Assembly (NCBI GenBank): GCA_002256995.1
Contig: NCGX01000020.1
Coordinates: forward strand, 1 to 64,000
DNA from: Hydrogenophilales bacterium 16-64-40
GTDB taxonomy: Bacteria > Pseudomonadota > Gammaproteobacteria > Burkholderiales > Thiobacillaceae
Direction of reading: 5' to 3'
DNA: 64,000 bases
Part shown: positions 1-64,000 of the stretch, in pieces
Layout of the letters: each line of letters starts with the position of its first letter
Numbering within the stretch: the stretch's first letter is position 1
Notes under the pieces: generated by a model
Told to the model about the DNA's origin: nothing
The model's input: only the letters and a program-made list of their open reading frames with translations
Database searches by the model: none
Translations under genes and position numbers: made by a program

Positions 1-104
1 CCTGAAGACAGGCGCTGAATCGAGGTGTTGAGCGAGGACTGCGAAGCATTCAAGTTGCGCTGGGCGTTGAGCGACGCAATGTTGGTATTGATTACTGCTG
101 GCAT
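1..104 (-). CDS. fliC: Flagellin, N-terminal fragment (cut by window edge)
   Basis: Reading leftwards from the ATG at 104, the frame gives [20 protein letters not shown] and continues to a conserved RLSSG, which is the D0/D1 helix of bacterial flagellin. Flagellin is exported by the flagellar type III system and polymerises into the filament. A strong ribosome binding site (CAAGGAG on the minus strand, 112-118) sits 7 bases before the ATG. Only the first 34 codons are in the window, so the length and C-terminus cannot be judged. Confidence 0.93.
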
Positions 105-440
105 GATGTTTCTCCTTGAGTGGGTCGATTGATTCGGCTCGTGCCGTCAACTTTGGTCTGCCCGCTTGGGCCACATGAACCGCCGTTGTGTGAGGAATCG
201 TCGGGGGTTGGAGAAAGTTAAGGCCATGGTTCAAAAATTCTGCAAGGGCTTCAGGAATGAAGATTCGGGCCGATAGGCCGCGGTGATTGTTGTTCTCGGC
301 CCGATGCCGTGGTGTTTGCGGGGGTGCGAAATCGCGGCGAGGGCGCCGCTCCTACAGGGGGATGCGGCGGTCATCGCGAATTTATGCGACGGCGGGGCTG
401 TATTAATCATGAAGGGGGCGCGCATGGCCATGAGCTTCGG
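105..440. other. Intergenic region: flagellin leader and REP-like repeat
   Basis: No gene is supported here. The right part holds the first REP-like copy (297-358). The left part is the upstream region of the flagellin gene. It has a CAAAGTTG/GCCGAATC pair on the minus strand (about 134-159) that resembles a sigma-28 promoter, but the spacing is shorter than the consensus. Confidence 0.5.
297..358 (-). repeat. REP-like dispersed palindromic repeat, copy 1
   Basis: Contains the family's shared blocks CCCGATGCCGTGGTG, GTGCGAAAATCG-like and GGCGAGGGCGCC followed by CTCCTAC. Related copies occur at 7665-7733, 7823-7898 and 12193-12270. The orientation matches the 12193 copy and is inverse to the two 7.7-kb copies. 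It is intergenic, as all copies are. Confidence 0.75.
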
Positions 441-2030
441 CTAGCCGGCTTCCGCGGTCGCCGCCGGCGCCACGCACACGCGGTTCTTGCCGCTGTGCTT
501 GGCTTCGTACATGGCGCTGTCGGCGCGCCCGACGCTGGCTTCCTGCGATTCGCCGGCAGCGCGTTCGGCGACGCCGGCGCTGAAGGTGATGAGCACCTTC
601 TCGTTGTTGTCGAGGAAGTATTTCTTGGTGAGGCTGCGCTGCAGGCGGGTGATGATTTTGGCGGCCTCGTCGAGCGGCGTGTTGGGCATGATGATGAGAA
701 ATTCCTCGCCGCCCAGACGCGCGATGTGGTCGGTGAGGCGCAGTTCCTCCTTGGCGATCTTGACCAGATGGATCAGCGCTTCGTCGCCGGTCTTGTGGCC
801 ACGCTTGTCGTTGAGCATCTTGAAGTTGTCGATGTCGAGCACGGCGATGCAGAACGGGGCGCGGTAGCGGTCGGCGCGCGAGGCTTCGCGGGCGAACTCG
901 TCGTCGAGCCCGCGCCGGTTGAGGCTGTGGGTGAGTGGGTCTTCGCGCACCAGGGCGCTCATCTGGGCCAGCTGGTTTTCCAGTTCCTGGATGCGGCTTT
1001 CGGCCAGCAGCGCGGAGTCGCGCTCGTGAACCAGCTGATCGTGCGCGCGCCGGTTGTCGGTCTGCGCGCTGCGGGTTTCGTCGAGCAGGCTTTCGAGAAT
1101 GCTGTTGAGCTCCGCCACGTCTTCGGTGCCCCTGATGCGCTCGACGTGGATGCTGATCTTGCCCTGGTATTCGTCGTTGGCGGCCAGCACGTCGCTGAGG
1201 CGGCTGACGAAGGTGGTCATGGTGGCCTTCAGCGTGGCGGTGGCCTCGCGCAGGCCGTGCTTGACCATGCCCTGCTTGTAGATGACTTCCTTGAGCCGCT
1301 TTTCGGCTTCCTGTAGCGACTGGATCCGGATCGGGCCGGCGACGACTTCCTGCACCAGGTCGAGCTGGCCGCGCAGCCAGGTGTCGTCGTCCAGCAGCTC
1401 GCCGATGTTTTCCACCAGCAGCAGCAGGATGCGCTTGAGCGTTTCCTGCTGGTTGTGGGCGTCGGAGGCTTGCAGCTCGATGCCTACCCACAGGTTTTTC
1501 AGCCCGGTTGCGGCCTTGAGCAGGGCGGCGGCCGTGCCGGCCTCGCGCACGGCGACAGCCAGCTGCTGGGTCTGTTCCACCAGGCGCGGGTTGTGCGTGA
1601 GCTGCGAGGCGACGCCGAATTCCAGGGTTTTGGCCAGCAGCTCGCGCAGCTGGGCCAGGCTGTCGTCCTGCGGCGGCGCTGTTTTTTCGATCGCCTGCGG
1701 CCTGACCGGCTGCGGCTTCAGTTGCACCGCGATTTCGGACAGCTGCCAGCTGCATTGGCGCCAGTCGCTCTTGGCGATGGCCTTGTTGAGGCTGGCCACC
1801 TGGGCCGACAGCGCAGGGTGATGTTCCTGCAGGTCGCTGACCAGTCCGGCCAGCGCGGTTTCGGCGGTGGCCTTGTTGGCCGGCGCGCTGGGCACGCCCA
1901 CGATTTCGTCGTACAGCGTCTGGTAGTTGTCCGGAGTCGGCGCGATCCGCCGCATCGCCAGGCGGCGCAGGGTTTCGCGCGCCACCTCGGTAGGGTTCGA
2001 CAGATTGATCTTGACGGTGGGTTCGGCCAT
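441..2030 (-). CDS. GGDEF diguanylate cyclase
   Basis: A 529-aa protein whose C-terminal third (about residues 360-525) is a GGDEF domain. It has the landmark DPLTHSLNRRGLDDEF at its start and the active-site GGEEF at residues 440-444, so it is probably an active enzyme making cyclic di-GMP from two GTP. The N-terminal 350 residues are helical and lack recognisable transmembrane segments, which suggests a cytoplasmic sensor or oligomerisation module that I cannot name. No EAL domain follows. The gene lies between the flagellin gene and a two-component system, consistent with a role in the motile-sessile switch, but that is inference from position. Confidence 0.9.
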   Translation of the reverse strand: MAEPTVKINLSNPTEVARETLRRLAMRRIAPTPDNYQTLYDEIVGVPSAPANKATAETALAGLVSDLQEHHPALSAQVASLNKAIAKSDWRQCSWQLSEIAVQLKPQPVRPQAIEKTAPPQDDSLAQLRELLAKTLEFGVASQLTHNPRLVEQTQQLAVAVREAGTAAALLKAATGLKNLWVGIELQASDAHNQQETLKRILLLLVENIGELLDDDTWLRGQLDLVQEVVAGPIRIQSLQEAEKRLKEVIYKQGMVKHGLREATATLKATMTTFVSRLSDVLAANDEYQGKISIHVERIRGTEDVAELNSILESLLDETRSAQTDNRRAHDQLVHERDSALLAESRIQELENQLAQMSALVREDPLTHSLNRRGLDDEFAREASRADRYRAPFCIAVLDIDNFKMLNDKRGHKTGDEALIHLVKIAKEELRLTDHIARLGGEEFLIIMPNTPLDEAAKIITRLQRSLTKKYFLDNNEKVLITFSAGVAERAAGESQEASVGRADSAMYEAKHSGKNRVCVAPAATAEAG

Positions 2031-2211
2031 GTGTGCGTCCCGGCCCCGCTTGGGCCTTTTGCTATACCACGCATGTTAAGGCGGGCAGGGGAGGAGTGAA
2101 GGGCGGATTAGAGCCGGAAAATCACCGTATTTCCGCGCGTTGGAGGTTCACCATGCGGGTGGGTGGAATGCGGGCACGCGCGGGAACCCCCGGGCCGCTC
2201 AGGTTTTAATC

Positions 2212-2254
2212 CTGACCCCTGACCCCTGACCCCTGACCCCTGACCCCTGACCCC
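2212..2254. repeat. Tandem 7-bp repeat (CCCCTGA)n
   Basis: About six consecutive CCCCTGA heptamers run directly into the stop codon of the response regulator at 2254-2256, so the repeat is its immediate 3' untranslated region. The rest of 2031-2211 upstream of the cyclase gene shows no gene. Heptamer number is likely to vary by slippage, but the array lies outside coding sequence. Confidence 0.85.
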
Positions 2255-2901
2255 TAATCCAGCAGGCCTTGCTTGATGGCGTAATGGGTCAGTTCCGAGT
2301 TGTTCTTGAGCTGCATTTTTTTCAGCAGGCGGGCGCGGTACATGCTGATGGTCTTGACCGAGAGGGCGAGCTGGTCGGCGATGGCGGAGACGGGCAGGCC
2401 GGAGGCGATCATGCACAGGGTCTGGTATTCGCGGTTGGACAGGCCTTCGTGCGGCAGGCCTTCGCGTTCGCCGCTGACCTGGCTGGCAAGCTCCTGGGCG
2501 ACTTCGGGGCTGATGTATTTCTTGCCGGAGGCGACCAGGCGGATGGCGTCGACCAGCTGATCGGGCGCGCTCTGCTTATTGAGGTAGCCGGCGGCGCCGG
2601 TCTTCAGCGCGCGCACGGCGTACTGGGTTTCGCGATGCATGGACAGCATCAGCACCTTGATGCCGGGATGCTCCTTTTTCATCAGTTCCAGGGTTTCGAG
2701 GCCGCTGCGGTCGGGCATGGAGATGTCCATCAGCACCATGTCCCAGGGTTCGAGCCGGGCCATCTGCAGGGCGCGGCTGGAACAGTCGGCCTCGCCGGCG
2801 ACTTCGATGTCGTCGACTTCGGCCAGGATCTGCTTGAGGCCTTCGCGCACGATGGCGTGGTCGTCGACGATGAGGATGCGATACGGTTTTGCGGCAGCCA
2901 C
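2254..2901 (-). CDS. NarL/UvrY-family response regulator
   Basis: A 215-aa two-component regulator. The receiver domain (about 8-122) has the acidic pair IVDDH near residue 13, the phosphoacceptor D59 in VLMDISMPD and the conserved K of GAAGYLNK. The C-terminal LuxR-type helix-turn-helix (about 150-210) contains LSNREYQTLCMIASG and VKTISMYRARLLKK. When phosphorylated it should dimerise and bind DNA. The partner kinase is encoded immediately upstream on the same strand with a 37-base gap, so they form a cognate pair. The layout resembles GacA/UvrY regulators, but the target genes are unknown. Confidence 0.92.
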   Translation of the reverse strand: MAAAKPYRILIVDDHAIVREGLKQILAEVDDIEVAGEADCSSRALQMARLEPWDMVLMDISMPDRSGLETLELMKKEHPGIKVLMLSMHRETQYAVRALKTGAAGYLNKQSAPDQLVDAIRLVASGKKYISPEVAQELASQVSGEREGLPHEGLSNREYQTLCMIASGLPVSAIADQLALSVKTISMYRARLLKKMQLKNNSELTHYAIKQGLLD

Positions 2902-2938
2902 GATCGTTCTCTGCTTGGAGTTGTGGACAGATTATGCG

Positions 2939-4399
2939 TCATTTCGCCGCGTCGGGCAGCGGGATGCGCAGGCTGACCTGGGTGCCATGGCGCTTGGCGG
3001 GCAGGACGGTGAGCTCGCCGCCCAGGGCGGCGGCGCGCTCGCTCATGCCGAGCAGGCCAAAGCTGTGCCCGTTGTTCTCGCTGTGCCCCGGCTGGATGCC
3101 CCGGCCGTTGTCGCTGACGGTCAGCAGCAGGCTGTCCGCCTGCCGCGCAAGGGCCACTTTGACCCGGGTGGCATGGGCGTGTTTGGCCACGTTGGTCAAG
3201 GCTTCCTGCACGATGCGGAACACGGCGATCGCGACGTCCGGGCTGAGCGGGATGTCTTGATCGGTCGCGCTGAATTCGCAGGCAATGTCGGTATTGTGGC
3301 CAAAGTGCTCCAGTTGCCATTCGATGGCGGACACGATGCCGAAATCCAGCACCGGGGGCCGCAGGCTGGACGCGATGCGGTGCGTGGCGTCGATGGTCTG
3401 GTTGGTCACGTTGTCGAGATAGGCGGTGCGCTTGTAGAGGTTGAGTTCGCCGGGTGGCAGATGCCGCATCAGCCACGACAGGCCGATCTTGATGGCGGTG
3501 AGATTGCCGCCGAGGTCGTCATGCACTTCGCGCGCCAGGTGCAGGCGCTCCTGCTCCCTCACCGAATCGACGTGCGCGGCCAGCGCGGCGAGCTGCGCCC
3601 GGGAACGCCGGATTTCGGCTTCGGCCAGCCGGCTCTTGGTCACGTTCAGCATGATGCCGTCCCAGATCAGGCCGTCCGCCGCCGCGCGCTGGCTGACGCG
3701 GATGTTCACCCACTTCACGTCCTTCCAGGCCTTCATCCAGATGCGGCCTTCCCAGTTGAAACTCATGTGGACGCCGTCAGCCGCGGCCAGATGCGCCAGA
3801 TAGTCGGCTTTGTCCTCTTCCATGATCAGCTTGAAGAAGCGTTCCGGGTTGGCACGCAGGGCGGGCGCCTTGATGCCGAGCAGTTGCGCGGATTGTTCGC
3901 TGACGTAGCGCAGGGAGGTGCTGCCGTCAGGTGTGCGCAGAACCTGGTAGGCCATGCCGGGGATGTGCGCGACGATGGCGCGCAAATCCGACGCCGAGTG
4001 TGCCAGCGCCTGCCGCGATGCTTCGCGTTGGCTGACGTCGTTGGCAATGCAGATGAAAACGGGCCGGTCGTGGTCGCTCGAGCAGAACAGCCGGGCTTCG
4101 ACCGGGTAGCGGGTGCCGTCGCGACGGCGGCATTGCACATTGAGCGCGGTGCGGCGTCTTTTCCCGGTTCTCAGCAAGGTAATCAGGGTGTTGAATGCTC
4201 GCCCGTTCTCGGGTGCCAGAAAGTCCAGTGGTGTCAGCTTTTGCAAGGCCTTGAGCGGGTGTTGCAGGTTGCGCGTCGCGGCGGGATTGGCCTGGATGAT
4301 CCGCAGGGTCTCCGCATCAAAGACCAGCACCTCGGTGGCCGATTCCTGCAGGATCGCCTTCAGCAGCGCGTCTTCGTCGGCAGCTTTGAATGAACGCAT
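2939..4399 (-). CDS. PAS-domain sensor histidine kinase, NarX/DegS type
   Basis: A 486-aa kinase without clear membrane segments, so probably cytosolic. Two PAS-like modules (about 8-125 and 130-265) precede a HisKA_3 dimerisation helix with phosphoacceptor H293 in REVHDDLGG and a HATPase domain (VSDNGRGI, SFGLLGMSERAAALGG). The first PAS contains VFDAETLRIIQANPAATR, typical of ligand-sensing folds. The frame is open to 4519, but the ATG at 4399 has the best upstream signal (GAGAAAAGC) and begins just before the first PAS. It probably phosphorylates the regulator encoded next to it. Confidence 0.88.
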   Translation of the reverse strand: MRSFKAADEDALLKAILQESATEVLVFDAETLRIIQANPAATRNLQHPLKALQKLTPLDFLAPENGRAFNTLITLLRTGKRRRTALNVQCRRRDGTRYPVEARLFCSSDHDRPVFICIANDVSQREASRQALAHSASDLRAIVAHIPGMAYQVLRTPDGSTSLRYVSEQSAQLLGIKAPALRANPERFFKLIMEEDKADYLAHLAAADGVHMSFNWEGRIWMKAWKDVKWVNIRVSQRAAADGLIWDGIMLNVTKSRLAEAEIRRSRAQLAALAAHVDSVREQERLHLAREVHDDLGGNLTAIKIGLSWLMRHLPPGELNLYKRTAYLDNVTNQTIDATHRIASSLRPPVLDFGIVSAIEWQLEHFGHNTDIACEFSATDQDIPLSPDVAIAVFRIVQEALTNVAKHAHATRVKVALARQADSLLLTVSDNGRGIQPGHSENNGHSFGLLGMSERAAALGGELTVLPAKRHGTQVSLRIPLPDAAK

Positions 4400-4550
4400 G
4401 CTTTTCTCGTGGGTTGAAGCTGGAAACGATGGCGATTCGGTCGCCCTGAGCGGAACATTATCGGCCGAAACGCGCTGTCTGAAGGGCGTGTGCTTGAAAG
4501 CCTGGCAATTCCCCCGCATCTACTAAGCTTGAATGAGGAGGGAATGCCCC

Positions 4551-5933
4551 ATGTCTGCTATCCGCCCCGCCGCCGTGGCGGGAATGTTCTATCCGGACAA
4601 TCCCGTTGTGCTTCGGCAAACGCTGGCCGACCTGCTGGCGAATGCCCCGGTGGCCGACGCGCCGCGCGCGCCGAAGGCGCTGATCGTGCCGCATGCCGGC
4701 TATGTCTATTCCGGCGCGGTCGCCGCCAGCGCCTATGCGCGGCTGGCTGAGCTGCGCGGCCGCATCCGCCGGGTGGTGCTGCTCGGGCCCACCCATCGCG
4801 TCTATGTGCGCGGGCTGGCGCTGCCCGGGGTGGAGCGCTTTGCCACGCCGCTCGGCGAAATCCAGTTGGATCGCGAGGCGATGCAGGGCATCGCCGATCT
4901 GCCGCAGGTGACCACCAGCGCGGCGGCGCACCAGCTGGAACACTCGCTGGAGGTGCAGCTGCCTTTTCTGCAGCAGGTGCTGGGCGACTTCATGCTGCTG
5001 CCGCTGGCGGTGGGCGAGGCCAGCGCGGACGAGGTGGCCGCGGTGCTGGAGCAGGTGTGGGGCGGCGACGAGACGCTGATCGTGATCAGCTCCGACCTGT
5101 CGCACTTTCTGCCCGACGCGGTCGCGCGCAAGGTGGATGGCGCCACGGTGGACGCCATCCTGGCGCTGGATCCGCATCTCAGCCACGAGCAGGCCTGCGG
5201 CGCCACGCCGGTCAACGGCCTGCTCGTGGCGGCACGCCGGCACGGCCTGCACCCGATGGCGCTGGATGTGGGCAATTCCAGCGACACCGCCGGAGACCCC
5301 GAGCGGGTGGTCGGCTATGCCGCCTTCGCGTTTACGGCCGCAGCCAGTCCCGAGAAAAGCCGCAAGGTCGAGGCCGACCAGGCGGAGGCGGAAAAAGGTG
5401 CATCCCTGCTGACGCTGGCGCGCGCCGAGATCGCCAAACAGTTTTGGGCGCATCTGCCGGCGCCGTCGGCCCAGCCCTGGATGGCCGAGCCCGGGGCCAG
5501 CTTCGTCACCCTGACCCGGCAGGGCGAGTTGCGCGGCTGCATCGGCACGCTGGAGGCGCATCGCCCGCTGGGGCAGGACGTGCGGGAGAACGCGCTGGCC
5601 GCAGCCTTTCGCGACCCGCGCTTCATGCCGCTTTCGCGAACGGAATTCGACGACGTGCGAGTCGAGGTTTCGGTGCTGTCGCCCCATGAAGCGCTGGCAG
5701 CGGGCAGCGAAAAGGATGCGCTGGCCGTTCTGCGCCCCGGCGTCGACGGCGTGGTGTTCGAGTACGCCCATTACCGCAGCACCTTCCTGCCGCAGGTGTG
5801 GGAACAGCTGCCCGACCCGGCTGAATTCATGGCGCACTTGAAGCGCAAGGCCGGCGTGCCAAAGGAATTCTGGGCGGACAGCGTGCGCCTGTCGCGCTAC
5901 ACCGTCAGCAAGTGGAAGGAGTCAGCAGCATGA
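4551..5933 (+). CDS. AmmeMemoRadiSam proteins B and A fused (Memo-AMMECR1)
   Basis: A 460-aa fusion of two normally separate proteins. Residues 1 to about 265 form a Memo domain (AmrB), related to extradiol dioxygenases, with conserved VPHAGYVYSG (H48), GPTHRVYV and SSDLSHF metal-site motifs. About 285-455 is an AMMECR1 domain (AmrA) with LRGCIGTLEAHRPLGQDVRENA. The linker is Glu/Lys/Ala-rich. The ATG at 4551 follows an excellent GAGGAGGGA; an upstream in-frame codon at 4533 lacks one. The stop overlaps the start of the radical SAM gene, so the two are translationally coupled. The biochemical role of this trio is not established in the literature I know. Confidence 0.93.
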   Translation: MSAIRPAAVAGMFYPDNPVVLRQTLADLLANAPVADAPRAPKALIVPHAGYVYSGAVAASAYARLAELRGRIRRVVLLGPTHRVYVRGLALPGVERFATPLGEIQLDREAMQGIADLPQVTTSAAAHQLEHSLEVQLPFLQQVLGDFMLLPLAVGEASADEVAAVLEQVWGGDETLIVISSDLSHFLPDAVARKVDGATVDAILALDPHLSHEQACGATPVNGLLVAARRHGLHPMALDVGNSSDTAGDPERVVGYAAFAFTAAASPEKSRKVEADQAEAEKGASLLTLARAEIAKQFWAHLPAPSAQPWMAEPGASFVTLTRQGELRGCIGTLEAHRPLGQDVRENALAAAFRDPRFMPLSRTEFDDVRVEVSVLSPHEALAAGSEKDALAVLRPGVDGVVFEYAHYRSTFLPQVWEQLPDPAEFMAHLKRKAGVPKEFWADSVRLSRYTVSKWKESAA

Positions 5934-7024
5934 GCATCCCCGAATCGCATTACCCGGCGCGCTGGTGGCGCGTGCTGCCCGACGGCCGCATCCAGTGCGA
6001 CCTGTGCCCGCGCTATTGCAAGCTGCACGAGGGCCAGCGCGGCCTGTGCTTCGTGCGCAAGATGGAAGGCGGCAAGCTGGTGCTCACCACCTACGGCCGC
6101 TCGTCCGGCTTCTGCGTCGACCCGATCGAGAAGAAGCCGCTCAACCACTTCTATCCCGGTTCGTCGGTGTTTTCCTTCGGCACCGCCGGCTGCAATCTGG
6201 CCTGCAAGTTCTGCCAGAACTGGGACATTTCCAAGTCGCGCGAGACCGACACCATGGTCGACCAGGCGATGCCGGACGAGATCGCCGCCGCCGCCGAGCG
6301 GGCAGGCTGCAAGAGCGTCGCCTTCACCTACAACGATCCGGTGATCTTCGCCGAATACGCGATGGACGTGGCCGACGCCTGCCATGCGCGCGGCCTCAAA
6401 ACCGTGGCGGTCACCGCCGGCTACATCACCGAGGAACCGCGCCGCGCGTTCTATTCGAAAATGGACGCCGCCAACGTCGACCTCAAGGCCTTCACCGACG
6501 AGTTCTACGTCAAGCTGACCGGCGCGCACCTGCAGCCGGTGCTCGATACGCTGGTGTACCTCAAGCGCGAGACCGACGTCTGGTTCGAGATCACCACGCT
6601 GCTGATCCCCGGCCACAACGATTCCGACGCCGAGCTCGAGGCGATGAGCCAGTGGATCCTGCGCGAGCTCGGCCCCGAGGTGCCGCTGCACTTTTCCGCG
6701 TTCCACCCCGACTGGAAAATGATGGACGTGCCGCCCACCCCCGCGTCGACGCTGACCCGCGCGCGCGACATCGCGCTGAAGGCCGGCCTGCACTACGTCT
6801 ACACCGGCAACGTGCACGACACCATCGGCGGCACCACCTTCTGCCCGAATTGCCACGAAGCGCTGATCGTGCGCGACTGGTACCGCATCGACCACTACAG
6901 CGTCACCCCCGACGGCCACTGCCCGCACTGCGGCACGGCGATTGCCGGCCGCTTCGGCGCGTTCAGCCATCCCTTCGGCAACCGCCGCATCCCGATCGCC
7001 ATGCACCGCGAGCACCGTACATGA
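5930..7024 (+). CDS. amrS: AmmeMemoRadiSam system radical SAM protein
   Basis: A 364-aa radical S-adenosylmethionine enzyme. The cluster-binding CxxxCxxC is C88, C92 and C95 in GCNLACKFCQNW. Further cysteine pairs occur near the N-terminus (CDLCPRYC, residues 23-30) and C-terminus (CPNC, CPHC), typical of AmrS and suggesting additional metal sites. AmrS is related to pyruvate formate-lyase activases, but no glycyl radical enzyme is encoded nearby. ATGA overlaps with both neighbours (5930-5933 and 7021-7024) put it in a tight three-gene operon with the Memo-AMMECR1 fusion and a hydrolase. Confidence 0.95.
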   Translation: MSIPESHYPARWWRVLPDGRIQCDLCPRYCKLHEGQRGLCFVRKMEGGKLVLTTYGRSSGFCVDPIEKKPLNHFYPGSSVFSFGTAGCNLACKFCQNWDISKSRETDTMVDQAMPDEIAAAAERAGCKSVAFTYNDPVIFAEYAMDVADACHARGLKTVAVTAGYITEEPRRAFYSKMDAANVDLKAFTDEFYVKLTGAHLQPVLDTLVYLKRETDVWFEITTLLIPGHNDSDAELEAMSQWILRELGPEVPLHFSAFHPDWKMMDVPPTPASTLTRARDIALKAGLHYVYTGNVHDTIGGTTFCPNCHEALIVRDWYRIDHYSVTPDGHCPHCGTAIAGRFGAFSHPFGNRRIPIAMHREHRT

Positions 7025-7668
7025 GCACCTCGACCCTGGCCTACATCCCCGCCGGCACGGCCACCATCGAAGGCATGCTGGAGATTCCCGATCATGCCGC
7101 CGGGCTGGTGCTGTTCGCCCACGGCAGCGGCTCGTCGCGCCATTCGCCGCGCAACAACTACGTCGCCGGCGTGCTGCGGCAGGCCGGCGTCGGCACCCTG
7201 CTGATGGACCTGCTGACGCCGCAAGAGGATCGCGATTACGCCCGCCGCTTCGACATTGCGCTCCTGACGCAGCGCCTGCTGGACGCCGCGCGCTGGGTGG
7301 TGTCGCAGGACGCCACCCGCGAACTGCCGCTGGGCTTTTTCGGCGCCAGCACCGGCGCCGCCGCCGCGCTCGAAGCTGCCGCGATGCTGGGGGCGGACGC
7401 CCGCGCCGTGGTCTCGCGCGGCGGCCGCCCCGACCTCGCCAGCCCACATGCGCTGGCGAGCGTGACTGCGCCGACCCTGCTGCTGGTCGGCGGTTTCGAC
7501 GACGTGGTGATCGACCTCAACCAGCTGGCCTACGACCAGCTACGTTGCGCAAAAGAGTTGGTGATCGTCCCCGGTGCCACCCACCTGTTCGAGGAACCCG
7601 GCACGCTGGAGGAAGTGGCGCGCCAGGCGGCAGCCTGGTTCGCGCAGCATCTGCGGCGCCCCGCGTAG
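7021..7668 (+). CDS. Alpha/beta hydrolase, dienelactone-hydrolase-like
   Basis: A 215-aa alpha/beta-fold hydrolase. The oxyanion strand is LFAHGSGSSRHS, the nucleophile elbow is GASTG, the acid is probably the D in GGFDDVV, and the catalytic His lies in PGATHLFEEPG. No signal peptide, so cytosolic. The ATG overlaps the stop of the radical SAM gene by 4 bases, so it belongs to that operon and may act on a related metabolite. A REP-like repeat begins at its stop codon, which probably marks the operon's end. The substrate is unknown. Confidence 0.88.
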   Translation: MSTSTLAYIPAGTATIEGMLEIPDHAAGLVLFAHGSGSSRHSPRNNYVAGVLRQAGVGTLLMDLLTPQEDRDYARRFDIALLTQRLLDAARWVVSQDATRELPLGFFGASTGAAAALEAAAMLGADARAVVSRGGRPDLASPHALASVTAPTLLLVGGFDDVVIDLNQLAYDQLRCAKELVIVPGATHLFEEPGTLEEVARQAAAWFAQHLRRPA

Positions 7669-7733
7669 GAGGGCCGCCCTCGGCCCGATTTTCGTGCCGC
7701 CGCGATCACCACGGCATCGGGCCGGGGCGACCG
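7665..7733 (+). repeat. REP-like dispersed palindromic repeat, copy 2
   Basis: Starts GTAGGAGGGCCGCCCTCG, overlaps the hydrolase stop codon by a few bases, and ends GCATCGGGCCGGGGCGACC. The outer arms are roughly complementary, so the transcript could fold into a long imperfect hairpin. It is 90 bp from copy 3 and in the same orientation. Confidence 0.8.
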
Positions 7734-7822
7734 TGCGCGGTTGTTGCCGGCTTGTCGGCTTTACAGCCACGGCCTCCCCCTTGCGGGGGCTCCTGCAACA
7801 GCACGGAGGATGCGGCCCCCTT

Positions 7823-7898
7823 GTAGGAGTGGCGCCCTCGCCGCGATTTTCGTGCACTCGCAACCACCACGGCATCGGGCCGGGGGCGACCCTCCTAC
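7823..7898 (+). repeat. REP-like dispersed palindromic repeat, copy 3
   Basis: The most complete copy. It is bounded by GTAGGAG and CTCCTAC, with internal GCGCCCTCGCCGCGATTTTC and CACGGCATCGGGCCGGG blocks. It lies between the hydrolase gene and the ABC transporter operon. The intervening 7734-7822 shows no gene. Confidence 0.82.
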
Positions 7899-7946
7899 GA
7901 CCACGCACAGCCGCGTTGACGCTGTCCACCCGCTAGAGGCCATGGC

Positions 7947-8678
<732 letters not shown>

Positions 8679-8680
8679 GC

Positions 8681-11050
8681 ATGCGCGCCCTCGACCGCAA
8701 ACTCCTGCGCGACTTGTGGCACCTGCGCGGCCAGGTGCTGGCGATCGCCGCGGTCATCATGGGCGGCGTCGCCACCCTGGTGATGTCGCTGTCCACCTAT
8801 GATTCGCTGGGCGTCACGCGCGACCGTTTCTACGGCGAATACCGCTTCGCCGAAGTCTTCGCCAGCCTCAAGCGGGCGCCCGAGCCGGTGGCCGAACGGC
8901 TGCGCGCGCTGCCCGGGGTGGAGCAGCTGGAAACGCGGGTGCGGGCCGGGGTGAAGCTGGAACTGGAAGGCTTCAACGACCCCATCACCGGCCTGCTGCT
9001 GTCGCTGCCGGACAGCGGCGAGCCGCTGCTGAACGCGCTGCATCTCAAACGCGGCGGTATGCCGCAGGCCTGGAGCGCCGACGAGGTGGTGCTGTCGGAC
9101 AGCTTTGCCGATGCCCATGGCCTGCAGCCAGGCGACAAGATCGCCGCCATCATCAACGGCAAACGTCAGCAGCTCACCATCGCCGGCGTCGCGGTGTCGC
9201 CCGAATACATCTACCAGATCGCGCCCGGCTCGATGTTCCCCGACTTCAAGCGCTACGGCGTGCTGTGGATGGGGCGCAGCGCGCTCGGCGCCGCCTACGG
9301 CATGGAAGGCGCGTTCAACCAGGTCAGCCTGACGCTGGCGCGCGACGCGCGCGAACAGGCGGTGATCGACCGTGTCGACGCCATTCTCGCCCCCTATGGC
9401 GGCACCGGGGCTTACGGCCGCAAGGATCAGTTTTCCAACCGCTTTCTCAGCGAGGAGCTGAACCAGCTGCAGACCACCGCCACCATTTTCCCGGCCATCT
9501 TCCTCGGCGTCGCCGCCTTCCTGCTCAACGTGGTGGTGAGCCGGCTGATCGCGCTGCAGCGCGAGCAGATCGCGATTCTCAAGGCCTTCGGCTATCGCTA
9601 CCCGGCCATCGGCTGGCACTACGTCAAGCTGGTGCTGGGCATGGTGCTGCTGGGCGTGGCAGGCGGCGTGGCGCTCGGCGCCTGGTTCGGCCAGGGGCTC
9701 GCCGCCGTCTACATGGAAACGACCTTCCGCTTTCCCTACCTCGACTATCTGCTCAACCCCGGCATCGTGCTGGTGGCGCTCGGCGTCAGCGTCGTCGGGG
9801 CAGTCAGTGGCACGCTGTATTCGGTGGCGCGCGCCGTGCGGCTGCCGGCGGCCGAGGGCATGCGCGCGGAAGCGCCGGAAGCCTATCGCGCCACCCTGAT
9901 CGAGCGCATCGGCCTGCAGCGCTGGTTCGGCGCGCCGACGCGGATGATCCTGCGCCACATCGAGCGGCGCCCGCTGAAGTCGATGCTGACCGTGCTCGGC
10001 ATTTCCTGCGCCTGCGGCCTGATGATGGTGGGCAACGACCAGAAGGGCGCGATCGACTTCATGGTCGATCTGCAATTTCGGCAGGCGGCGCGCGAGGACC
10101 TGGCGCTCACCTTCATCGAGCCCACCTCGGGCCGCGCGCTGCATGAGCTGGCCGCCGTGCCGGGCGTCGGCTATGTGGAAGGCTTCCGCGACGTGCCGGC
10201 GATCCTGCGTTTCGGCCACTACCATTACCGCTCGGCGATTTTCGGCATCGAGCCGGAAGGCCAGCTGCACCGCTCGCTCGACCACGATTACCAGCCGGTC
10301 GCGGTGCCGCCGGGCGGGGTGGTGCTGACCGACCATCTGGCGCGCAACATCCTGCACGTCGAGCCGGGCGACATGCTGACGGTGGAGGTGCTGGAAGGCA
10401 GCCGGCCGGTGCTGCAGGTGCCGGTGCTCGGCATCACCCAGCAGTTCCTCGGCTTGTCGGCCTACATGCAGAAAGATTCGCTCAACGCCCTGATGCGCGA
10501 GGGGCATGTGGTGACCGGCGCCTATCTCGCCATCGAGCCCGGTGCCGAGGAGGCGGTCTATGCCAAGCTGAACGCGCGTCCGCGCGTGCTCGGCATGGTT
10601 GCCAACCGATCGGCCATCCAGAGTTTCTACGAAACCATCGGCGAATTCATCCTGTTCTACAACCTGGTGGCGACCCTGCTCGCCGGCTCGATCGGCTTCG
10701 GCGTCGTCTACAACAGCGCGCGTATCGCGCTGTCGGAACGCGGGCGCGAACTCGCCAGCCTGCGCGTGCTGGGCTTCACCCGTGGCGAGATCGCCTATAT
10801 CCTGCTGGGGGAACTGGCGCTGCTGACGCTGGCGGCGATTCCGGTGGGATTCCTGGTCGGCACCGGCCTGGTCGGCATCCTGGTGCTGGCTTTCGAGAGC
10901 GATCTCTACCGGCTGCCGCTGGTCCTGACCCCGCAAAACTACGCCATGGGAGCCACGGTCGTCATCGTTTCGGCGCTGCTCTCGGGACTGCTGATGTGGC
11001 TGCGCCTCGGCCGACTGGACCTGGTGGCAGTGCTTAAAACACGTGAATAG
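8681..11050 (+). CDS. ABC transporter permease, FtsX/MacB family (duplicated)
   Basis: A 789-aa inner-membrane permease with an N-terminal anchor (about 19-40), a large periplasmic domain, three membrane segments around 270-390, then a second anchor-domain-three-segment unit (about 425-785). This is the duplicated FtsX layout seen in LolC-like and YbbP-like exporters. It is the transmembrane partner of the preceding ATPase (2-base gap). The next gene encodes an HlyD-type periplasmic adaptor, which suggests export across the envelope. The substrate cannot be read from sequence. Confidence 0.9.
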   Translation: MRALDRKLLRDLWHLRGQVLAIAAVIMGGVATLVMSLSTYDSLGVTRDRFYGEYRFAEVFASLKRAPEPVAERLRALPGVEQLETRVRAGVKLELEGFNDPITGLLLSLPDSGEPLLNALHLKRGGMPQAWSADEVVLSDSFADAHGLQPGDKIAAIINGKRQQLTIAGVAVSPEYIYQIAPGSMFPDFKRYGVLWMGRSALGAAYGMEGAFNQVSLTLARDAREQAVIDRVDAILAPYGGTGAYGRKDQFSNRFLSEELNQLQTTATIFPAIFLGVAAFLLNVVVSRLIALQREQIAILKAFGYRYPAIGWHYVKLVLGMVLLGVAGGVALGAWFGQGLAAVYMETTFRFPYLDYLLNPGIVLVALGVSVVGAVSGTLYSVARAVRLPAAEGMRAEAPEAYRATLIERIGLQRWFGAPTRMILRHIERRPLKSMLTVLGISCACGLMMVGNDQKGAIDFMVDLQFRQAAREDLALTFIEPTSGRALHELAAVPGVGYVEGFRDVPAILRFGHYHYRSAIFGIEPEGQLHRSLDHDYQPVAVPPGGVVLTDHLARNILHVEPGDMLTVEVLEGSRPVLQVPVLGITQQFLGLSAYMQKDSLNALMREGHVVTGAYLAIEPGAEEAVYAKLNARPRVLGMVANRSAIQSFYETIGEFILFYNLVATLLAGSIGFGVVYNSARIALSERGRELASLRVLGFTRGEIAYILLGELALLTLAAIPVGFLVGTGLVGILVLAFESDLYRLPLVLTPQNYAMGATVVIVSALLSGLLMWLRLGRLDLVAVLKTRE

Positions 11051-11063
11051 GGATTGATTCAAC

Positions 11064-12176
11064 ATGCAGGTGCGCGCAAAACTCGGCATGCTGGCCATCG
11101 CGGCGTTGGTCGCGGCAGGCCTCGTCTACGGCTTCATGCCGCGTGCGGTGCCGGTCGACGTCGCGGCGGTCGAGCGCGGGCCGTTCGTCGTCACGGTCGA
11201 GGAGGAGGGCAAGACCCGGGTGATGGAACGCTACGTCGTCTCGGCGCCGGCGCGCGCCGATGCGCTGGATCCGCGCACCCGCGCGCAGGCGCAGGCGCAG
11301 GCGGGCGCCGCCCAGGCCGCGCTGGCGGTGGCGCAGGAAAATGCCCGCGCCGCCGCGGCGGCCCTGCAACTGGCGCAGCAGGAACGTGCGCGTGCCGAAT
11401 CCCTGCACGCAGCCAATTTCCTTTCCGCGCAGGCGCTGGATACCGCCCGCACCGCGGAGACCCGCGCCCGCGCCGTGCAGCAGGCAGCGGATCACGCCGT
11501 CAGGGTGGCGCGCTTCGAACTCGAGATGGCGCGCGCAGCCGTCGCCAGCGCCGCCCGCCTGCAGGCCGGCGCGCCGGCCGAAAGCTTGAGTGTGCGCGCC
11601 CCGGTCGAGGCGCGCGTGCTCAAGCTGGTCCGCGAAAGCGAAGGCGCGGTGCTGGCCGGCCAGCCCCTGATCGAGATCGGCAATCCCGAGTCGCTCGAAG
11701 TCGAAGTGGAAGTGCTGTCCACCCATGCGGTGAAAATCACCCCCGGCTCGCGGGTGATCCTCGACCGCTGGGGCGGCGACGCGGCCGTCGAAGGCAGCGT
11801 GCGCGTGGTCGAGCCGACCGGCTTCACCAAAATCTCCGCGCTCGGCGTCGAAGAGCAGCGGGTGCGCGTCATCGTCGATTTCACCAGCCCGCGCGAGGCC
11901 TGGCACCGCCTCGGCGACGGCTACCGGGTGGAAGCCCGCTTCGTGATCTGGGAAGACAGCGACGTCCTGCAACTGCCCGCCAGCGCCCTGTTCCGTCAGG
12001 GCGAGGGCTGGGCCGCGTTCGTGCTCGAAGCCGGGCGCGCAAAATTGAAGCCGGTCGACGTCGGCCAGCGCGCCGGGCTGCGTGCGCAGGTCTTGAACGG
12101 GCTCAAAGCCGGCGAGCAGGTCATCACCCATCCCGACGACAAGATCAGCGACGGCGCGCGAGTGAAGCTGCGCTGA
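11064..12176 (+). CDS. HlyD/RND-type periplasmic adaptor subunit
   Basis: A 370-aa adaptor starting with one N-terminal membrane segment (about 8-25, LGMLAIAALVAAGLVYGF). A long Ala/Gln-rich helical hairpin follows (about 75-165) and then lipoyl/beta-barrel regions (RAPVEARVLKL, VILDRWGGDAAVEGSVRVVEP). This is the membrane-fusion component that links an inner-membrane ABC exporter to an outer-membrane channel. No TolC-like gene is in the window, so a distant one would be shared. It lies 13 bases after the permease. Confidence 0.9.
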   Translation: MQVRAKLGMLAIAALVAAGLVYGFMPRAVPVDVAAVERGPFVVTVEEEGKTRVMERYVVSAPARADALDPRTRAQAQAQAGAAQAALAVAQENARAAAAALQLAQQERARAESLHAANFLSAQALDTARTAETRARAVQQAADHAVRVARFELEMARAAVASAARLQAGAPAESLSVRAPVEARVLKLVRESEGAVLAGQPLIEIGNPESLEVEVEVLSTHAVKITPGSRVILDRWGGDAAVEGSVRVVEPTGFTKISALGVEEQRVRVIVDFTSPREAWHRLGDGYRVEARFVIWEDSDVLQLPASALFRQGEGWAAFVLEAGRAKLKPVDVGQRAGLRAQVLNGLKAGEQVITHPDDKISDGARVKLR

Positions 12177-12192
12177 ACGGCCAAACCGCCCT

Positions 12193-12270
12193 GGTGGGAG
12201 GGGCGCCCTCGCCCCGATGCCGTGGGGATTGCGACGGTGCGAAAATCGGGCCGGGGCGACCCTCCCACAC
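12193..12270 (-). repeat. REP-like dispersed palindromic repeat, copy 4
   Basis: Bounded by GTGGGAGGGGCGCC and CGACCCTCCCAC, with internal CCCGATGCCGTGG and GTGCGAAAATCGGGCCG. The terminal T-to-G/A-to-C change (TGGGAG instead of TAGGAG) is present in both arms, so the pairing is preserved. It lies between convergent genes and could act as a bidirectional transcription barrier. Confidence 0.78.
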
Positions 12271-12281
12271 GGGAAGGGCAA

Positions 12282-12911
12282 TCAGCCGGCTTGCCTGAGG
12301 ATGGCCTCGACTTCGCTGTCGTCGATCTGCGGAAAGTCCGCATAGAACTGCCCCACCGCCTGGAAGAACGCCGGCGCCTGCAGGCACACCACCTCGTCGG
12401 CATAGCCCTCGATCTTTTCCAGCGTGTCCGGCGGCGCCACCGGCACCGCGCAGATCAGTTTCGCCGGCTTCCTGGCGCGCAGCGCATGTAGCGCCGAAAT
12501 CATCGTTGCCCCGGTCGCCAGCCCGTCGTCGACCACGATGACGATGCGCCCCGCCGGATCGATCGGCGGCCGCAGCGGCGTGTACTGCGCGCGCCGCTTG
12601 CGGATCGTGGCCAGTTGGGCCTGCTTTTCCTGTTCCAGATAGGCGGGCGTGCCGCCGGCCGATTCGGCGTAGTCCGCGATATAGGTCCAGCCGGATTCGT
12701 CGATCGAGCCGAGGGCGAATTCCGGGTTGAATGGCGCGCGCAGCTTGCGCACCAGCACCACGTCGAGGTCGCCGTCCAGCGCACGGGCCAGTCGCTGGCC
12801 CATCGGCACCGCGCCGCGCGGAATGGCAAGAATCAGCGGATGTTGCCCCTTGTATTCCGCCAGGGCTTCGGCCAGCCGGTCGGCGGCCTGATTGCGATTG
12901 GCAAAAGACAT
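12282..12911 (-). CDS. Phosphoribosyltransferase
   Basis: A 209-aa type I phosphoribosyltransferase fold. The PRPP-binding loop is IVIVVDDGLATGATM, and the N-terminal IPRGAVPMGQRLARAL matches the family often annotated as putative phosphoribosyltransferases fused to or beside dienelactone hydrolases. The acceptor base is unknown. The start at 12911 follows a GAGGGAATC. It is divergent from the YkgJ-like gene. Confidence 0.85.
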   Translation of the reverse strand: MSFANRNQAADRLAEALAEYKGQHPLILAIPRGAVPMGQRLARALDGDLDVVLVRKLRAPFNPEFALGSIDESGWTYIADYAESAGGTPAYLEQEKQAQLATIRKRRAQYTPLRPPIDPAGRIVIVVDDGLATGATMISALHALRARKPAKLICAVPVAPPDTLEKIEGYADEVVCLQAPAFFQAVGQFYADFPQIDDSEVEAILRQAG

Positions 12912-12980
12912 GATGATTCCCTCACTGTTGTCTCTTTCATCCTAGACAGAAATCCCAGCTTGAATGGGACAATGCAGCTT

Positions 12981-13280
12981 ATGAATGCCACAAACGATAC
13001 GGAAGACAGCGCGGCTATTTCGTGCACCACCTGCGAAGCCTGCTGTTGCCGCCTTGAAGTCTTGCTGATGGGCGAGGACGACGTCCCGGCGCGGTTCACC
13101 GCCCGCGATCAGTGGGGCGGGTGGGTGATGCGCCGCCTCGAGGACGGCTGGTGCGCGGCGCTGGATCGAAACACCCTGCGATGCACCATCTACGCGCGGC
13201 GACCGAACGTCTGCCGCGAATATCAGGTGGGCGATTACGAGTGCCTGGGTGAGCGGTTGCGGCTATTGCCCAGCAAGTAG
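12981..13280 (+). CDS. YkgJ-family cysteine cluster protein
   Basis: A 99-aa protein with the pattern CTTCEACCCRL near the N-terminus, then CAALDRNTLRCTIYARRPNVCREY, the cysteine cluster of the YkgJ/DUF8 family. That family is predicted to bind zinc or an iron-sulphur centre. No membrane segment or signal peptide is visible. An ATG three codons earlier (12972) is also possible, and neither start has a strong ribosome binding site. Its function is unknown in the family. Confidence 0.82.
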   Translation: MNATNDTEDSAAISCTTCEACCCRLEVLLMGEDDVPARFTARDQWGGWVMRRLEDGWCAALDRNTLRCTIYARRPNVCREYQVGDYECLGERLRLLPSK

Positions 13281-13307
13281 GCCGGCACGCGGGAAGGGTG
13301 GCCCGCT

Positions 13308-14972
13308 TTATGCCGCCTGCGTGGGCGCCGCCAGCGCAGCGCTGACGATCGTCTGCGCCTCTTCCTGGATGCGACGTAAATGATCCGCGCCCCGAAAGCT
13401 CTCCGCATAGATCTTGTAGATGTCTTCGGTGCCGGAAGGACGTGCCGCAAACCAGCCGCTCTCGGTCACGACTTTCAAGCCGCCGATGGCGGCGCCGTTG
13501 CCCGGCGCCTGCGTGAGAATGGCCTGGATTTTTTCGCCGGCCAGTTCGGCGGACAGCACCTGCTGCGGTGAAAGCTGTGCCAGTTTTCGTTTTTGTTCCG
13601 GCGTCGCCGGCGCCTCGATGCGATCGTAAACCGGCTCGCCGAACTCGCGCGCAAGCGCCTGGTAGCATTCGCCGGGATCGCGGCCCATGCGCGCGGTGAT
13701 CTCCGCCGACAGCAATGACGGGACGATGCCGTCCTTATCCGTTGTCCAGACGCTGCCATCCATCCGCGAAAAAGAGGCCCCCGCACTCTCTTCGCCGCCG
13801 AAGCCCAGCGAGCCGTCGTGCAGGCCGTCCACAAACCATTTGAATCCGACCGGCACCTCGTAGAGCGTGCGGCCAAGCCTCGCCGCAACGCGATCGATCA
13901 TCTGGCTGCTGGCCACCGTCTTGCCCACCGCTGCATCCTTGCGCCATTTCGGCCGGTGCTGGAACAGGTAGTCGATGGCGACCGCCAGGTAATGATTGGG
14001 CGGCAGCAAGCCCGCGTTGCGGGTGACGATGCCATGCCGGTCATGGTCGGGGTCGCAGGCGAAGGCGATGTCGAAGCGGTCCTTGAGACCGATCAGGCTT
14101 TGCATGGCGTAGGACGAAGAGGGATCCATGCGAATCTGGCCGTCCCAATCGACCGTCATGAAGCGGAAGGTCGGATCGACAGCTTCGTTCACCACCGTGA
14201 GATTCAAGCCATAGCGCTCGGCAATCGGGCCCCAATAGTGGACGCCGGCGCCCCCCAGCGGATCCACGCCCATGCTGATGTCCGCGCCGCGTATCGCCTC
14301 CATGTCGAGCACGCTGCCGAGATCGGCAACGTAAGTGTTGAGGAAGTCATGCCGGTGGGTGGTCGCGGCACGCCGGGCCCGTTCGAGCGGTATTCTTCTC
14401 ACCTCTTTCAGGCCGCTTTCCAGCAGCGCATTGGCGTGGGCCTCGATCCATCCCGTGACGTCCTTGTCGGCCGGCCCGCCATTGGGCGGGTTGTACTTGA
14501 AGCCGCCGCTGTCGGGCGGGTTGTGCGAAGGCGTGACGACAATGCCGTCCGCCAGCCCGGCTACGCGGCCGCGGTTGTAAACCAGGATTGCGTGGGAAAT
14601 CGCAGGGGTCGGCGTGTATTCGTCCTTGTCTGCAAGCATGACGTCCACCGCGTTGGCCGCCAGCACTTCGAGCGCGCTGGTGAACGCCGGCTCCGACAGC
14701 GCGTGGGTGTCGATCCCCAGAAACAGCGGCCCATCGATGCCACGCTGCTTGCGGTAGTCGCAAATGGCCTGACTTATGGCCAGCACGTGCCATTCGTTGA
14801 AGCTGTTTTCGAACGAGGAGCCCCGATGCCCCGAGGTGCCGAATGCGACCCGTTGCGCGGGCACCGAAGGGTCGGGCGTGTTGCTGAAGTAGGCCGTGAC
14901 GAGTCTGGGCACATTGACCAGCATCGCCGGCTGCGCGGGCTTCCCCGCCAATGGGTTCGTTATCACTTCCAC
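13308..14972 (-). CDS. pgm: Phosphoglucomutase (alpha-D-glucose phosphate-specific)
   Basis: A 554-aa enzyme interconverting glucose 1-phosphate and glucose 6-phosphate, feeding glycogen and nucleotide-sugar synthesis. The phosphoserine loop is [10 protein letters not shown] (about 48-57), the Mg-binding loop is DPDHDRHG, the sugar-binding loop is GGEESAGAS and the phosphate-binding [15 protein letters not shown] is C-terminal. Length matches the family (about 546). Its start overlaps the end of the DUF1840 gene by 10 bases, so they are co-transcribed. Confidence 0.95.
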
Positions 14973-15259
14973 ATCACGTTGGATTTTGCCTTGGCGGCGG
15001 CAGAAAGCAGTTCAATCAGCGGAAGCGCTCGATTCGCCATGCTGACCACCGGCTCATCCGCATCCCTGTCCTCAGCGGGCGGGGAGCCCTTTTCTGCCTC
15101 GATCGCGGCGGTCAGCCGGCTCAGGGCCGCAGGCACGTCTTCGGCCAGAATCGCGCCCGGCACGGTTGCGCTGTGTCCCATCATTTTCAGCATCGTTAGC
15201 GCGATATCCCCGAACAGGGTGATGTCGGCATAGGCATCGGTCGTAAAAGTGATCAGCAT
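14963..15259 (-). CDS. DUF1840 domain-containing protein
   Basis: A 98-aa small acidic protein beginning [20 protein letters not shown], matching the betaproteobacterial DUF1840 family. There are no membrane segments and no known function. The ATG at 15259 has a GAGGAA six bases upstream; the frame is open 14 codons further, but without a better signal. It is coupled to pgm by overlap. Confidence 0.8.
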
Positions 15260-15353
15260 GGTGTTTTCCTCGAATGAATCATTGGTTTCTGCATTGCGCA
15301 ATGCCGCGGCACGTTGCCGCAGTCCCGCGACGATAACAAGCTGCGGCGCGCGG

Positions 15354-16238
15354 TCAACTGCCGGGTTCTTTCTCCATTAGCCGGTCGCGGATCGTGAGCA
15401 ATTCCTCCCGGCGCTTGGCATCGGACTCCGGGTAGCGCATCTCGAGCGACTTGAAGGTATCCAGGATGATGCGGGAAACAATCAGCCGTGCATTCATCTT
15501 GTCGTCGGCCGGCACCACATGCCAGGGGGCGGCTTCCGTGCTGGTCGCGCCCAGGCACGCTTCATAGGCCTGCATGTACTGTGGCCAGAAAGCCCGTTCT
15601 TCGATGTCGGCAAGACTGAATTTCCAGTTTTTTTCGGGCTCGTCGATGCGGGCGAGAAAGCGCTTGCGCTGTTCTTCCTTGGACAGGTGGAGGAAGAACT
15701 TGATGATGCGGGTGCCGTTGCGAGAAAGATGCGCCTCATGATCGACGATGGAACGGTAGCGCTCACGCCAGATCGTCTTCTCTTTGAGCACGCTGTCCGG
15801 CAGCCCCTGACTCAGCAGAATCTCGGGATGAACCCGCACGATCAACACCTCCTCGTAATAGGACCGGTTGAAGATGCCGATGCGGCCGCGCTCCGGCAGG
15901 GACTGAGTCGTGCGCCAGAGAAAATCATGCTCCAGCTCCTGCGCACTCGGGTGCTGGAAACTGAACACCTGGCAGCCCTGGGGGTTGATGCCGGACATCA
16001 CATGGCGGATGGCGCCATCCTTGCCCGCGGCGTCCATGGCCTGAAAAATCAGCAGTACCGAATAGCGGTTGGACGCGTAAAGCAGACGTTGCAGGTCGCT
16101 CAACTCGGCCACCTGTTCGTCGAGCAGTTTGCGGTATGCCTTTTTCGACGTGTAGGCCGGCTTCACCTCGGTCGGCCACTTGTCGAGTTTGACCTTGTCG
16201 CCGGCCTGTACCCGGAAATCCTCTGGATTAATTGTCAT
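15354..16238 (-). CDS. Polyphosphate kinase 2 family protein
   Basis: A 294-aa PPK2-type phosphotransferase that moves phosphate between polyphosphate and nucleotides. The Walker A-like loop is [17 protein letters not shown], the lid and Walker B region is [22 protein letters not shown], and the [18 protein letters not shown] strand is present. The single-domain length and the [15 protein letters not shown] segment suit the polyphosphate:AMP or ADP/GDP phosphotransferase class; the exact nucleotide cannot be fixed. It is followed by a poorly conserved intergenic stretch leading into the tRNA-Asn integration site. Confidence 0.92.
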
Positions 16239-16610
16239 CGCGATTATTTCTCCTCATTCTTTAGATTGCCGGCGGCGCATCTTCCACTGTCCATGGATCC
16301 ACGGCGATCGTTCCCGCGGCCCGGGCCCCACCCTTGTGAGCGTAGAACAACGCGCGTCAGGCGATTGAAACCATTCCTTCCACAGATAAGTGACGAAGGG
16401 ACAGGGCAGGGTGATTTCCTACGGTGCGCGCCGTGCGGCGCGTGCGTCTGTGCGCTGACGCACCCGGCAAGGGTCGTGCCCATTGATTCTCGCAAATCAA
16501 GACTATCACTTTGGCCCAGATCCAATTGAAGCTAGCCAGGACCGGCGATCCACAAGACCGCTGCCGCAAAGCACAACGGCCTACGTTTGAAACGTAGGCC
16601 GTTGCTATGT
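16239..16610. other. Intergenic region with a 14-bp-stem hairpin
   Basis: No gene is supported. At 16574-16604 the arms CAACGGCCTACGTT and AACGTAGGCCGTTG pair perfectly around a 3-base loop. Read leftwards from the tRNA-Asn remnant at 16611, this is where a tRNA terminator would lie, but only a weak T stretch follows. The segment 16260-16570 shows nothing I recognise. Confidence 0.55.
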
Positions 16611-16656
16611 TTGGCTCCCCGACCTGGATTCGAACCAGGGACCTGCGAATGAACAG
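16611..16656 (-). repeat. Diverged tRNA-Asn 3'-end fragment (old attachment site)
   Basis: Matches the 46-base core shared by 17457-17502 and 26345-26390 at 42 of 46 positions. It covers the 3' half of tRNA-Asn including the CCA end but not the 5' half, so it is not a functional tRNA. It probably marks the left end of an earlier insertion into the same tRNA gene. Confidence 0.82.
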
Positions 16657-16671
16657 AGCGTCGAACGCCTG

Positions 16672-17259
16672 TCAGGCTGCGGCGAGGCTCTCCGTGCGCA
16701 TCCTGTCCAGCTTCTCGACGACCGCCTGATACAGATCCCCGTCGGCATCGGGGTTGCGGTCAGGATGGTGGGCGCTGCGGATCTTTTTCAGCGCAGGCAT
16801 ATCGTCGGGCAGGTCATGCACCTTGGTCACCCGGTCGCCGTTCTTGACCATCTCGCGCTGAACCTCGGCCTCTGCGCCTTCGCGTGTGTCGTGCAAGCGC
16901 CTGCTGCCAAGACGCCACCCATCCTGGGTCTTGCGCGGGGAATGACTTTTCTCGCCATCGAACCAGACCCATTTGCCGGTATCCGGATCCAGTTCAAAAC
17001 GTATGGTGGTGATGCCGTAGGTATAAACGGGCGGCTTGAGGTCCCTGGCGAACATCTTGAATGTGCCGACTGTGCCCACGTCGGCGAGGTAATACGCGCC
17101 AGCCTCATGCGGGCAGAATGCGCTGCTGGGCACGGGCTTGGGCGTTGGCTCAGGCTTGCTGTCGTTACGTGACGGCTCTGCCGTGGGGTCGTTACGTAAC
17201 GGATCCATTTCGGCCTTGCGGCTGGCGTGCAATGCTGCCCGGCGTTGTGCGTTGGTCAT
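16672..17259 (-). CDS. Unknown protein with C-terminal J-domain-like segment
   Basis: A 195-aa protein of unknown function trapped between two attachment-site copies. Residues 1-45 are charged and Pro-rich. The middle contains FELDPDTGKWVWFDGEKSH and a helical stretch. The C-terminus has [20 protein letters not shown], which resembles helix II, the HPD loop and the start of helix III of DnaJ, and is strikingly like the HHPDRNPDD of the real DnaJ in this window. The rest of a canonical J domain is missing. A good AAGGAG precedes the ATG at 17259. It is likely cargo of an older integrated element; the chaperone-recruiting role is inference. Confidence 0.7.
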   Translation of the reverse strand: MTNAQRRAALHASRKAEMDPLRNDPTAEPSRNDSKPEPTPKPVPSSAFCPHEAGAYYLADVGTVGTFKMFARDLKPPVYTYGITTIRFELDPDTGKWVWFDGEKSHSPRKTQDGWRLGSRRLHDTREGAEAEVQREMVKNGDRVTKVHDLPDDMPALKKIRSAHHPDRNPDADGDLYQAVVEKLDRMRTESLAAA

Positions 17260-17422
17260 TGGTGATGCTCCTTACTCAATATTGCTGGAAACCCGCCGGG
17301 ATCGCCCCTTGCTGAAGGGGTCAGGCCTGGATGAGGCTGTCCGAGCGTGCTTTCTTGTGGGACATGTCTGCTTGACCAAACTGTCACCCGAAAGCCGGCT
17401 TGGCTAGGGTTGGACAGAATTG

Positions 17423-17447
17423 AAAAAGCCCCGCATCGCTGCGAGGC
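17423..17447 (-). terminator. Rho-independent terminator left of attL
   Basis: On the minus strand GCCTCGCA, a GCGA loop and TGCGGGGC are followed by TTTTT. It lies 10 bases beyond the tRNA-Asn fragment at 17457, so it was probably the terminator of the tRNA gene before the present element inserted, or came in with the earlier element. Confidence 0.75.
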
Positions 17448-17456
17448 TCTTCGAAT

Positions 17457-17502
17457 TTGGCTCCCCGACCTGGGCTCGAACCAGGGACCTGCGGATTAAC
17501 AG
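17457..17502 (-). repeat. attL: 46-bp tRNA-Asn direct repeat
   Basis: Identical over 46 bases to 26345-26390, starting with the CCA end and T-arm of tRNA-Asn and stopping inside the anticodon loop (GTTAAT side). It diverges immediately beyond, which defines the crossover region. Confidence 0.92.
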
Positions 17503-17561
17503 GCCTACCGGGGCCTCTGCTGGCCGCATTTATACACCTTCAGGCGCGCAACTGGAAGCAC

Positions 17562-17587
17562 AAAAAAGCCCGGCGCGAAGGCCGGGC
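17562..17587 (-). terminator. Rho-independent terminator after the 215-aa gene
   Basis: On the minus strand GCCCGGC, a CTTCGC loop and GCCGGGC are followed by six T residues. It lies 37 bases past the stop codon of the 215-aa gene and ends transcription before attL. Confidence 0.85.
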
Positions 17588-17623
17588 GGTGTCGGGAGAT
17601 TCGGCGAGACGCAGGGTGCGGCG

Positions 17624-18271
17624 CTAGCGGTTGCGCATCCTGCGGAATGGGATCACATTGCCGCCGAGCCCTGCAGCCTCAGGAGCCGGAGTGTCTGGCA
17701 CTGGCAGCTCGTCCCCTATGCAGTCAGGGGTCCACTTCTTCCGCAATTCCGGGTCCATTCCAATCCCGCCAGCCTCGACCAGTTCGCGCAGCTCGTCGGA
17801 GATTTCGTAGAGCCTTCCGAGTGCGACATCATCGAACCTATATCCGCCCAAACGTCCAGCGTCGAGCAATCGCTCAACCCCTTCCATCGTTGCCACAACA
17901 TAACGGTGCACCCTGCCTCGATAGTCGCCCGCGGATTCAGGCCATGAGTCCACCACCAACTTTGCTTGCCTGGCATCTTCGATCCTGGCCCGCTGCGCTT
18001 CTTCTGCCGCTCGGTATGCTGCCGCCTCACCCTCGTTCCAATCTCTCCGAATGGAAAAGATGTATGTGGACTTTCGCTGGATTTTGATTGCTCGGCCTGC
18101 GGGATCGGTTCCGCGCTCGACTGTTTTTCGCGCACCAGGATCGCCCGGGAATGTCCCGTCCAAGGTGTAGCCGTGCTGGATCAACATTTCCCGAGTTCCC
18201 TCGATAATGCGGCCCCAGGCATAGTCTCTAATTTGAATTCCGCGCGCGCGGGTAGAATTGGCAGCAGCCAT
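17624..18271 (-). CDS. Unknown satellite cargo protein (215 aa)
   Basis: I do not recognise this protein. It is soluble, with a charged helical middle (EAAAYRAAEEAQRARIEDAR), a preceding beta-like segment (RAIKIQRKSTYIFSIRRDW) and a C-terminus ending in VIPFRRMRNR. A GGAGA lies before the ATG at 18271. It sits at the end of the element away from the integrase, separated from the capsid gene by a 400-base gap with a terminator, and has its own terminator, so it is an independent unit. In known satellites this position often holds antiphage or helper-interference cargo, so that is a reasonable but untested guess. Confidence 0.75.
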   Translation of the reverse strand: MAAANSTRARGIQIRDYAWGRIIEGTREMLIQHGYTLDGTFPGDPGARKTVERGTDPAGRAIKIQRKSTYIFSIRRDWNEGEAAAYRAAEEAQRARIEDARQAKLVVDSWPESAGDYRGRVHRYVVATMEGVERLLDAGRLGGYRFDDVALGRLYEISDELRELVEAGGIGMDPELRKKWTPDCIGDELPVPDTPAPEAAGLGGNVIPFRRMRNR

Positions 18272-18467
18272 GATGCAATCTCCAGATAGGTTGCTTTGTG
18301 GTCAGGCCCTGCATCGCGTTGACGCGCTTTGTGGGGCCGCTCATCCAACAGGGTGTCGGATGGCCGCATCCTACGCCCAGCCACCCACAAAAAGCAAACC
18401 CACCCGCCAGAATCGCCGTGGTGCGTTTTAATCCGGCTGGCCGATACCTTGGGCTCATGCCGCAATA

Positions 18468-18494
18468 GAAAACCCGCCACAAGGGCGGGTTTTC
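18468..18494. terminator. Bidirectional hairpin terminator after the capsid gene
   Basis: GAAAACCCGCC and GGCGGGTTTTC form a perfect 11-bp stem with a 5-base loop and a short T run on either strand. It is about 180 bases past the capsid stop, so it separates the capsid transcript from the 215-aa gene. The rest of 18272-18674 has no supported gene. Confidence 0.85.
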
Positions 18495-18591
18495 AAGGTG
18501 CGCTGCGTCACTGCTTTATGCTGAGCGAGCGTCGGGGGTGCACCATACCAAGCCTATCGGCCTGGCCCGTGTCCGGCCATCGTCTGAAATC

Positions 18592-18609
18592 TCAGGAGCA
18601 TGCTCCTGA
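18592..18609. promoter_or_regulatory. 18-bp perfect palindrome downstream of capsid gene
   Basis: TCAGGAGCATGCTCCTGA is a perfect two-fold palindrome 66 bases beyond the capsid stop codon and outside any supported gene. It could be a protein-binding site or an RNA cruciform; the sequence alone does not decide. Confidence 0.4.
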
Positions 18610-18674
18610 AGGAAACCCGCCGCCGCCGCTATGGCCGAACTGTCTCGCGTTGGCGGTTGACCCGGGCTATTCGT

Positions 18675-20492
18675 TTAAGTGGTGGCGTCGAGGATTGCCG
18701 CGAAGCTGGCCGCGCGCCGCACCGCAATGTCCACGTCCAGCAGGGCAATCACGCGAGTGCCGCCAGAGGTGCCCAAGCTGATCTTGTCGACCATCAGGTC
18801 CAGGCCGCCCCACTGGCCAATCATCAGATCCCGCCAGTTGCCGAAGATCATCGCGGACAGGTTGGTGCCTGTGCCCTTGGTAAGAGTGCTTGGCACATTG
18901 CTGCTGACGGCCGACTTGTAGCCGTTCATCCAGCCGAAGCCGTCAGCGTCGCGCGCCTCGTCGGACCAGATGAAGCCTGCGCCCGCATCGCCGGAAACCT
19001 TGGTGGTGCCCTTCAGTGCGCGGCGCACCTTGGCATTCGTGAGATGTGCCATTGCGCCCATATCCGCGCTTGCGTTGGCCAGCGCTTCCTCGAGCATCAA
19101 GACGTGCGCCCAGGTGACAGGGCCACCGTTCGCGCCGATTGCCACGGAGCCGATGCCGGAGGTGCTGAGGATGCCGGTCGGCTCGTTGTTGGCACCGGTG
19201 CCAGCAATGGCGGCGCGGTCCACTTCCACCGCCATGAGCGCGGCCAGGTCGGCGCGGATGATCGCCTCGATGTCGGGGGTAGCCTGCAGCAGCATGCGGC
19301 GGCTGAAGTCGGTGTACGCACCGACTGTCTTGGGCGTCAGGGGAACCTGACCGAAGGCCTGCTGGCTCTCGGTGGGCGCGCCCCCCTCGGCAAGCCAGGA
19401 AGCCGTAGCAGCGCCGGTTTGACTGGGAATGCTGAGATTACCCACCAGGCCGCCGAGAGTGGTAGCACCCAGGGTCAGGACGTGGCTGCGTGCGCGCAGC
19501 AGCTCAATAAAGCTGCTGGCGTCCAGCTCGTTGGCAACCAGGTAGCCGCCGGCGCCGGGCGTACCCGTAACCAGGTCGCGCTGGCCACGCTGGTGGCGCA
19601 GTACTTCATTCGGCACGAACAGGCCTTGCGGCTCCTTGCCGAGTTTTTCGGCGAGTGCGCGGCTGGCTTCCAGCTCGAACCCGGCCTCCCGGCGTGCGTA
19701 GTTGGGGTCCATCTGCGCCAGGATCGCCCGCTGGAACGAGAAGCGCTCAGCCTCGCGCTGGCTGAGTCCAATGTCAGGAGACTCTGCGGGGCGCAGCGTG
19801 CCATTGCTGCGAATGCGGGACATAGCAATCGAGCGGAAGGCGTCCAGGCTGGTGCCGTCTGCGATCGCGCGGTTTGCATCGTTCTGCAGATTGTGGGCGT
19901 GGCCGATGGCGGCGATTTCCTGCACGCGCTCGCGCTCTTCCAGCGCGCCCTGGTTGGATGAGCGGCGCTGTGAACGGCTCAGGGCGTCGTTTTCGGTGAT
20001 GGTGACGTCAGTCATGATTTTTCCTTTCGGGGAATGATTTCGATAAAAGCCAGCGTGATGGTCCGCAGGAACGGAGACAACCGAGCATTCATAGGGCTGC
20101 CATGCGAAGCGGACCGTGCGGCCGGTTTCGGTCAGGGGTTTGAGTAGCTGATAGCCGACGGAGAGGCTGCGGACAATGCCGGCCTTTACGTCTGCGAGTA
20201 TTTCGCGTGCTTGAGTGCTGGAACCGAATCGCGCCAGGCCTGTGAGCTTGCCGCCCACGATACGCACCTGCTCGATCACGCCGATATTGAGTTCGGTGTG
20301 ATTGTGCTGAACGAGCAGGGGCAACGGTGCGCGGCTCAGATCGACGTCGGCGGGGCGGTGGCTTAGAACTTCCAGATAGTCACCGCGCTCGACCGGCGTT
20401 TCGCTCGCCAGGGTACAAGGGATGATGTCGCTGCCGCTGTCGGCTTCGGCGGGCCGCAGTTCAATCTCGCGGGTGAAAAATTCGGTGGCCAT
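18675..20492 (-). CDS. HK97 prohead protease fused to HK97-fold major capsid protein
   Basis: A 605-aa fusion. Residues 1 to about 150 are an HK97 (U35) prohead protease with the histidine in LLVQHNHTELNIG (H63/H65) and the serine in VRSLSVGYQ (S111). From about 160 it is a major capsid protein: a helical, charged delta-like region to about 270, then the capsid fold beginning PGAGGYLVANELDASSF. The ATG at 20492 follows GGAGGG; the frame is open to 20888, but only this start matches a protease N-terminus. An internal ATG at 20015 (residue 160) has its own AAAGGA six bases upstream and lies exactly at the domain boundary, so free capsid may also be translated. No separate scaffold, portal or connector gene follows. 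Confidence 0.93.
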   Translation of the reverse strand: MATEFFTREIELRPAEADSGSDIIPCTLASETPVERGDYLEVLSHRPADVDLSRAPLPLLVQHNHTELNIGVIEQVRIVGGKLTGLARFGSSTQAREILADVKAGIVRSLSVGYQLLKPLTETGRTVRFAWQPYECSVVSVPADHHAGFYRNHSPKGKIMTDVTITENDALSRSQRRSSNQGALEERERVQEIAAIGHAHNLQNDANRAIADGTSLDAFRSIAMSRIRSNGTLRPAESPDIGLSQREAERFSFQRAILAQMDPNYARREAGFELEASRALAEKLGKEPQGLFVPNEVLRHQRGQRDLVTGTPGAGGYLVANELDASSFIELLRARSHVLTLGATTLGGLVGNLSIPSQTGAATASWLAEGGAPTESQQAFGQVPLTPKTVGAYTDFSRRMLLQATPDIEAIIRADLAALMAVEVDRAAIAGTGANNEPTGILSTSGIGSVAIGANGGPVTWAHVLMLEEALANASADMGAMAHLTNAKVRRALKGTTKVSGDAGAGFIWSDEARDADGFGWMNGYKSAVSSNVPSTLTKGTGTNLSAMIFGNWRDLMIGQWGGLDLMVDKISLGTSGGTRVIALLDVDIAVRRAASFAAILDATT

Positions 20493-20716
20493 GTTCGGCC
20501 CTCCATTCAGGCCAGGACGCGCAAACAAAAGGACGCGGCCAGGCAAACTAGAAAAACAGCTCCAGGGAGCTAGCTTCAGTCTGTCCAGACGCGCCCTTGT
20601 GAGCGTGCTCCCACCGCCAGGGCCTCGGAACAGCACCAGCAAGCGCGGAGCATTGGACGGGTGTCGTGTTACCGGACCGCTAGGGTTCGACGTGTTCACA
20701 GTGTCGCCGGACAAAC

Positions 20717-20743
20717 GCGAAATTTGTAGGCAAGAAATTTCGC
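20717..20743. promoter_or_regulatory. 27-bp inverted repeat, putative operator upstream of capsid gene
   Basis: Arms GCGAAATT and AATTTCGC flank a centre containing TAGGCAA. A second copy at 25093-25119 matches 23 of 27 bases with identical arms. This copy lies 225 bases upstream of the protease-capsid start and touches the stop codon of the 97-aa gene. It probably binds a satellite or helper regulator. On the minus strand a TACAAA hexamer lies inside it and could be a -10 element. The region 20493-20716 shows no gene. Confidence 0.72.
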
Positions 20744-21036
20744 TAGTGCAGCTCGCCAGGTGTGGGAACGATCTCGAAGCGCAGGCCTTGTTCGCGGGCG
20801 ATCCGCAGCTGCTCGGCCAACACGCCGGCCGATGCGTTGAGCATGCCTTGCAACTGGATCCGCACTTCCGCCAGCGTTTCGTCCTCATCGTTCAACAGGT
20901 TGAGTGCTGCAATACAGCGCCGCAGATTCTCGGTGCGCAGGTGCTCGAATAGGACCAGGTCAGCATAAGATGCGCCGGCCAGGGTGATGTTTTGCTCCGG
21001 GTTGGAAACGCGGACTCCGAGTGATTCGATGCTCAT
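20743..21036 (-). CDS. Unknown satellite protein (97 aa)
   Basis: Not recognised. A small acidic helical protein (DETLAEVRIQLQGMLNASAG) with no membrane segment. A strong AAGGAG precedes the ATG at 21036. It lies between the small terminase and capsid genes, where connector or scaffold proteins would be encoded, but no family motif supports such a role. Its last codon abuts the operator-like inverted repeat. Confidence 0.72.
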   Translation of the reverse strand: MSIESLGVRVSNPEQNITLAGASYADLVLFEHLRTENLRRCIAALNLLNDEDETLAEVRIQLQGMLNASAGVLAEQLRIAREQGLRFEIVPTPGELH

Positions 21037-21077
21037 GTGATGCTCCTTTGGTTGGGTGTGGTGGTGTGGTCTTTGCT

Positions 21078-21545
21078 CTAGTCGTCGTCGGCCTCGACCT
21101 CGTGCGCGTTCGGCCAGCCTGAAAGCATGGTCAGAAATGCCTCGAACTCAGCCCGCAGCATCGCCTCGCGCCCGTCGAGGTCGTGGGGCAACTCGCGCGC
21201 CAGGCGATGCTGCGTTTCCAGCCACTTCTCGCGGGCGGTCACGAACGCTGCCTTTAGCTTCGGCTCAAGCAGCGCGGCAGGAATGAGCTGCCCGCGCCTC
21301 TCGGCGTTGTCCATCTCCACCGCCTGCGCCTTGGCAAGCGCCAGGCGGTTGCTGGGCGTCTCGGGTTGCACCTTGCTCAGCTCACGCTCGACCAGCCAGC
21401 GGACACACTCATCAGATTCATATTCGCTGGGTGCCCCGTTCCCGCCACGGCGTGCCACGGGCAAGCCCTGGTCCTGCCAGTTGGCGATGGTCTGGTGCGA
21501 CACCCCAAACAAGTCTGCAATGCTCTGGATACCAATAATCTTCAT
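21078..21545 (-). CDS. Phage terminase small subunit, Nu1-like
   Basis: A 155-aa DNA-packaging recognition subunit. The N-terminal winged helix-turn-helix is visible as QSIADLFGVSHQTIANWQDQ (about 6-25), followed by LPVARRGGNG and a helical oligomerisation region (RLALAKAQAVEMDNAERRGQ). This matches lambda Nu1-type TerS, which binds cos/pac DNA. No large terminase is encoded in the element, so it would have to work with a helper phage's TerL. The ATG at 21545 follows GGGAG by seven bases; a TTG one codon upstream is less likely. Confidence 0.88.
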   Translation of the reverse strand: MKIIGIQSIADLFGVSHQTIANWQDQGLPVARRGGNGAPSEYESDECVRWLVERELSKVQPETPSNRLALAKAQAVEMDNAERRGQLIPAALLEPKLKAAFVTAREKWLETQHRLARELPHDLDGREAMLRAEFEAFLTMLSGWPNAHEVEADDD

Positions 21546-21724
21546 CAATCAACTCCCTTGTAAGTTACAGAACTAGCGAAAACCTGCGATCGTTCCGGCC
21601 CGTGCTGGGATGGGCTGGGAAGGACCCGTTAAACCTGAGGCCCCGCCTCGCACGACATGCCTGCTCGACATCGATGCGCTTCATCACTTGGTGAACCCAT
21701 GCACCCCCAGCCACACACAGGGCA

Positions 21725-21927
21725 GGAATAAAGGGAATCAAGGTGCGAAAGGTCATCACGCCTTTTTGTGCTACTCGTGCCCGCCCTACCTTTATTCCCT
21801 TCTTTCCCTTTATTCCCTCCGGTGTGTGGTCTGAGGCTTGAAAGCCTTTATTCACAAGGAAAGAAAGAAAAGACTTATTAAAACCTTCTAGGGAATCAGC
21901 TAATAAAGGTGCGAAAGTCCCCATCAC
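21725..21927. other. AT-rich repeat cluster, candidate origin of replication
   Basis: Directly downstream of the replication gene, this stretch is far more AT-rich than its surroundings. It holds two direct copies of AAGGTGCGAAAG with a nearby CATCAC (21740-21759 and 21906-21927). It also holds repeated TTTATTCCC units (21789-21798, 21808-21817) and the inverse GGAATAAAGGGAA (21725-21737). A 120-aa frame (21565-21924) runs through it and its ATG overlaps the primase stop, but its odd composition and lack of any family make a coding role doubtful. Iteron-like repeats beside a primase gene suggest an origin; this is inference. Confidence 0.5.
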
Positions 21928-24440
21928 TCAGCCCCCTTCATGGCAAGCGGGTTGACCAGGTAATAGATCGGTGGGCGGCCGCCTGTTGCCGTTCCCTTGT
22001 GCGGGCCGGTGATGAGGTTGCGGGTCTTGAGTGTTTCGAGTGCGACGACCAGGCGGTCAATCTTGTCGAAGCGCGTGTGGTGCGCGCGGTGCAGGTCGGA
22101 ACGCAGGAACTCGGGTTCGCCCTTGCGCTCAATCCAGCGCCAGCACACCTTGGCGTCGTCGGTGGCAGGGTCGGCCCCGATCAGATCGAACACGGCTTGC
22201 GCGTGGCGTATGAGCCGCAGGCATAAGCCGACAGCGCGCTTCATGGTGTCCTCGCTGATTGCCTCCGCAGGCTTGCCGTGCCCCGCAACATGGAACAGCC
22301 CAGCCACCCGCAGCGCGCCGCCTGGCAACTTCGCGCACCAGTCGCGCATGGATTCCAGCGGCCCGCCTTCTGCCTGCTCGTTTTCGATCTTCTGGGCAAA
22401 CTTCACCCACAGATCGCGCGCCACGTCCGACAGCAACAAGACGTGTTCGTCGTCCTCGCCTTCTGCCGCATCGGTGCGCGGCCCAAGCTCCAGCAATCGC
22501 AGCACCTCGCCGCGGTAGCGTGCCTCCAGGTCGGTTGAGATGGTGACGCGCCGCCCCATATCACGCCTGCCGATACGGCTGGCAGGCAACCCGAAGAAGA
22601 AACGCGCGAAGGTGCCCGAGCTGCGGAACTTGCGCTTCGCGGCTGGGGCCATGTCCTGCAGCAGCCCTGGTTGCATCCCGAGCCCGAAGGTCAACGCCGG
22701 CCGGTCGATTACTGCCGTGCGGCTGCCACGATCCACCCGCACAGCCGAGCCGCTGTAGGATTGCAGCGCAACGTCAACGACAGATTCGCCGCCCGAATAC
22801 AGGCCCGCCAGCACGGCAAAAATGCCGCCTTCGTCGCTCATCACGGCCATGCGGCCATCATGCTCGACCAGCATCCCCTGCAATCGCTCAGGCGTAACGT
22901 CGCCCGTAAAGAATCGCGGCGGCCGCAATTCGTCCGGCGTCTGTTCAGCCAGGTCGGTGATTTCACGCACCAGTTCGCCCCGCCGCACCGCGCTATCCTC
23001 TTTCGCCGCATCGGCCTGCAACTTTTCCGCACGGCGCTGGCTGATTTTGCGCAGGGTGTCCCGCTCGACAATTTCGGTGCGCATCTGGTCTGCCAGCTTC
23101 GCTTCCTTCAGCAGCACCGGCTTGAGTAGCCGCTGGATAAGCGCGCTCTTGCGCTCGCCCGAATCGGCCAGGATCACCGTCCAAATGCACACCGGCTCGC
23201 TGTAGTCATCGCCAAACGGTGAAACCTTGAACTTGCGCTGCAAGGCCAACCCAAAAACCGACAACGTGAACAGCACGGCCATCGTCGGTGGCGTTTGCAA
23301 CGCCTCGGATAGTGCGGCGGCGTACTCACCAAACACACCAGGCAGCAGGTCGGTCGGAAGTTCAGGGGTTTCAATTCGGTTGAATGGAAGCGGCTTATCC
23401 CAATTCCCGCCGTCTGCTGCCGCCCCAGAATCGCCCAGGATCGACGATCTCGCTGCCGGTGGGGCTTGGGTATGGACCGGGCGCGGTGCACGCCAGCCGG
23501 CCCCCATTGCCAGCTTGAACAGCGTTGCGCCAGTGATGCCAGCACCCGGCTTAAACGACTTCCACCGCTGCCGCAACTCGGCTTCGCCCGGATACTTGTC
23601 AGACTTCATTGACCAGGTGTTCCACACCGAGAACCCGGCTTCGCCAAGCTCGGCTTGGATCGCCATCCCGGCCTTTACCCAGTCATCATTCCCGCAGTCC
23701 GGGCTGACATAGGCCAGCGCGCTTTCAACCTTGGCACAACCTTCCTGCGCGGGTGTCGGGGCGGTCGCCGGCTTGTTGTCCACCGCGCGCTTCCTGCCGC
23801 CGTCCACCGTCGCCTTGAGTCGCTTCAGGACCTTCTCCGGCAGCGGGTTAACCGTGCCTGGGGTAGCGGGGTAGCGGTGCCCGGTGAAAGTGAAATACTG
23901 CCGCCCGCAAAAAACCTCAACGCCGATTTCGTTCGACTTGAACGTGTCGGTCGTACCGCTGCAGATAATGTGAACGCCCTTGCCGCTGGGGCTGAATTCG
24001 GTGTAGCTGCCGCAGGCCGCAATGATGGCGCCGCCGCGCTCGCACATTTCGCCTGTATCGGGATCGATCATCGCATCGAGGTCGATCCCCACCAGACCAT
24101 CACCTGGTAGCAGCGCCATGCCGACGCCGGAATATTTGCCCTTGGCCATTGCCGCTCGCGCGGTGGCCAGGTCAACCAGAGCGGCGCGGTCTGACTCAGC
24201 CCCTTGCTCGCCGGTCCGGCGCTTGCCGTTGCAGTAGTACGGGATTTTCCTTGGCTTCTTGTCGCCAGGCTTGGATTCAAACCGCCACACCAGCCACTGT
24301 TGCCGGCTGGCCAGGTCGCCAGGGATCGCGGAGAAGTCTTGCGCGACCTCGGATGATTGCCTATTATTTGACCTGCTGTTTTTTAAAGCCGCCTCCGTGC
24401 TCCCCAGCTCACAGGCGGCTTTTTCTTTGTCCTGGTTCAT
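21924..24440 (-). CDS. Satellite replication protein: prim-pol, PriCT-2 and DUF3987 helicase-like domains
   Basis: An 838-aa multidomain protein. Residues 40-210 resemble a primase-polymerase domain with metal ligands D120 and D122 in GIDLDAM and a later SGKGVHI strand. About 238-316 matches the primase C-terminal 2 helical domain. About 360-780 is DUF3987, with a Walker A-like ADSGERKS at 425-432. It probably starts replication of the excised element. The frame is open to 24572, but the ATG at 24440 follows AAGGGA and overlaps the previous stop by ATGA. It differs from the P4 alpha protein, which uses a different helicase domain. Confidence 0.9.
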   Translation of the reverse strand: MNQDKEKAACELGSTEAALKNSRSNNRQSSEVAQDFSAIPGDLASRQQWLVWRFESKPGDKKPRKIPYYCNGKRRTGEQGAESDRAALVDLATARAAMAKGKYSGVGMALLPGDGLVGIDLDAMIDPDTGEMCERGGAIIAACGSYTEFSPSGKGVHIICSGTTDTFKSNEIGVEVFCGRQYFTFTGHRYPATPGTVNPLPEKVLKRLKATVDGGRKRAVDNKPATAPTPAQEGCAKVESALAYVSPDCGNDDWVKAGMAIQAELGEAGFSVWNTWSMKSDKYPGEAELRQRWKSFKPGAGITGATLFKLAMGAGWRAPRPVHTQAPPAARSSILGDSGAAADGGNWDKPLPFNRIETPELPTDLLPGVFGEYAAALSEALQTPPTMAVLFTLSVFGLALQRKFKVSPFGDDYSEPVCIWTVILADSGERKSALIQRLLKPVLLKEAKLADQMRTEIVERDTLRKISQRRAEKLQADAAKEDSAVRRGELVREITDLAEQTPDELRPPRFFTGDVTPERLQGMLVEHDGRMAVMSDEGGIFAVLAGLYSGGESVVDVALQSYSGSAVRVDRGSRTAVIDRPALTFGLGMQPGLLQDMAPAAKRKFRSSGTFARFFFGLPASRIGRRDMGRRVTISTDLEARYRGEVLRLLELGPRTDAAEGEDDEHVLLLSDVARDLWVKFAQKIENEQAEGGPLESMRDWCAKLPGGALRVAGLFHVAGHGKPAEAISEDTMKRAVGLCLRLIRHAQAVFDLIGADPATDDAKVCWRWIERKGEPEFLRSDLHRAHHTRFDKIDRLVVALETLKTRNLITGPHKGTATGGRPPIYYLVNPLAMKGAE

Positions 24441-24802
24441 GCGTTCCCTTTCGCTGGGGTTGCCAGCAGCAGGCCGGCAGAAGCAGATGCACGCGCCTCC
24501 AGAACCAGGTGCGCCGGCATCCGGCCGCCATCGCGCCGGATTGCAGCAGCGCAGCGCCCACAAAACAGCCACGCAGTTTGGAACAGCGGCCCGTCAGCAC
24601 GCTCGGCAAGATTGAGTCGCCCGACGGCGCGCTGCTTGCGTGCAACGGTGAACGGTTTGCCGCAGCCGGCGCAGAACTTGCCATGCCCGGATGCGTTCAG
24701 GTCGTCCCCGACTGCCTGGGTAACCGCGCCCTGCAGCGGCAACAGCATCAGCAGCGGGTCGGCGTGCGGGTCATCCTTAACCTCGAATTGGGATTGGCTC
24801 AT
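24437..24802 (-). CDS. Small zinc-ribbon-like protein
   Basis: A 121-aa protein with CAGCGKPF and a later FCGRC, a CxxC-x(n)-CxxC pattern that would bind zinc and may contact DNA or RNA. It overlaps the 76-aa gene upstream and the replication gene downstream by 4 bases each (ATGA), so the three are one translationally coupled operon. I cannot assign it to a family. Confidence 0.72.
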   Translation of the reverse strand: MSQSQFEVKDDPHADPLLMLLPLQGAVTQAVGDDLNASGHGKFCAGCGKPFTVARKQRAVGRLNLAERADGPLFQTAWLFCGRCAAAIRRDGGRMPAHLVLEARASASAGLLLATPAKGNA

Positions 24803-25029
24803 GCTGCCGCCTTCCGGCCGATGGCCACGGCCGCCAGATTGAAGCGCGATGGATTGAAACGCATACGACCAGCAACAATGATCAGCGCGCCTTGCTCGAC
24901 CAAGGCGACGCGATTTTGCCGCACGTACCAGCGAACAGAATCTACAGTGGGGAAGGTGGTCGCCACGCCGGCTTGCAGCGTGGCGAGGTCAACGAACTCG
25001 TCTAGCGAGGGAATTTCGGTTTCAGTCAT
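24799..25029 (-). CDS. Small putative DNA-binding protein
   Basis: A 76-aa protein whose residues 27-60 (SVRWYVRQNRVALVEQGALI followed by VAGRMRFNPSRF) look like the end of a small winged-helix or AlpA/excisionase-like fold. An AAAGGAG lies before its ATG. It is the first gene after the operator-like repeat at 25093, so it may be the regulator or excisionase of the element. The assignment rests on pattern and position only. Confidence 0.65.
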   Translation of the reverse strand: MTETEIPSLDEFVDLATLQAGVATTFPTVDSVRWYVRQNRVALVEQGALIIVAGRMRFNPSRFNLAAVAIGRKAAA

Positions 25030-25092
25030 GGTGGATCTCCTTTAGTCACAAACCCTTGCCGGGGTGCTGTGGGTGACTGTAGGAGTCTTGAT

Positions 25093-25119
25093 GCGAAATT
25101 ATTAGGCAAAGAATTTCGC
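25093..25119. promoter_or_regulatory. 27-bp inverted repeat, putative operator upstream of replication operon
   Basis: Arms GCGAAATT (25093-25100) and AATTTCGC (25112-25119) with central TAGGCAA, nearly identical to 20717-20743. It is 64 bases upstream of the first gene of the replication operon. A TAATAA hexamer inside it on the minus strand may be a -10 element, so binding would block or recruit polymerase. The remaining 25120-25281 shows no gene; it contains short inverted TTCAGGC/GCCTGAA arms. Confidence 0.72.
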
Positions 25120-25281
25120 AGCGTGGCTTACTGAGCAATCACCCATCCAAGCGGCTATGTAAGCGCTTGGCGCGGTGATTATCTGCGGCTATTGGTGTGA
25201 GGCTTCCTGAACCCGAGAACAGGTCAATGACGTTTTTTCAGGCTCGAAACCGCCTGAACCGGTGAAGGTATCGGGCCGCGA

Positions 25282-26265
25282 CTACACGCGATTTGCAAAA
25301 ATCCGCGTCATGAGTTGACGCCGGCTGTCGGTGTTCAGATGCGCATAGCGTTGCACCATGCGCAGTTGACGATGACCCAGGGTGTCCGCGATCTCCAACA
25401 ATGACGCGCCGCTTTGCGCCATGTAAGAGGCGGTGCAATGCCGACAGTCGTGGAAGCGGAAATTCTTGATTGCCGCCGCTTCAACAGCCTCGTTGAAAAC
25501 CTTGGCCGTCGAGTAGGGCTGCGACGGCCGCAGGCGGCTGCGAAAAACCAGCGCCTGGCTGGTGACAGCATCCTTCGGTGCGAAGCGTTCCAGCTCGGCG
25601 ATCACCTGGGGCAACAGCACCAGCACCCGCCGGTCGCCATTCTTGGTGTCGTGCAGGATCGCCTCGGCGCGCACCAGGTCCACGTCACACCAGCGCAGCC
25701 CGAGCAACTCGCCACGCCGGGCGCCGGTCGTGAGCGCCATCAGCACGAACACATACAGGCGCGGCCAGGGTGATTCGACGCACGCCACGAGCAAGCGGGT
25801 GCGCTCGTCGTCGGTCAGGTAGCGCACCCGGCCCCGTGTCTCGGTATTTTTCTCAACGTGGCGGGTTGGCGAATCGAAGCCGCGCGGGACCAGGCGCTGG
25901 CGCTTCGCCCAGGTGAACAGCGCGGCGAGCGCTACCTGGTAGCGGTTCAGCGTCGCCCCGCTGCGATGGCCGGCTTTTTTCCTGAAGATCGGATTGTCGT
26001 CGGCGTCGCGGCCGCTGTAGACGCGAGCGGGCTCGGTGGCGAGCGTGCGCATTGCGTCGTCGATGTCGTCGGGGGTGATTTCGGCCAGCACCTTGTCACC
26101 GAGCAGGCGGGACCAGGCGTTGATGCGATGGAAGCGCGTCCCATCACGGCCGCCAATGCCGCCAGCGTCTTTAGGGCGGGCGTAGGCGTCCAGATAGCTC
26201 TCGGCAATTTTCGAGAGGGTTTGGCCGGCTGCGGCAACAGCTTGGGCGTTTTGGGCTTCAATCAT
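25282..26265 (-). CDS. int: Tyrosine recombinase (satellite integrase)
   Basis: A 327-aa integrase with an N-terminal SAM-like core-binding domain (about 15-125). The catalytic residues are R183 (TTGARRGELLGL), K208, H272 and R275 (FHDCRHCTAS), H298 (LGHRQ) and nucleophile Y307 (RYAHL). All six are intact, so it should be active. It lies 80 bases from the intact tRNA-Asn on the same strand, the usual place for an integrase that recombines at that tRNA. AGGAG precedes the ATG at 26265. Confidence 0.95.
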   Translation of the reverse strand: MIEAQNAQAVAAAGQTLSKIAESYLDAYARPKDAGGIGGRDGTRFHRINAWSRLLGDKVLAEITPDDIDDAMRTLATEPARVYSGRDADDNPIFRKKAGHRSGATLNRYQVALAALFTWAKRQRLVPRGFDSPTRHVEKNTETRGRVRYLTDDERTRLLVACVESPWPRLYVFVLMALTTGARRGELLGLRWCDVDLVRAEAILHDTKNGDRRVLVLLPQVIAELERFAPKDAVTSQALVFRSRLRPSQPYSTAKVFNEAVEAAAIKNFRFHDCRHCTASYMAQSGASLLEIADTLGHRQLRMVQRYAHLNTDSRRQLMTRIFANRV

Positions 26266-26344
26266 GTCGGACTCCTAAGCGATTAGCCGATTTTGATCGG
26301 CGGTCTTAGCAGAGGCCCGACAAGGGCTTGAAACTAAAGGAAAC

Positions 26345-26390
26345 TTGGCTCCCCGACCTGGGCTCGAACCAGGGACCTGCGGATTAACAG
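26345..26390 (-). repeat. attR: 46-bp tRNA-Asn direct repeat
   Basis: The 3' part of the intact tRNA-Asn gene, identical to 17457-17502. Excision by the adjacent integrase would leave one copy and regenerate tRNA-Asn. Confidence 0.92.
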
Positions 26391-26421
26391 TCCGTCGCTC
26401 TACCAACTGAGCTATCGGGGA
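26346..26421 (-). tRNA. tRNA-Asn (anticodon GTT)
   Basis: A complete 76-base cloverleaf with acceptor stem TCCCCGA/TCGGGGA, D arm GCTCAGTTGGTAGAGC, anticodon arm CGGACTGTTAATCCG (anticodon GTT), T arm CTGGTTCGAGCCCAG and an encoded CCA. It is the integration target of the element to its left; the insertion restored the full gene. Confidence 0.97.
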
Positions 26422-26435
26422 ATAGGAGAGCGCGC

Positions 26436-26464
26436 ATTCTAGAGTCGGCGGGCTTTCCGGTCAA
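26436..26464 (-). promoter_or_regulatory. tRNA-Asn promoter
   Basis: TTGACC (26464-26459) and TAGAAT (26441-26436) are separated by 17 bases and lie 14 bases before the tRNA 5' end, a near-ideal sigma-70 promoter. It lies outside the element, so it drives the tRNA and potentially reads through into the integrase. Confidence 0.85.
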
Positions 26465-26476
26465 GCCTTATAGTGG

Positions 26477-27712
26477 CTAACCGTCGCTTTCGACCTGCAA
26501 TTCGGGGACGTGGCTGAAGGCGATGCGCATCGGCGCTGAGCCCCGGCCGCTGTGGGCGCCGCCGAAGTACAGGGAATTGGGACCGTAGCGCTGGTTGATC
26601 TGGTCGAGCACGGTGTTGAGGCCTTCGTGCTGGTCGTCGGGGTCGAACAGGCCGCGCGTGATCTGGCTGTGCTCGGCGAGGTGGAGCAGGGTGACGCCGA
26701 CCTTGAGGATGGGGGCGGGGTCGGGCGGGCGGCGCTGCCACAGTTCGGCCAGCATCGGGTTGAACTTGAAGGTGTCGGCGTGCGGCGAGAAGCGGACCTG
26801 ATCGGACCAGTGGGCGGGTCCGTTGCCGCGCTGCAGATAGGTGAGGTGCAGGCTTAATCCGCCGGCGCAGGTGCCGTAGTGACGCAGCCGCATCGCGGCC
26901 TTGTGCAGCAGGCGGTAAAGCACCGCCAGGGCAGAGGCCGGGTCGCGCAGGTCGGGCGCGAGCACGTGCGAATGGCCGACGCTGGCGCGCTGGGTGGGGG
27001 CGGATTCCACCCCTTCGCCGCGTAGCCTGGCATAAAAACGTTCGCCTTCGATGCCGCCCCAGGCCTGGCGCAGGGTGCTTTTGCTGGCGGCGCACAGTTG
27101 TTCGACGCTGTGAATGCCGAGCCGGTTGAGGCGCGGTTCCATGGCCCGGCCGATGCCGGTGAGGGCGCCGAGCTTGAGGCCGTGCAGGCGCTGCGGCAAT
27201 TCGTTCTGGCGGATCACGACCAGCCCGTCCGGCTTCTGCATGTTCGACGCGGTTTTGGCAAGGAAGCGGTTGGGCGCGATGCCGACCGAACTGTGCAGCA
27301 CTTCGCCCACCTGATCGTAGATCGCCTGCTTGATCTGTTTGCCGAGTTTGACGGCGTTGGCTTCCTCGCGGTCGCTGCCCATCAGCTCGCAAGCCATTTC
27401 GTCGATCGACAGCACGGCGCCGACGGGGGTGCACGACTCGACCGCGGCAACGATGCGGTGGTGGATTTCCACATAGGTGGCCGGGCGCGCCTGCACGAAC
27501 ACGATGTCGCGGCACAGCTTGCGGGCCTGCCACACCGGGGTGCCGGTCTTGATGCCGAAGCGCTTGGCGTCGATGCTGGCGGCGATGCAGCAGGTGGTGT
27601 CGGCCATCACCGGCAACACGCCGACCGGCTTGCCGCGCAGTTCGGGGCGCAGCTGCTGTTCGACCGATGCGAAGTAGGAATTGAGATCGACGTATAGCGT
27701 ATGCAATGACAT
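26477..27712 (-). CDS. Y-family DNA polymerase (DinB/UmuC-like)
   Basis: A 411-aa translesion polymerase. The metal site includes D in LYVDLNSYFASVEQ near the N-terminus and the catalytic SIDE in VLSIDEMACEL. A helix-hairpin-helix region (KLGALTGIGRAMEPRLNRLG) and a little-finger domain follow. It is longer at the C-terminus than typical DinB and lacks a clear beta-clamp motif I can name. The ATG at 27712 directly precedes MSLHTLYVDLNSYF; the frame is open 23 codons further. A LexA-like palindrome lies 103 bases upstream, fitting SOS control. Confidence 0.88.
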   Translation of the reverse strand: MSLHTLYVDLNSYFASVEQQLRPELRGKPVGVLPVMADTTCCIAASIDAKRFGIKTGTPVWQARKLCRDIVFVQARPATYVEIHHRIVAAVESCTPVGAVLSIDEMACELMGSDREEANAVKLGKQIKQAIYDQVGEVLHSSVGIAPNRFLAKTASNMQKPDGLVVIRQNELPQRLHGLKLGALTGIGRAMEPRLNRLGIHSVEQLCAASKSTLRQAWGGIEGERFYARLRGEGVESAPTQRASVGHSHVLAPDLRDPASALAVLYRLLHKAAMRLRHYGTCAGGLSLHLTYLQRGNGPAHWSDQVRFSPHADTFKFNPMLAELWQRRPPDPAPILKVGVTLLHLAEHSQITRGLFDPDDQHEGLNTVLDQINQRYGPNSLYFGGAHSGRGSAPMRIAFSHVPELQVESDG

Positions 27713-27814
27713 GGCACCCATCATTCCGGCGGTGCAGGCTTGTTGCCGTTTGAGCGGTTTGACAGCGATGGCTTGCCCCATGCGGGGACAAGCGCCGGGG
27801 TGAGGACTAATGCC

Positions 27815-27844
27815 AATTATAGTGTATATCCATACACCATAATT
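27815..27844. promoter_or_regulatory. LexA-like palindrome upstream of Y-family polymerase
   Basis: Arms AATTATAGTGTAT and ATACACCATAATT (12 of 13 paired) flank ATCC. The core TGTATATCCATACA fits the TGT-N8-ACA pattern of gamma/betaproteobacterial LexA boxes, though the usual outer C and G are swapped. It lies between the YihY-fusion stop and the polymerase start. Confidence 0.6.
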
Positions 27845-27851
27845 GATCGAT

Positions 27852-29132
27852 TCAGCCCGGGTTCGCCAGATTCATCCGTTCCAGCCGCTGGCACAGGGTG
27901 TCGATGATGCGGCGTGACAGCGGGGCGGAATGGCGCATCAGCTCCTCCATGACATGCGGCGGCAGCGACAGCACGGTGATTTCGGTCTCGGCCACCACTG
28001 TGGCGGTGCGTTTTTCGTTCAGCAGGTAGGCCATTTCGCCGAACAGCTGGCCTTCGTGGAGTTCGCCCAGGTGACGCGGGCCGGTGGGGGTGTTCTTGTA
28101 GACCACGGCGCGGCCGGCGTGGAGAAAATAGGCGTCGCGCGAGTCGTCGCCTTCCTCGATCAGCGTTTGGCCGGCGGGGAGAACCTGGCCGTATGTTTCC
28201 AGCAGGCGCTGGATGTCGCCGAAGATATAGGCTTCGACCTTGCCGGTGCCTTTGCCGGTGCCGGCGAGAAACAGCTTTTCCAGCGCGGTGATGTCGGCCT
28301 TGCCGAAGGCATACAAGGCCTGGGCCCACAGATACAGCAGAAGAAAGGAAAAGTAGGCGCCGATCAGCACGAAGACCACGCCGCCGAGCGCGCCGTACAG
28401 GCTGTTGTAGTTCTCCAGCTTGAAAAAAGTGCTGAAGAGCATGAGCAACAATCCCAGACTCACGGTGGCGCCGAGTGCGAACGCCGCGGCGACGCGTGCG
28501 CGCGCGCGTCGCCGCGGCAGTCGCCAGTAGGCGGCGAACAGCAGCGCCCACACCATGGCAAAGACGAACAGCGTATTGAGCACCTGCAACACATGCGCGT
28601 TGCCGGTGCCGATGAAGTTGTTCTGCGCCAGAAAGCTCAGCGTCACCTGCACCAGCGCGGCCACGCACATCAGCAGGAACAGCATCGGCAGGATGACCAG
28701 CGGCAGCACCCACGACACCACTGCATTGCGCTTGCTCGGGCTGGGGAAGATGATGCGGAACGCGTCCTGTACCGCGCTGACCAGCCAGCGCGACGACAGC
28801 ACCAGGGTCAGCAGGCCGACGCCGCTTGCGGCCAGCTGGGTCTGGCGCGCGATGAAACCCAGCGCGGCGAGGCTTTCCAGCTGCATCTGGTTGTAGAGCG
28901 CAGCCATCAGGATGGTGGCGGGTACCGAGTCTGCGGCGATGCGGTTCAGCAGTTGCAAAGCGTAGCTCAGCAGCAGCAGCAGCGGGGTGGCCGACAGCAG
29001 GAAATAAAACGCCGTCGCCGCGGCATGGTTCTGCAGGCCGTTCTGGCCGAACAGGCGCAAGGTGGTATAGGCCAGCTGAAACAGCCAGCTCAGCTGGCCG
29101 CGGATGGGGGGCAGGGCGAGTTTCAGGAACAT
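27852..29132 (-). CDS. YihY-family membrane protein fused to a cyclic nucleotide-binding domain
   Basis: A 426-aa protein. Residues 1 to about 275 contain six hydrophobic segments of the YihY/virulence factor BrkB family (AAATAFYFLLSATPLLLLLS, LVILPMLFLLMCVAALVQV and others). Residues about 300-415 form a Crp/cNMP-binding domain (LIEEGDDSRDAYFLHAGRA, GELHEGQLFGEMAYLLNEK, RTATVVAETEITVLSLP). The phosphate-binding RTA resembles the cAMP cassette, so the membrane domain may be gated by a cyclic nucleotide. The YihY function is unsettled. Confidence 0.9.
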   Translation of the reverse strand: MFLKLALPPIRGQLSWLFQLAYTTLRLFGQNGLQNHAAATAFYFLLSATPLLLLLSYALQLLNRIAADSVPATILMAALYNQMQLESLAALGFIARQTQLAASGVGLLTLVLSSRWLVSAVQDAFRIIFPSPSKRNAVVSWVLPLVILPMLFLLMCVAALVQVTLSFLAQNNFIGTGNAHVLQVLNTLFVFAMVWALLFAAYWRLPRRRARARVAAAFALGATVSLGLLLMLFSTFFKLENYNSLYGALGGVVFVLIGAYFSFLLLYLWAQALYAFGKADITALEKLFLAGTGKGTGKVEAYIFGDIQRLLETYGQVLPAGQTLIEEGDDSRDAYFLHAGRAVVYKNTPTGPRHLGELHEGQLFGEMAYLLNEKRTATVVAETEITVLSLPPHVMEELMRHSAPLSRRIIDTLCQRLERMNLANPG

Positions 29133-29175
29133 GGCGCTAGCCTACCCTACCTGCGCCCTGCGCTGTAGGCTGGCC

Positions 29176-30369
29176 TCAGGCCAGCGCGGCGACGATGCGT
29201 TTGATGGCTTTTTCCAGATTGGTCTGCGAGGTGGCGAACGACAGGCGGATGTAGCCTTCGGCGCCGAAGGCTGAGCCGGGAACGACGGCGACGTCGGCGG
29301 ACTCCAGCAGGTATTCCGAAAACGCGATATCGGTCGGTTCCTCGATGATGTCGCGCGCCAAGAGGTTCATGATCGCGGGCCGCACGTCGGGGAAGGCGTA
29401 GAAGGCGCCGCCGCTGTCGACGCAGTGGAAGCCCGGGATGGCGTTCAGCGCGTCGACGACGTAGCGGTGGCGGGTCTTGAAGGCGTCGAGCATCGGCGTG
29501 ATGCAGCCCTGGTCGCCGTTCAGCGCCGCTTCGGCCGCCATCTGCGAGATCGAGGTGGCGTTGGAGGTGGACTGCGATTGCACGTTGGTCATCGCGCGCA
29601 GAATCGATTCCGGCCCGGCCGCGTAGCCGATGCGCCAGCCGGTCATCGAATAGGCTTTCGACACGCCGTTCAGCACCAGGGTGCGGTCGTAGAGGTCGGG
29701 GCAGACGTTGAGGATGTTGACGAAGGGCACGTCGTTGAGGCGGATGTGCTCGTACATGTCGTCGGACGCGATCAGCACCTGCGGATGCTTGCGCAGGACT
29801 TCGCCCAATGCGGCCAACTCGTCGCGGGTATAGACTGCGCCGGTGGGGTTGGACGGGCTGTTGATGACGAACAGGCGCGTCTTGGGCGTGATTGCCGCTT
29901 CCAGCTGCGCCGGGGTGATCTTGAAGCCCTGCTCGATGCCCGCCTCGACGATTACCGGGCAGCCGTCGGCGAGGATGACGATGTCGGGGTACGACACCCA
30001 GTAGGGGGCGGGGATGATGACCTCGTCGCCGGCATTGACCACCGCCTGCACCAGGTTGAAGAAGCTCTGCTTGCCGCCGCACGACACCAGGATCTGCTTG
30101 GGCGTGTAGTCGAGGCCGTTGTCGCGCTTGAACTTGGCGATAACCGCCGCCTTCAGGCCGGGGGTGCCGTCGACCGCCGTGTACTTGGTGAAGCCCGCGT
30201 TGATCGCCGCGATCGCCGCGTCCTTGATATGCTGCGGCGTGTCGAAGTCGGGCTCGCCGGCGCCGAGGCCGATGATGTCGCGGCCGGTCGCCTTGAGTGC
30301 GGCGGCGCGGGCGGTGACGGCCAGGGTGGGGGAGGGCTTGATGGCCTGTACGCGGCGGGAGAGTTCCAC
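29176..30369 (-). CDS. aspC: Aspartate aminotransferase, class I/II
   Basis: A 397-aa PLP enzyme that interconverts aspartate and 2-oxoglutarate with oxaloacetate and glutamate, and in this subfamily sometimes prephenate. The N-terminus reads [20 protein letters not shown], then [17 protein letters not shown], the PLP lysine in [20 protein letters not shown] and the C-terminal R in [10 protein letters not shown] choose the GTG at 30369 because AAGGAA lies just upstream and the protein then starts as its relatives do; an ATG six codons earlier has no good signal. It is divergent from uvrB. Confidence 0.92.
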
Positions 30370-30440
30370 AGTGGTTCCTTCATGCACCCGCGGTGGCGGA
30401 GTGCTACTATCAACGGGTTTTTGGCCGCGCGATTTTACCT

Positions 30441-32460
<2,020 letters not shown>

Positions 32461-32468
<8 letters not shown>

Positions 32469-32955
32469 AGTTTTGATGGTCTGCATGGGTAATATTTGCC
32501 GCTCGCCGATGGCGGAGGGCATGTTGCGCAAGGCCCTCCAGGAGGCCGGTCTCGATCGGCACGTGGAAGTGGATTCCGCCGGCACCCACGCCTACCACGT
32601 CGGCTCGTCGCCCGACCCGCGCGCGCAGCAGGCGATTTCGCGGCGCGGCGCGGATATCAGCCAGCTGCGCGGGCGCAAGGTCGTGGACGAGGATTTCGAG
32701 CGTTTCGATTACATCCTGGTGATGGACGGCGACAATTACAGCAAGCTGATCCAGCGCGCCCCGGCCCATCATCACGGCAAGATCCGCCGCCTGCTGTCGT
32801 TCAGCCGCAAGTATCCCAATCTCGATGTGGTCGATCCGTATTACGGGGGCGCCCAGGGATTCGAGGAAAACCTCAACATGATCGAGGATGCGGTGCAGGG
32901 CCTGATCCGGGAAATCAGCGGCGACAACCAGGTGAAAATGCGTTCAGGCCGCTGA
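32461..32955 (+). CDS. Low-molecular-weight protein tyrosine phosphatase
   Basis: A 164-aa phosphatase with the P-loop [14 protein letters not shown] (C-x5-R-S) at the N-terminus and the general-acid DPYYGG near residue 125. It is cytosolic and dephosphorylates tyrosine phosphoproteins; its partner kinase is not evident here. It starts inside the end of uvrB, so the two are coupled. A strong bidirectional terminator follows. Confidence 0.92.
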
Positions 32956-32969
32956 CCGCTTCTGTTCGC

Positions 32970-33010
32970 ACAAAAAACAAGGGCCGCTAAAAGCGGCCCT
33001 TGTTTTTTGT
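32970..33010. terminator. Bidirectional terminator between phosphatase and rne
   Basis: A perfect 19-bp stem with a 3-base AAA loop: arms begin ACAAAAAACAAGGGCCGCT and its complement, giving a GC-rich stem with T runs on both strands. It serves the convergent uvrB-phosphatase and rne transcripts. Confidence 0.95.
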
Positions 33011-33022
33011 GCGGCGCAGGCT

Positions 33023-35593
33023 TTACTTCGCCTGGGTCTCCACCTGAACCAGCGGTTCCTGCACCTCACTCACCTGCGGGCGTGCCCGCCGGCGGCTGGG
33101 GTGGGGGGCGGACGGCGCGGTCGGCTCGCCTGCAGTCGCAACCGGTGCGCTGGTGGTCTCCACCTGCATCAGGCTGACCGGCTCGGCCTCGGCTTTGACC
33201 ACGGGCCGACGGCGGCGACGCGGGCGCCCGGCTTCGTGGGGTTCGGCAGCCGCCGCAGCCGCAGCAGCTGCGGCTGCCGCCGCAGTTTCCACTTGCTGCA
33301 GGTTGGCCGTGCTGCTCGCCAGATCCGCCAGGACGACGGCGGGTGAGGCGGTGACCGCCGTCGCTTCCAGTTCAAATGCCTGCTGCTTGGGTGCTGCGGC
33401 CGGCGCGCGGGCCGCCTTGGGTGCACCCGCAATTTCGATGATCGCGTGGAAGCCGGCGGGGGTCGCGCTGACGTCGATCCCCGCCTGCATCGTGCCTTCG
33501 CCTTCGCCCACGCCTGACTCGGTTTCCGGGCGGGCTTCGCGCGGACGGCGATTACCGCGACCACGGCGGCTGCGCGATTCGCGTTTTTCCTCGCTGACGG
33601 GTTCACGCAGTGCTTCGACCGGCTCCGCGACCTGCGGTGCAATTTCGGCTTCGGGGCGCGGTTTGGGCTGACGCGGCGGGCGCGGCTGTTTGGGCTGTTC
33701 GCTGCCACGTGCCTCGCGTGCCTCGCGCGGTGCGGCCTGACGCGGCTCGCTCGGGCGTGCTTCACGTGCTTCCCCGCCACGGCCTTCGCCGCGGCCGCGA
33801 CGCTGGCCGGGCTTGCGGTCACGCTCACCGCGCCGCTCACTCGGCCGTTCGCCGCGGGTGAGGGCGGGAACCGGTTCGGGTGCGGCTTTGGCTGCGGGGG
33901 CTTCTTCGCCCTGCTTTTTGAACCAGCCGAAAATGCGCCCGAACAGGCCGGACTGCGGCTGGGGTGCGGCCGCAATGGCCGGCCGGGCGGCGGGTACCGG
34001 TTGCGGCGGGGGGGCAATCGACTTGACCGCGGCGACCTGGCGGGCAGGGGCAGCTTCTTGCGCGGTCTGATAGATGGACTCGGGTTCCGGCATGGCCACC
34101 AGCTTGTAGCTCGGTTCAGCCGCCTCGCGCAGGTTGAGCTCGTCGTGGCGCAGCCGGGTGATGGTGTAGTGCGGGGTTTCCAGGTGGACGTTGGGGATCA
34201 ACACCACATTCACCTTGAGGCGCGTTTCGAGGGTGTGAATATCGACGCGTTTCTCGTTGAGGAGGAAGGTGGCGACGTCGACCGGCAGTTGCACATGCAA
34301 CGCGCCGGTGTTTTCCTTCATCGCCTCTTCCTGCAGGATGCGCAGGATGTGCAGCGCGGACGATTCGGCGCCGCGGATGTGGCCGGTGCCGTGGCAGCGC
34401 GGGCAGGGGGTGTAGCTGGTCTCGCCGAGCGAGGGCTGCAGCCGCTGACGCGACATTTCCAGCAGGCCGAAGCGCGAGATCTTGCCGGTCTGCACGCGGG
34501 CGCGGTCGTGATGCAGGGCATCGCGCAGGCGGTTTTCCACTTCGCGCTGATGCTTGGGCTCTTCCATGTCGATGAAGTCGATCACGATCAGGCCGCCGAG
34601 GTCCCTCAGGCGCATCTGGCGGGCGATTTCGTCGGCCGCTTCGAGGTTGGTGTTGTAGGCGGTCTGCTCGACGTCGCTGCCCTTGGTGGCGCGCGCCGAG
34701 TTGACGTCGACCGAGACCAGCGCCTCGGTGTGGTCGATCACGATGGCGCCGCCGGCCGGCAGGTTGACCTGGCGCGAATACGCCGATTCGATCTGGTGTT
34801 CGATCTGGAAGCGCGAGAACAGCGGCACGTCGTCGCGGTAGAGCTTGACCTTGTCGACGTTGTCCGGCATCACGTGCGCCATGAACTGCTGCGCCTGCTC
34901 GTAGATGTCTTCGGTGTCGATCAGGATCTCGCCGATGTCGGCCGAGAAGTAGTCCCGGATGGCGCGGATCACCAGGCTGCCTTCCTGGTAGATCAGGAAG
35001 GCGCCCTTTTGCGTGCCGGACGCGCCGTCGATGGCTTTCCACAGGCTCAGCAGGTAGTTCAGGTCCCACTGGAATTCTTCGGCGGTGCGGCCGATGCCGG
35101 CGGTGCGGGCAATCAGGCTCATGCCTTCCGGAATATCGAGCTGGGCCAGGGTGTCGCGCAGTTCGTTGCGCTCCTCGCCTTCGATGCGGCGCGAGACGCC
35201 GCCGCCGCGCGGGTTGGTCGGCATCAAGACGACGTAGCGGCCGGCCAGCGAGACGTAGGTGGTCAGCGCGGCGCCCTTGTTGCCGCGCTCGTCCTTTTCC
35301 ACCTGGACCAGCAGTTCCTGGCCTTCTTTCAGGTTTTCGGGGACGCGGCCGCCGTTGGGCAGGCAGGTGCGGGAAATTTCCTTGAACGGCAGAAAGCCGT
35401 GGCGTTCGCAGCCGTAATCGACGAATGCGGCTTCCAGGCTGGGCTCGACGCGGGTGACGACACCCTTGTAGATGTTGCCTTTGCGTTGTTCCTTGCTGGC
35501 GGACTCGATGTCAAGGTCGACCAGCTTCTGGCCGTCGACGATGGCAACCCGGAGTTCTTCCGCCTGGGTTGCGTTGAATAGCATGCGCTTCAT
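33023..35593 (-). CDS. rne: Ribonuclease E
   Basis: An 856-aa endoribonuclease central to mRNA decay and rRNA processing. The S1 domain (about 35-120) is followed by the DNase I-like catalytic core with metal ligands in HTEALVSVDVNSA and IVIDFIDMEEP and the Zn-link CPRCHGTGH (about residue 405). The C-terminal 330 residues are disordered, Arg/Pro/Ala-rich, with an unusual run of about 13 alanines near 33250-33290, and would serve as a degradosome scaffold. A 330-base leader precedes it. Confidence 0.95.
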   Translation of the reverse strand: MKRMLFNATQAEELRVAIVDGQKLVDLDIESASKEQRKGNIYKGVVTRVEPSLEAAFVDYGCERHGFLPFKEISRTCLPNGGRVPENLKEGQELLVQVEKDERGNKGAALTTYVSLAGRYVVLMPTNPRGGGVSRRIEGEERNELRDTLAQLDIPEGMSLIARTAGIGRTAEEFQWDLNYLLSLWKAIDGASGTQKGAFLIYQEGSLVIRAIRDYFSADIGEILIDTEDIYEQAQQFMAHVMPDNVDKVKLYRDDVPLFSRFQIEHQIESAYSRQVNLPAGGAIVIDHTEALVSVDVNSARATKGSDVEQTAYNTNLEAADEIARQMRLRDLGGLIVIDFIDMEEPKHQREVENRLRDALHHDRARVQTGKISRFGLLEMSRQRLQPSLGETSYTPCPRCHGTGHIRGAESSALHILRILQEEAMKENTGALHVQLPVDVATFLLNEKRVDIHTLETRLKVNVVLIPNVHLETPHYTITRLRHDELNLREAAEPSYKLVAMPEPESIYQTAQEAAPARQVAAVKSIAPPPQPVPAARPAIAAAPQPQSGLFGRIFGWFKKQGEEAPAAKAAPEPVPALTRGERPSERRGERDRKPGQRRGRGEGRGGEAREARPSEPRQAAPREAREARGSEQPKQPRPPRQPKPRPEAEIAPQVAEPVEALREPVSEEKRESRSRRGRGNRRPREARPETESGVGEGEGTMQAGIDVSATPAGFHAIIEIAGAPKAARAPAAAPKQQAFELEATAVTASPAVVLADLASSTANLQQVETAAAAAAAAAAAAAEPHEAGRPRRRRRPVVKAEAEPVSLMQVETTSAPVATAGEPTAPSAPHPSRRRARPQVSEVQEPLVQVETQAK

Positions 35594-35923
35594 TGTTTAC
35601 TCCCGCGCGCGTGCATACGGGACAGGCCAGACTGCCGCCCAGTGCGGTCTTTCCGATTCCCGCCGGGATAAATCCGGGCGTGAATACTGATTTCGTATGC
35701 TTGTGGTCGCGTCATTGATAACATCGCTGCTTTGCCGACCAGCGCGGGGCGAGTGGTTTCGACTATCCGCCAGCTTGAAGTCAACTGGGCGGCAGGAATC
35801 CAGACGGGCCGCGCAGGCGGCAGCCGGTGAGCGTGGTAACCGGCGTGATCTTTAAAATGTGTCCGGCAATCATGCCGGGCAAAAAGGTCAGGCAAAACTC
35901 GCCCTGAACCGAAGATAGTGTAT
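35594..35923. other. Divergent intergenic region of rne and rluC
   Basis: No gene is supported. It holds the promoters of both genes and a likely structured rne leader; short complementary arms include GTCCGGCA/TGCCGGGC at 35861-35880. In E. coli the rne leader mediates feedback cleavage by RNase E. That the same happens here is inference. Confidence 0.5.
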
Positions 35924-36889
35924 ATGAAAAAGAATGACTTAGAGAAAGATTCGGTCCGACGGCTGAAGATCGACGACAGCGCGGATGGCCAGCGTCTGGA
36001 CAACTTTTTGATGGCACGCCTGAAGGGCGTGCCGAAAAGCCGCATCTACAAGCTGGTGCGGGGCGGCGAGGTGCGCATCAACGGCGGCCGCGTACAGGTC
36101 AGCTATCGCTTGCAGCTGGGTGACGAGGTGCGCATTCCGCCGGTGCGCGTGGCCACCCCGGTCATCACCCCCGCCACCCATCTGCCGCAGGGCGGCATCC
36201 GCCTGCTGCCGCATATCCTGTACCGCGACGACGCCCTGATTGCACTGAACAAGCCGTCCGGCATGGCGGTCCACGGCGGCAGCGGCATTTCGCGCGGGGT
36301 GATCGAGCAGATGCGCCTGGAACTGCCGGAATGCCGCTACATGGAGCTGGTGCACCGGCTCGACCGCGAAACCTCGGGCGTGCTGCTGATCGCGCTGAAG
36401 CGGCGTGCGCTGACCGGGCTGCACGCCGCGATGCGCGAGGGCAAGATCGAGAAGCGCTACCTGACGCTGGTGGCGGGGCGCTGGACGAACCCGGTGCAGC
36501 ACGTGAAGCTGACTTTGCATAAACGCGTCACCGACGACGGCGAAAAGCGCGTCACCGTGCGCGACGAAGGGCAGACCGCGCACACCATCTTCCGCCGCCT
36601 GCAGGTATTCGCTGATTTCACCCTGCTGGAAGCGGAACTGAAGACCGGGCGCACCCATCAGATTCGCGTGCATACCTCGCATCTGGGCTTTCCGATCGCG
36701 GGGGACGACAAATACGGCGATTTCGAGCTCAACAAGCGGCTGATGAAGCAGGGGCTGAAGCGCATGTTCCTGCACGCGGCCCAGTTGAGCTTCGAGCATC
36801 CCATTTCGGGCGAGCGGATGCTGATCGAAGCGCCGCTGCCCGCGGAACTGGCCACTTTTCTGGATAATCTGAATGCCCAAGCAATTTGA
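35924..36889 (+). CDS. rluC: 23S rRNA pseudouridine synthase, RluC/RluD family
   Basis: A 321-aa enzyme with an N-terminal S4 RNA-binding domain (LDNFLMARLKGVPKSRIYKL) and a pseudouridine synthase domain with catalytic Asp in ELVHRLDRETSGVLL. Downstream motifs KYLTL-like (EKRYLTLVAG) and RTHQIRVH are present. RluC modifies U955, U2504 and U2580 of 23S rRNA in E. coli; its position beside rne is the same as in E. coli, supporting RluC. The ATG at 35924 is preferred over a GTG two codons upstream. Confidence 0.92.
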   Translation: MKKNDLEKDSVRRLKIDDSADGQRLDNFLMARLKGVPKSRIYKLVRGGEVRINGGRVQVSYRLQLGDEVRIPPVRVATPVITPATHLPQGGIRLLPHILYRDDALIALNKPSGMAVHGGSGISRGVIEQMRLELPECRYMELVHRLDRETSGVLLIALKRRALTGLHAAMREGKIEKRYLTLVAGRWTNPVQHVKLTLHKRVTDDGEKRVTVRDEGQTAHTIFRRLQVFADFTLLEAELKTGRTHQIRVHTSHLGFPIAGDDKYGDFELNKRLMKQGLKRMFLHAAQLSFEHPISGERMLIEAPLPAELATFLDNLNAQAI

Positions 36890-37529
36890 CCTGCTGATTT
36901 TCGACTGGGACGGCACCCTGATGGATTCCGCCGGGGTGATCGTCGATTCGATCCAGCGCGCCTGCGAGGACATCGGCATCCCCGCGCCGGGCGACCGCGC
37001 ATCGCGCCAGATCATCGGCCTCGGGCTGATCGAGGCGCTGCAAGCCTTGCTGCCGGATTTGCCGGCCGACGACTATCCGCGGCTGGTCGAGCGTTACCGC
37101 CACCATTACTTCGGCCGCGACGCGCAGATTCCGCTGTTCGACGGCGTGGCCGCCGGCATCGGCCAGCTGCACGCCAGCGGCTTCCAACTCGCCGTGGCCA
37201 CCGGCAAGAGCCATTCCGGCCTGTCGCGTGCGCTCGAATCCAGCGGGCTGGGCGCGTGGTTTGCCGCCACCCGCTGCGCCGACCAGACGCATTCCAAGCC
37301 GCACCCGGCGATGGTGCTGGAGCTGATCGACGAACTCGGTGCCGATCCCGCCCGCACCCTGGTGATCGGCGACACCAGCCACGATCTGCTGATGGCGTCG
37401 AATGCCGGGGTCGCCAGCCTGGGCGTGACCTACGGCGCGCACGAGGCGGGCGACCTGCATCCGCATGCGCCGCTCGCCCTGATGAACAGTTTTGCCGAGG
37501 TGCACGCGTGGCTGAATGCGAACGCCTGA
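36873..37529 (+). CDS. HAD-family phosphatase, phosphoglycolate phosphatase-like
   Basis: A 218-aa HAD hydrolase with nucleophile Asp in LIFDWDGTLMDS, conserved S/T in VATGKSHSGL, Lys in HSKPHPAMV and the acidic motif VIGDTSHDLLMA. It may remove phosphate from 2-phosphoglycolate, but substrate choice in this family is weakly predictable. It overlaps rluC by 17 bases and the Rieske gene by 22, in one operon. Confidence 0.88.
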   Translation: MPKQFDLLIFDWDGTLMDSAGVIVDSIQRACEDIGIPAPGDRASRQIIGLGLIEALQALLPDLPADDYPRLVERYRHHYFGRDAQIPLFDGVAAGIGQLHASGFQLAVATGKSHSGLSRALESSGLGAWFAATRCADQTHSKPHPAMVLELIDELGADPARTLVIGDTSHDLLMASNAGVASLGVTYGAHEAGDLHPHAPLALMNSFAEVHAWLNANA

Positions 37530-37888
37530 TCTGCGCTTCATCCGATCTGGCCGAGCAGGGCAAGGGTATGCGCTTCGAGGTGAGTCGCCACGGCAAGCCG
37601 CAGCAGGCGTTCGTGGTGCGCTACGACGGTAAGCCCCATGCTTTCCTCAACCAGTGCGGCCATGTGCCGGTCGAACTTGACTGGCAGCCGGGCGAGTTCT
37701 TCGACGACTCGCGGCTATACTTGATCTGCGCCACCCATGGCGCGCTCTATCACCCCGCAAGCGGACACTGCGTCGGCGGACGCTGCGCCGGGCGCGGCCT
37801 GATCCCCGTCCCGGTCGTCGAGCGCGACGGCCATGTGTACCTCTTAGATGTATCGATTAAAAACAGCCTGATGGAAGAACAACAATGA
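37508..37888 (+). CDS. Rieske [2Fe-2S] domain protein
   Basis: A 126-aa soluble Rieske protein. The cluster ligands are C and H in NQCGHVPVEL (CxH) and C and H in CATHGALYHP (CxxH). There is no membrane anchor, so it is probably a ferredoxin-like electron carrier. The GTG at 37508 gives the usual VAECERLICASSDLAEQGKG start; a shorter start at 37568 is possible. The gene lies between a HAD phosphatase and sppA, a conserved betaproteobacterial arrangement whose logic is not obvious. Confidence 0.88.
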   Translation: MAECERLICASSDLAEQGKGMRFEVSRHGKPQQAFVVRYDGKPHAFLNQCGHVPVELDWQPGEFFDDSRLYLICATHGALYHPASGHCVGGRCAGRGLIPVPVVERDGHVYLLDVSIKNSLMEEQQ

Positions 37889-38835
37889 GTGAACCGGAAA
37901 AATCAGCCCCGCCAAACTGGGAACGCGACGTGCTGGAAAAACTCGCGCTGTCGGCGGTTCAGGAGCAGCGCCGCAGCCGTCACTGGAGCATCCTGTTCAA
38001 GACACTCGGCTTTCTGTACCTGTTTATCGTGCTGTTTCTGGCGGCCGGCTGGTTTCGCACGGACGGTGTGTCCATCACGGCGCACACCGCGCTGATCGAT
38101 CTGCAGGGCGTCATCGCGGCTGACCAGACCAGCGCCGATTCGGTGATCAGCAGCCTGCAGGGCGCGTTCGAGGACAAGAAAACCCGTGGGGTGATCCTGC
38201 GCATCAACAGCCCTGGCGGCAGCCCGGTGCAGGCCGGGCAGATCTACGACGAGATCAAGCGCCTGCGCGCGCTGCATCCCAAGGTGCCGCTGTATGCCGT
38301 GGTGGACGACATCTGCGCCTCCGGCGGCTATTACGTTGCCGTCGGCGCCGACAAGATCTTCGTCGACAAGGCCAGCCTCGTCGGCTCGATCGGCGTGCTG
38401 ATGGATGGCTTCGGCTTCACCGAAACCATGCAGAAGCTCGGTGTCGAGCGCCGCCTGCTCACCGCCGGCGAAAACAAGGGCTTTCTCGATCCGTTCTCGC
38501 CGGTCGATCCCGAGCAGCAGGCCTTCGCCAAGCAGATGCTCGAAGAAATCCATGGCCAGTTCATCGCCGTGGTGCGCGAAGGCCGCGGCACGCGCCTGAA
38601 GGAAACGCCCGAGACCTTCAGTGGGCTGGTCTGGAGCGGCGAAAAGAGCATCCAGCTCGGGCTTGCCGATGCATACGGCAGTGTCGAATCGGTTGCGCGC
38701 GACGTCATCAAGGCCAAGGATATCGTCGACTATACCCAGCGCCCCGGCCTGGCCGAGCGCCTTGCCAGCCGTCTGGGCACGTCGATGGCGAAGGCGTGGA
38801 CGCCGTTCGAACAGGCAGGGGCGACCTTGCGGTGA
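37885..38835 (+). CDS. sppA: Signal peptide peptidase SppA, short form (S49)
   Basis: A 316-aa membrane-anchored serine protease. An N-terminal transmembrane helix (about 35-55, FLYLFIVLFLAAGWF) is followed by the S49 domain with INSPGGSPVQAGQI, the serine in CASGGYYVAVGADKI and GSIGVL. It degrades cleaved signal peptides in the inner membrane. It overlaps the Rieske gene and the Rof-like gene by 4 bases each. Confidence 0.92.
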   Translation: MSEPEKSAPPNWERDVLEKLALSAVQEQRRSRHWSILFKTLGFLYLFIVLFLAAGWFRTDGVSITAHTALIDLQGVIAADQTSADSVISSLQGAFEDKKTRGVILRINSPGGSPVQAGQIYDEIKRLRALHPKVPLYAVVDDICASGGYYVAVGADKIFVDKASLVGSIGVLMDGFGFTETMQKLGVERRLLTAGENKGFLDPFSPVDPEQQAFAKQMLEEIHGQFIAVVREGRGTRLKETPETFSGLVWSGEKSIQLGLADAYGSVESVARDVIKAKDIVDYTQRPGLAERLASRLGTSMAKAWTPFEQAGATLR

Positions 38836-39053
38836 GCGATTACCGTTCGATTGCCTGTTCGGATCACGAACGCCTGGAATTCGCCGCACTCAAGCGGCAA
38901 TGGCTGGACGTGAACCTGACGGCGGGCGATCGGGCCGGGCATCAGCGCCTGATGCCGCTGGACGTGTATACCCGTGACGGTGCGGAGTGGCTGCTTGCCG
39001 AAACCGAAAGCGGCGAGCAGCTGACCCTGCGGCTCGACTGGCTGCAGTTCTGA
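38832..39053 (+). CDS. rof: Rof-like Rho-binding antiterminator
   Basis: A 73-aa protein, starting with GTG that overlaps the sppA stop. The sequence SDYRSIACSDHERLEFAA and LLAETESGEQLTLRLDWLQF resembles Rof/YaeO, which binds Rho and blocks its primary RNA site. The beta-rich Sm-like fold is consistent with the size. Similarity is moderate, so the symbol is provisional. Confidence 0.72.
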   Translation: MSDYRSIACSDHERLEFAALKRQWLDVNLTAGDRAGHQRLMPLDVYTRDGAEWLLAETESGEQLTLRLDWLQF

Positions 39054-39155
39054 GCCTTTGGACTCCGGGCGCCGAACGCAGTGGTTCCAATATTGTCTAA
39101 TGTAATTGGCCGGAGATAGGCCAACAACAGAATGCATCCCAAGTAAAAGAACACC

Positions 39156-40004
39156 ATGAAAACCCCGAAAAGACTCGAACCACTGGTCGAAGACGGCCTG
39201 ATCGACGACGTGACGCGCCAGCTGATGAGCGGCAAGGAGGCGATGGTCTTTGTCGTCCGCTGCGGCGACGAGGTGCGCTGCGCCAAGGTCTACAAGGAAG
39301 CCAACAAGCGCGCCTTTCGTCAGAGCGTCGATTACACGGAAAACCGCAAGGTGAAGAACAGCCGCCAGGCGCGTGCGATGGCGAAAGGCACGCGCTACGG
39401 GCGGGAAGCCCAGGAAGCCGCCTGGCAAAACGCCGAAGTGGATGCCCTGTATCGCCTCGCCGCCGCCGGCGTGCGCGTGCCGACGCCCTACAATTTCCAT
39501 TCCGGCGTGCTGCTGATGGAACTGGTCTGCGACGAGGACGGCAACGCCGCGCCGCGTTTGAATGATGTGGAATTCACGCCGGAGCGGGCGCGGGTGCACT
39601 TCCAGATGCTGCTCAAGCAAGTCGTGCTAATGCTGAGCGCAGGGGTGGTCCACGGCGACCTGTCCGAATTCAATATCCTGATCAGCGCCGACGGCCCGGT
39701 GATCATTGACCTGCCGCAGGCGGTGGACGCCGCCGGCAACAACCACGCCCCCGACATGCTGGAACGCGATGTCGCCAATCTGACCGCCTATTTCGGGCGC
39801 TTCGCGCCGGAATTGCTGGGGACCGACTACGGCAAGGAAATCTGGGCGCTGTACGAGCATGGCGAACTGCATCCGGACGTGCAGCTGACGGGCCGCTTCG
39901 CGCACAGCACCAAGCCGGTGGACCTGGACGGCGTCCTGCGGGAAATCGGCGATGCCCGCGACGAAGAGGAAGCACGGCAGCTGCGGATGCTGGAGGCGGG
40001 CTGA
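39156..40004 (+). CDS. RIO-type serine/threonine kinase
   Basis: A 282-aa RIO1-family kinase, which in bacteria is of unknown physiological role. It has the ATP-loop lysine in RCAKVYKEANKRAF, the catalytic HGDLSEFNIL and the metal-binding IIDLPQAVD. RIO proteins lack the classical activation loop. The gene lies about 100 bases after the Rof-like gene and is probably separately transcribed. Confidence 0.9.
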   Translation: MKTPKRLEPLVEDGLIDDVTRQLMSGKEAMVFVVRCGDEVRCAKVYKEANKRAFRQSVDYTENRKVKNSRQARAMAKGTRYGREAQEAAWQNAEVDALYRLAAAGVRVPTPYNFHSGVLLMELVCDEDGNAAPRLNDVEFTPERARVHFQMLLKQVVLMLSAGVVHGDLSEFNILISADGPVIIDLPQAVDAAGNNHAPDMLERDVANLTAYFGRFAPELLGTDYGKEIWALYEHGELHPDVQLTGRFAHSTKPVDLDGVLREIGDARDEEEARQLRMLEAG

Positions 40005-40046
40005 TACCCTGCTTCAACCAGCTCCGTGTGCCCCGTATAATCCGGC

Positions 40047-41528
40047 ATGACCGCTCACCCGAACACCCCGCCCGATTCCCCGCCCGCCGACACCCCAACG
40101 GCCGGCGCACCCTTCGACCAACTGCCGCTGGCGCCCGCCGTGCTGGCCAACCTGCGCCAACTCGGCTACCTCCACATGACGCCGATCCAGGCGGCCAGCC
40201 TGCCGATCGCGCTGGCCGGCTATGACCTGATTGCGCAGGCCAAGACCGGCAGCGGCAAGACGGCGGCCTTTGCCCTGGCCCTGCTGAACCGGCTGAATCC
40301 GCGTTACTTCGCCGTGCAGGCGCTGGTGCTGTGCCCGACGCGCGAGTTGGCCGACCAGGTGACGCAGGAGATCCGCCGGCTGGCGCGCAGCGAGGACAAC
40401 ATCAAGATTCTGTCCCTGGTCGGCGGCTCCACCCTGCGCCCGCAGATGGCCAGCCTGGAGCACGGCGCCCACGTCGTCGTCGGCACCCCCGGCCGCATCA
40501 TGGACCACCTCCAGCGCGGCAGCTTGAACCTGGATGCGCTCAACACGCTGGTGCTCGACGAAGCCGACCGCATGCTGGACATGGGCTTTTACGACGACAT
40601 CGGCTTCATCGCCCGGGAGTGTCCCGGCACGCGCCAGACCCTGCTGTTTTCCGCCACCTACCCGGAGGGCATCGCGGAACTCAGCCGGCGCCTCTTGCGG
40701 CAGCCGCAAGAGGTGAAGCTGCTGGAGCAGCACGAAAACGAGAAGATCCGCCAGCGCTTCTATGAAGTGAGCCACGACGACCGCCTGCAGGCGGTGGCGC
40801 TGCTGCTCAAGCATTACCGCCCGGTCAGCACGCTAGCCTTCTGCAATACCCGCCAGCAATGCCGCGATCTGGTGCAGGTCCTGCGCGAACAGGGCTTCCA
40901 TGCGCTGGCGCTGCACGGCGAACTGGAACAGCGCGAGCGCGACCAGGTGCTGATCCAGTTCGCCAACCGCAGCTGTTCGGTGCTGGTGGCGACCGACGTT
41001 GCCGCGCGCGGCCTCGACATCGCCCAGCTCGAAGCGGTGATCAACGTCGATGTCACGCCTGACCCCGAGGTCTACATTCACCGCATCGGCCGCACCGGCC
41101 GCGCCGACCAGGAAGGCTGGGCGCTGAGCCTGGCCAGCCCCAGCCAGATGCGGCGCGTCGCCAACATCGTCAAGGAACTCGGTGCCGAGCCTGAATGGCA
41201 TTCCCTCGCCGAGTTGCAGGCCGCCAGCGACGAACCGCTGCTGCCGCCGATGGCGACCCTGCAGATACTCGGCGGCCGCAAGGAAAAGATCCGCCCCGGC
41301 GACGTGCTGGGCGCGCTCACCGGCGAGGCGGGTTTCGCCAGCGCGCAGATCGGCAAGATCACCGTCACCGAATCCACCACCTATGTCGCGGTGGAGCGGG
41401 GCATCGCGCACGAAGTCGAGCGCAGACTTGCCGCGGGCAAGCTGAAGGGGAAAAGCGTCAAGGTGCGGATCCTGGACGTCAACGCCGATTCAGCACCCCG
41501 CGAGCGCGCCGCCCGGCGCGATCGCTGA
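40047..41528 (+). CDS. dbpA: ATP-dependent RNA helicase DbpA
   Basis: A 493-aa DEAD-box helicase. The Q motif, Walker A AKTGSGKTAAF, VLDEADRMLD (DEAD), SAT (FSATYPEG) and HRIGRTGRAD motifs are present. The C-terminal 75 residues carry the DbpA RNA-binding domain (GDVLGALTGEAGFASAQIGK) that targets 23S rRNA helix 92 in 50S assembly. The start is the ATG at 40047; the N-terminal 20 residues are Pro-rich and poorly conserved. Confidence 0.93.
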   Translation: MTAHPNTPPDSPPADTPTAGAPFDQLPLAPAVLANLRQLGYLHMTPIQAASLPIALAGYDLIAQAKTGSGKTAAFALALLNRLNPRYFAVQALVLCPTRELADQVTQEIRRLARSEDNIKILSLVGGSTLRPQMASLEHGAHVVVGTPGRIMDHLQRGSLNLDALNTLVLDEADRMLDMGFYDDIGFIARECPGTRQTLLFSATYPEGIAELSRRLLRQPQEVKLLEQHENEKIRQRFYEVSHDDRLQAVALLLKHYRPVSTLAFCNTRQQCRDLVQVLREQGFHALALHGELEQRERDQVLIQFANRSCSVLVATDVAARGLDIAQLEAVINVDVTPDPEVYIHRIGRTGRADQEGWALSLASPSQMRRVANIVKELGAEPEWHSLAELQAASDEPLLPPMATLQILGGRKEKIRPGDVLGALTGEAGFASAQIGKITVTESTTYVAVERGIAHEVERRLAAGKLKGKSVKVRILDVNADSAPRERAARRDR

Positions 41529-41539
41529 TAGCGGTTCGC

Positions 41540-42241
41540 CTAGATTCCGATCCCGAACACCACCAGCCGGTCCTTGACTGCGTCGCTCTGTCCGCGCCAG
41601 GCTTTTGTGCGGCGGGTCTGGATCAGTTGGCTCGGCAGGCTGAGGTCGGCGCCGACGCTGATGAAAGTGTCGGGCGTTAGCGTCGTGGCCAGCGCGTCCA
41701 GCAGCGCGGCGCTGCGGTAGGGCGTTTCGATGAAGAGCTGGGTGGCGCGGTCGCGGCGCGCGGTTTTCTCCAATTCACGGATGGCTTGGCTGCGCTCGGG
41801 TTCCTTGGCGGGCAGATAGCCGTGGAAGGCGAAGCGCTGGCCGCCCAGGCCCGAGGCCATCAGCGCCAGCAGGATCGACGACGGGCCGATCAGCGGCACC
41901 ACCGGAATGTTCTCGCGATGCGCGGCCATGACCAGCGCCGCGCCGGGGTCGGCCACGGCGGGGCAGCCCGCTTCGGACAGCAGGCCGACGTCGTGCCCGG
42001 CCTTGAGCGGCGCCAACAGCGCCGGGATGGCGGGGGCCGGGGTGTGTTCGTTGAGTTCCTCGATCTGTAGCGCCTGAATAGGCAGGGGATGGCCCATGGC
42101 TTTGAGGTGCGCGCGTGCGGTCTTGGCGCGTTCAACCACGAAGTGCTCGATCCGGCGCGCGACCGCGAGGGTGTCCGGCGGCAGGCAGGCATCCGGGCTG
42201 ACCGGCCCCAGTGGCACCGGGATCAGATAGAGGGTGGCCAC
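41540..42241 (-). CDS. SAM-dependent methyltransferase, RsmI-like tetrapyrrole-methylase fold
   Basis: A 233-aa protein related to RsmI (16S rRNA 2'-O-ribose methylase), with LSEAGCPAVADPGAALV (SAM loop), PLIGPSSILLALMASGLGG and the FHGYLPAK segment. It is shorter than canonical RsmI (about 285) and lacks its C-terminal part, so it is a paralog of less certain substrate. It is convergent with dbpA and followed upstream by a Maf gene. Confidence 0.85.
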   Translation of the reverse strand: MATLYLIPVPLGPVSPDACLPPDTLAVARRIEHFVVERAKTARAHLKAMGHPLPIQALQIEELNEHTPAPAIPALLAPLKAGHDVGLLSEAGCPAVADPGAALVMAAHRENIPVVPLIGPSSILLALMASGLGGQRFAFHGYLPAKEPERSQAIRELEKTARRDRATQLFIETPYRSAALLDALATTLTPDTFISVGADLSLPSQLIQTRRTKAWRGQSDAVKDRLVVFGIGI

Positions 42242-42264
42242 GTTAAATTACACCGAGTGCCATC

Positions 42265-42858
42265 TCAGGACGCGCTCGGCCAGGTCAGCACGTCGATGCC
42301 TTCGTTGTCGAGCATCTCGGTCAGCGCCATCAGCGGCAGGCCGATCAGTGCGGTGGGATCGGGACTGTCCATGCGCTCCATCAGCGCGATGCCGAGCGAC
42401 TCGCTCTTGGCCGAGCCGGCGCAGTCGTAGGGCTGCTCCTTCTTCAGATAGGCCTCGATCTGCGCGTCGGTGAGCGGGCGGATGTGCACCACCGTCGGCA
42501 CGTCGCGCGTCTGGGTGTGGCCGCTGCGGCTGTTCAGGAGCGTCAGCGCGGTGTGGAACACCATCGCGCGGCCTTGCATCTTTTTCAGCTGCGCAAAGGC
42601 GTTTTCAAAATTACCCGGCTTGCCGAGCTGCTCGTTGTTGAGCATTAGCACCTGGTCGGAGCCGATGATCAGCGCATCGGGATAGGTCGCTGCGACGGCC
42701 TGCGCCTTCAGCGCCGACAGGCGCAGCGCGGTGGCCGAGGGCGTCTCGCCCGGCAGCGGGGTTTCGTCAACGTCGGGCGACAGCACTTCGAACGGCAGAT
42801 GCAGGCGCGACAGCAGTTCGCGCCGGTAGCGCGAGGTCGAAGCCAAAACGAGCGTCAT
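42265..42858 (-). CDS. Maf-family nucleotide pyrophosphatase (YceF-like)
   Basis: A 197-aa house-cleaning NTP pyrophosphatase with ASTSRYRRELLSRL at the N-terminus, SPDVDE, the catalytic IIGSDQVL and the KLG/KPG phosphate loop (QLGKPGNFENAFAQL). E. coli YceF prefers 7-methyl-GTP; here the preference is inferred. The start overlaps the pycB stop by 4 bases (ATGA), so it follows pycB in the operon. Confidence 0.9.
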   Translation of the reverse strand: MTLVLASTSRYRRELLSRLHLPFEVLSPDVDETPLPGETPSATALRLSALKAQAVAATYPDALIIGSDQVLMLNNEQLGKPGNFENAFAQLKKMQGRAMVFHTALTLLNSRSGHTQTRDVPTVVHIRPLTDAQIEAYLKKEQPYDCAGSAKSESLGIALMERMDSPDPTALIGLPLMALTEMLDNEGIDVLTWPSAS

Positions 42859-44702
42859 TCCGGCTGGATCTCGACCAGCGCCATGTCGGGCGTCACCGCA
42901 TCGCCTTTCTTGGCGAAGATGCTGATGACGACGCCGGCGATCGGCGCCTGCACCTCGTTCTCCATTTTCATCGCCTCGATCACCAGCACGCCGTCGCCGG
43001 CCTTGACCGCCTGGCCGATGCTGACCAGCACGTCGACGACGGTGCCGGGCATGGCGGCGGTGACATGCCCGGGATGGCTGGCGCGCGGCTTCTGGCCGGG
43101 TGCGGTGGGTGCCGCAGCGGCCTTGCGCGGGGCGCTGTCGCCGCCCGTTTCGATGGCGACCTCGTTCAGCGATTCGACCAGCACTTCTTCCGTGACGCCG
43201 TCGACCGACACGAAATAGGGCCGCTGGGTGGAATCGCTGCGGCCGCTGCCCGACAGCTTGATGTGGTAGGTCTCGCCGTGCAGCGTGATCTTGAATTCGT
43301 CGGCGGCGTAGCGCGGACCGTTGTCCTGCTGCGCCGCAGCCGGCGGCAGCAGCTGTTCGGGCTTGAGGCTGCCGGCGGCGCGTTCCTGCAGCCAGACCTT
43401 GCCGATTTCGGGGAACATGGCATAGGTCAGGACGTCCTCGTCTGACTTGGCCAGGCCCTCGATCTCGCCGCGTAGCTTGTCGAGTTCGTCGCCCAAGAGG
43501 TCAGCCGGGCGGCAGGTGGTGACGTCGAGATCGCCGATGGCAATCTTGCGCACCTCCTCGTTGATGTGCCCCGGCGCCTGGCCGTAGCGACCCTGCAGGT
43601 AGAGCTTCACCTCGTTGGTGATCGACTTGTAGCGCGCGCCGGTGAGCACGTTCAACGCGGCCTGGGTACCGACGATCTGCGAGGTGGGCGTCACCAGCGG
43701 CGGGTAGCCGAGGTCTTCCCGCACCCGCGGGATTTCCTCGAGCACGGCGTCCATGCTGTCGAGCGCGCCTTGCTCCTTCAACTGGTTGGCGAGGTTGGAA
43801 ATCATCCCGCCCGGCACTTGGTTGATCAGCACGCGCGTGTCGGTGCCGGTGAAGGCGGACTCGAATTGCCAGTATTTCTTGCGTACTTCCTTGAAGTAGG
43901 CCGAAATCTCCTCGATCAGCGGCAGCGACAGGCCGGTGTCGTATTCGGTGCCGGCGAGCGCGGCAACCATGCTCTGCGTGGTGGGATGGCTGGCGCCCTC
44001 GGCGAATGCGCCGACGCAGGTGTCGATGATGGTCGCGCCCGCTTCCACTGCCTTCAGATGCGTCATGTGTGCCAAGCCGGAGGTGGCATGGCTGTGGGTG
44101 TGGATCGGCAGGTTGGTGGCCGCGCGAATCTCGCGCACCAGTTCGAACGCGGTGTAGGGCGTGAGCAGCCCCGCCATGTCCTTGATCGCGATGGTGTCGC
44201 AGCCCATTTCCGCCAGGCCGCGGGCGAGTTCGACAAAATGCGGGATGTTGTGCACCGGGCTGGTGGTGTAGCTGACCGTGCCTTCGGCGTGCTTGCCGGC
44301 GGCTTTCACCGCCTCGATCGACACGCGCAGGTTCCTGAGGTCGTTCATCGCGTCGAACACGCGGAACACGTCGACGCCGTTGTCGGCGGATTTCTGCACG
44401 AAGGCGCGCACCACGTCGTCCGAATAGTTGCGGTAGCCGAGCAGGTTCTGTCCCCGCAGCAGCATCTGGATCGGCGTGTTGGGTAGCGCCTTCCTGAGCT
44501 TGCGCAGGCGTTCCCACGGATCTTCGCGCAAGAAGCGCACGCAGGCGTCGAAGGTGGCGCCGCCCCAGGCTTCCAGCGACCAGAAGCCGACCGCATCGAG
44601 CTTGCTGCAGATCGGCAGCATGTCGGCGGTCTGCATGCGGGTGGCGATGAGCGACTGGTGGCCGTCGCGCAGGATGAGGTCGGTAATGTGTACTTTGGCC
44701 AT
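42855..44702 (-). CDS. pycB: Pyruvate carboxylase subunit B (carboxyltransferase plus biotin domain)
   Basis: A 615-aa subunit. Residues 1-460 form a TIM-barrel carboxyltransferase (ILRDGHQSLIATRMQTAD, metal-binding HTHSHATSG, DTCVGAFAEG). About 475-510 is a helical linker and 545-615 the biotinyl domain with the biotin lysine in IEAMKMENEVQAP. With the adjacent pycA it should convert pyruvate, bicarbonate and ATP to oxaloacetate. The same chain is used in oxaloacetate decarboxylases, but no membrane partner (OadB/G) is nearby. The ATG at 44702 follows pycA by two bases. Confidence 0.88.
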   Translation of the reverse strand: MAKVHITDLILRDGHQSLIATRMQTADMLPICSKLDAVGFWSLEAWGGATFDACVRFLREDPWERLRKLRKALPNTPIQMLLRGQNLLGYRNYSDDVVRAFVQKSADNGVDVFRVFDAMNDLRNLRVSIEAVKAAGKHAEGTVSYTTSPVHNIPHFVELARGLAEMGCDTIAIKDMAGLLTPYTAFELVREIRAATNLPIHTHSHATSGLAHMTHLKAVEAGATIIDTCVGAFAEGASHPTTQSMVAALAGTEYDTGLSLPLIEEISAYFKEVRKKYWQFESAFTGTDTRVLINQVPGGMISNLANQLKEQGALDSMDAVLEEIPRVREDLGYPPLVTPTSQIVGTQAALNVLTGARYKSITNEVKLYLQGRYGQAPGHINEEVRKIAIGDLDVTTCRPADLLGDELDKLRGEIEGLAKSDEDVLTYAMFPEIGKVWLQERAAGSLKPEQLLPPAAAQQDNGPRYAADEFKITLHGETYHIKLSGSGRSDSTQRPYFVSVDGVTEEVLVESLNEVAIETGGDSAPRKAAAAPTAPGQKPRASHPGHVTAAMPGTVVDVLVSIGQAVKAGDGVLVIEAMKMENEVQAPIAGVVISIFAKKGDAVTPDMALVEIQPE

Positions 44703-44704
44703 GA

Positions 44705-46123
<1,419 letters not shown>

Positions 46124-46226
46124 GGAATCGCCTGACGTTGAGAAGGCTGGGGTTTCTTTGACAAAAAGAACGCGAAATCATATCATCGCCGGCTAATGTT
46201 GATGGCCATATCTTACTGGGTGCCCC

Positions 46227-46673
46227 ATGATTGAATCCGCCATGCTTCAGCCAATCGAAGTTGATCCATGGCGTTTTTGCAGGGATGGCCAGTCGTGGGA
46301 AACCCGCTCGGATGTGGCTGCGTTTCCGCGTCTTGCCCATGAATTTACGCAAGGCACGCTGTTCTGTCGAGTGGCTGGGCGCATGGATCAGCGGGGCAGC
46401 CTGGCCCTGCAGCTGACGGTCAGCGGCAAGGTGGAGCTGCCCTGTCAGCGTTGTCTGGGCAGCATGCCGTATGTGGTTGACGTCGGGCGCACCTTGTATC
46501 TGGCGCGCAACGAAGCCGAGATGGAAAGGCTGGATGCGTTGCCTGACAGCGACGCAATCCAGGCCGGTGAGACCCTGAACCTTGTCGATCTGGTTGAGGA
46601 TGAAGTGTTGTTGAGCCTGCCGCTGGCTGTGATGCACGCGGAAGGCGAATGCTCCGTAACAGGGGCGCAGTGA
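46227..46673 (+). CDS. yceD: YceD/DUF177 family protein (23S rRNA accumulation)
   Basis: A 148-aa protein with the conserved LPCQRCLGSMPYVVDV and the acidic LVEDEVLLSLPLAVMH. YceD is implicated in 23S rRNA accumulation in E. coli and always precedes rpmF. The ATG at 46227 is used by position; a second ATG lies five codons downstream. Confidence 0.9.
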   Translation: MIESAMLQPIEVDPWRFCRDGQSWETRSDVAAFPRLAHEFTQGTLFCRVAGRMDQRGSLALQLTVSGKVELPCQRCLGSMPYVVDVGRTLYLARNEAEMERLDALPDSDAIQAGETLNLVDLVEDEVLLSLPLAVMHAEGECSVTGAQ

Positions 46674-46733
46674 TTTTTAACGGCTTTAAAATAATGTACC
46701 TGGTTGGGTGCAACGGAATTTAAGGAGCAAGAA

Positions 46734-46913
46734 ATGGCAGTCCAGCAGAACAAAAAATCCCCGTCCAAGCGCGGCATGCACCGCTCGCACGACTTCCTGA
46801 CCAGCCCGCAGCTGGCCATCGAGCCGACCACGGGTGAAGTGCATATGCGTCACCATATCAGCCCCAGCGGCTTTTATCGTGGCCGCAAAGTCGTCAAGGC
46901 AAAAGGCGAATAA
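46734..46913 (+). CDS. rpmF: Ribosomal protein L32
   Basis: A 59-aa L32, beginning [20 protein letters not shown], a component of the 50S subunit. AAGGAG lies seven bases upstream of the ATG. It lacks the zinc-binding cysteines found in some L32 forms. It opens the fatty-acid cluster, as in most Proteobacteria. Confidence 0.97.
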
Positions 46914-46963
46914 TTTCCTGACGCGCTGCAGTTCGGCGCGTTTTGGCTAACGATTCCGGCTGC

Positions 46964-47983
46964 ATGAGAAACATCACAGTCGCCATTGACGTCATGGGGG
47001 GCGACCACGGCCCCCATGTCACGGTTCCAGCGGCGATCCGTTGCCTTGCGCGTCATCACGACCTGAATGTGATTCTGGTCGGGCCGCAGGACATCATCGC
47101 GGCCGAGCTCAAGGCGCGCCGCGAAAAGTCAGGGCCCCGCCTCATCGTGCGCCACGCGAGCCAGGTGGTGGCGATGGACGAGGCGCCCGCGCTGGCGCTG
47201 CGCGGCAAGAAGGATTCCTCCATGCGGGTGGCCATCGACCTCGTCAAGTCCGGCGAGGCGGATGCCTGCGTGTCGGCCGGCAACACCGGCGCCCTGATGG
47301 CGACCGCGCGCTTCGTCCTGAAAACCCTGCCCGGAATCGACCGCCCCGCCATTGCCGCGGTGATGCCGACGATCAAGGGTCATGCGCTGGTGCTGGACAT
47401 GGGCGCCAACGTCGATTGCACCGCCGAGCACTTGCTGCAGTTCGGCATCATGGGCGCGATGCTGGTGTCGGCGGTGGAGCACATCCCGAACCCGAGCGTG
47501 GGTTTGCTCAACATCGGCGAGGAAGCGATCAAGGGCAATGAAATGGTGAAGCAGGCCGCAGAATTGCTGCGCGACAGCCACCTGAATTTCTACGGCAACG
47601 TCGAAGGCAACGACATTTTCCTCGGCACCACCGATGTGGTGGTGTGCGACGGTTTTGTCGGCAACGTCACGCTGAAAGCCTCCGAAGGGCTGGCCAAGAT
47701 GATTGCCACCACGTTGCGGGCCGAATTCAAGCGCAACTGGCTGACCCGCATCGCAGGCCTGATCGCCTTGCCGGTCCTGAATGCCTTCAAGCGCCGCCTC
47801 GACCCGCGCCGCTATAACGGCGCCACGCTGCTGGGACTCAAGGGCGTGGTGGTGAAAAGCCATGGCTCGGCCGACCGCTTCGCGTTCGAACACGCCATCG
47901 ACACCGCCAGTGATGAAGTTCGCAACAACGTGCTGAAACGCATCACCGACCAGATCCAACTTCTGCAACGGGTGGCCGCTTGA
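46964..47983 (+). CDS. plsX: Phosphate acyltransferase PlsX
   Basis: A 339-aa acyl-ACP:phosphate transacylase making acyl phosphate for phospholipid synthesis. It shows [24 protein letters not shown] and [16 protein letters not shown] use the ATG at 46964 ([10 protein letters not shown]); a TTG at 46943 is possible. Its stop TGA overlaps the TTG start of fabH. Confidence 0.95.
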
Positions 47984-48939
47984 CCTATTCCCGCATTCTT
48001 GGCACCGGCAGCTATCTGCCGGCGCGCATCCTGACCAATGCTGACCTCGAAAAGCTGATCGATACGAACGATCAGTGGATCGTCGATCGCACCGGCATCC
48101 GCGAACGACATATTGCCGCCGAGGGCGAGTTCACCAGCGATCTGGCGGCGCAGGCGGCACGCGCCGCGCTTGAGGCGGCCGGGCTGGCGGTGGATGACAT
48201 CGATCTGCTACTGGTCGCCACCACCACGCCCGACCTGGTTTTTCCCAGCACCGCCTGCATCGTGCAGTCCAAGCTCGGGATGACCAACGGCCGCCCGGCG
48301 TTCGACCTGCAGGCGGTGTGCAGCGGATTTATCTACGCCTTGAGCGTGGCCGACCAGTTCATCAAGACCGGTGCGGCCAAACACGTGCTGGTGGTGGGCG
48401 CGGAAACCTTGTCGCGCATCACCGACTGGAACGACCGGGGCAACTGCATCCTGTGGGGCGACGGCGCGGGTGCGGTGGTGCTGGGGGCGTCGAGCGAGCC
48501 GGGCATCATCGCCACCCACATTCATGCCGACGGTCGCCACAAGGAACTGCTGCGCACCACCACCGGCCCTTCGACCGGCATGAAGGAGCCTGCGCTGATG
48601 CGGATGGAAGGCAATCCCGTATTCAAGATGGCGGTCAATACGCTCGATCGCATCGTCGACGAGACGCTGGAAGCCAACGGCCTGCAGAAGTCCGACATCG
48701 ACTGGCTGGTGCCGCACCAGGCCAATATCCGCATCATTTCCGCCACCGCGAAAAAGCTCGGCATGAGCATGGACAACGTCGTCACCACCGTCGCCGGCCA
48801 TGGCAATACCTCGGCCGCCTCGGTGCCGCTGGCGTTCGACGTGGCGGTGCGCGACGGCCGTATCCAGCGCGGCCAGACGGTGCTGATGGAGGCCTTCGGC
48901 GGCGGCTTCACCTGGGGCTCCGCGCTCCTCAAATATTAG
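47980..48939 (+). CDS. fabH: Beta-ketoacyl-ACP synthase III
   Basis: A 319-aa initiating condensing enzyme (acetyl-CoA plus malonyl-ACP). The catalytic triad is Cys in LQAVCSGF, His in VPHQANIRI and Asn in GHGNTSAAS. It begins at TTG inside the plsX stop (TTGA). No internal ATG yields the family's N-terminus ([13 protein letters not shown]), so the TTG is secure. Confidence 0.95.
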
Positions 48940-48950
48940 GAAGAGCTTTG

Positions 48951-49874
48951 ATGAAACTGGCTTTCGTTTTCCCCGGGCAGGGCTCGCAATCGGTCGGCAT
49001 GATGCAGGGCTGGGGCGAGCGCGCCGACGTGCGTGCCACCTTTGCCGAAGCCTCCGACGCGCTGGGTCAGGACCTGTGGACGCTGGTCACCGACGGCCCG
49101 GCCGAACTGCTCAACCAGACCGTCAACACCCAGCCCGCCATGCTGGCGGCCGATGTTGCCGTCTGGCGCGTGTGGCAGGCCGCAGGCGGCGCAACGCCGG
49201 CGCTGCTGGCAGGGCACAGCCTGGGCGAATATGCCGCGCTGGTGGCCGCCGGGGCACTGGGCTTTGCCGATGCGATCAGGCTGGTGCGCTTCCGCGCCGA
49301 GGCGATGCAGGCGGCGGTTCCCGAAGGGGTTGGCGCCATGGCCGCGATCCTGGGGCTGGACGACGATGCGGTGCGCGCAGTTTGCAGTGAGGCGGCAGCG
49401 GGCGAAGTGGTCGAGGCGGTCAACCTCAACTCGCCCGGCCAGGTGGTGATTGCCGGCAACAAGGCAGCGGTGGAACGCGCCATGGTGCTGGCGAAAGAGA
49501 AGGGCGCCAAGCGCGCGCTGCCGCTGCCGGTGTCCGTGCCGTCGCATTCCTCGCTGATGCTGCCGGCCGCTGAAAAATTACTCGCGCATCTGCAGGGCGT
49601 GACGATTGCAACGCCCGCGATTCCGGTGCTGCACAACACCGATGTGCAAAGCCACCATGAGGCGGATGCAATCCGTGCCGCGCTGGCGAAGCAGTTGCAT
49701 ACCCCGGTGCGCTGGGTCGAAACCGTGCAGGCGCTGAAGGCCGCCGGCATCGAGCGCGTGGTCGAATGCGGCCCCGGCAAGGTGCTGGCGGGCCTCGCGA
49801 AGCGCATCGACGATAGCCTGCCGGCGGTGGCGCTGGTGGACGAAGCCAGCCTCGCGGCCGCACTCAGTCAATAA
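48951..49874 (+). CDS. fabD: Malonyl-CoA:ACP transacylase
   Basis: A 307-aa transacylase. The N-terminus is FVFPGQGSQSVGMM, the catalytic Ser is in LAGHSLGEYAAL, and His is in VSVPSHSSLM. It loads malonyl groups on ACP for chain elongation. It follows fabH by 11 bases, with GGAAGAG upstream. Confidence 0.95.
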   Translation: MKLAFVFPGQGSQSVGMMQGWGERADVRATFAEASDALGQDLWTLVTDGPAELLNQTVNTQPAMLAADVAVWRVWQAAGGATPALLAGHSLGEYAALVAAGALGFADAIRLVRFRAEAMQAAVPEGVGAMAAILGLDDDAVRAVCSEAAAGEVVEAVNLNSPGQVVIAGNKAAVERAMVLAKEKGAKRALPLPVSVPSHSSLMLPAAEKLLAHLQGVTIATPAIPVLHNTDVQSHHEADAIRAALAKQLHTPVRWVETVQALKAAGIERVVECGPGKVLAGLAKRIDDSLPAVALVDEASLAAALSQ

Positions 49875-49883
49875 GGAGACAAT

Positions 49884-50654
49884 ATGCTGCAAGGACAAAT
49901 CGCGCCTGGCTTTGATCTTGGAGGGCAGATTGCCCTCGTGACCGGCGCCAGCCGTGGAATCGGCCAGGCGATCGCGCTGGCGCTCGGCCAGGCGGGCGCG
50001 ACCGTGGTCGGCACCGCCACCAGCGACAAGGGCGCGCAGGCCATCAGCGATTACCTCGCCGCAGCCGACATCAAGGGCAACGGGATGAAGCTCAATGTCA
50101 CCGACGCAGCCGAGGTTGATGCCGTCATCGCGGCGATCAGCGCGCAGTTCGGCGACATCGGCATCCTGGTCAACAACGCCGGCATCACCCGCGACAATCT
50201 GCTGATGCGGATGAAGGACGAGGAGTGGGACGACATCCTGGCGACCAACCTGACGTCGGTGTTCCGGCTATCGCGCGCGGTACTGCGCGCGATGATGAAG
50301 GCGCGTTCCGGACGCATCATTTCCATCGCCTCGGTCGTGGGCGCAATGGGCAATGCCGGGCAGACCAATTACAGTGCGGCCAAGGCCGGCATCATGGGCT
50401 TCACCAAGTCGCTGGCGCGTGAGGTCGGGAGCCGCAACATCACGGTGAACTGCGTGGCGCCGGGCTTCATCGACACCGACATGACGCGCGCGCTGCCGGA
50501 TGCGCAACGGCAGGCACTGCTTGCGCACATCCCGCTGGGTCGGCTCGGCGCCGCCGAAGACATTGCGCAGGCTGTCGCGTTTCTGGCGTCGCCCGCCGCC
50601 GGCTATATTTCGGGCACCACGCTGCATGTCAACGGTGGCATGTACATGGCGTAG
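49884..50654 (+). CDS. fabG: 3-oxoacyl-ACP reductase
   Basis: A 256-aa short-chain dehydrogenase with cofactor loop VTGASRGIGQAIA, NNAGITRDNL, and catalytic Y-x3-K in TNYSAAKAGIMG. It reduces 3-ketoacyl-ACP with NADPH. The position between fabD and acpP is standard. Confidence 0.95.
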   Translation: MLQGQIAPGFDLGGQIALVTGASRGIGQAIALALGQAGATVVGTATSDKGAQAISDYLAAADIKGNGMKLNVTDAAEVDAVIAAISAQFGDIGILVNNAGITRDNLLMRMKDEEWDDILATNLTSVFRLSRAVLRAMMKARSGRIISIASVVGAMGNAGQTNYSAAKAGIMGFTKSLAREVGSRNITVNCVAPGFIDTDMTRALPDAQRQALLAHIPLGRLGAAEDIAQAVAFLASPAAGYISGTTLHVNGGMYMA

Positions 50655-50739
50655 CCGCCCTGCAAAGTTTGGTAGAATCGCAAGGTTTTATTTTCCGGGC
50701 TTCAATTTGTTGGAGCCTAATTTCAAGAGAGGATGAGTA

Positions 50740-50973
50740 ATGGAAAACGTACAGCGTGTAATTAAAGTCGTCGCCGAGCAGTTGGGCGTCAACGAGGCAG
50801 ACATCAAGAACGAGTCTTCCTTCGTCGGTGACCTGGGCGCCGATTCGCTCGATACGGTCGAGCTGGTGATGGCGCTGGAAGAAGAATTCGGCTGTGAGAT
50901 TCCCGACGAAGACGCGGAAAAAATCACCACCGTCCAGCAGGCGATTGACTACGTCAACAGCCACCCGAGCTGA
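50740..50973 (+). CDS. acpP: Acyl carrier protein
   Basis: A 77-aa acidic carrier. Phosphopantetheine attaches to Ser in [26 protein letters not shown] precedes the ATG. It is the substrate carrier for the adjacent Fab enzymes. Confidence 0.97.
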
Positions 50974-51002
50974 TCGTTCACCCCAGTCAAGAGGACTGAG
51001 TT

Positions 51003-52235
51003 TTGTCCAAACGTCGCGTCGTCGTCACCGGCCTGGGGATCGTTTCCCCGGTCGGCAACACTATTCCGGAAGCCTGGGACAACCTGGTTGCCGGACGTAC
51101 CGGAATCGCCCGGATTACCCGTTTCGACCCTTCGCCTTTCACCTCGCAGATTGGGGGCGAGGTCAAGGATTTTGACGTTGGGCTGTACCTCAACCCGAAG
51201 GAGGCGCGCCGCATGGATGTTTTCATCCAGTTCGGCATGGCCGCCGGCATTCAGGCGATACGTGACTCGGGCATTGAAGTCACCGAAGCCAATGCCGAGC
51301 GCATTGGCGTCAATATCGGTTCCGGGATCGGCGGTCTGCCGCTGATCGAGGAAACCCACACCCTGTTGATGGAATCCGGCCCGAGGAAGATTTCCCCCTT
51401 CTTTATTCCGGGTTCCATCATCAACATGATTTCCGGCAATCTTTCCATCCAGTTCGGATTGAAAGGGCCCAACCTGGCGGTTGTCACCGCCTGCACCACC
51501 GGCCTGCATGCGGTGGGTCTGTCCGCGCGCATGATCGAGCACGGCGATGCCGACGTGATGGTCGCTGGCGGCGCCGAGTGCGCAACTTCGCCGCTGGGCC
51601 TGGGCGGCTTTGCCGCCGCCCGCGCGCTGTCCACCCGCAACGACGACCCGGCCACGGCCAGTCGTCCGTGGGACAAGGATCGCGACGGCTTTGTGCTGGG
51701 CGAGGGCGCCGGCGTGCTGGTGCTTGAGGAGTACGAGCACGCCAAGGCACGCGGCGCAAAAATCTACGCCGAGGTGGTGGGCTTTGGCATGAGCGGCGAC
51801 GCCTACCATGTGACGTCGCCGAGCACCGACGGGCCCAGGCGTTCGATGCTGAACGCGATGCGCGATGCCGGCATCAATGCCGATCAGGTCGATTACATCA
51901 ACGCGCACGGCACTTCGACGCCGATGGGCGACAAGAACGAAACCGATGCGATCAAGCTCGCCCTGGGCGATGCGGCCTACAAGACGGTGGTCAACTCGAC
52001 CAAGTCGATGACCGGCCACCTGCTGGGCGGTGCCGGCGGCGTGGAGTCGGTGTTCTCCGTGCTGGCAGTGCATCATCAGGTATCGCCGCCGACCATCAAC
52101 ATCTTCTCGCAAGACCCGGAGTGCGACCTCGATTACTGCGCCAATACCGCGCGTGACCTGAAGATCGACTTTGCACTCAAGAACAACTTCGGGTTTGGCG
52201 GCACCAACGGCTCGCTGATTTTCAAGCGCGCTTGA
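51003..52235 (+). CDS. fabF: Beta-ketoacyl-ACP synthase II
   Basis: A 410-aa elongating condensing enzyme with catalytic Cys in [12 protein letters not shown] and two His in [11 protein letters not shown] and [12 protein letters not shown]. It begins at a TTG ([17 protein letters not shown]) with GAGGACTGAG upstream. It is followed by the folate genes. Confidence 0.95.
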
Positions 52236-52258
52236 CCCTCGCAGCGGATCGACCGGCC

Positions 52259-53578
52259 ATGCCTGAAATCCGGGAGTGGTCGCTGCCGTGCAATACGTTG
52301 CGGCCTGATCTGATCCAGCTTCAGGGCGTCCATCCGCAGCGCTACCCCGGTCTGTTTCTGAGCAGCGGCGATGCCGGCTGGGACGTGCTGTTTGCGTTCC
52401 CACAGGATGTCGTGCGAATTGCCGCCGTCGATGGCCTGGACGGACTGCAGTCGCATCCGGCGATGCAACTGCAGCCGGCATCGCTGCAATCCAGTCATGA
52501 GCTCCCCTTCAGTGGCGGCTGGCTGTGCGCGTTCGCGTACGAGCTGGGTGGCCTGTTCGAGCCCAGTGTCGGTCTGGCGGCCGACCCTGATTTTCCCCTT
52601 GCCTGGCTGGCGCGCATTCCCGCGGCGATCCTGTTCGATCGCGCGAACGGGCGCTGCGTGCTGATGGCCGAAGCCGGACACGCCGAACTGCTGGACGCCA
52701 TGCAGCTCGATCTGGAGACCACGCATCCGCCGCTGCCGGCCGTTCCGGCGCCGCGCGACCTGCGCGAAGACGATCCTGCCGCGTTTCTCGCCGGGGTTGC
52801 GCGCATTCAGGATTACATCCGTGCGGGCGACGTGTTCCAGGTCAATCTGTCGCGCGGCTGGCAGGCGGAATTCGCCGCACCGGTTCCCGCGGCGTCACTG
52901 CTTGCGCAGCTGATGCAGCGTAATCCGGCGCCATTTTCCGCGCTGTTGCAACTGGATGAATGGGCGGTCGTGAGCTCGTCGCCCGAGCGGCTGGTTCGCC
53001 TTGGTCAGGACGGGATGCTGGAAACCCGGCCGATTGCCGGCACCCATCCGCGCAGCGAGGATGCGGCCGAGGATGCCGCACTGCGCGCCCGTCTGCAGGC
53101 GCATCCCAAGGAGCGCGCCGAACACGTCATGCTGGTCGACCTGGAACGCAACGACCTCGGGCGGGTGTGCGAGCCGGGTAGCGTGAAGGTCGACGCGCTG
53201 ATGGACATCGCCAGTTATCGTCACGTGCATCACATCGAATCCACTGTCCGCGGCAAGCTGCGGACCGGCCTGCGCGTGCTTGACGCCTTGCGCGCGGTGT
53301 TTCCGGGCGGCACCATCACAGGGTGCCCCAAGGTGCGCACCATGCAGATCATCCAGGCGCTGGAGCAGGCGCCGCGCCGCAGCTACACCGGCAGCGTCGG
53401 CTACATCAACCGCGACGGCAGCTTCGATTTCAACATCCTGATCCGCAGTTTCCTGCTGCGCGGGCGCACGCTGAGTTTTCGCGCCGGCGCGGGCATCGTC
53501 GCCGATTCCATCGCCACGCGCGAACTCGACGAAACCCGCGCCAAGGCGCGCGGCCTGTTGCGCGCGCTTGAATCATGA
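52259..53578 (+). CDS. pabB: Aminodeoxychorismate synthase component I-like protein
   Basis: A 439-aa chorismate-utilising enzyme with AGDVFQVNLSR, SSSPERLVRL, FPGGTITGCPKVRTMQII and RAGAGIVADS motifs. With PabA-type amidotransferase it makes 4-amino-4-deoxychorismate for folate. The active-site motif is PIAGT (Ala at about residue 260), whereas E. coli PabB has PIKGT; Ala there is characteristic of TrpE-type enzymes. The neighbour pabC nevertheless supports a PabB role. A TTG at 52232 overlapping the fabF stop is an alternative start. Confidence 0.82.
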   Translation: MPEIREWSLPCNTLRPDLIQLQGVHPQRYPGLFLSSGDAGWDVLFAFPQDVVRIAAVDGLDGLQSHPAMQLQPASLQSSHELPFSGGWLCAFAYELGGLFEPSVGLAADPDFPLAWLARIPAAILFDRANGRCVLMAEAGHAELLDAMQLDLETTHPPLPAVPAPRDLREDDPAAFLAGVARIQDYIRAGDVFQVNLSRGWQAEFAAPVPAASLLAQLMQRNPAPFSALLQLDEWAVVSSSPERLVRLGQDGMLETRPIAGTHPRSEDAAEDAALRARLQAHPKERAEHVMLVDLERNDLGRVCEPGSVKVDALMDIASYRHVHHIESTVRGKLRTGLRVLDALRAVFPGGTITGCPKVRTMQIIQALEQAPRRSYTGSVGYINRDGSFDFNILIRSFLLRGRTLSFRAGAGIVADSIATRELDETRAKARGLLRALES

Positions 53579-54367
53579 TCCTCGTCAACGGCCAACGGTC
53601 TGACAGCGTGAGCGCGCTGGACCGCGGACTGGCCTACGGTGACGGCATTTTCCGCACCCTGCGCACGCACGCCGGCCAGCCGCTGTGGTGGCGCGACCAG
53701 TACGCCAAACTCGCCGCAGACGCTGCGGCGCTGGCGCTGGCGTGTCCCGACGAAGCAGGCTTGCTCGCCGAGGTCGACCAGGTGGCCGAGACAGGGAAGG
53801 GGGTCGTCAAGATCATGCTCACGCGGGGCGCCGGCGCACGCGGCTATGCGCCGCCTGCCGCGCAGGCCTGCACCCGCATCGTGCTGTCCGCGCCCTTGCC
53901 GCCGCATGCCCGGCCCGACGCGGCAGTCGATGTCACGGCACGCTGGTGCACGCTGCGCTTGGCGCGGCAGCCCAGGCTGGCCGGGATCAAGCATCTGAAC
54001 CGACTGGAGAACGTGCTGGCGCGGGCGGAATGGGACGACCCGGAAATCTTCGAGGGGCTGCTGTGCGACGATGGCGGCGCAGCGATCGGCGGCGTGATGA
54101 GCAATCTGTTCTGGGCCAGGCAGGGTGAACTGTTCACCCCGGATTTGAGTCAGTGCGGGGTGGCCGGCGTGGCGAGAACGCGTCTGCTGCGCGCGGCGAT
54201 GCGTCGGGGCATCCGCACCCATGTCGGCCAATTTTCGCCAGACGCTATACTCGCTGCCGACGAAGTGATGATTTGCAACAGCGTCATCGGGGTGCGCCGC
54301 GTGGCCCGGCTGGATGACGTGACCTGGTTGCCTGCGGGCTGGACCGATATTTTGAAAACCGCCCTGG

Positions 54368-54384
<17 letters not shown>
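53575..54384 (+). CDS. pabC: Aminodeoxychorismate lyase (class IV PLP)
   Basis: A 269-aa PLP enzyme releasing p-aminobenzoate and pyruvate. The PLP lysine is in AGIKHLNRLENVLAR and the fold-IV DRGLAYGDGIFRT opens the chain. It overlaps pabB by 4 bases and mltG by 17, which links folate synthesis with cell-wall growth in one transcript. Confidence 0.9.
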
Positions 54385-56951
<2,567 letters not shown>

Positions 56952-56962
56952 GAGAGTTGAAT

Positions 56963-57334
56963 ATGAATGCAGCAGTCAATGATGTCACCTCGCAAGTCCG
57001 CCCTGGCGTGCTTTCCCTGTCGATCAAGGAAAGATCCGCGCTGTTTGCGGCCTACATGCCTTTCATCAAGGGGGGCGGACTGTTCATTCCCACCAACAAG
57101 AGCTACAAGATGGGCGAGGAAGTGTTCATGCTGCTGACCCTGATGGAGGATCCCGCCAAGCTGCCGGTATCCGGCAAGGTGGTGTGGCTGACCCCCACCG
57201 GCGCGCATGGCGGACGCACCCAGGGCGTGGGCGTGCAGTTCGCTTTCAACGAAAGCGGCAAGGCGGCACAAAACAAGATTGAAGGATTGCTCGGCGGTTC
57301 GTTAAAATCGGTGCGTCCCACTCACACCATGTAG
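56963..57334 (+). CDS. pilZ: PilZ domain protein
   Basis: A 123-aa type IV pilus-associated PilZ (LSIKERSALFAAYMPFIKGG, VVWLTPTG, GVGVQF). It lacks the RxxxR and D/NxSxxG cyclic di-GMP residues, as in the PilZ prototype, so it probably does not bind the nucleotide. It is 11 bases after holB, a typical beta/gammaproteobacterial position. Confidence 0.9.
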   Translation: MNAAVNDVTSQVRPGVLSLSIKERSALFAAYMPFIKGGGLFIPTNKSYKMGEEVFMLLTLMEDPAKLPVSGKVVWLTPTGAHGGRTQGVGVQFAFNESGKAAQNKIEGLLGGSLKSVRPTHTM

Positions 57335-57358
57335 CACCCCCGCGGTGCTCGCCACCGC

Positions 57359-58129
57359 ATGTACATCGATTCCCACTGTCACATCAATTTCCCCGACCTC
57401 GCCAGCAAGCTGCCTGAGGTGTTCGACCTCATGGCGGCGAATCAGGTGAGTCACGCGCTCTGCATCAGCGTCGAGCTGGAAAAATTTCCCGAGATTCGCG
57501 CACTGGCCGAGGCGTACCCGAATGTGTACGCCTCGGTCGGCGTGCATCCCGACCATGAGGACTGCACCGAGCCGACGGTGGAACAACTGGTCGCGCTGGC
57601 CGATCACCCCAAGGTGGTGGCGATCGGCGAGACCGGGCTGGATTACTTCCGGCTCACTGGCGACCTCGAATGGCAGCGCGAACGCTTCCGCACCCACATC
57701 CGGGCCGCCCGTGCCGGTCGCAAGCCGCTGGTGATCCATACCCGTTCCGCAGCCGACGACACCCTGCGCATCATGCGCGAGGAGCAGGCGGGCGAGGCGG
57801 GCGGGGTGATGCACTGCTTCACCGAGAGCCTGGCGGTGGCCGAAGCTGCCGTCGAGCAGGGCTTTTACATCTCGTTTTCCGGCATCGTCACCTTCAAGAA
57901 TGCCAAGGCGCTGCGCGAGGTGGCGGCGGCCATTCCGCTGGAGCGCATGCTGATCGAGACCGACTCGCCGTATCTTGCGCCGGTGCCGCATCGCGGGCAG
58001 ACCAATGAGCCGGGGTTCGTGAAGCACGTGGCGGAGGAAATCGCGCGGGTGCGCGGGATGGCTGCCGAAGCGGTGGGCGAAATCACGACGCAGAACTTCT
58101 TCCGCCTGTTTGCCGCGGCGCGGCCCTGA
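57359..58129 (+). CDS. TatD-family metal-dependent hydrolase
   Basis: A 256-aa TIM-barrel nuclease-like protein with metal ligands in IDSHCHINF (HxH), the Glu of AIGETGLDYF, and His in VIHTRSA and HCFTES. E. coli TatD is a 3'-5' exonuclease; this YcfH-type relative sits at its conserved place downstream of holB and pilZ. Confidence 0.92.
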   Translation: MYIDSHCHINFPDLASKLPEVFDLMAANQVSHALCISVELEKFPEIRALAEAYPNVYASVGVHPDHEDCTEPTVEQLVALADHPKVVAIGETGLDYFRLTGDLEWQRERFRTHIRAARAGRKPLVIHTRSAADDTLRIMREEQAGEAGGVMHCFTESLAVAEAAVEQGFYISFSGIVTFKNAKALREVAAAIPLERMLIETDSPYLAPVPHRGQTNEPGFVKHVAEEIARVRGMAAEAVGEITTQNFFRLFAAARP

Positions 58130-58159
58130 AGCGGGCGTTCGTCATGGCCTGGCGTTACT

Positions 58160-58966
58160 TTATTTTGCTCGTGCGGCCAGCTTGTTGAGCACGTGTGCCG
58201 CCGCCCGCAGGCCGAAAGTCGCGGTGACGCACACTGACGAACCGAAGCCGGCGCAGTTGAGGCCGTGCAGACGGGCGTCCTCCGGACGTTCGTAGCACAC
58301 GCCGCCCTCGGCGCTCGGGTAACTGAGGGGCTCGGTGGAATACACGCAGTCGACGCCGAACTTCTTCCCTGGATCGCGCGGAAAGCCATGTTCGCGGCGC
58401 AGACGCGCACGCACTTTGGACAGCAGTGGGTCTTCGGTGGTGCGGGCGAGGTCGGTCAGCTGAACCCGGCCGGGATCGGTTTGGCCGCCAGCGGCGCCGA
58501 CGCATACCAGCCGTACCCTGTTGCGGCGGCAGTGGGCGATCAGTGCGGTCTTGGCACGGGCGCTGTCGATCGCATCCACAACGTAGTCGAAGCGGTCCGC
58601 CAGCAGTCCGGCGAGATTCTCGGGGGTGAGGAATTCCTCCACCCCGGTCACCCGGCACAGCGGGTTGATGGCCCGGATGCGTTCTTTCATGGCCACGGTC
58701 TTGGACTTTCCGAGCTCGTGGGTCAGCGCATGGACCTGGCGGTTGATGTTGGATTCGGCCAGATGGTCGGGGTCGATCAGGGTAAGTTGGCCGATGGCCG
58801 TACGCGCCAGCGCTTCTGCGGCCCAGGCACCGACGCCGCCGATGCCGATGACGCAGACATGCGCCTGCTGAAAATGCTCGAACGCCGCCGTGCCGTAGAG
58901 CCGGCGCACACCGCCAAAACGCCGTTCGAAATCGACCGCGTGTTCGCTGTGAAAGAGGTCAGTCAT
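58160..58966 (-). CDS. tcdA: tRNA threonylcarbamoyladenosine dehydratase
   Basis: A 268-aa E1-like ThiF-family enzyme that cyclises t6A37 in tRNA to ct6A. It shows IGIGGVGAWAAEALAR (ATP loop), DPDHLAESNINRQ, and conserved Cys in VDCVYSTEPLSYP. The length fits TcdA. It is convergent with tatD with a 30-base gap. Confidence 0.9.
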   Translation of the reverse strand: MTDLFHSEHAVDFERRFGGVRRLYGTAAFEHFQQAHVCVIGIGGVGAWAAEALARTAIGQLTLIDPDHLAESNINRQVHALTHELGKSKTVAMKERIRAINPLCRVTGVEEFLTPENLAGLLADRFDYVVDAIDSARAKTALIAHCRRNRVRLVCVGAAGGQTDPGRVQLTDLARTTEDPLLSKVRARLRREHGFPRDPGKKFGVDCVYSTEPLSYPSAEGGVCYERPEDARLHGLNCAGFGSSVCVTATFGLRAAAHVLNKLAARAK

Positions 58967-59076
58967 GAGTGGGGCCAGGAAGAAGGCTTGCCCTCAAGTG
59001 CGCAGGCGGCATCAGGGCTTCAGGCAGGCAGGCGGCGGGCATGAGGCGATCATACCGCGTCCCGGGGGTGAGAAAT

Positions 59077-59112
59077 GCAGAGGGCGAACCCGTTCTCGGG
59101 TTCGCCCTCTGC
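59077..59112. terminator. 16-bp-stem hairpin between dnaJ and tcdA
   Basis: GCAGAGGGCGAACCCG and its perfect complement around a TTCT loop, followed by a modest T stretch leftwards. It is about 185 bases past the dnaJ stop and is a likely terminator. The rest of 58967-59296 shows no gene I can support. Confidence 0.7.
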
Positions 59113-59296
59113 GGCATGAAATTCTCCCCCGGCCTGAGCGTTGTTACAGGCTCGCGGTCTCGAGTTCGAACTGGACTGTTGGTTGTGTTGGTGATGGACG
59201 TCCAGCATAGTGCAGCTTGAAAAAACGCGTGGTCCGTTTCTACGCGCGACACGACGCCCATGCCGACTGGCCATTCAAGGTCGCAAATCCTGAAGC

Positions 59297-60421
59297 TTAC
59301 TGCACGAAAAATGCTTTGACCTTGTCCATGAATGACTGGGCTCGCGGATTGTTGTTCCGCCCCGGGCTCAGTGCTTCGAGTTCACGCAACAGTTCGCGCT
59401 GACGATCGGAGAGGTTGACCGGCGTCTCAACCAGCATGTGGCACAGCAGATCGCCGGGGGCATGGCTGCGCACGCCCTTGATGCCCTTGCCGCGCAGGCG
59501 GAACACCTTGCCAGATTGCGTTTCGGCCGGAATCTTGATCTTGGCGTGGCCGTCCAGGGTGGGAATCTCGACCTCGCCGCCAAGCGCGGCGGTGGCAAAA
59601 CTGATCGGCATTTCGCAATGCAGGTCGTCGCCGTCGCGCTTGAAAACCGGGTGCTCCTTGAGGTGGATCACCACAAAAAGGTCACCCGACGGGCCGCCGT
59701 TAATTCCGGCTTCGCCTTCACCTGCGAGGCGGATGCGATCGCCGCTGTCGACCCCGGCGGGAATCTTGACCGACAGGGTCTTGTGCTTCTTGACGCGGCC
59801 TTCGCCGTGGCAGGCGGAGCAGGGGTCGGCCACCATCTTGCCGGTGCCGCCGCAGCGCGGGCAGGTCTGCTGCACCGAGAAGAAGCCTTGCTGGATGCGC
59901 ACCTGGCCATGCCCGCCGCAGGTAGTACAGGTCGTCGGCGCGGTGCCGGGCTTGGCGCCGCTGCCGTGGCACACGCCGCATTCTTCCAGCGAGGGGATGC
60001 GGATTTTGGTCTCGGTGCCGCGCGCGGCCTCTTCCAGCCCGATTTCCAGGTTATAGCGCAGGTCGGCACCGCGATACACGCGGTCGCGGCGGCCGCCGCC
60101 CCCACCCCCACCGAAAATATCGCCGAAGATGTCCGAAAATGCATCGGAAAAGCCACTCGCCCCACCACCATAGCCGCCGCCCATGCCGGCCTGCTGGTTG
60201 ACGCCGGCGTGGCCGAACTGGTCGTAGGCGGCGCGCTTGTCCGAGTCGGACAGGATCTCGTAGGCCTGCTTGGCTTCCTTGAATTTCTCCTCCGCGCCCT
60301 TGTCGTCCGGGTTGCGGTCAGGATGGTGCTTCATGGCCAGCTTGCGGTAGGCCTTCTTGATGTCTTCGTCCGAGGCGTTCTTGGCGACGCCGAGGATTTC
60401 GTAATAGTCGCGTTTTGACAT
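59297..60421 (-). CDS. dnaJ: Chaperone DnaJ
   Basis: A 374-aa Hsp40. The J domain (1-70) has the HPD in [11 protein letters not shown], followed by a Gly/Phe region, four CxxCxGxG zinc motifs ([32 protein letters not shown]) and a C-terminal client domain. It activates the DnaK ATPase. It lies 122 bases downstream of dnaK; the gap carries inverted GGATTCAGGGATCAGG-type repeats. Confidence 0.97.
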
Positions 60422-60543
60422 GTCAGGGGTCTGGATTCAGGGATCAGGATTCAGGGAAGGGCGGGGAACAGAATCCAATGGAAAAAGGGAAAGCCGCGCA
60501 ACGCGCGACCTCCCCTGATCCCTGAATCCCGATTCCTGACCCT

Positions 60544-62460
<1,917 letters not shown>

Positions 62461-62495
62461 GATGCGTTCCTTCTAAAAAGATTGAATTGATTGAA

Positions 62496-62524
62496 ATATT
62501 GGGGGGGGTTGGCGCTATTTCAAG
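62496..62524 (-). promoter_or_regulatory. Sigma-32-type promoter of dnaK
   Basis: On the minus strand CTTGAAA (62524-62518), a 13-base spacer and CCCCAATAT (62504-62496) match the heat-shock consensus. The -35 overlaps the grpE stop codon, so dnaK can be induced separately from grpE. Confidence 0.8.
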
Positions 62525-63044
62525 CGTCCTTGCCCTTGGCAACCATCACCAGCGCCGGCCGCAGCGTGCGCTCGTTGAGGCGGTAGCCTTTTTGCAGCAC
62601 CGTCACCACCGTGTTCGCAGGCTGATCGGACTCGACCACCTGGATCGCCTGATGCTGGTGCGGATCGAACTTCTCACCCAGCGGATCGATGTCGTTGAGA
62701 TTGAATTTGGCGAAGGCGGCAGTCAACTGCTTGAGCGTCAATTCGACGCCGTCCTTCATGTTTTCCACGCTCGGCGACTCGGCCACCAGCGCCGCTTCCA
62801 GGCTGTCCTTTACCGCCAGCAGTTCGCTGGCGAAGTTTTCCACCGCGAATTTGCGCGCCTTGTCGACGTCTTCCGCCGCGCGGCGGCGCATGTTCTCGGT
62901 TTCCGCCTTGGCGCGCAGCCAGGCGTCGTGATGCTCGGCAGCCTGGAGCTCGGCCGCTTTCAGCAGCTCTTCGAGGCTGGGCATGATTTCCTTCTCGGGG
63001 TGAGTGTCGGCCGTGTTGGTGTCGGTTTTGATGTCGTCCTGCAT
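62520..63044 (-). CDS. grpE: Nucleotide exchange factor GrpE
   Basis: A 174-aa exchange factor for DnaK: long N-terminal coiled coil ([35 protein letters not shown]) and C-terminal beta domain ([35 protein letters not shown]). The ATG at 63044 has GGGAGCA upstream; the frame is open 18 codons further without support. Confidence 0.95.
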
Positions 63045-63071
63045 GTGTGCTCCCAATTGGTTCTCGCGAAA

Positions 63072-63099
63072 ATTTGGGGGCGAATGGCAGGGTTTCAAG
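63072..63099 (-). promoter_or_regulatory. Sigma-32-type promoter of grpE
   Basis: CTTGAAA (63099-63093) and CCCCAAAT (63079-63072) with a 13-base spacer, the same spacing as the dnaK promoter. It lies 28 bases before the grpE start. Confidence 0.82.
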
Positions 63100-63159
63100 A
63101 GGTGAATGTCAATTTCCCTGTGCCAAGGAGGGAAAGGTGGCTTGGGGATCGATTTCGGA

Positions 63160-63188
63160 TTGCCGCGCGCAGGTGCTTCCGGTATGAT
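63160..63188 (+). promoter_or_regulatory. tRNA-Ser promoter
   Basis: TTGCCG and TATGAT are separated by 17 bases, with a GC-rich discriminator (GCGGCGC) typical of stringently controlled stable-RNA promoters, 11 bases before the tRNA. Confidence 0.83.
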
Positions 63189-63199
63189 GCGGCGCTCCC

Positions 63200-63290
63200 G
63201 GAGAGGTGGATGAGCGGTTTAAGTCGCACGCCTGGAAAGCGTGTTTAGGATAATATCCTAACGCGGGTTCGAATCCCGCCCTCTCCGCCA
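63200..63290 (+). tRNA. tRNA-Ser (anticodon GGA)
   Basis: A 91-base class II tRNA with acceptor stem GGAGAGG/CCTCTCC, anticodon arm CACGCCTGGAAAGCGTG (anticodon GGA), a long variable arm (TTAGGATAATATCCTAA), T arm CGGGTTCGAATCCCG and encoded CCA. Confidence 0.97.
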
Positions 63291-63317
63291 TACACACCGA
63301 CAACCACACAACGCACA

Positions 63318-64000
63318 ATGCCGAAACATGCCTACCACGGCAGGCTTTCCGTGGTTGTCCCCGTCAAGAACGAGCAAGACAATGTCGAGCCGCTGGTGCG
63401 CGAAATCGCCGCGGCGCTGTCCGGCACCACGTTCGAAATCCTCTACGTTGACGACGGCAGCACCGATGCCACCCAGGCACGGTTGCTGGCACTGCAAGCC
63501 GAATTTCCGATGCTGCGGGTGATCCGCCACCGCGTATCGTGCGGGCAGAGTCGGGCAGTGACGACGGGGGTGAACGCGGCGCGCTACGAATGGATCGCCA
63601 CGCTCGACGGCGACGGCCAGAACGATCCGGCGGACATCCCGGCGCTGCTGGCTGAACTGACCAATCCGGCGCAGCCCGCCAATCTGGAACTGCTGGCGGG
63701 CTGGCGCGCCCGGCGCAACGACACCTTCCTGCGTCGCCTGTCGTCCAAGATCGCTAATGGCGTGCGCTCGCGCATGCTGCGCGACAACACCCCAGACACC
63801 GGTTGCGGCCTCAAGCTGTTCGCCCGCGAGACCTTTCTGCAACTGCCCAACTTCGATCACATGCACCGCTTCCTGCCGGCGCTGGTCATGCGCAACGGCG
63901 GCGCCGTGGTATCGGTGTTGGTGCGTCACCGCGCGCGCGAACGCGGCACCTCCAAATACGGCGTGCACAACCGGCTGTGGGTCGGGATCGTCGACCTGTT
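63318..64000 (+). CDS. Family 2 glycosyltransferase, N-terminal part (cut by window edge)
   Basis: The first 227 codons of a GT-A fold glycosyltransferase. It shows VVVPVKNEQDN, the DDGS donor-binding loop in ILYVDDGSTDAT, the DGD-type metal motif in ATLDGDGQNDP and the TGCGLKLF and RGTSKYG segments typical of dolichol/undecaprenyl-phosphate sugar transferases. No ribosome binding site is clear before the ATG at 63318. The gene begins 27 bases after the tRNA-Ser and may share its transcript. Confidence 0.85.
   Translation, partial: MPKHAYHGRLSVVVPVKNEQDNVEPLVREIAAALSGTTFEILYVDDGSTDATQARLLALQAEFPMLRVIRHRVSCGQSRAVTTGVNAARYEWIATLDGDGQNDPADIPALLAELTNPAQPANLELLAGWRARRNDTFLRRLSSKIANGVRSRMLRDNTPDTGCGLKLFARETFLQLPNFDHMHRFLPALVMRNGGAVVSVLVRHRARERGTSKYGVHNRLWVGIVDL

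Follow-up and report, generated by a model that had tools for sequence, protein, structure and literature searches.

Satellites of the P4 type carry the genes Sid, Psu and Delta. Published Gram-negative PICIs are described with a capsid homologue but neither portal nor TerL, together with a lambda-like cos or TerS and an iteron origin (PMC6092414, PMC10111431), and among the PICI traits named in the first of these accounts is an attachment site unused by host prophages. SaPIbov5, a cos-type SaPI, depends on the head genes of its helper and possesses an HK97-type capsid homologue, Ccm; the sections of its accounts used here identify no protease (PMC5052747, PMC8569155). The cf-PICIs encode an HK97-type capsid protein, a head protease and a TerS of their own and, according to the portions of the reports drawn upon, also a portal, connectors, TerL and HNH (PMC10690885, PMC13230959). 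PISP TG93, a small satellite of Vibrio, has a capsid protein, a head protease and a small terminase, and the part of its description used here makes no mention of portal or TerL; it is a plasmid, its capsid protein belongs to PF03864 and no integrase was detected (PMC13230959).

The preliminary description of the window, that is, of the whole stretch of 64,000 nucleotides that was analysed, had proposed an 8.9-kb element with perfect 46-bp att repeats at tRNA-Asn, its genes lying on one strand with ATGA coupling and encoding an integrase, a replication protein, a TerS and a capsid protein fused to its protease, but no TerL, portal or tail. All of this was borne out (Table 1). The element measures 8,888 bp, the 46-bp identity being part of a 52-nt repeat (96%); its assigned genes are all on the minus strand, with ATGA overlaps at 24799-24802 and 24437-24440 and a TGATG one-base overlap directly after the primase. 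Pfam and PHROG confirmed the gene content and gave no match to TerL, portal, head-tail connectors or HNH among the element genes, and searches with reference-phage profiles for portal and connectors and with a profile for TerL were equally blank. The only frames of the gene strand longer than 350 aa are the primase and the capsid, and therefore a full-size TerL or portal cannot fit. Sid, Psu and Delta were absent from the Pfam and PHROG matches of the element's 9 ORFs, and PADLOC found no defence cargo among 10 proteins.

Table 1. Features of the element and of its borders, in positions of the window.
Feature	Position	Strand	Basis or remark
Outer stretch with third att-like copy and ORF f195 (16672-17259, -)	16608..17456		outside element
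Distal att copy	17457..17502		46 bp identical to 26345-26390
c215, distal-end accessory protein	17624..18271	-	homologues inside att in L042, L043
Prohead protease-capsid fusion, 605 aa	18675..20492	-	PF05065 1.2e-37, phrog_617 1.3e-136
orf97, between TerS and capsid	20743..21036	-	9 homologues aligned with orf97
Small terminase TerS, gpNu1-like, 155 aa	21078..21545	-	PF07471 (Phage_Nu1) 2e-13, phrog_57 4.8e-23
Lambda-like cos site, GGGTCCTT-37-TTTTCGCTA	21574..21627	-	pattern search
Iterons, opposite orientations (CCTTTATT / AATAAAGG)	21700..21930	-	shuffle test
Primase-helicase, 838 aa	21924..24440	-	PriCT_2 3.1e-18, DUF3987 3.2e-89
Zinc-ribbon-like protein, 121 aa	24437..24802	-	homologues in L031, L039, L041
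reg76, small protein	24799..25029	-	homologues in 3 other elements
Tyrosine integrase, 327 aa	25282..26265	-	PF00589 1.6e-25
tRNA-side att copy, over 3' part of tRNA-Asn	26345..26390		identical to 17457-17502
tRNA-Asn(gtt), integration target	26346..26421	-	ARAGORN

The element shares unidirectional genes, integrase, primase, two iteron sets and a capsid homologue with the Gram-negative PICIs EcCICFT073 and PmCI172 as far as these are described (PMC6092414), and a lambda-like cos with EcCICFT073, TerS being found in some Gram-negative PICIs (PMC6092414, PMC10111431). Of the characters by which Gram-negative PICIs are recognized, the following were found: the unidirectional order with integrase and primase-replicase, two iteron sets 3' of the replication gene with an AT-rich stretch between them, as in a Gram-negative PICI origin, and, for packaging, a helper-type cos/pac or TerS homologue. 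It differs from the Gram-negative PICIs in that the capsid protein is fused to its protease; those in the account consulted are, moreover, all from Gammaproteobacteria (PMC6092414), whereas the present elements are mostly from Betaproteobacteria. Like SaPIbov5, it has a capsid homologue of HK97 type and would be packaged at cos with the help of the helper's head genes, although here a protease is present and fused to the capsid protein. It also has counterparts of the capsid protein, protease and small terminase of PISP TG93, but in an integrase-bearing island with a PF05065 capsid. The HK97-type capsid, head protease and TerS are also those of cf-PICIs, of whose portal, connectors, TerL and HNH none was found. 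The preliminary view of a reduced capsid-forming PICI was not supported: nothing here derives the element from a cf-PICI, and ordinary Gram-negative PICIs and the Ccm of SaPIbov5, as far as their published accounts go, already show such features.

The iteron region, 3' of the primase, is judged from its repeats to be the likely replication origin; it overlaps a small ORF (21565-21924). None of 300 shuffles scored as high as the window iterons, a post hoc figure, the stretch having been picked by eye beforehand. Across 16 elements, in which all iteron stretches were chosen by eye, 12 reached at most 8/300 and four failed (L065, L042, L051, L052). The equivalents in related elements are built of other words, the best of them palindromic in L059 and L066, and the AT content of the iteron stretches is modest (41-58%). 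The existence of orf120 as a full 120-aa protein is doubtful: its later part consists of the iterons and the cos-like site, and it is mainly the start that is conserved.

The cos-like site lies directly upstream of TerS and was compared with the lambda ends and with prophages. Its pattern matched once in the window and in 0/100 shuffles, a chance figure that is post hoc, since both cos and iteron patterns were devised after viewing the sequences. A loose pattern gave three matches in the element's own genome, of which one is the element's and the other two look unrelated; since its reversed control gave two, only tighter patterns are informative. A tighter pattern was met in three places in 117 family genomes: two lie upstream of TerS genes of prophages, the third belongs to a satellite, and the reversed control gave none. 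The site of the window resembles the cos of same-family prophages whose TerS is 53-64% identical; within one prophage group with a GpA TerL, the TerS identity is 59-64% to four members and 53% to a fifth. The TerS tree is too poorly resolved to reveal exchange with helpers.

The fusion protein is read from the ATG at 20492, a longer ORF of 737 aa taking in upstream sequence. phrog_617 covers the whole of it, and PHROGs protease families match at 4e-11 and 2.5e-8, while its protease part falls below the curated cut-off of Pfam S78 (17.5 vs 21 bits) and the NCBIfam models of HK97 protease (33 vs 59 bits) and of the fusion (122 vs 525) also remain below theirs. The presumed protease residues His63 and Ser111 are kept in 9/9 satellite rows and 42/42 phage rows. 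The delta region has 138-145 residues in satellites; five candidate helpers have 167-175, but phage lengths as a whole (131-194 over 42 rows) take in those of the satellites. The satellite protease part is likewise shorter than in these five. Protease and delta, the assembly-controlling half, are the most diverged from phages (36-39% identical to the candidate helpers'), and the shell domain is phage-like (54-57%), as if the satellite had rebuilt its size control and retained compatibility with helper parts.

By a slight balance of probability, the element is a PICI-type satellite with its own shell, its own TerS and cos, and the GpA-type TerL, portal and tail of a helper; most likely motor, portal and tail are borrowed from a helper phage. 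Upon helper infection the satellite would excise and replicate. The fusion protein would form a small self-maturing shell, built on the helper's portal, and the satellite TerS would bring the satellite cos to the GpA-type TerL of the helper, which would fill the small shell with about 9 kb of DNA before helper tails finish the particle. The chance is nearly even that such elements are a lineage standing midway from Ccm-type PICIs to cf-PICIs, combining a complete self-maturing shell, a foreign portal and motor, and their own TerS and cos.

No resident helper was detected in the element's own genome with three TerL families, two portal families and a search for a second PF05065 capsid, and the candidate helpers belong to other species. 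Elsewhere, searches for the GpA TerL family only covered 12 and 6 genomes, three of them shared. The host of satellite L061 (G202) holds a GpA TerL prophage with a cos-like site about 5 kb before TerL, which has little in common with that of the satellite beyond its first half. In G034, the 4.9-kb contig that bears the GpA TerL contains no GGGTCCTT word.

A tentative alternative, with perhaps one chance in three, is that the satellite capsid protein co-assembles with that of the helper, for instance as pentamers, forcing a small shell. The Ccm of SaPIbov5 is described as a capsid homologue that occupies pentamers and forms no capsids alone (PMC5052747; PMC8569155), and its delta domain falls short of the helper's by 44 residues, a shortening in the same sense as that seen between satellites and candidate helpers, though the satellite lengths lie within the range of phages overall. 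The identity of the capsid domain to that of the candidate helpers and the occurrence of protease-less capsid homologues in sister elements allow co-assembly with a helper protein. However, the protease residues kept in all satellite rows would be superfluous in a subunit matured by the helper, and the low identity of protease and delta to the candidate helpers' speaks against such mixing.

A scan of genome contigs with two short patterns gave a sample rather than a census. In a capsid tree of 61 rows including the window, drawn from 76 full-length rows after removal of 16 judged redundant by eye, the satellite capsids form one phage-free clade of 12 rows (100/99). Either half of the protein gives the clade by itself, the capsid domain with SH-aLRT 88 and protease and delta with 93, on a much longer branch in the latter (0.55 vs 0.065). 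Among rows with more than 2.1 kb upstream, portal or TerL was present in 0/11 of the window's clade (9 distinct loci), and outside it a portal in 51/51 and TerL in 48/51; none of the ten portal-less rows outside the clade extends beyond 2.03 kb upstream. The preliminary description would have regarded the element as a decayed prophage if its homologues all possessed additional head and tail genes and it showed deletions relative to them. The nearest relatives lack the same genes, and the capsid dN/dS of 0.10-0.34 (16 pairs) indicates purifying selection, in agreement with the proposal of a capsid-bearing satellite that looks intact, as opposed to a decayed phage.

Att repeats on both sides were found in 8/23 related loci examined; the fused-capsid satellites so bounded are only that of the window, L036 (17-bp repeat), L059 and L065 (49-bp att at tRNA-Thr, in Thauera sp. 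28), and L064 is a 5.6-kb contig. Nine att-bounded elements measure 8.6-9.5 kb, a clustering that would fit a head-size limit. This clustering, together with the selection on protease and capsid, makes it unlikely that the capsid gene only interferes or is dispensable, the DNA travelling as concatemers in full-size helper heads as reported for EcCICFT073, even though the gene occurs in 21/29 Gram-negative PICIs and transfer, in the account available, did not require it (PMC10111431). A prophage decayed by loss of TerL, portal and tail, for which it may be said that the five reference phages run TerS-TerL-gp3-portal-capsid (RcRhea with further genes) and the element is about the same minus the middle, is very improbable and was dropped, given the recurrence of the reduced set in several hosts and tRNA sites, the single clade, purifying selection, and intact att repeats and reading frames.

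PICI-like satellites are thereby extended to relatives of Thiobacillus and other Betaproteobacteria. All members of the capsid clade with enough flanking DNA are satellites, and the occurrence of comparable elements in other bacteria points to a lineage that is stable, not to a broken phage. It can now be tested whether a satellite shell is built on a phage portal despite the low protease-delta identity, with a shell domain that has diverged less. Small islands with an HK97 capsid and without portal or TerL should be checked against their relatives before being called broken prophages.

As to the smaller genes, reg76, a possible regulator, had no match in Pfam, PHROG or NCBIfam, and AlpA was not recognized in the window element; the sister element L066 lies above the AlpA cut-off and L041 just below. 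The Zn-ribbon matches of the 121-aa protein are weak, all below the Pfam cut-offs. c215 had no family match, and the orf97 profile none in any locus with TerL or portal. Close homologues of the integrase adjoin tRNA-Asn in G015 (L042), G016 (L054) and G034 (L052). On the other strand, opposite the capsid gene, there is a 453-aa ORF (18600-19961). f195 was ruled out as element cargo, being outside att here and in G015 (L042). The outer stretch in which it lies is possibly the remnant of an earlier insertion, and its att-like copy (16608-16659) is 85% identical.

A recurring phage satellite, real and intact in appearance, occupies the tRNA-Asn gene, and its limits are those first proposed: two identical att copies, one of them lying over the tRNA. 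The genes between them, all on the minus strand, encode an integrase, proteins of 76 and 121 aa, an 838-aa primase-helicase, TerS, the 97-aa orf97, a 605-aa protease-capsid fusion and a 215-aa protein, among which are the integrase, replication protein, TerS and fusion named in the preliminary description. Since the primase and the capsid are the only frames above 350 aa on the gene strand, there is no room for a full-size TerL or portal, and the absence of both was also rightly noted. The protease part of the fusion has good PHROGs support but falls short of the curated Pfam and NCBIfam thresholds. The stretch beyond the distal att (16608-17456) holds a third att-like copy (85%) and an ORF, f195, which by eye ends in an HPD motif as in J-domains and has no family match in Pfam, PHROGs, NCBIfam or PADLOC. 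They may be a remnant of an older insertion, as in genome G015 (L042 island) the f195 gene likewise lies outside the att, and beyond it comes another att-like word, of 18 bp.

Repeat-bounded features of the window element and of related islands in other genomes
Feature	Coordinates	Size	tRNA gene	Repeat
att copy, distal	17457-17502			identical over 46 bp to 26345-26390
att copy, tRNA side	26345-26390		covers 3' part of tRNA-Asn	
tRNA-Asn	26346-26421			3' part overlapped by second att copy
L036 island		9.3 kb	tRNA-Arg	just 17 bp
L059 island		9.5 kb	present	within 45-49 bp
L065 island		8.9 kb	present	within 45-49 bp
L042 island		8.8 kb	tRNA-Asn (G015)	within 45-49 bp
L043 island		9.2 kb	present	within 45-49 bp
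L050 island		9.1 kb	none called	48 bp
L054 island	L054:5265-13881	8.6 kb	tRNA-Asn (G016)	48 bp, both ends
L055 island		8.7 kb	present	within 45-49 bp

The same type of fused capsid occurs in five reference phages (Arya, S-LBS1, RcRhea, Mica and Alexa), which share the order TerS, TerL, 'gp3', portal, capsid, with two extra genes within it in RcRhea. Profiles made from their proteins were run over the loci fetched by then; the full-length fused capsids numbered 76, 13 in the window's clade and 63 outside. When the comparison was restricted to capsid rows whose upstream DNA exceeded 2.1 kb, portal and TerL were found in none of the 11 clade rows (nine distinct loci: L031, L036=L056, L041=L060, L059, L061, L062, L064, L065 and L066); outside the clade a portal was present in 51/51 and TerL in 48/51, and the ten outside rows without portal all had at most 2.03 kb upstream. 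This speaks against a decayed prophage, which the preliminary description would have concluded from homologous elements that all had further head and tail genes.

In a tree of 61 capsid rows, nine satellite and three short-flanked rows (L030, L057, L064) formed one clade (100/99), with all 42 phage rows and seven other unassigned rows outside. Each half of the protein by itself also recovered the clade, the capsid domain with SH-aLRT 88 (branch 0.065) and protease plus delta with SH-aLRT 93 (branch 0.55). Identity of the window protein to those of five candidate helper prophages is 36-39% in protease plus delta and 54-57% in the capsid domain, while to satellite L036 it is 75% in both. This longer branch and lower identity indicate that, at the sequence level, the protease-delta half is what most distinguishes satellites from phages, so that the divergence is located in the half that controls assembly of the shell. 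Capsid dN/dS was 0.10-0.34 over 16 pairs, dS being close to saturation in many. His63 and Ser111, presumed from the S78 family to be the catalytic residues, are present in 61/61 rows.

The word GGGTCCTT lies upstream of TerS in the window, followed after 37 bases by TTTTCGCTA; in lambda both words recur across the joined ends, with 40 bases between them. The 64 kb contain this pattern a single time, and 0/100 shuffles contain it. Inspection of 19 satellite-type stretches, cut upstream of TerS or capsid, gave the first word exactly in 12, as a judged near variant in five and not at all in two (L051, L054); four of five prophages with related TerS have it, the fifth ending at a contig end. When the window and the loci from L030 onward were scanned with a regular expression, matches lay nearly always directly upstream of TerS or of the capsid module, the exceptions being one stray in L150 and two own-genome stretches. 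A tighter pattern, from which the window's site is one base off, had three hits across 117 genomes of the family, of which two were in prophages and one in a satellite; its reversed control hit none. Cos and TerS point toward a helper group: the prophages with GpA-type TerL, whose TerS are 64% (L096), 62% (L076), 61% (L048), 59% (L046) and 53% (L071) identical to the window's, are the best candidates. The match of two other TerS to the window's TerS is confined to the C-terminal part (L039:1191-1697, residues 63-155; L061:9261-9776, residues 65-147), which suggests a different DNA-binding half.

Gene set, cos-like site, iterons, selection and clade are established from sequence, and a life cycle can be proposed. 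As searches of the own genome for three TerL families, for two portal families and for another PF05065 capsid gave no match, an infecting helper phage would induce the satellite; its GpA-type TerL would package at cos with the satellite TerS, filling a small head whose portal and tail would come from the helper. The retained protease favours a fusion protein that makes the whole shell. Resizing of the helper's shell is also allowed: the capsid domain is phage-like, Ccm, the SaPIbov5 capsid homologue, is a precedent (PMC8569155), and the delta region has 138-145 residues versus 167-175 in the five candidate helpers, although the 42 phage rows span 131-194. A decayed prophage is contradicted by the portal- and TerL-free clade, the single capsid clade, dN/dS and the kept residues. 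On the favoured whole-shell reading, the interest lies mainly in the supply of a self-maturing shell without portal or motor, in the divergence of the protease-delta half from phages, and in the helper group to which cos and TerS point.

In a probable replication origin between primase and cos, CCTTTATT occurs in both orientations, and 0/300 shuffles were equally strong. With stretches picked by eye, 12/16 elements passed this test (L065, L042, L051 and L052 failed); the words differ between groups, the best being palindromic in L059 and L066. The layout resembles PICI origins, where two iteron sets flank an AT-rich stretch (PMC6092414), including those of Gram-negative PICIs. Some of these carry TerS, and EcCICFT073 a lambda-like cos (PMC6092414); another survey reports a capsid gene in 21/29 (PMC10111431). 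Capsid-forming PICIs, proposed initially as the nearest concept, are a poorer fit: they are described as encoding everything for head and packaging, with portal, connectors, TerL and HNH among it (PMC10690885), a complete set that the element lacks. A Vibrio satellite plasmid has capsid, head protease and small terminase (PMC13230959). The element is best classed as PICI-like, a new variant; its 76-aa protein, a possible regulator, had no family match. The literature searched, which took in part of the work on cf-PICIs, tycheposons and marine elements and was screened by title, opening of the abstract and cited passages, listed no description of comparable elements from Betaproteobacteria.

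Eight other repeat-bounded islands were found among 23 loci examined, six with 45-49 bp repeats at tRNA-Arg, -Pro, -Thr or -Asn. Among the named hosts of islands with a fused capsid are Thiobacillus sp. (L056, same place as L036), Burkholderiaceae (L059, L062), Rhodocyclaceae (L061) and Thauera sp. 28 (L065). The capsid homologues of L042, L043, L050, L051, L054 and L055 match just the C-terminal, capsid part of phrog_617, hence two capsid styles on similar backbones; that of L052 seems like these protease-less ones. L062 has a gpZ-like neck or tail-completion protein (PF06763, phrog_27), to which clustering adds a homologue in L061; L065 encodes a minor-tail-like protein. Odd for a satellite, L054 has a 668-aa tape-measure-like protein beside its capsid homologue. 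A family of 113-142 aa adjoins the capsid in L042, L043 and L055, at the place of orf97 in other islands. Upstream of the L051 capsid homologue is a weakly TerS-like gene (phrog_57 5e-7) that clusters with genes of L043 and L052, the L043 protein having no match alone. On a Nitrospinaceae contig (L091:9914-12131) a non-fused capsid precedes a TerS-like gene, and the reference-phage profiles detected neither TerL nor portal over about 10 kb each side. Finally, four contigs of genome G039 (L037-L040) stop inside the capsid gene at roughly the same point, as expected when two similar copies are assembled, so that this genome seems to hold two such islands.
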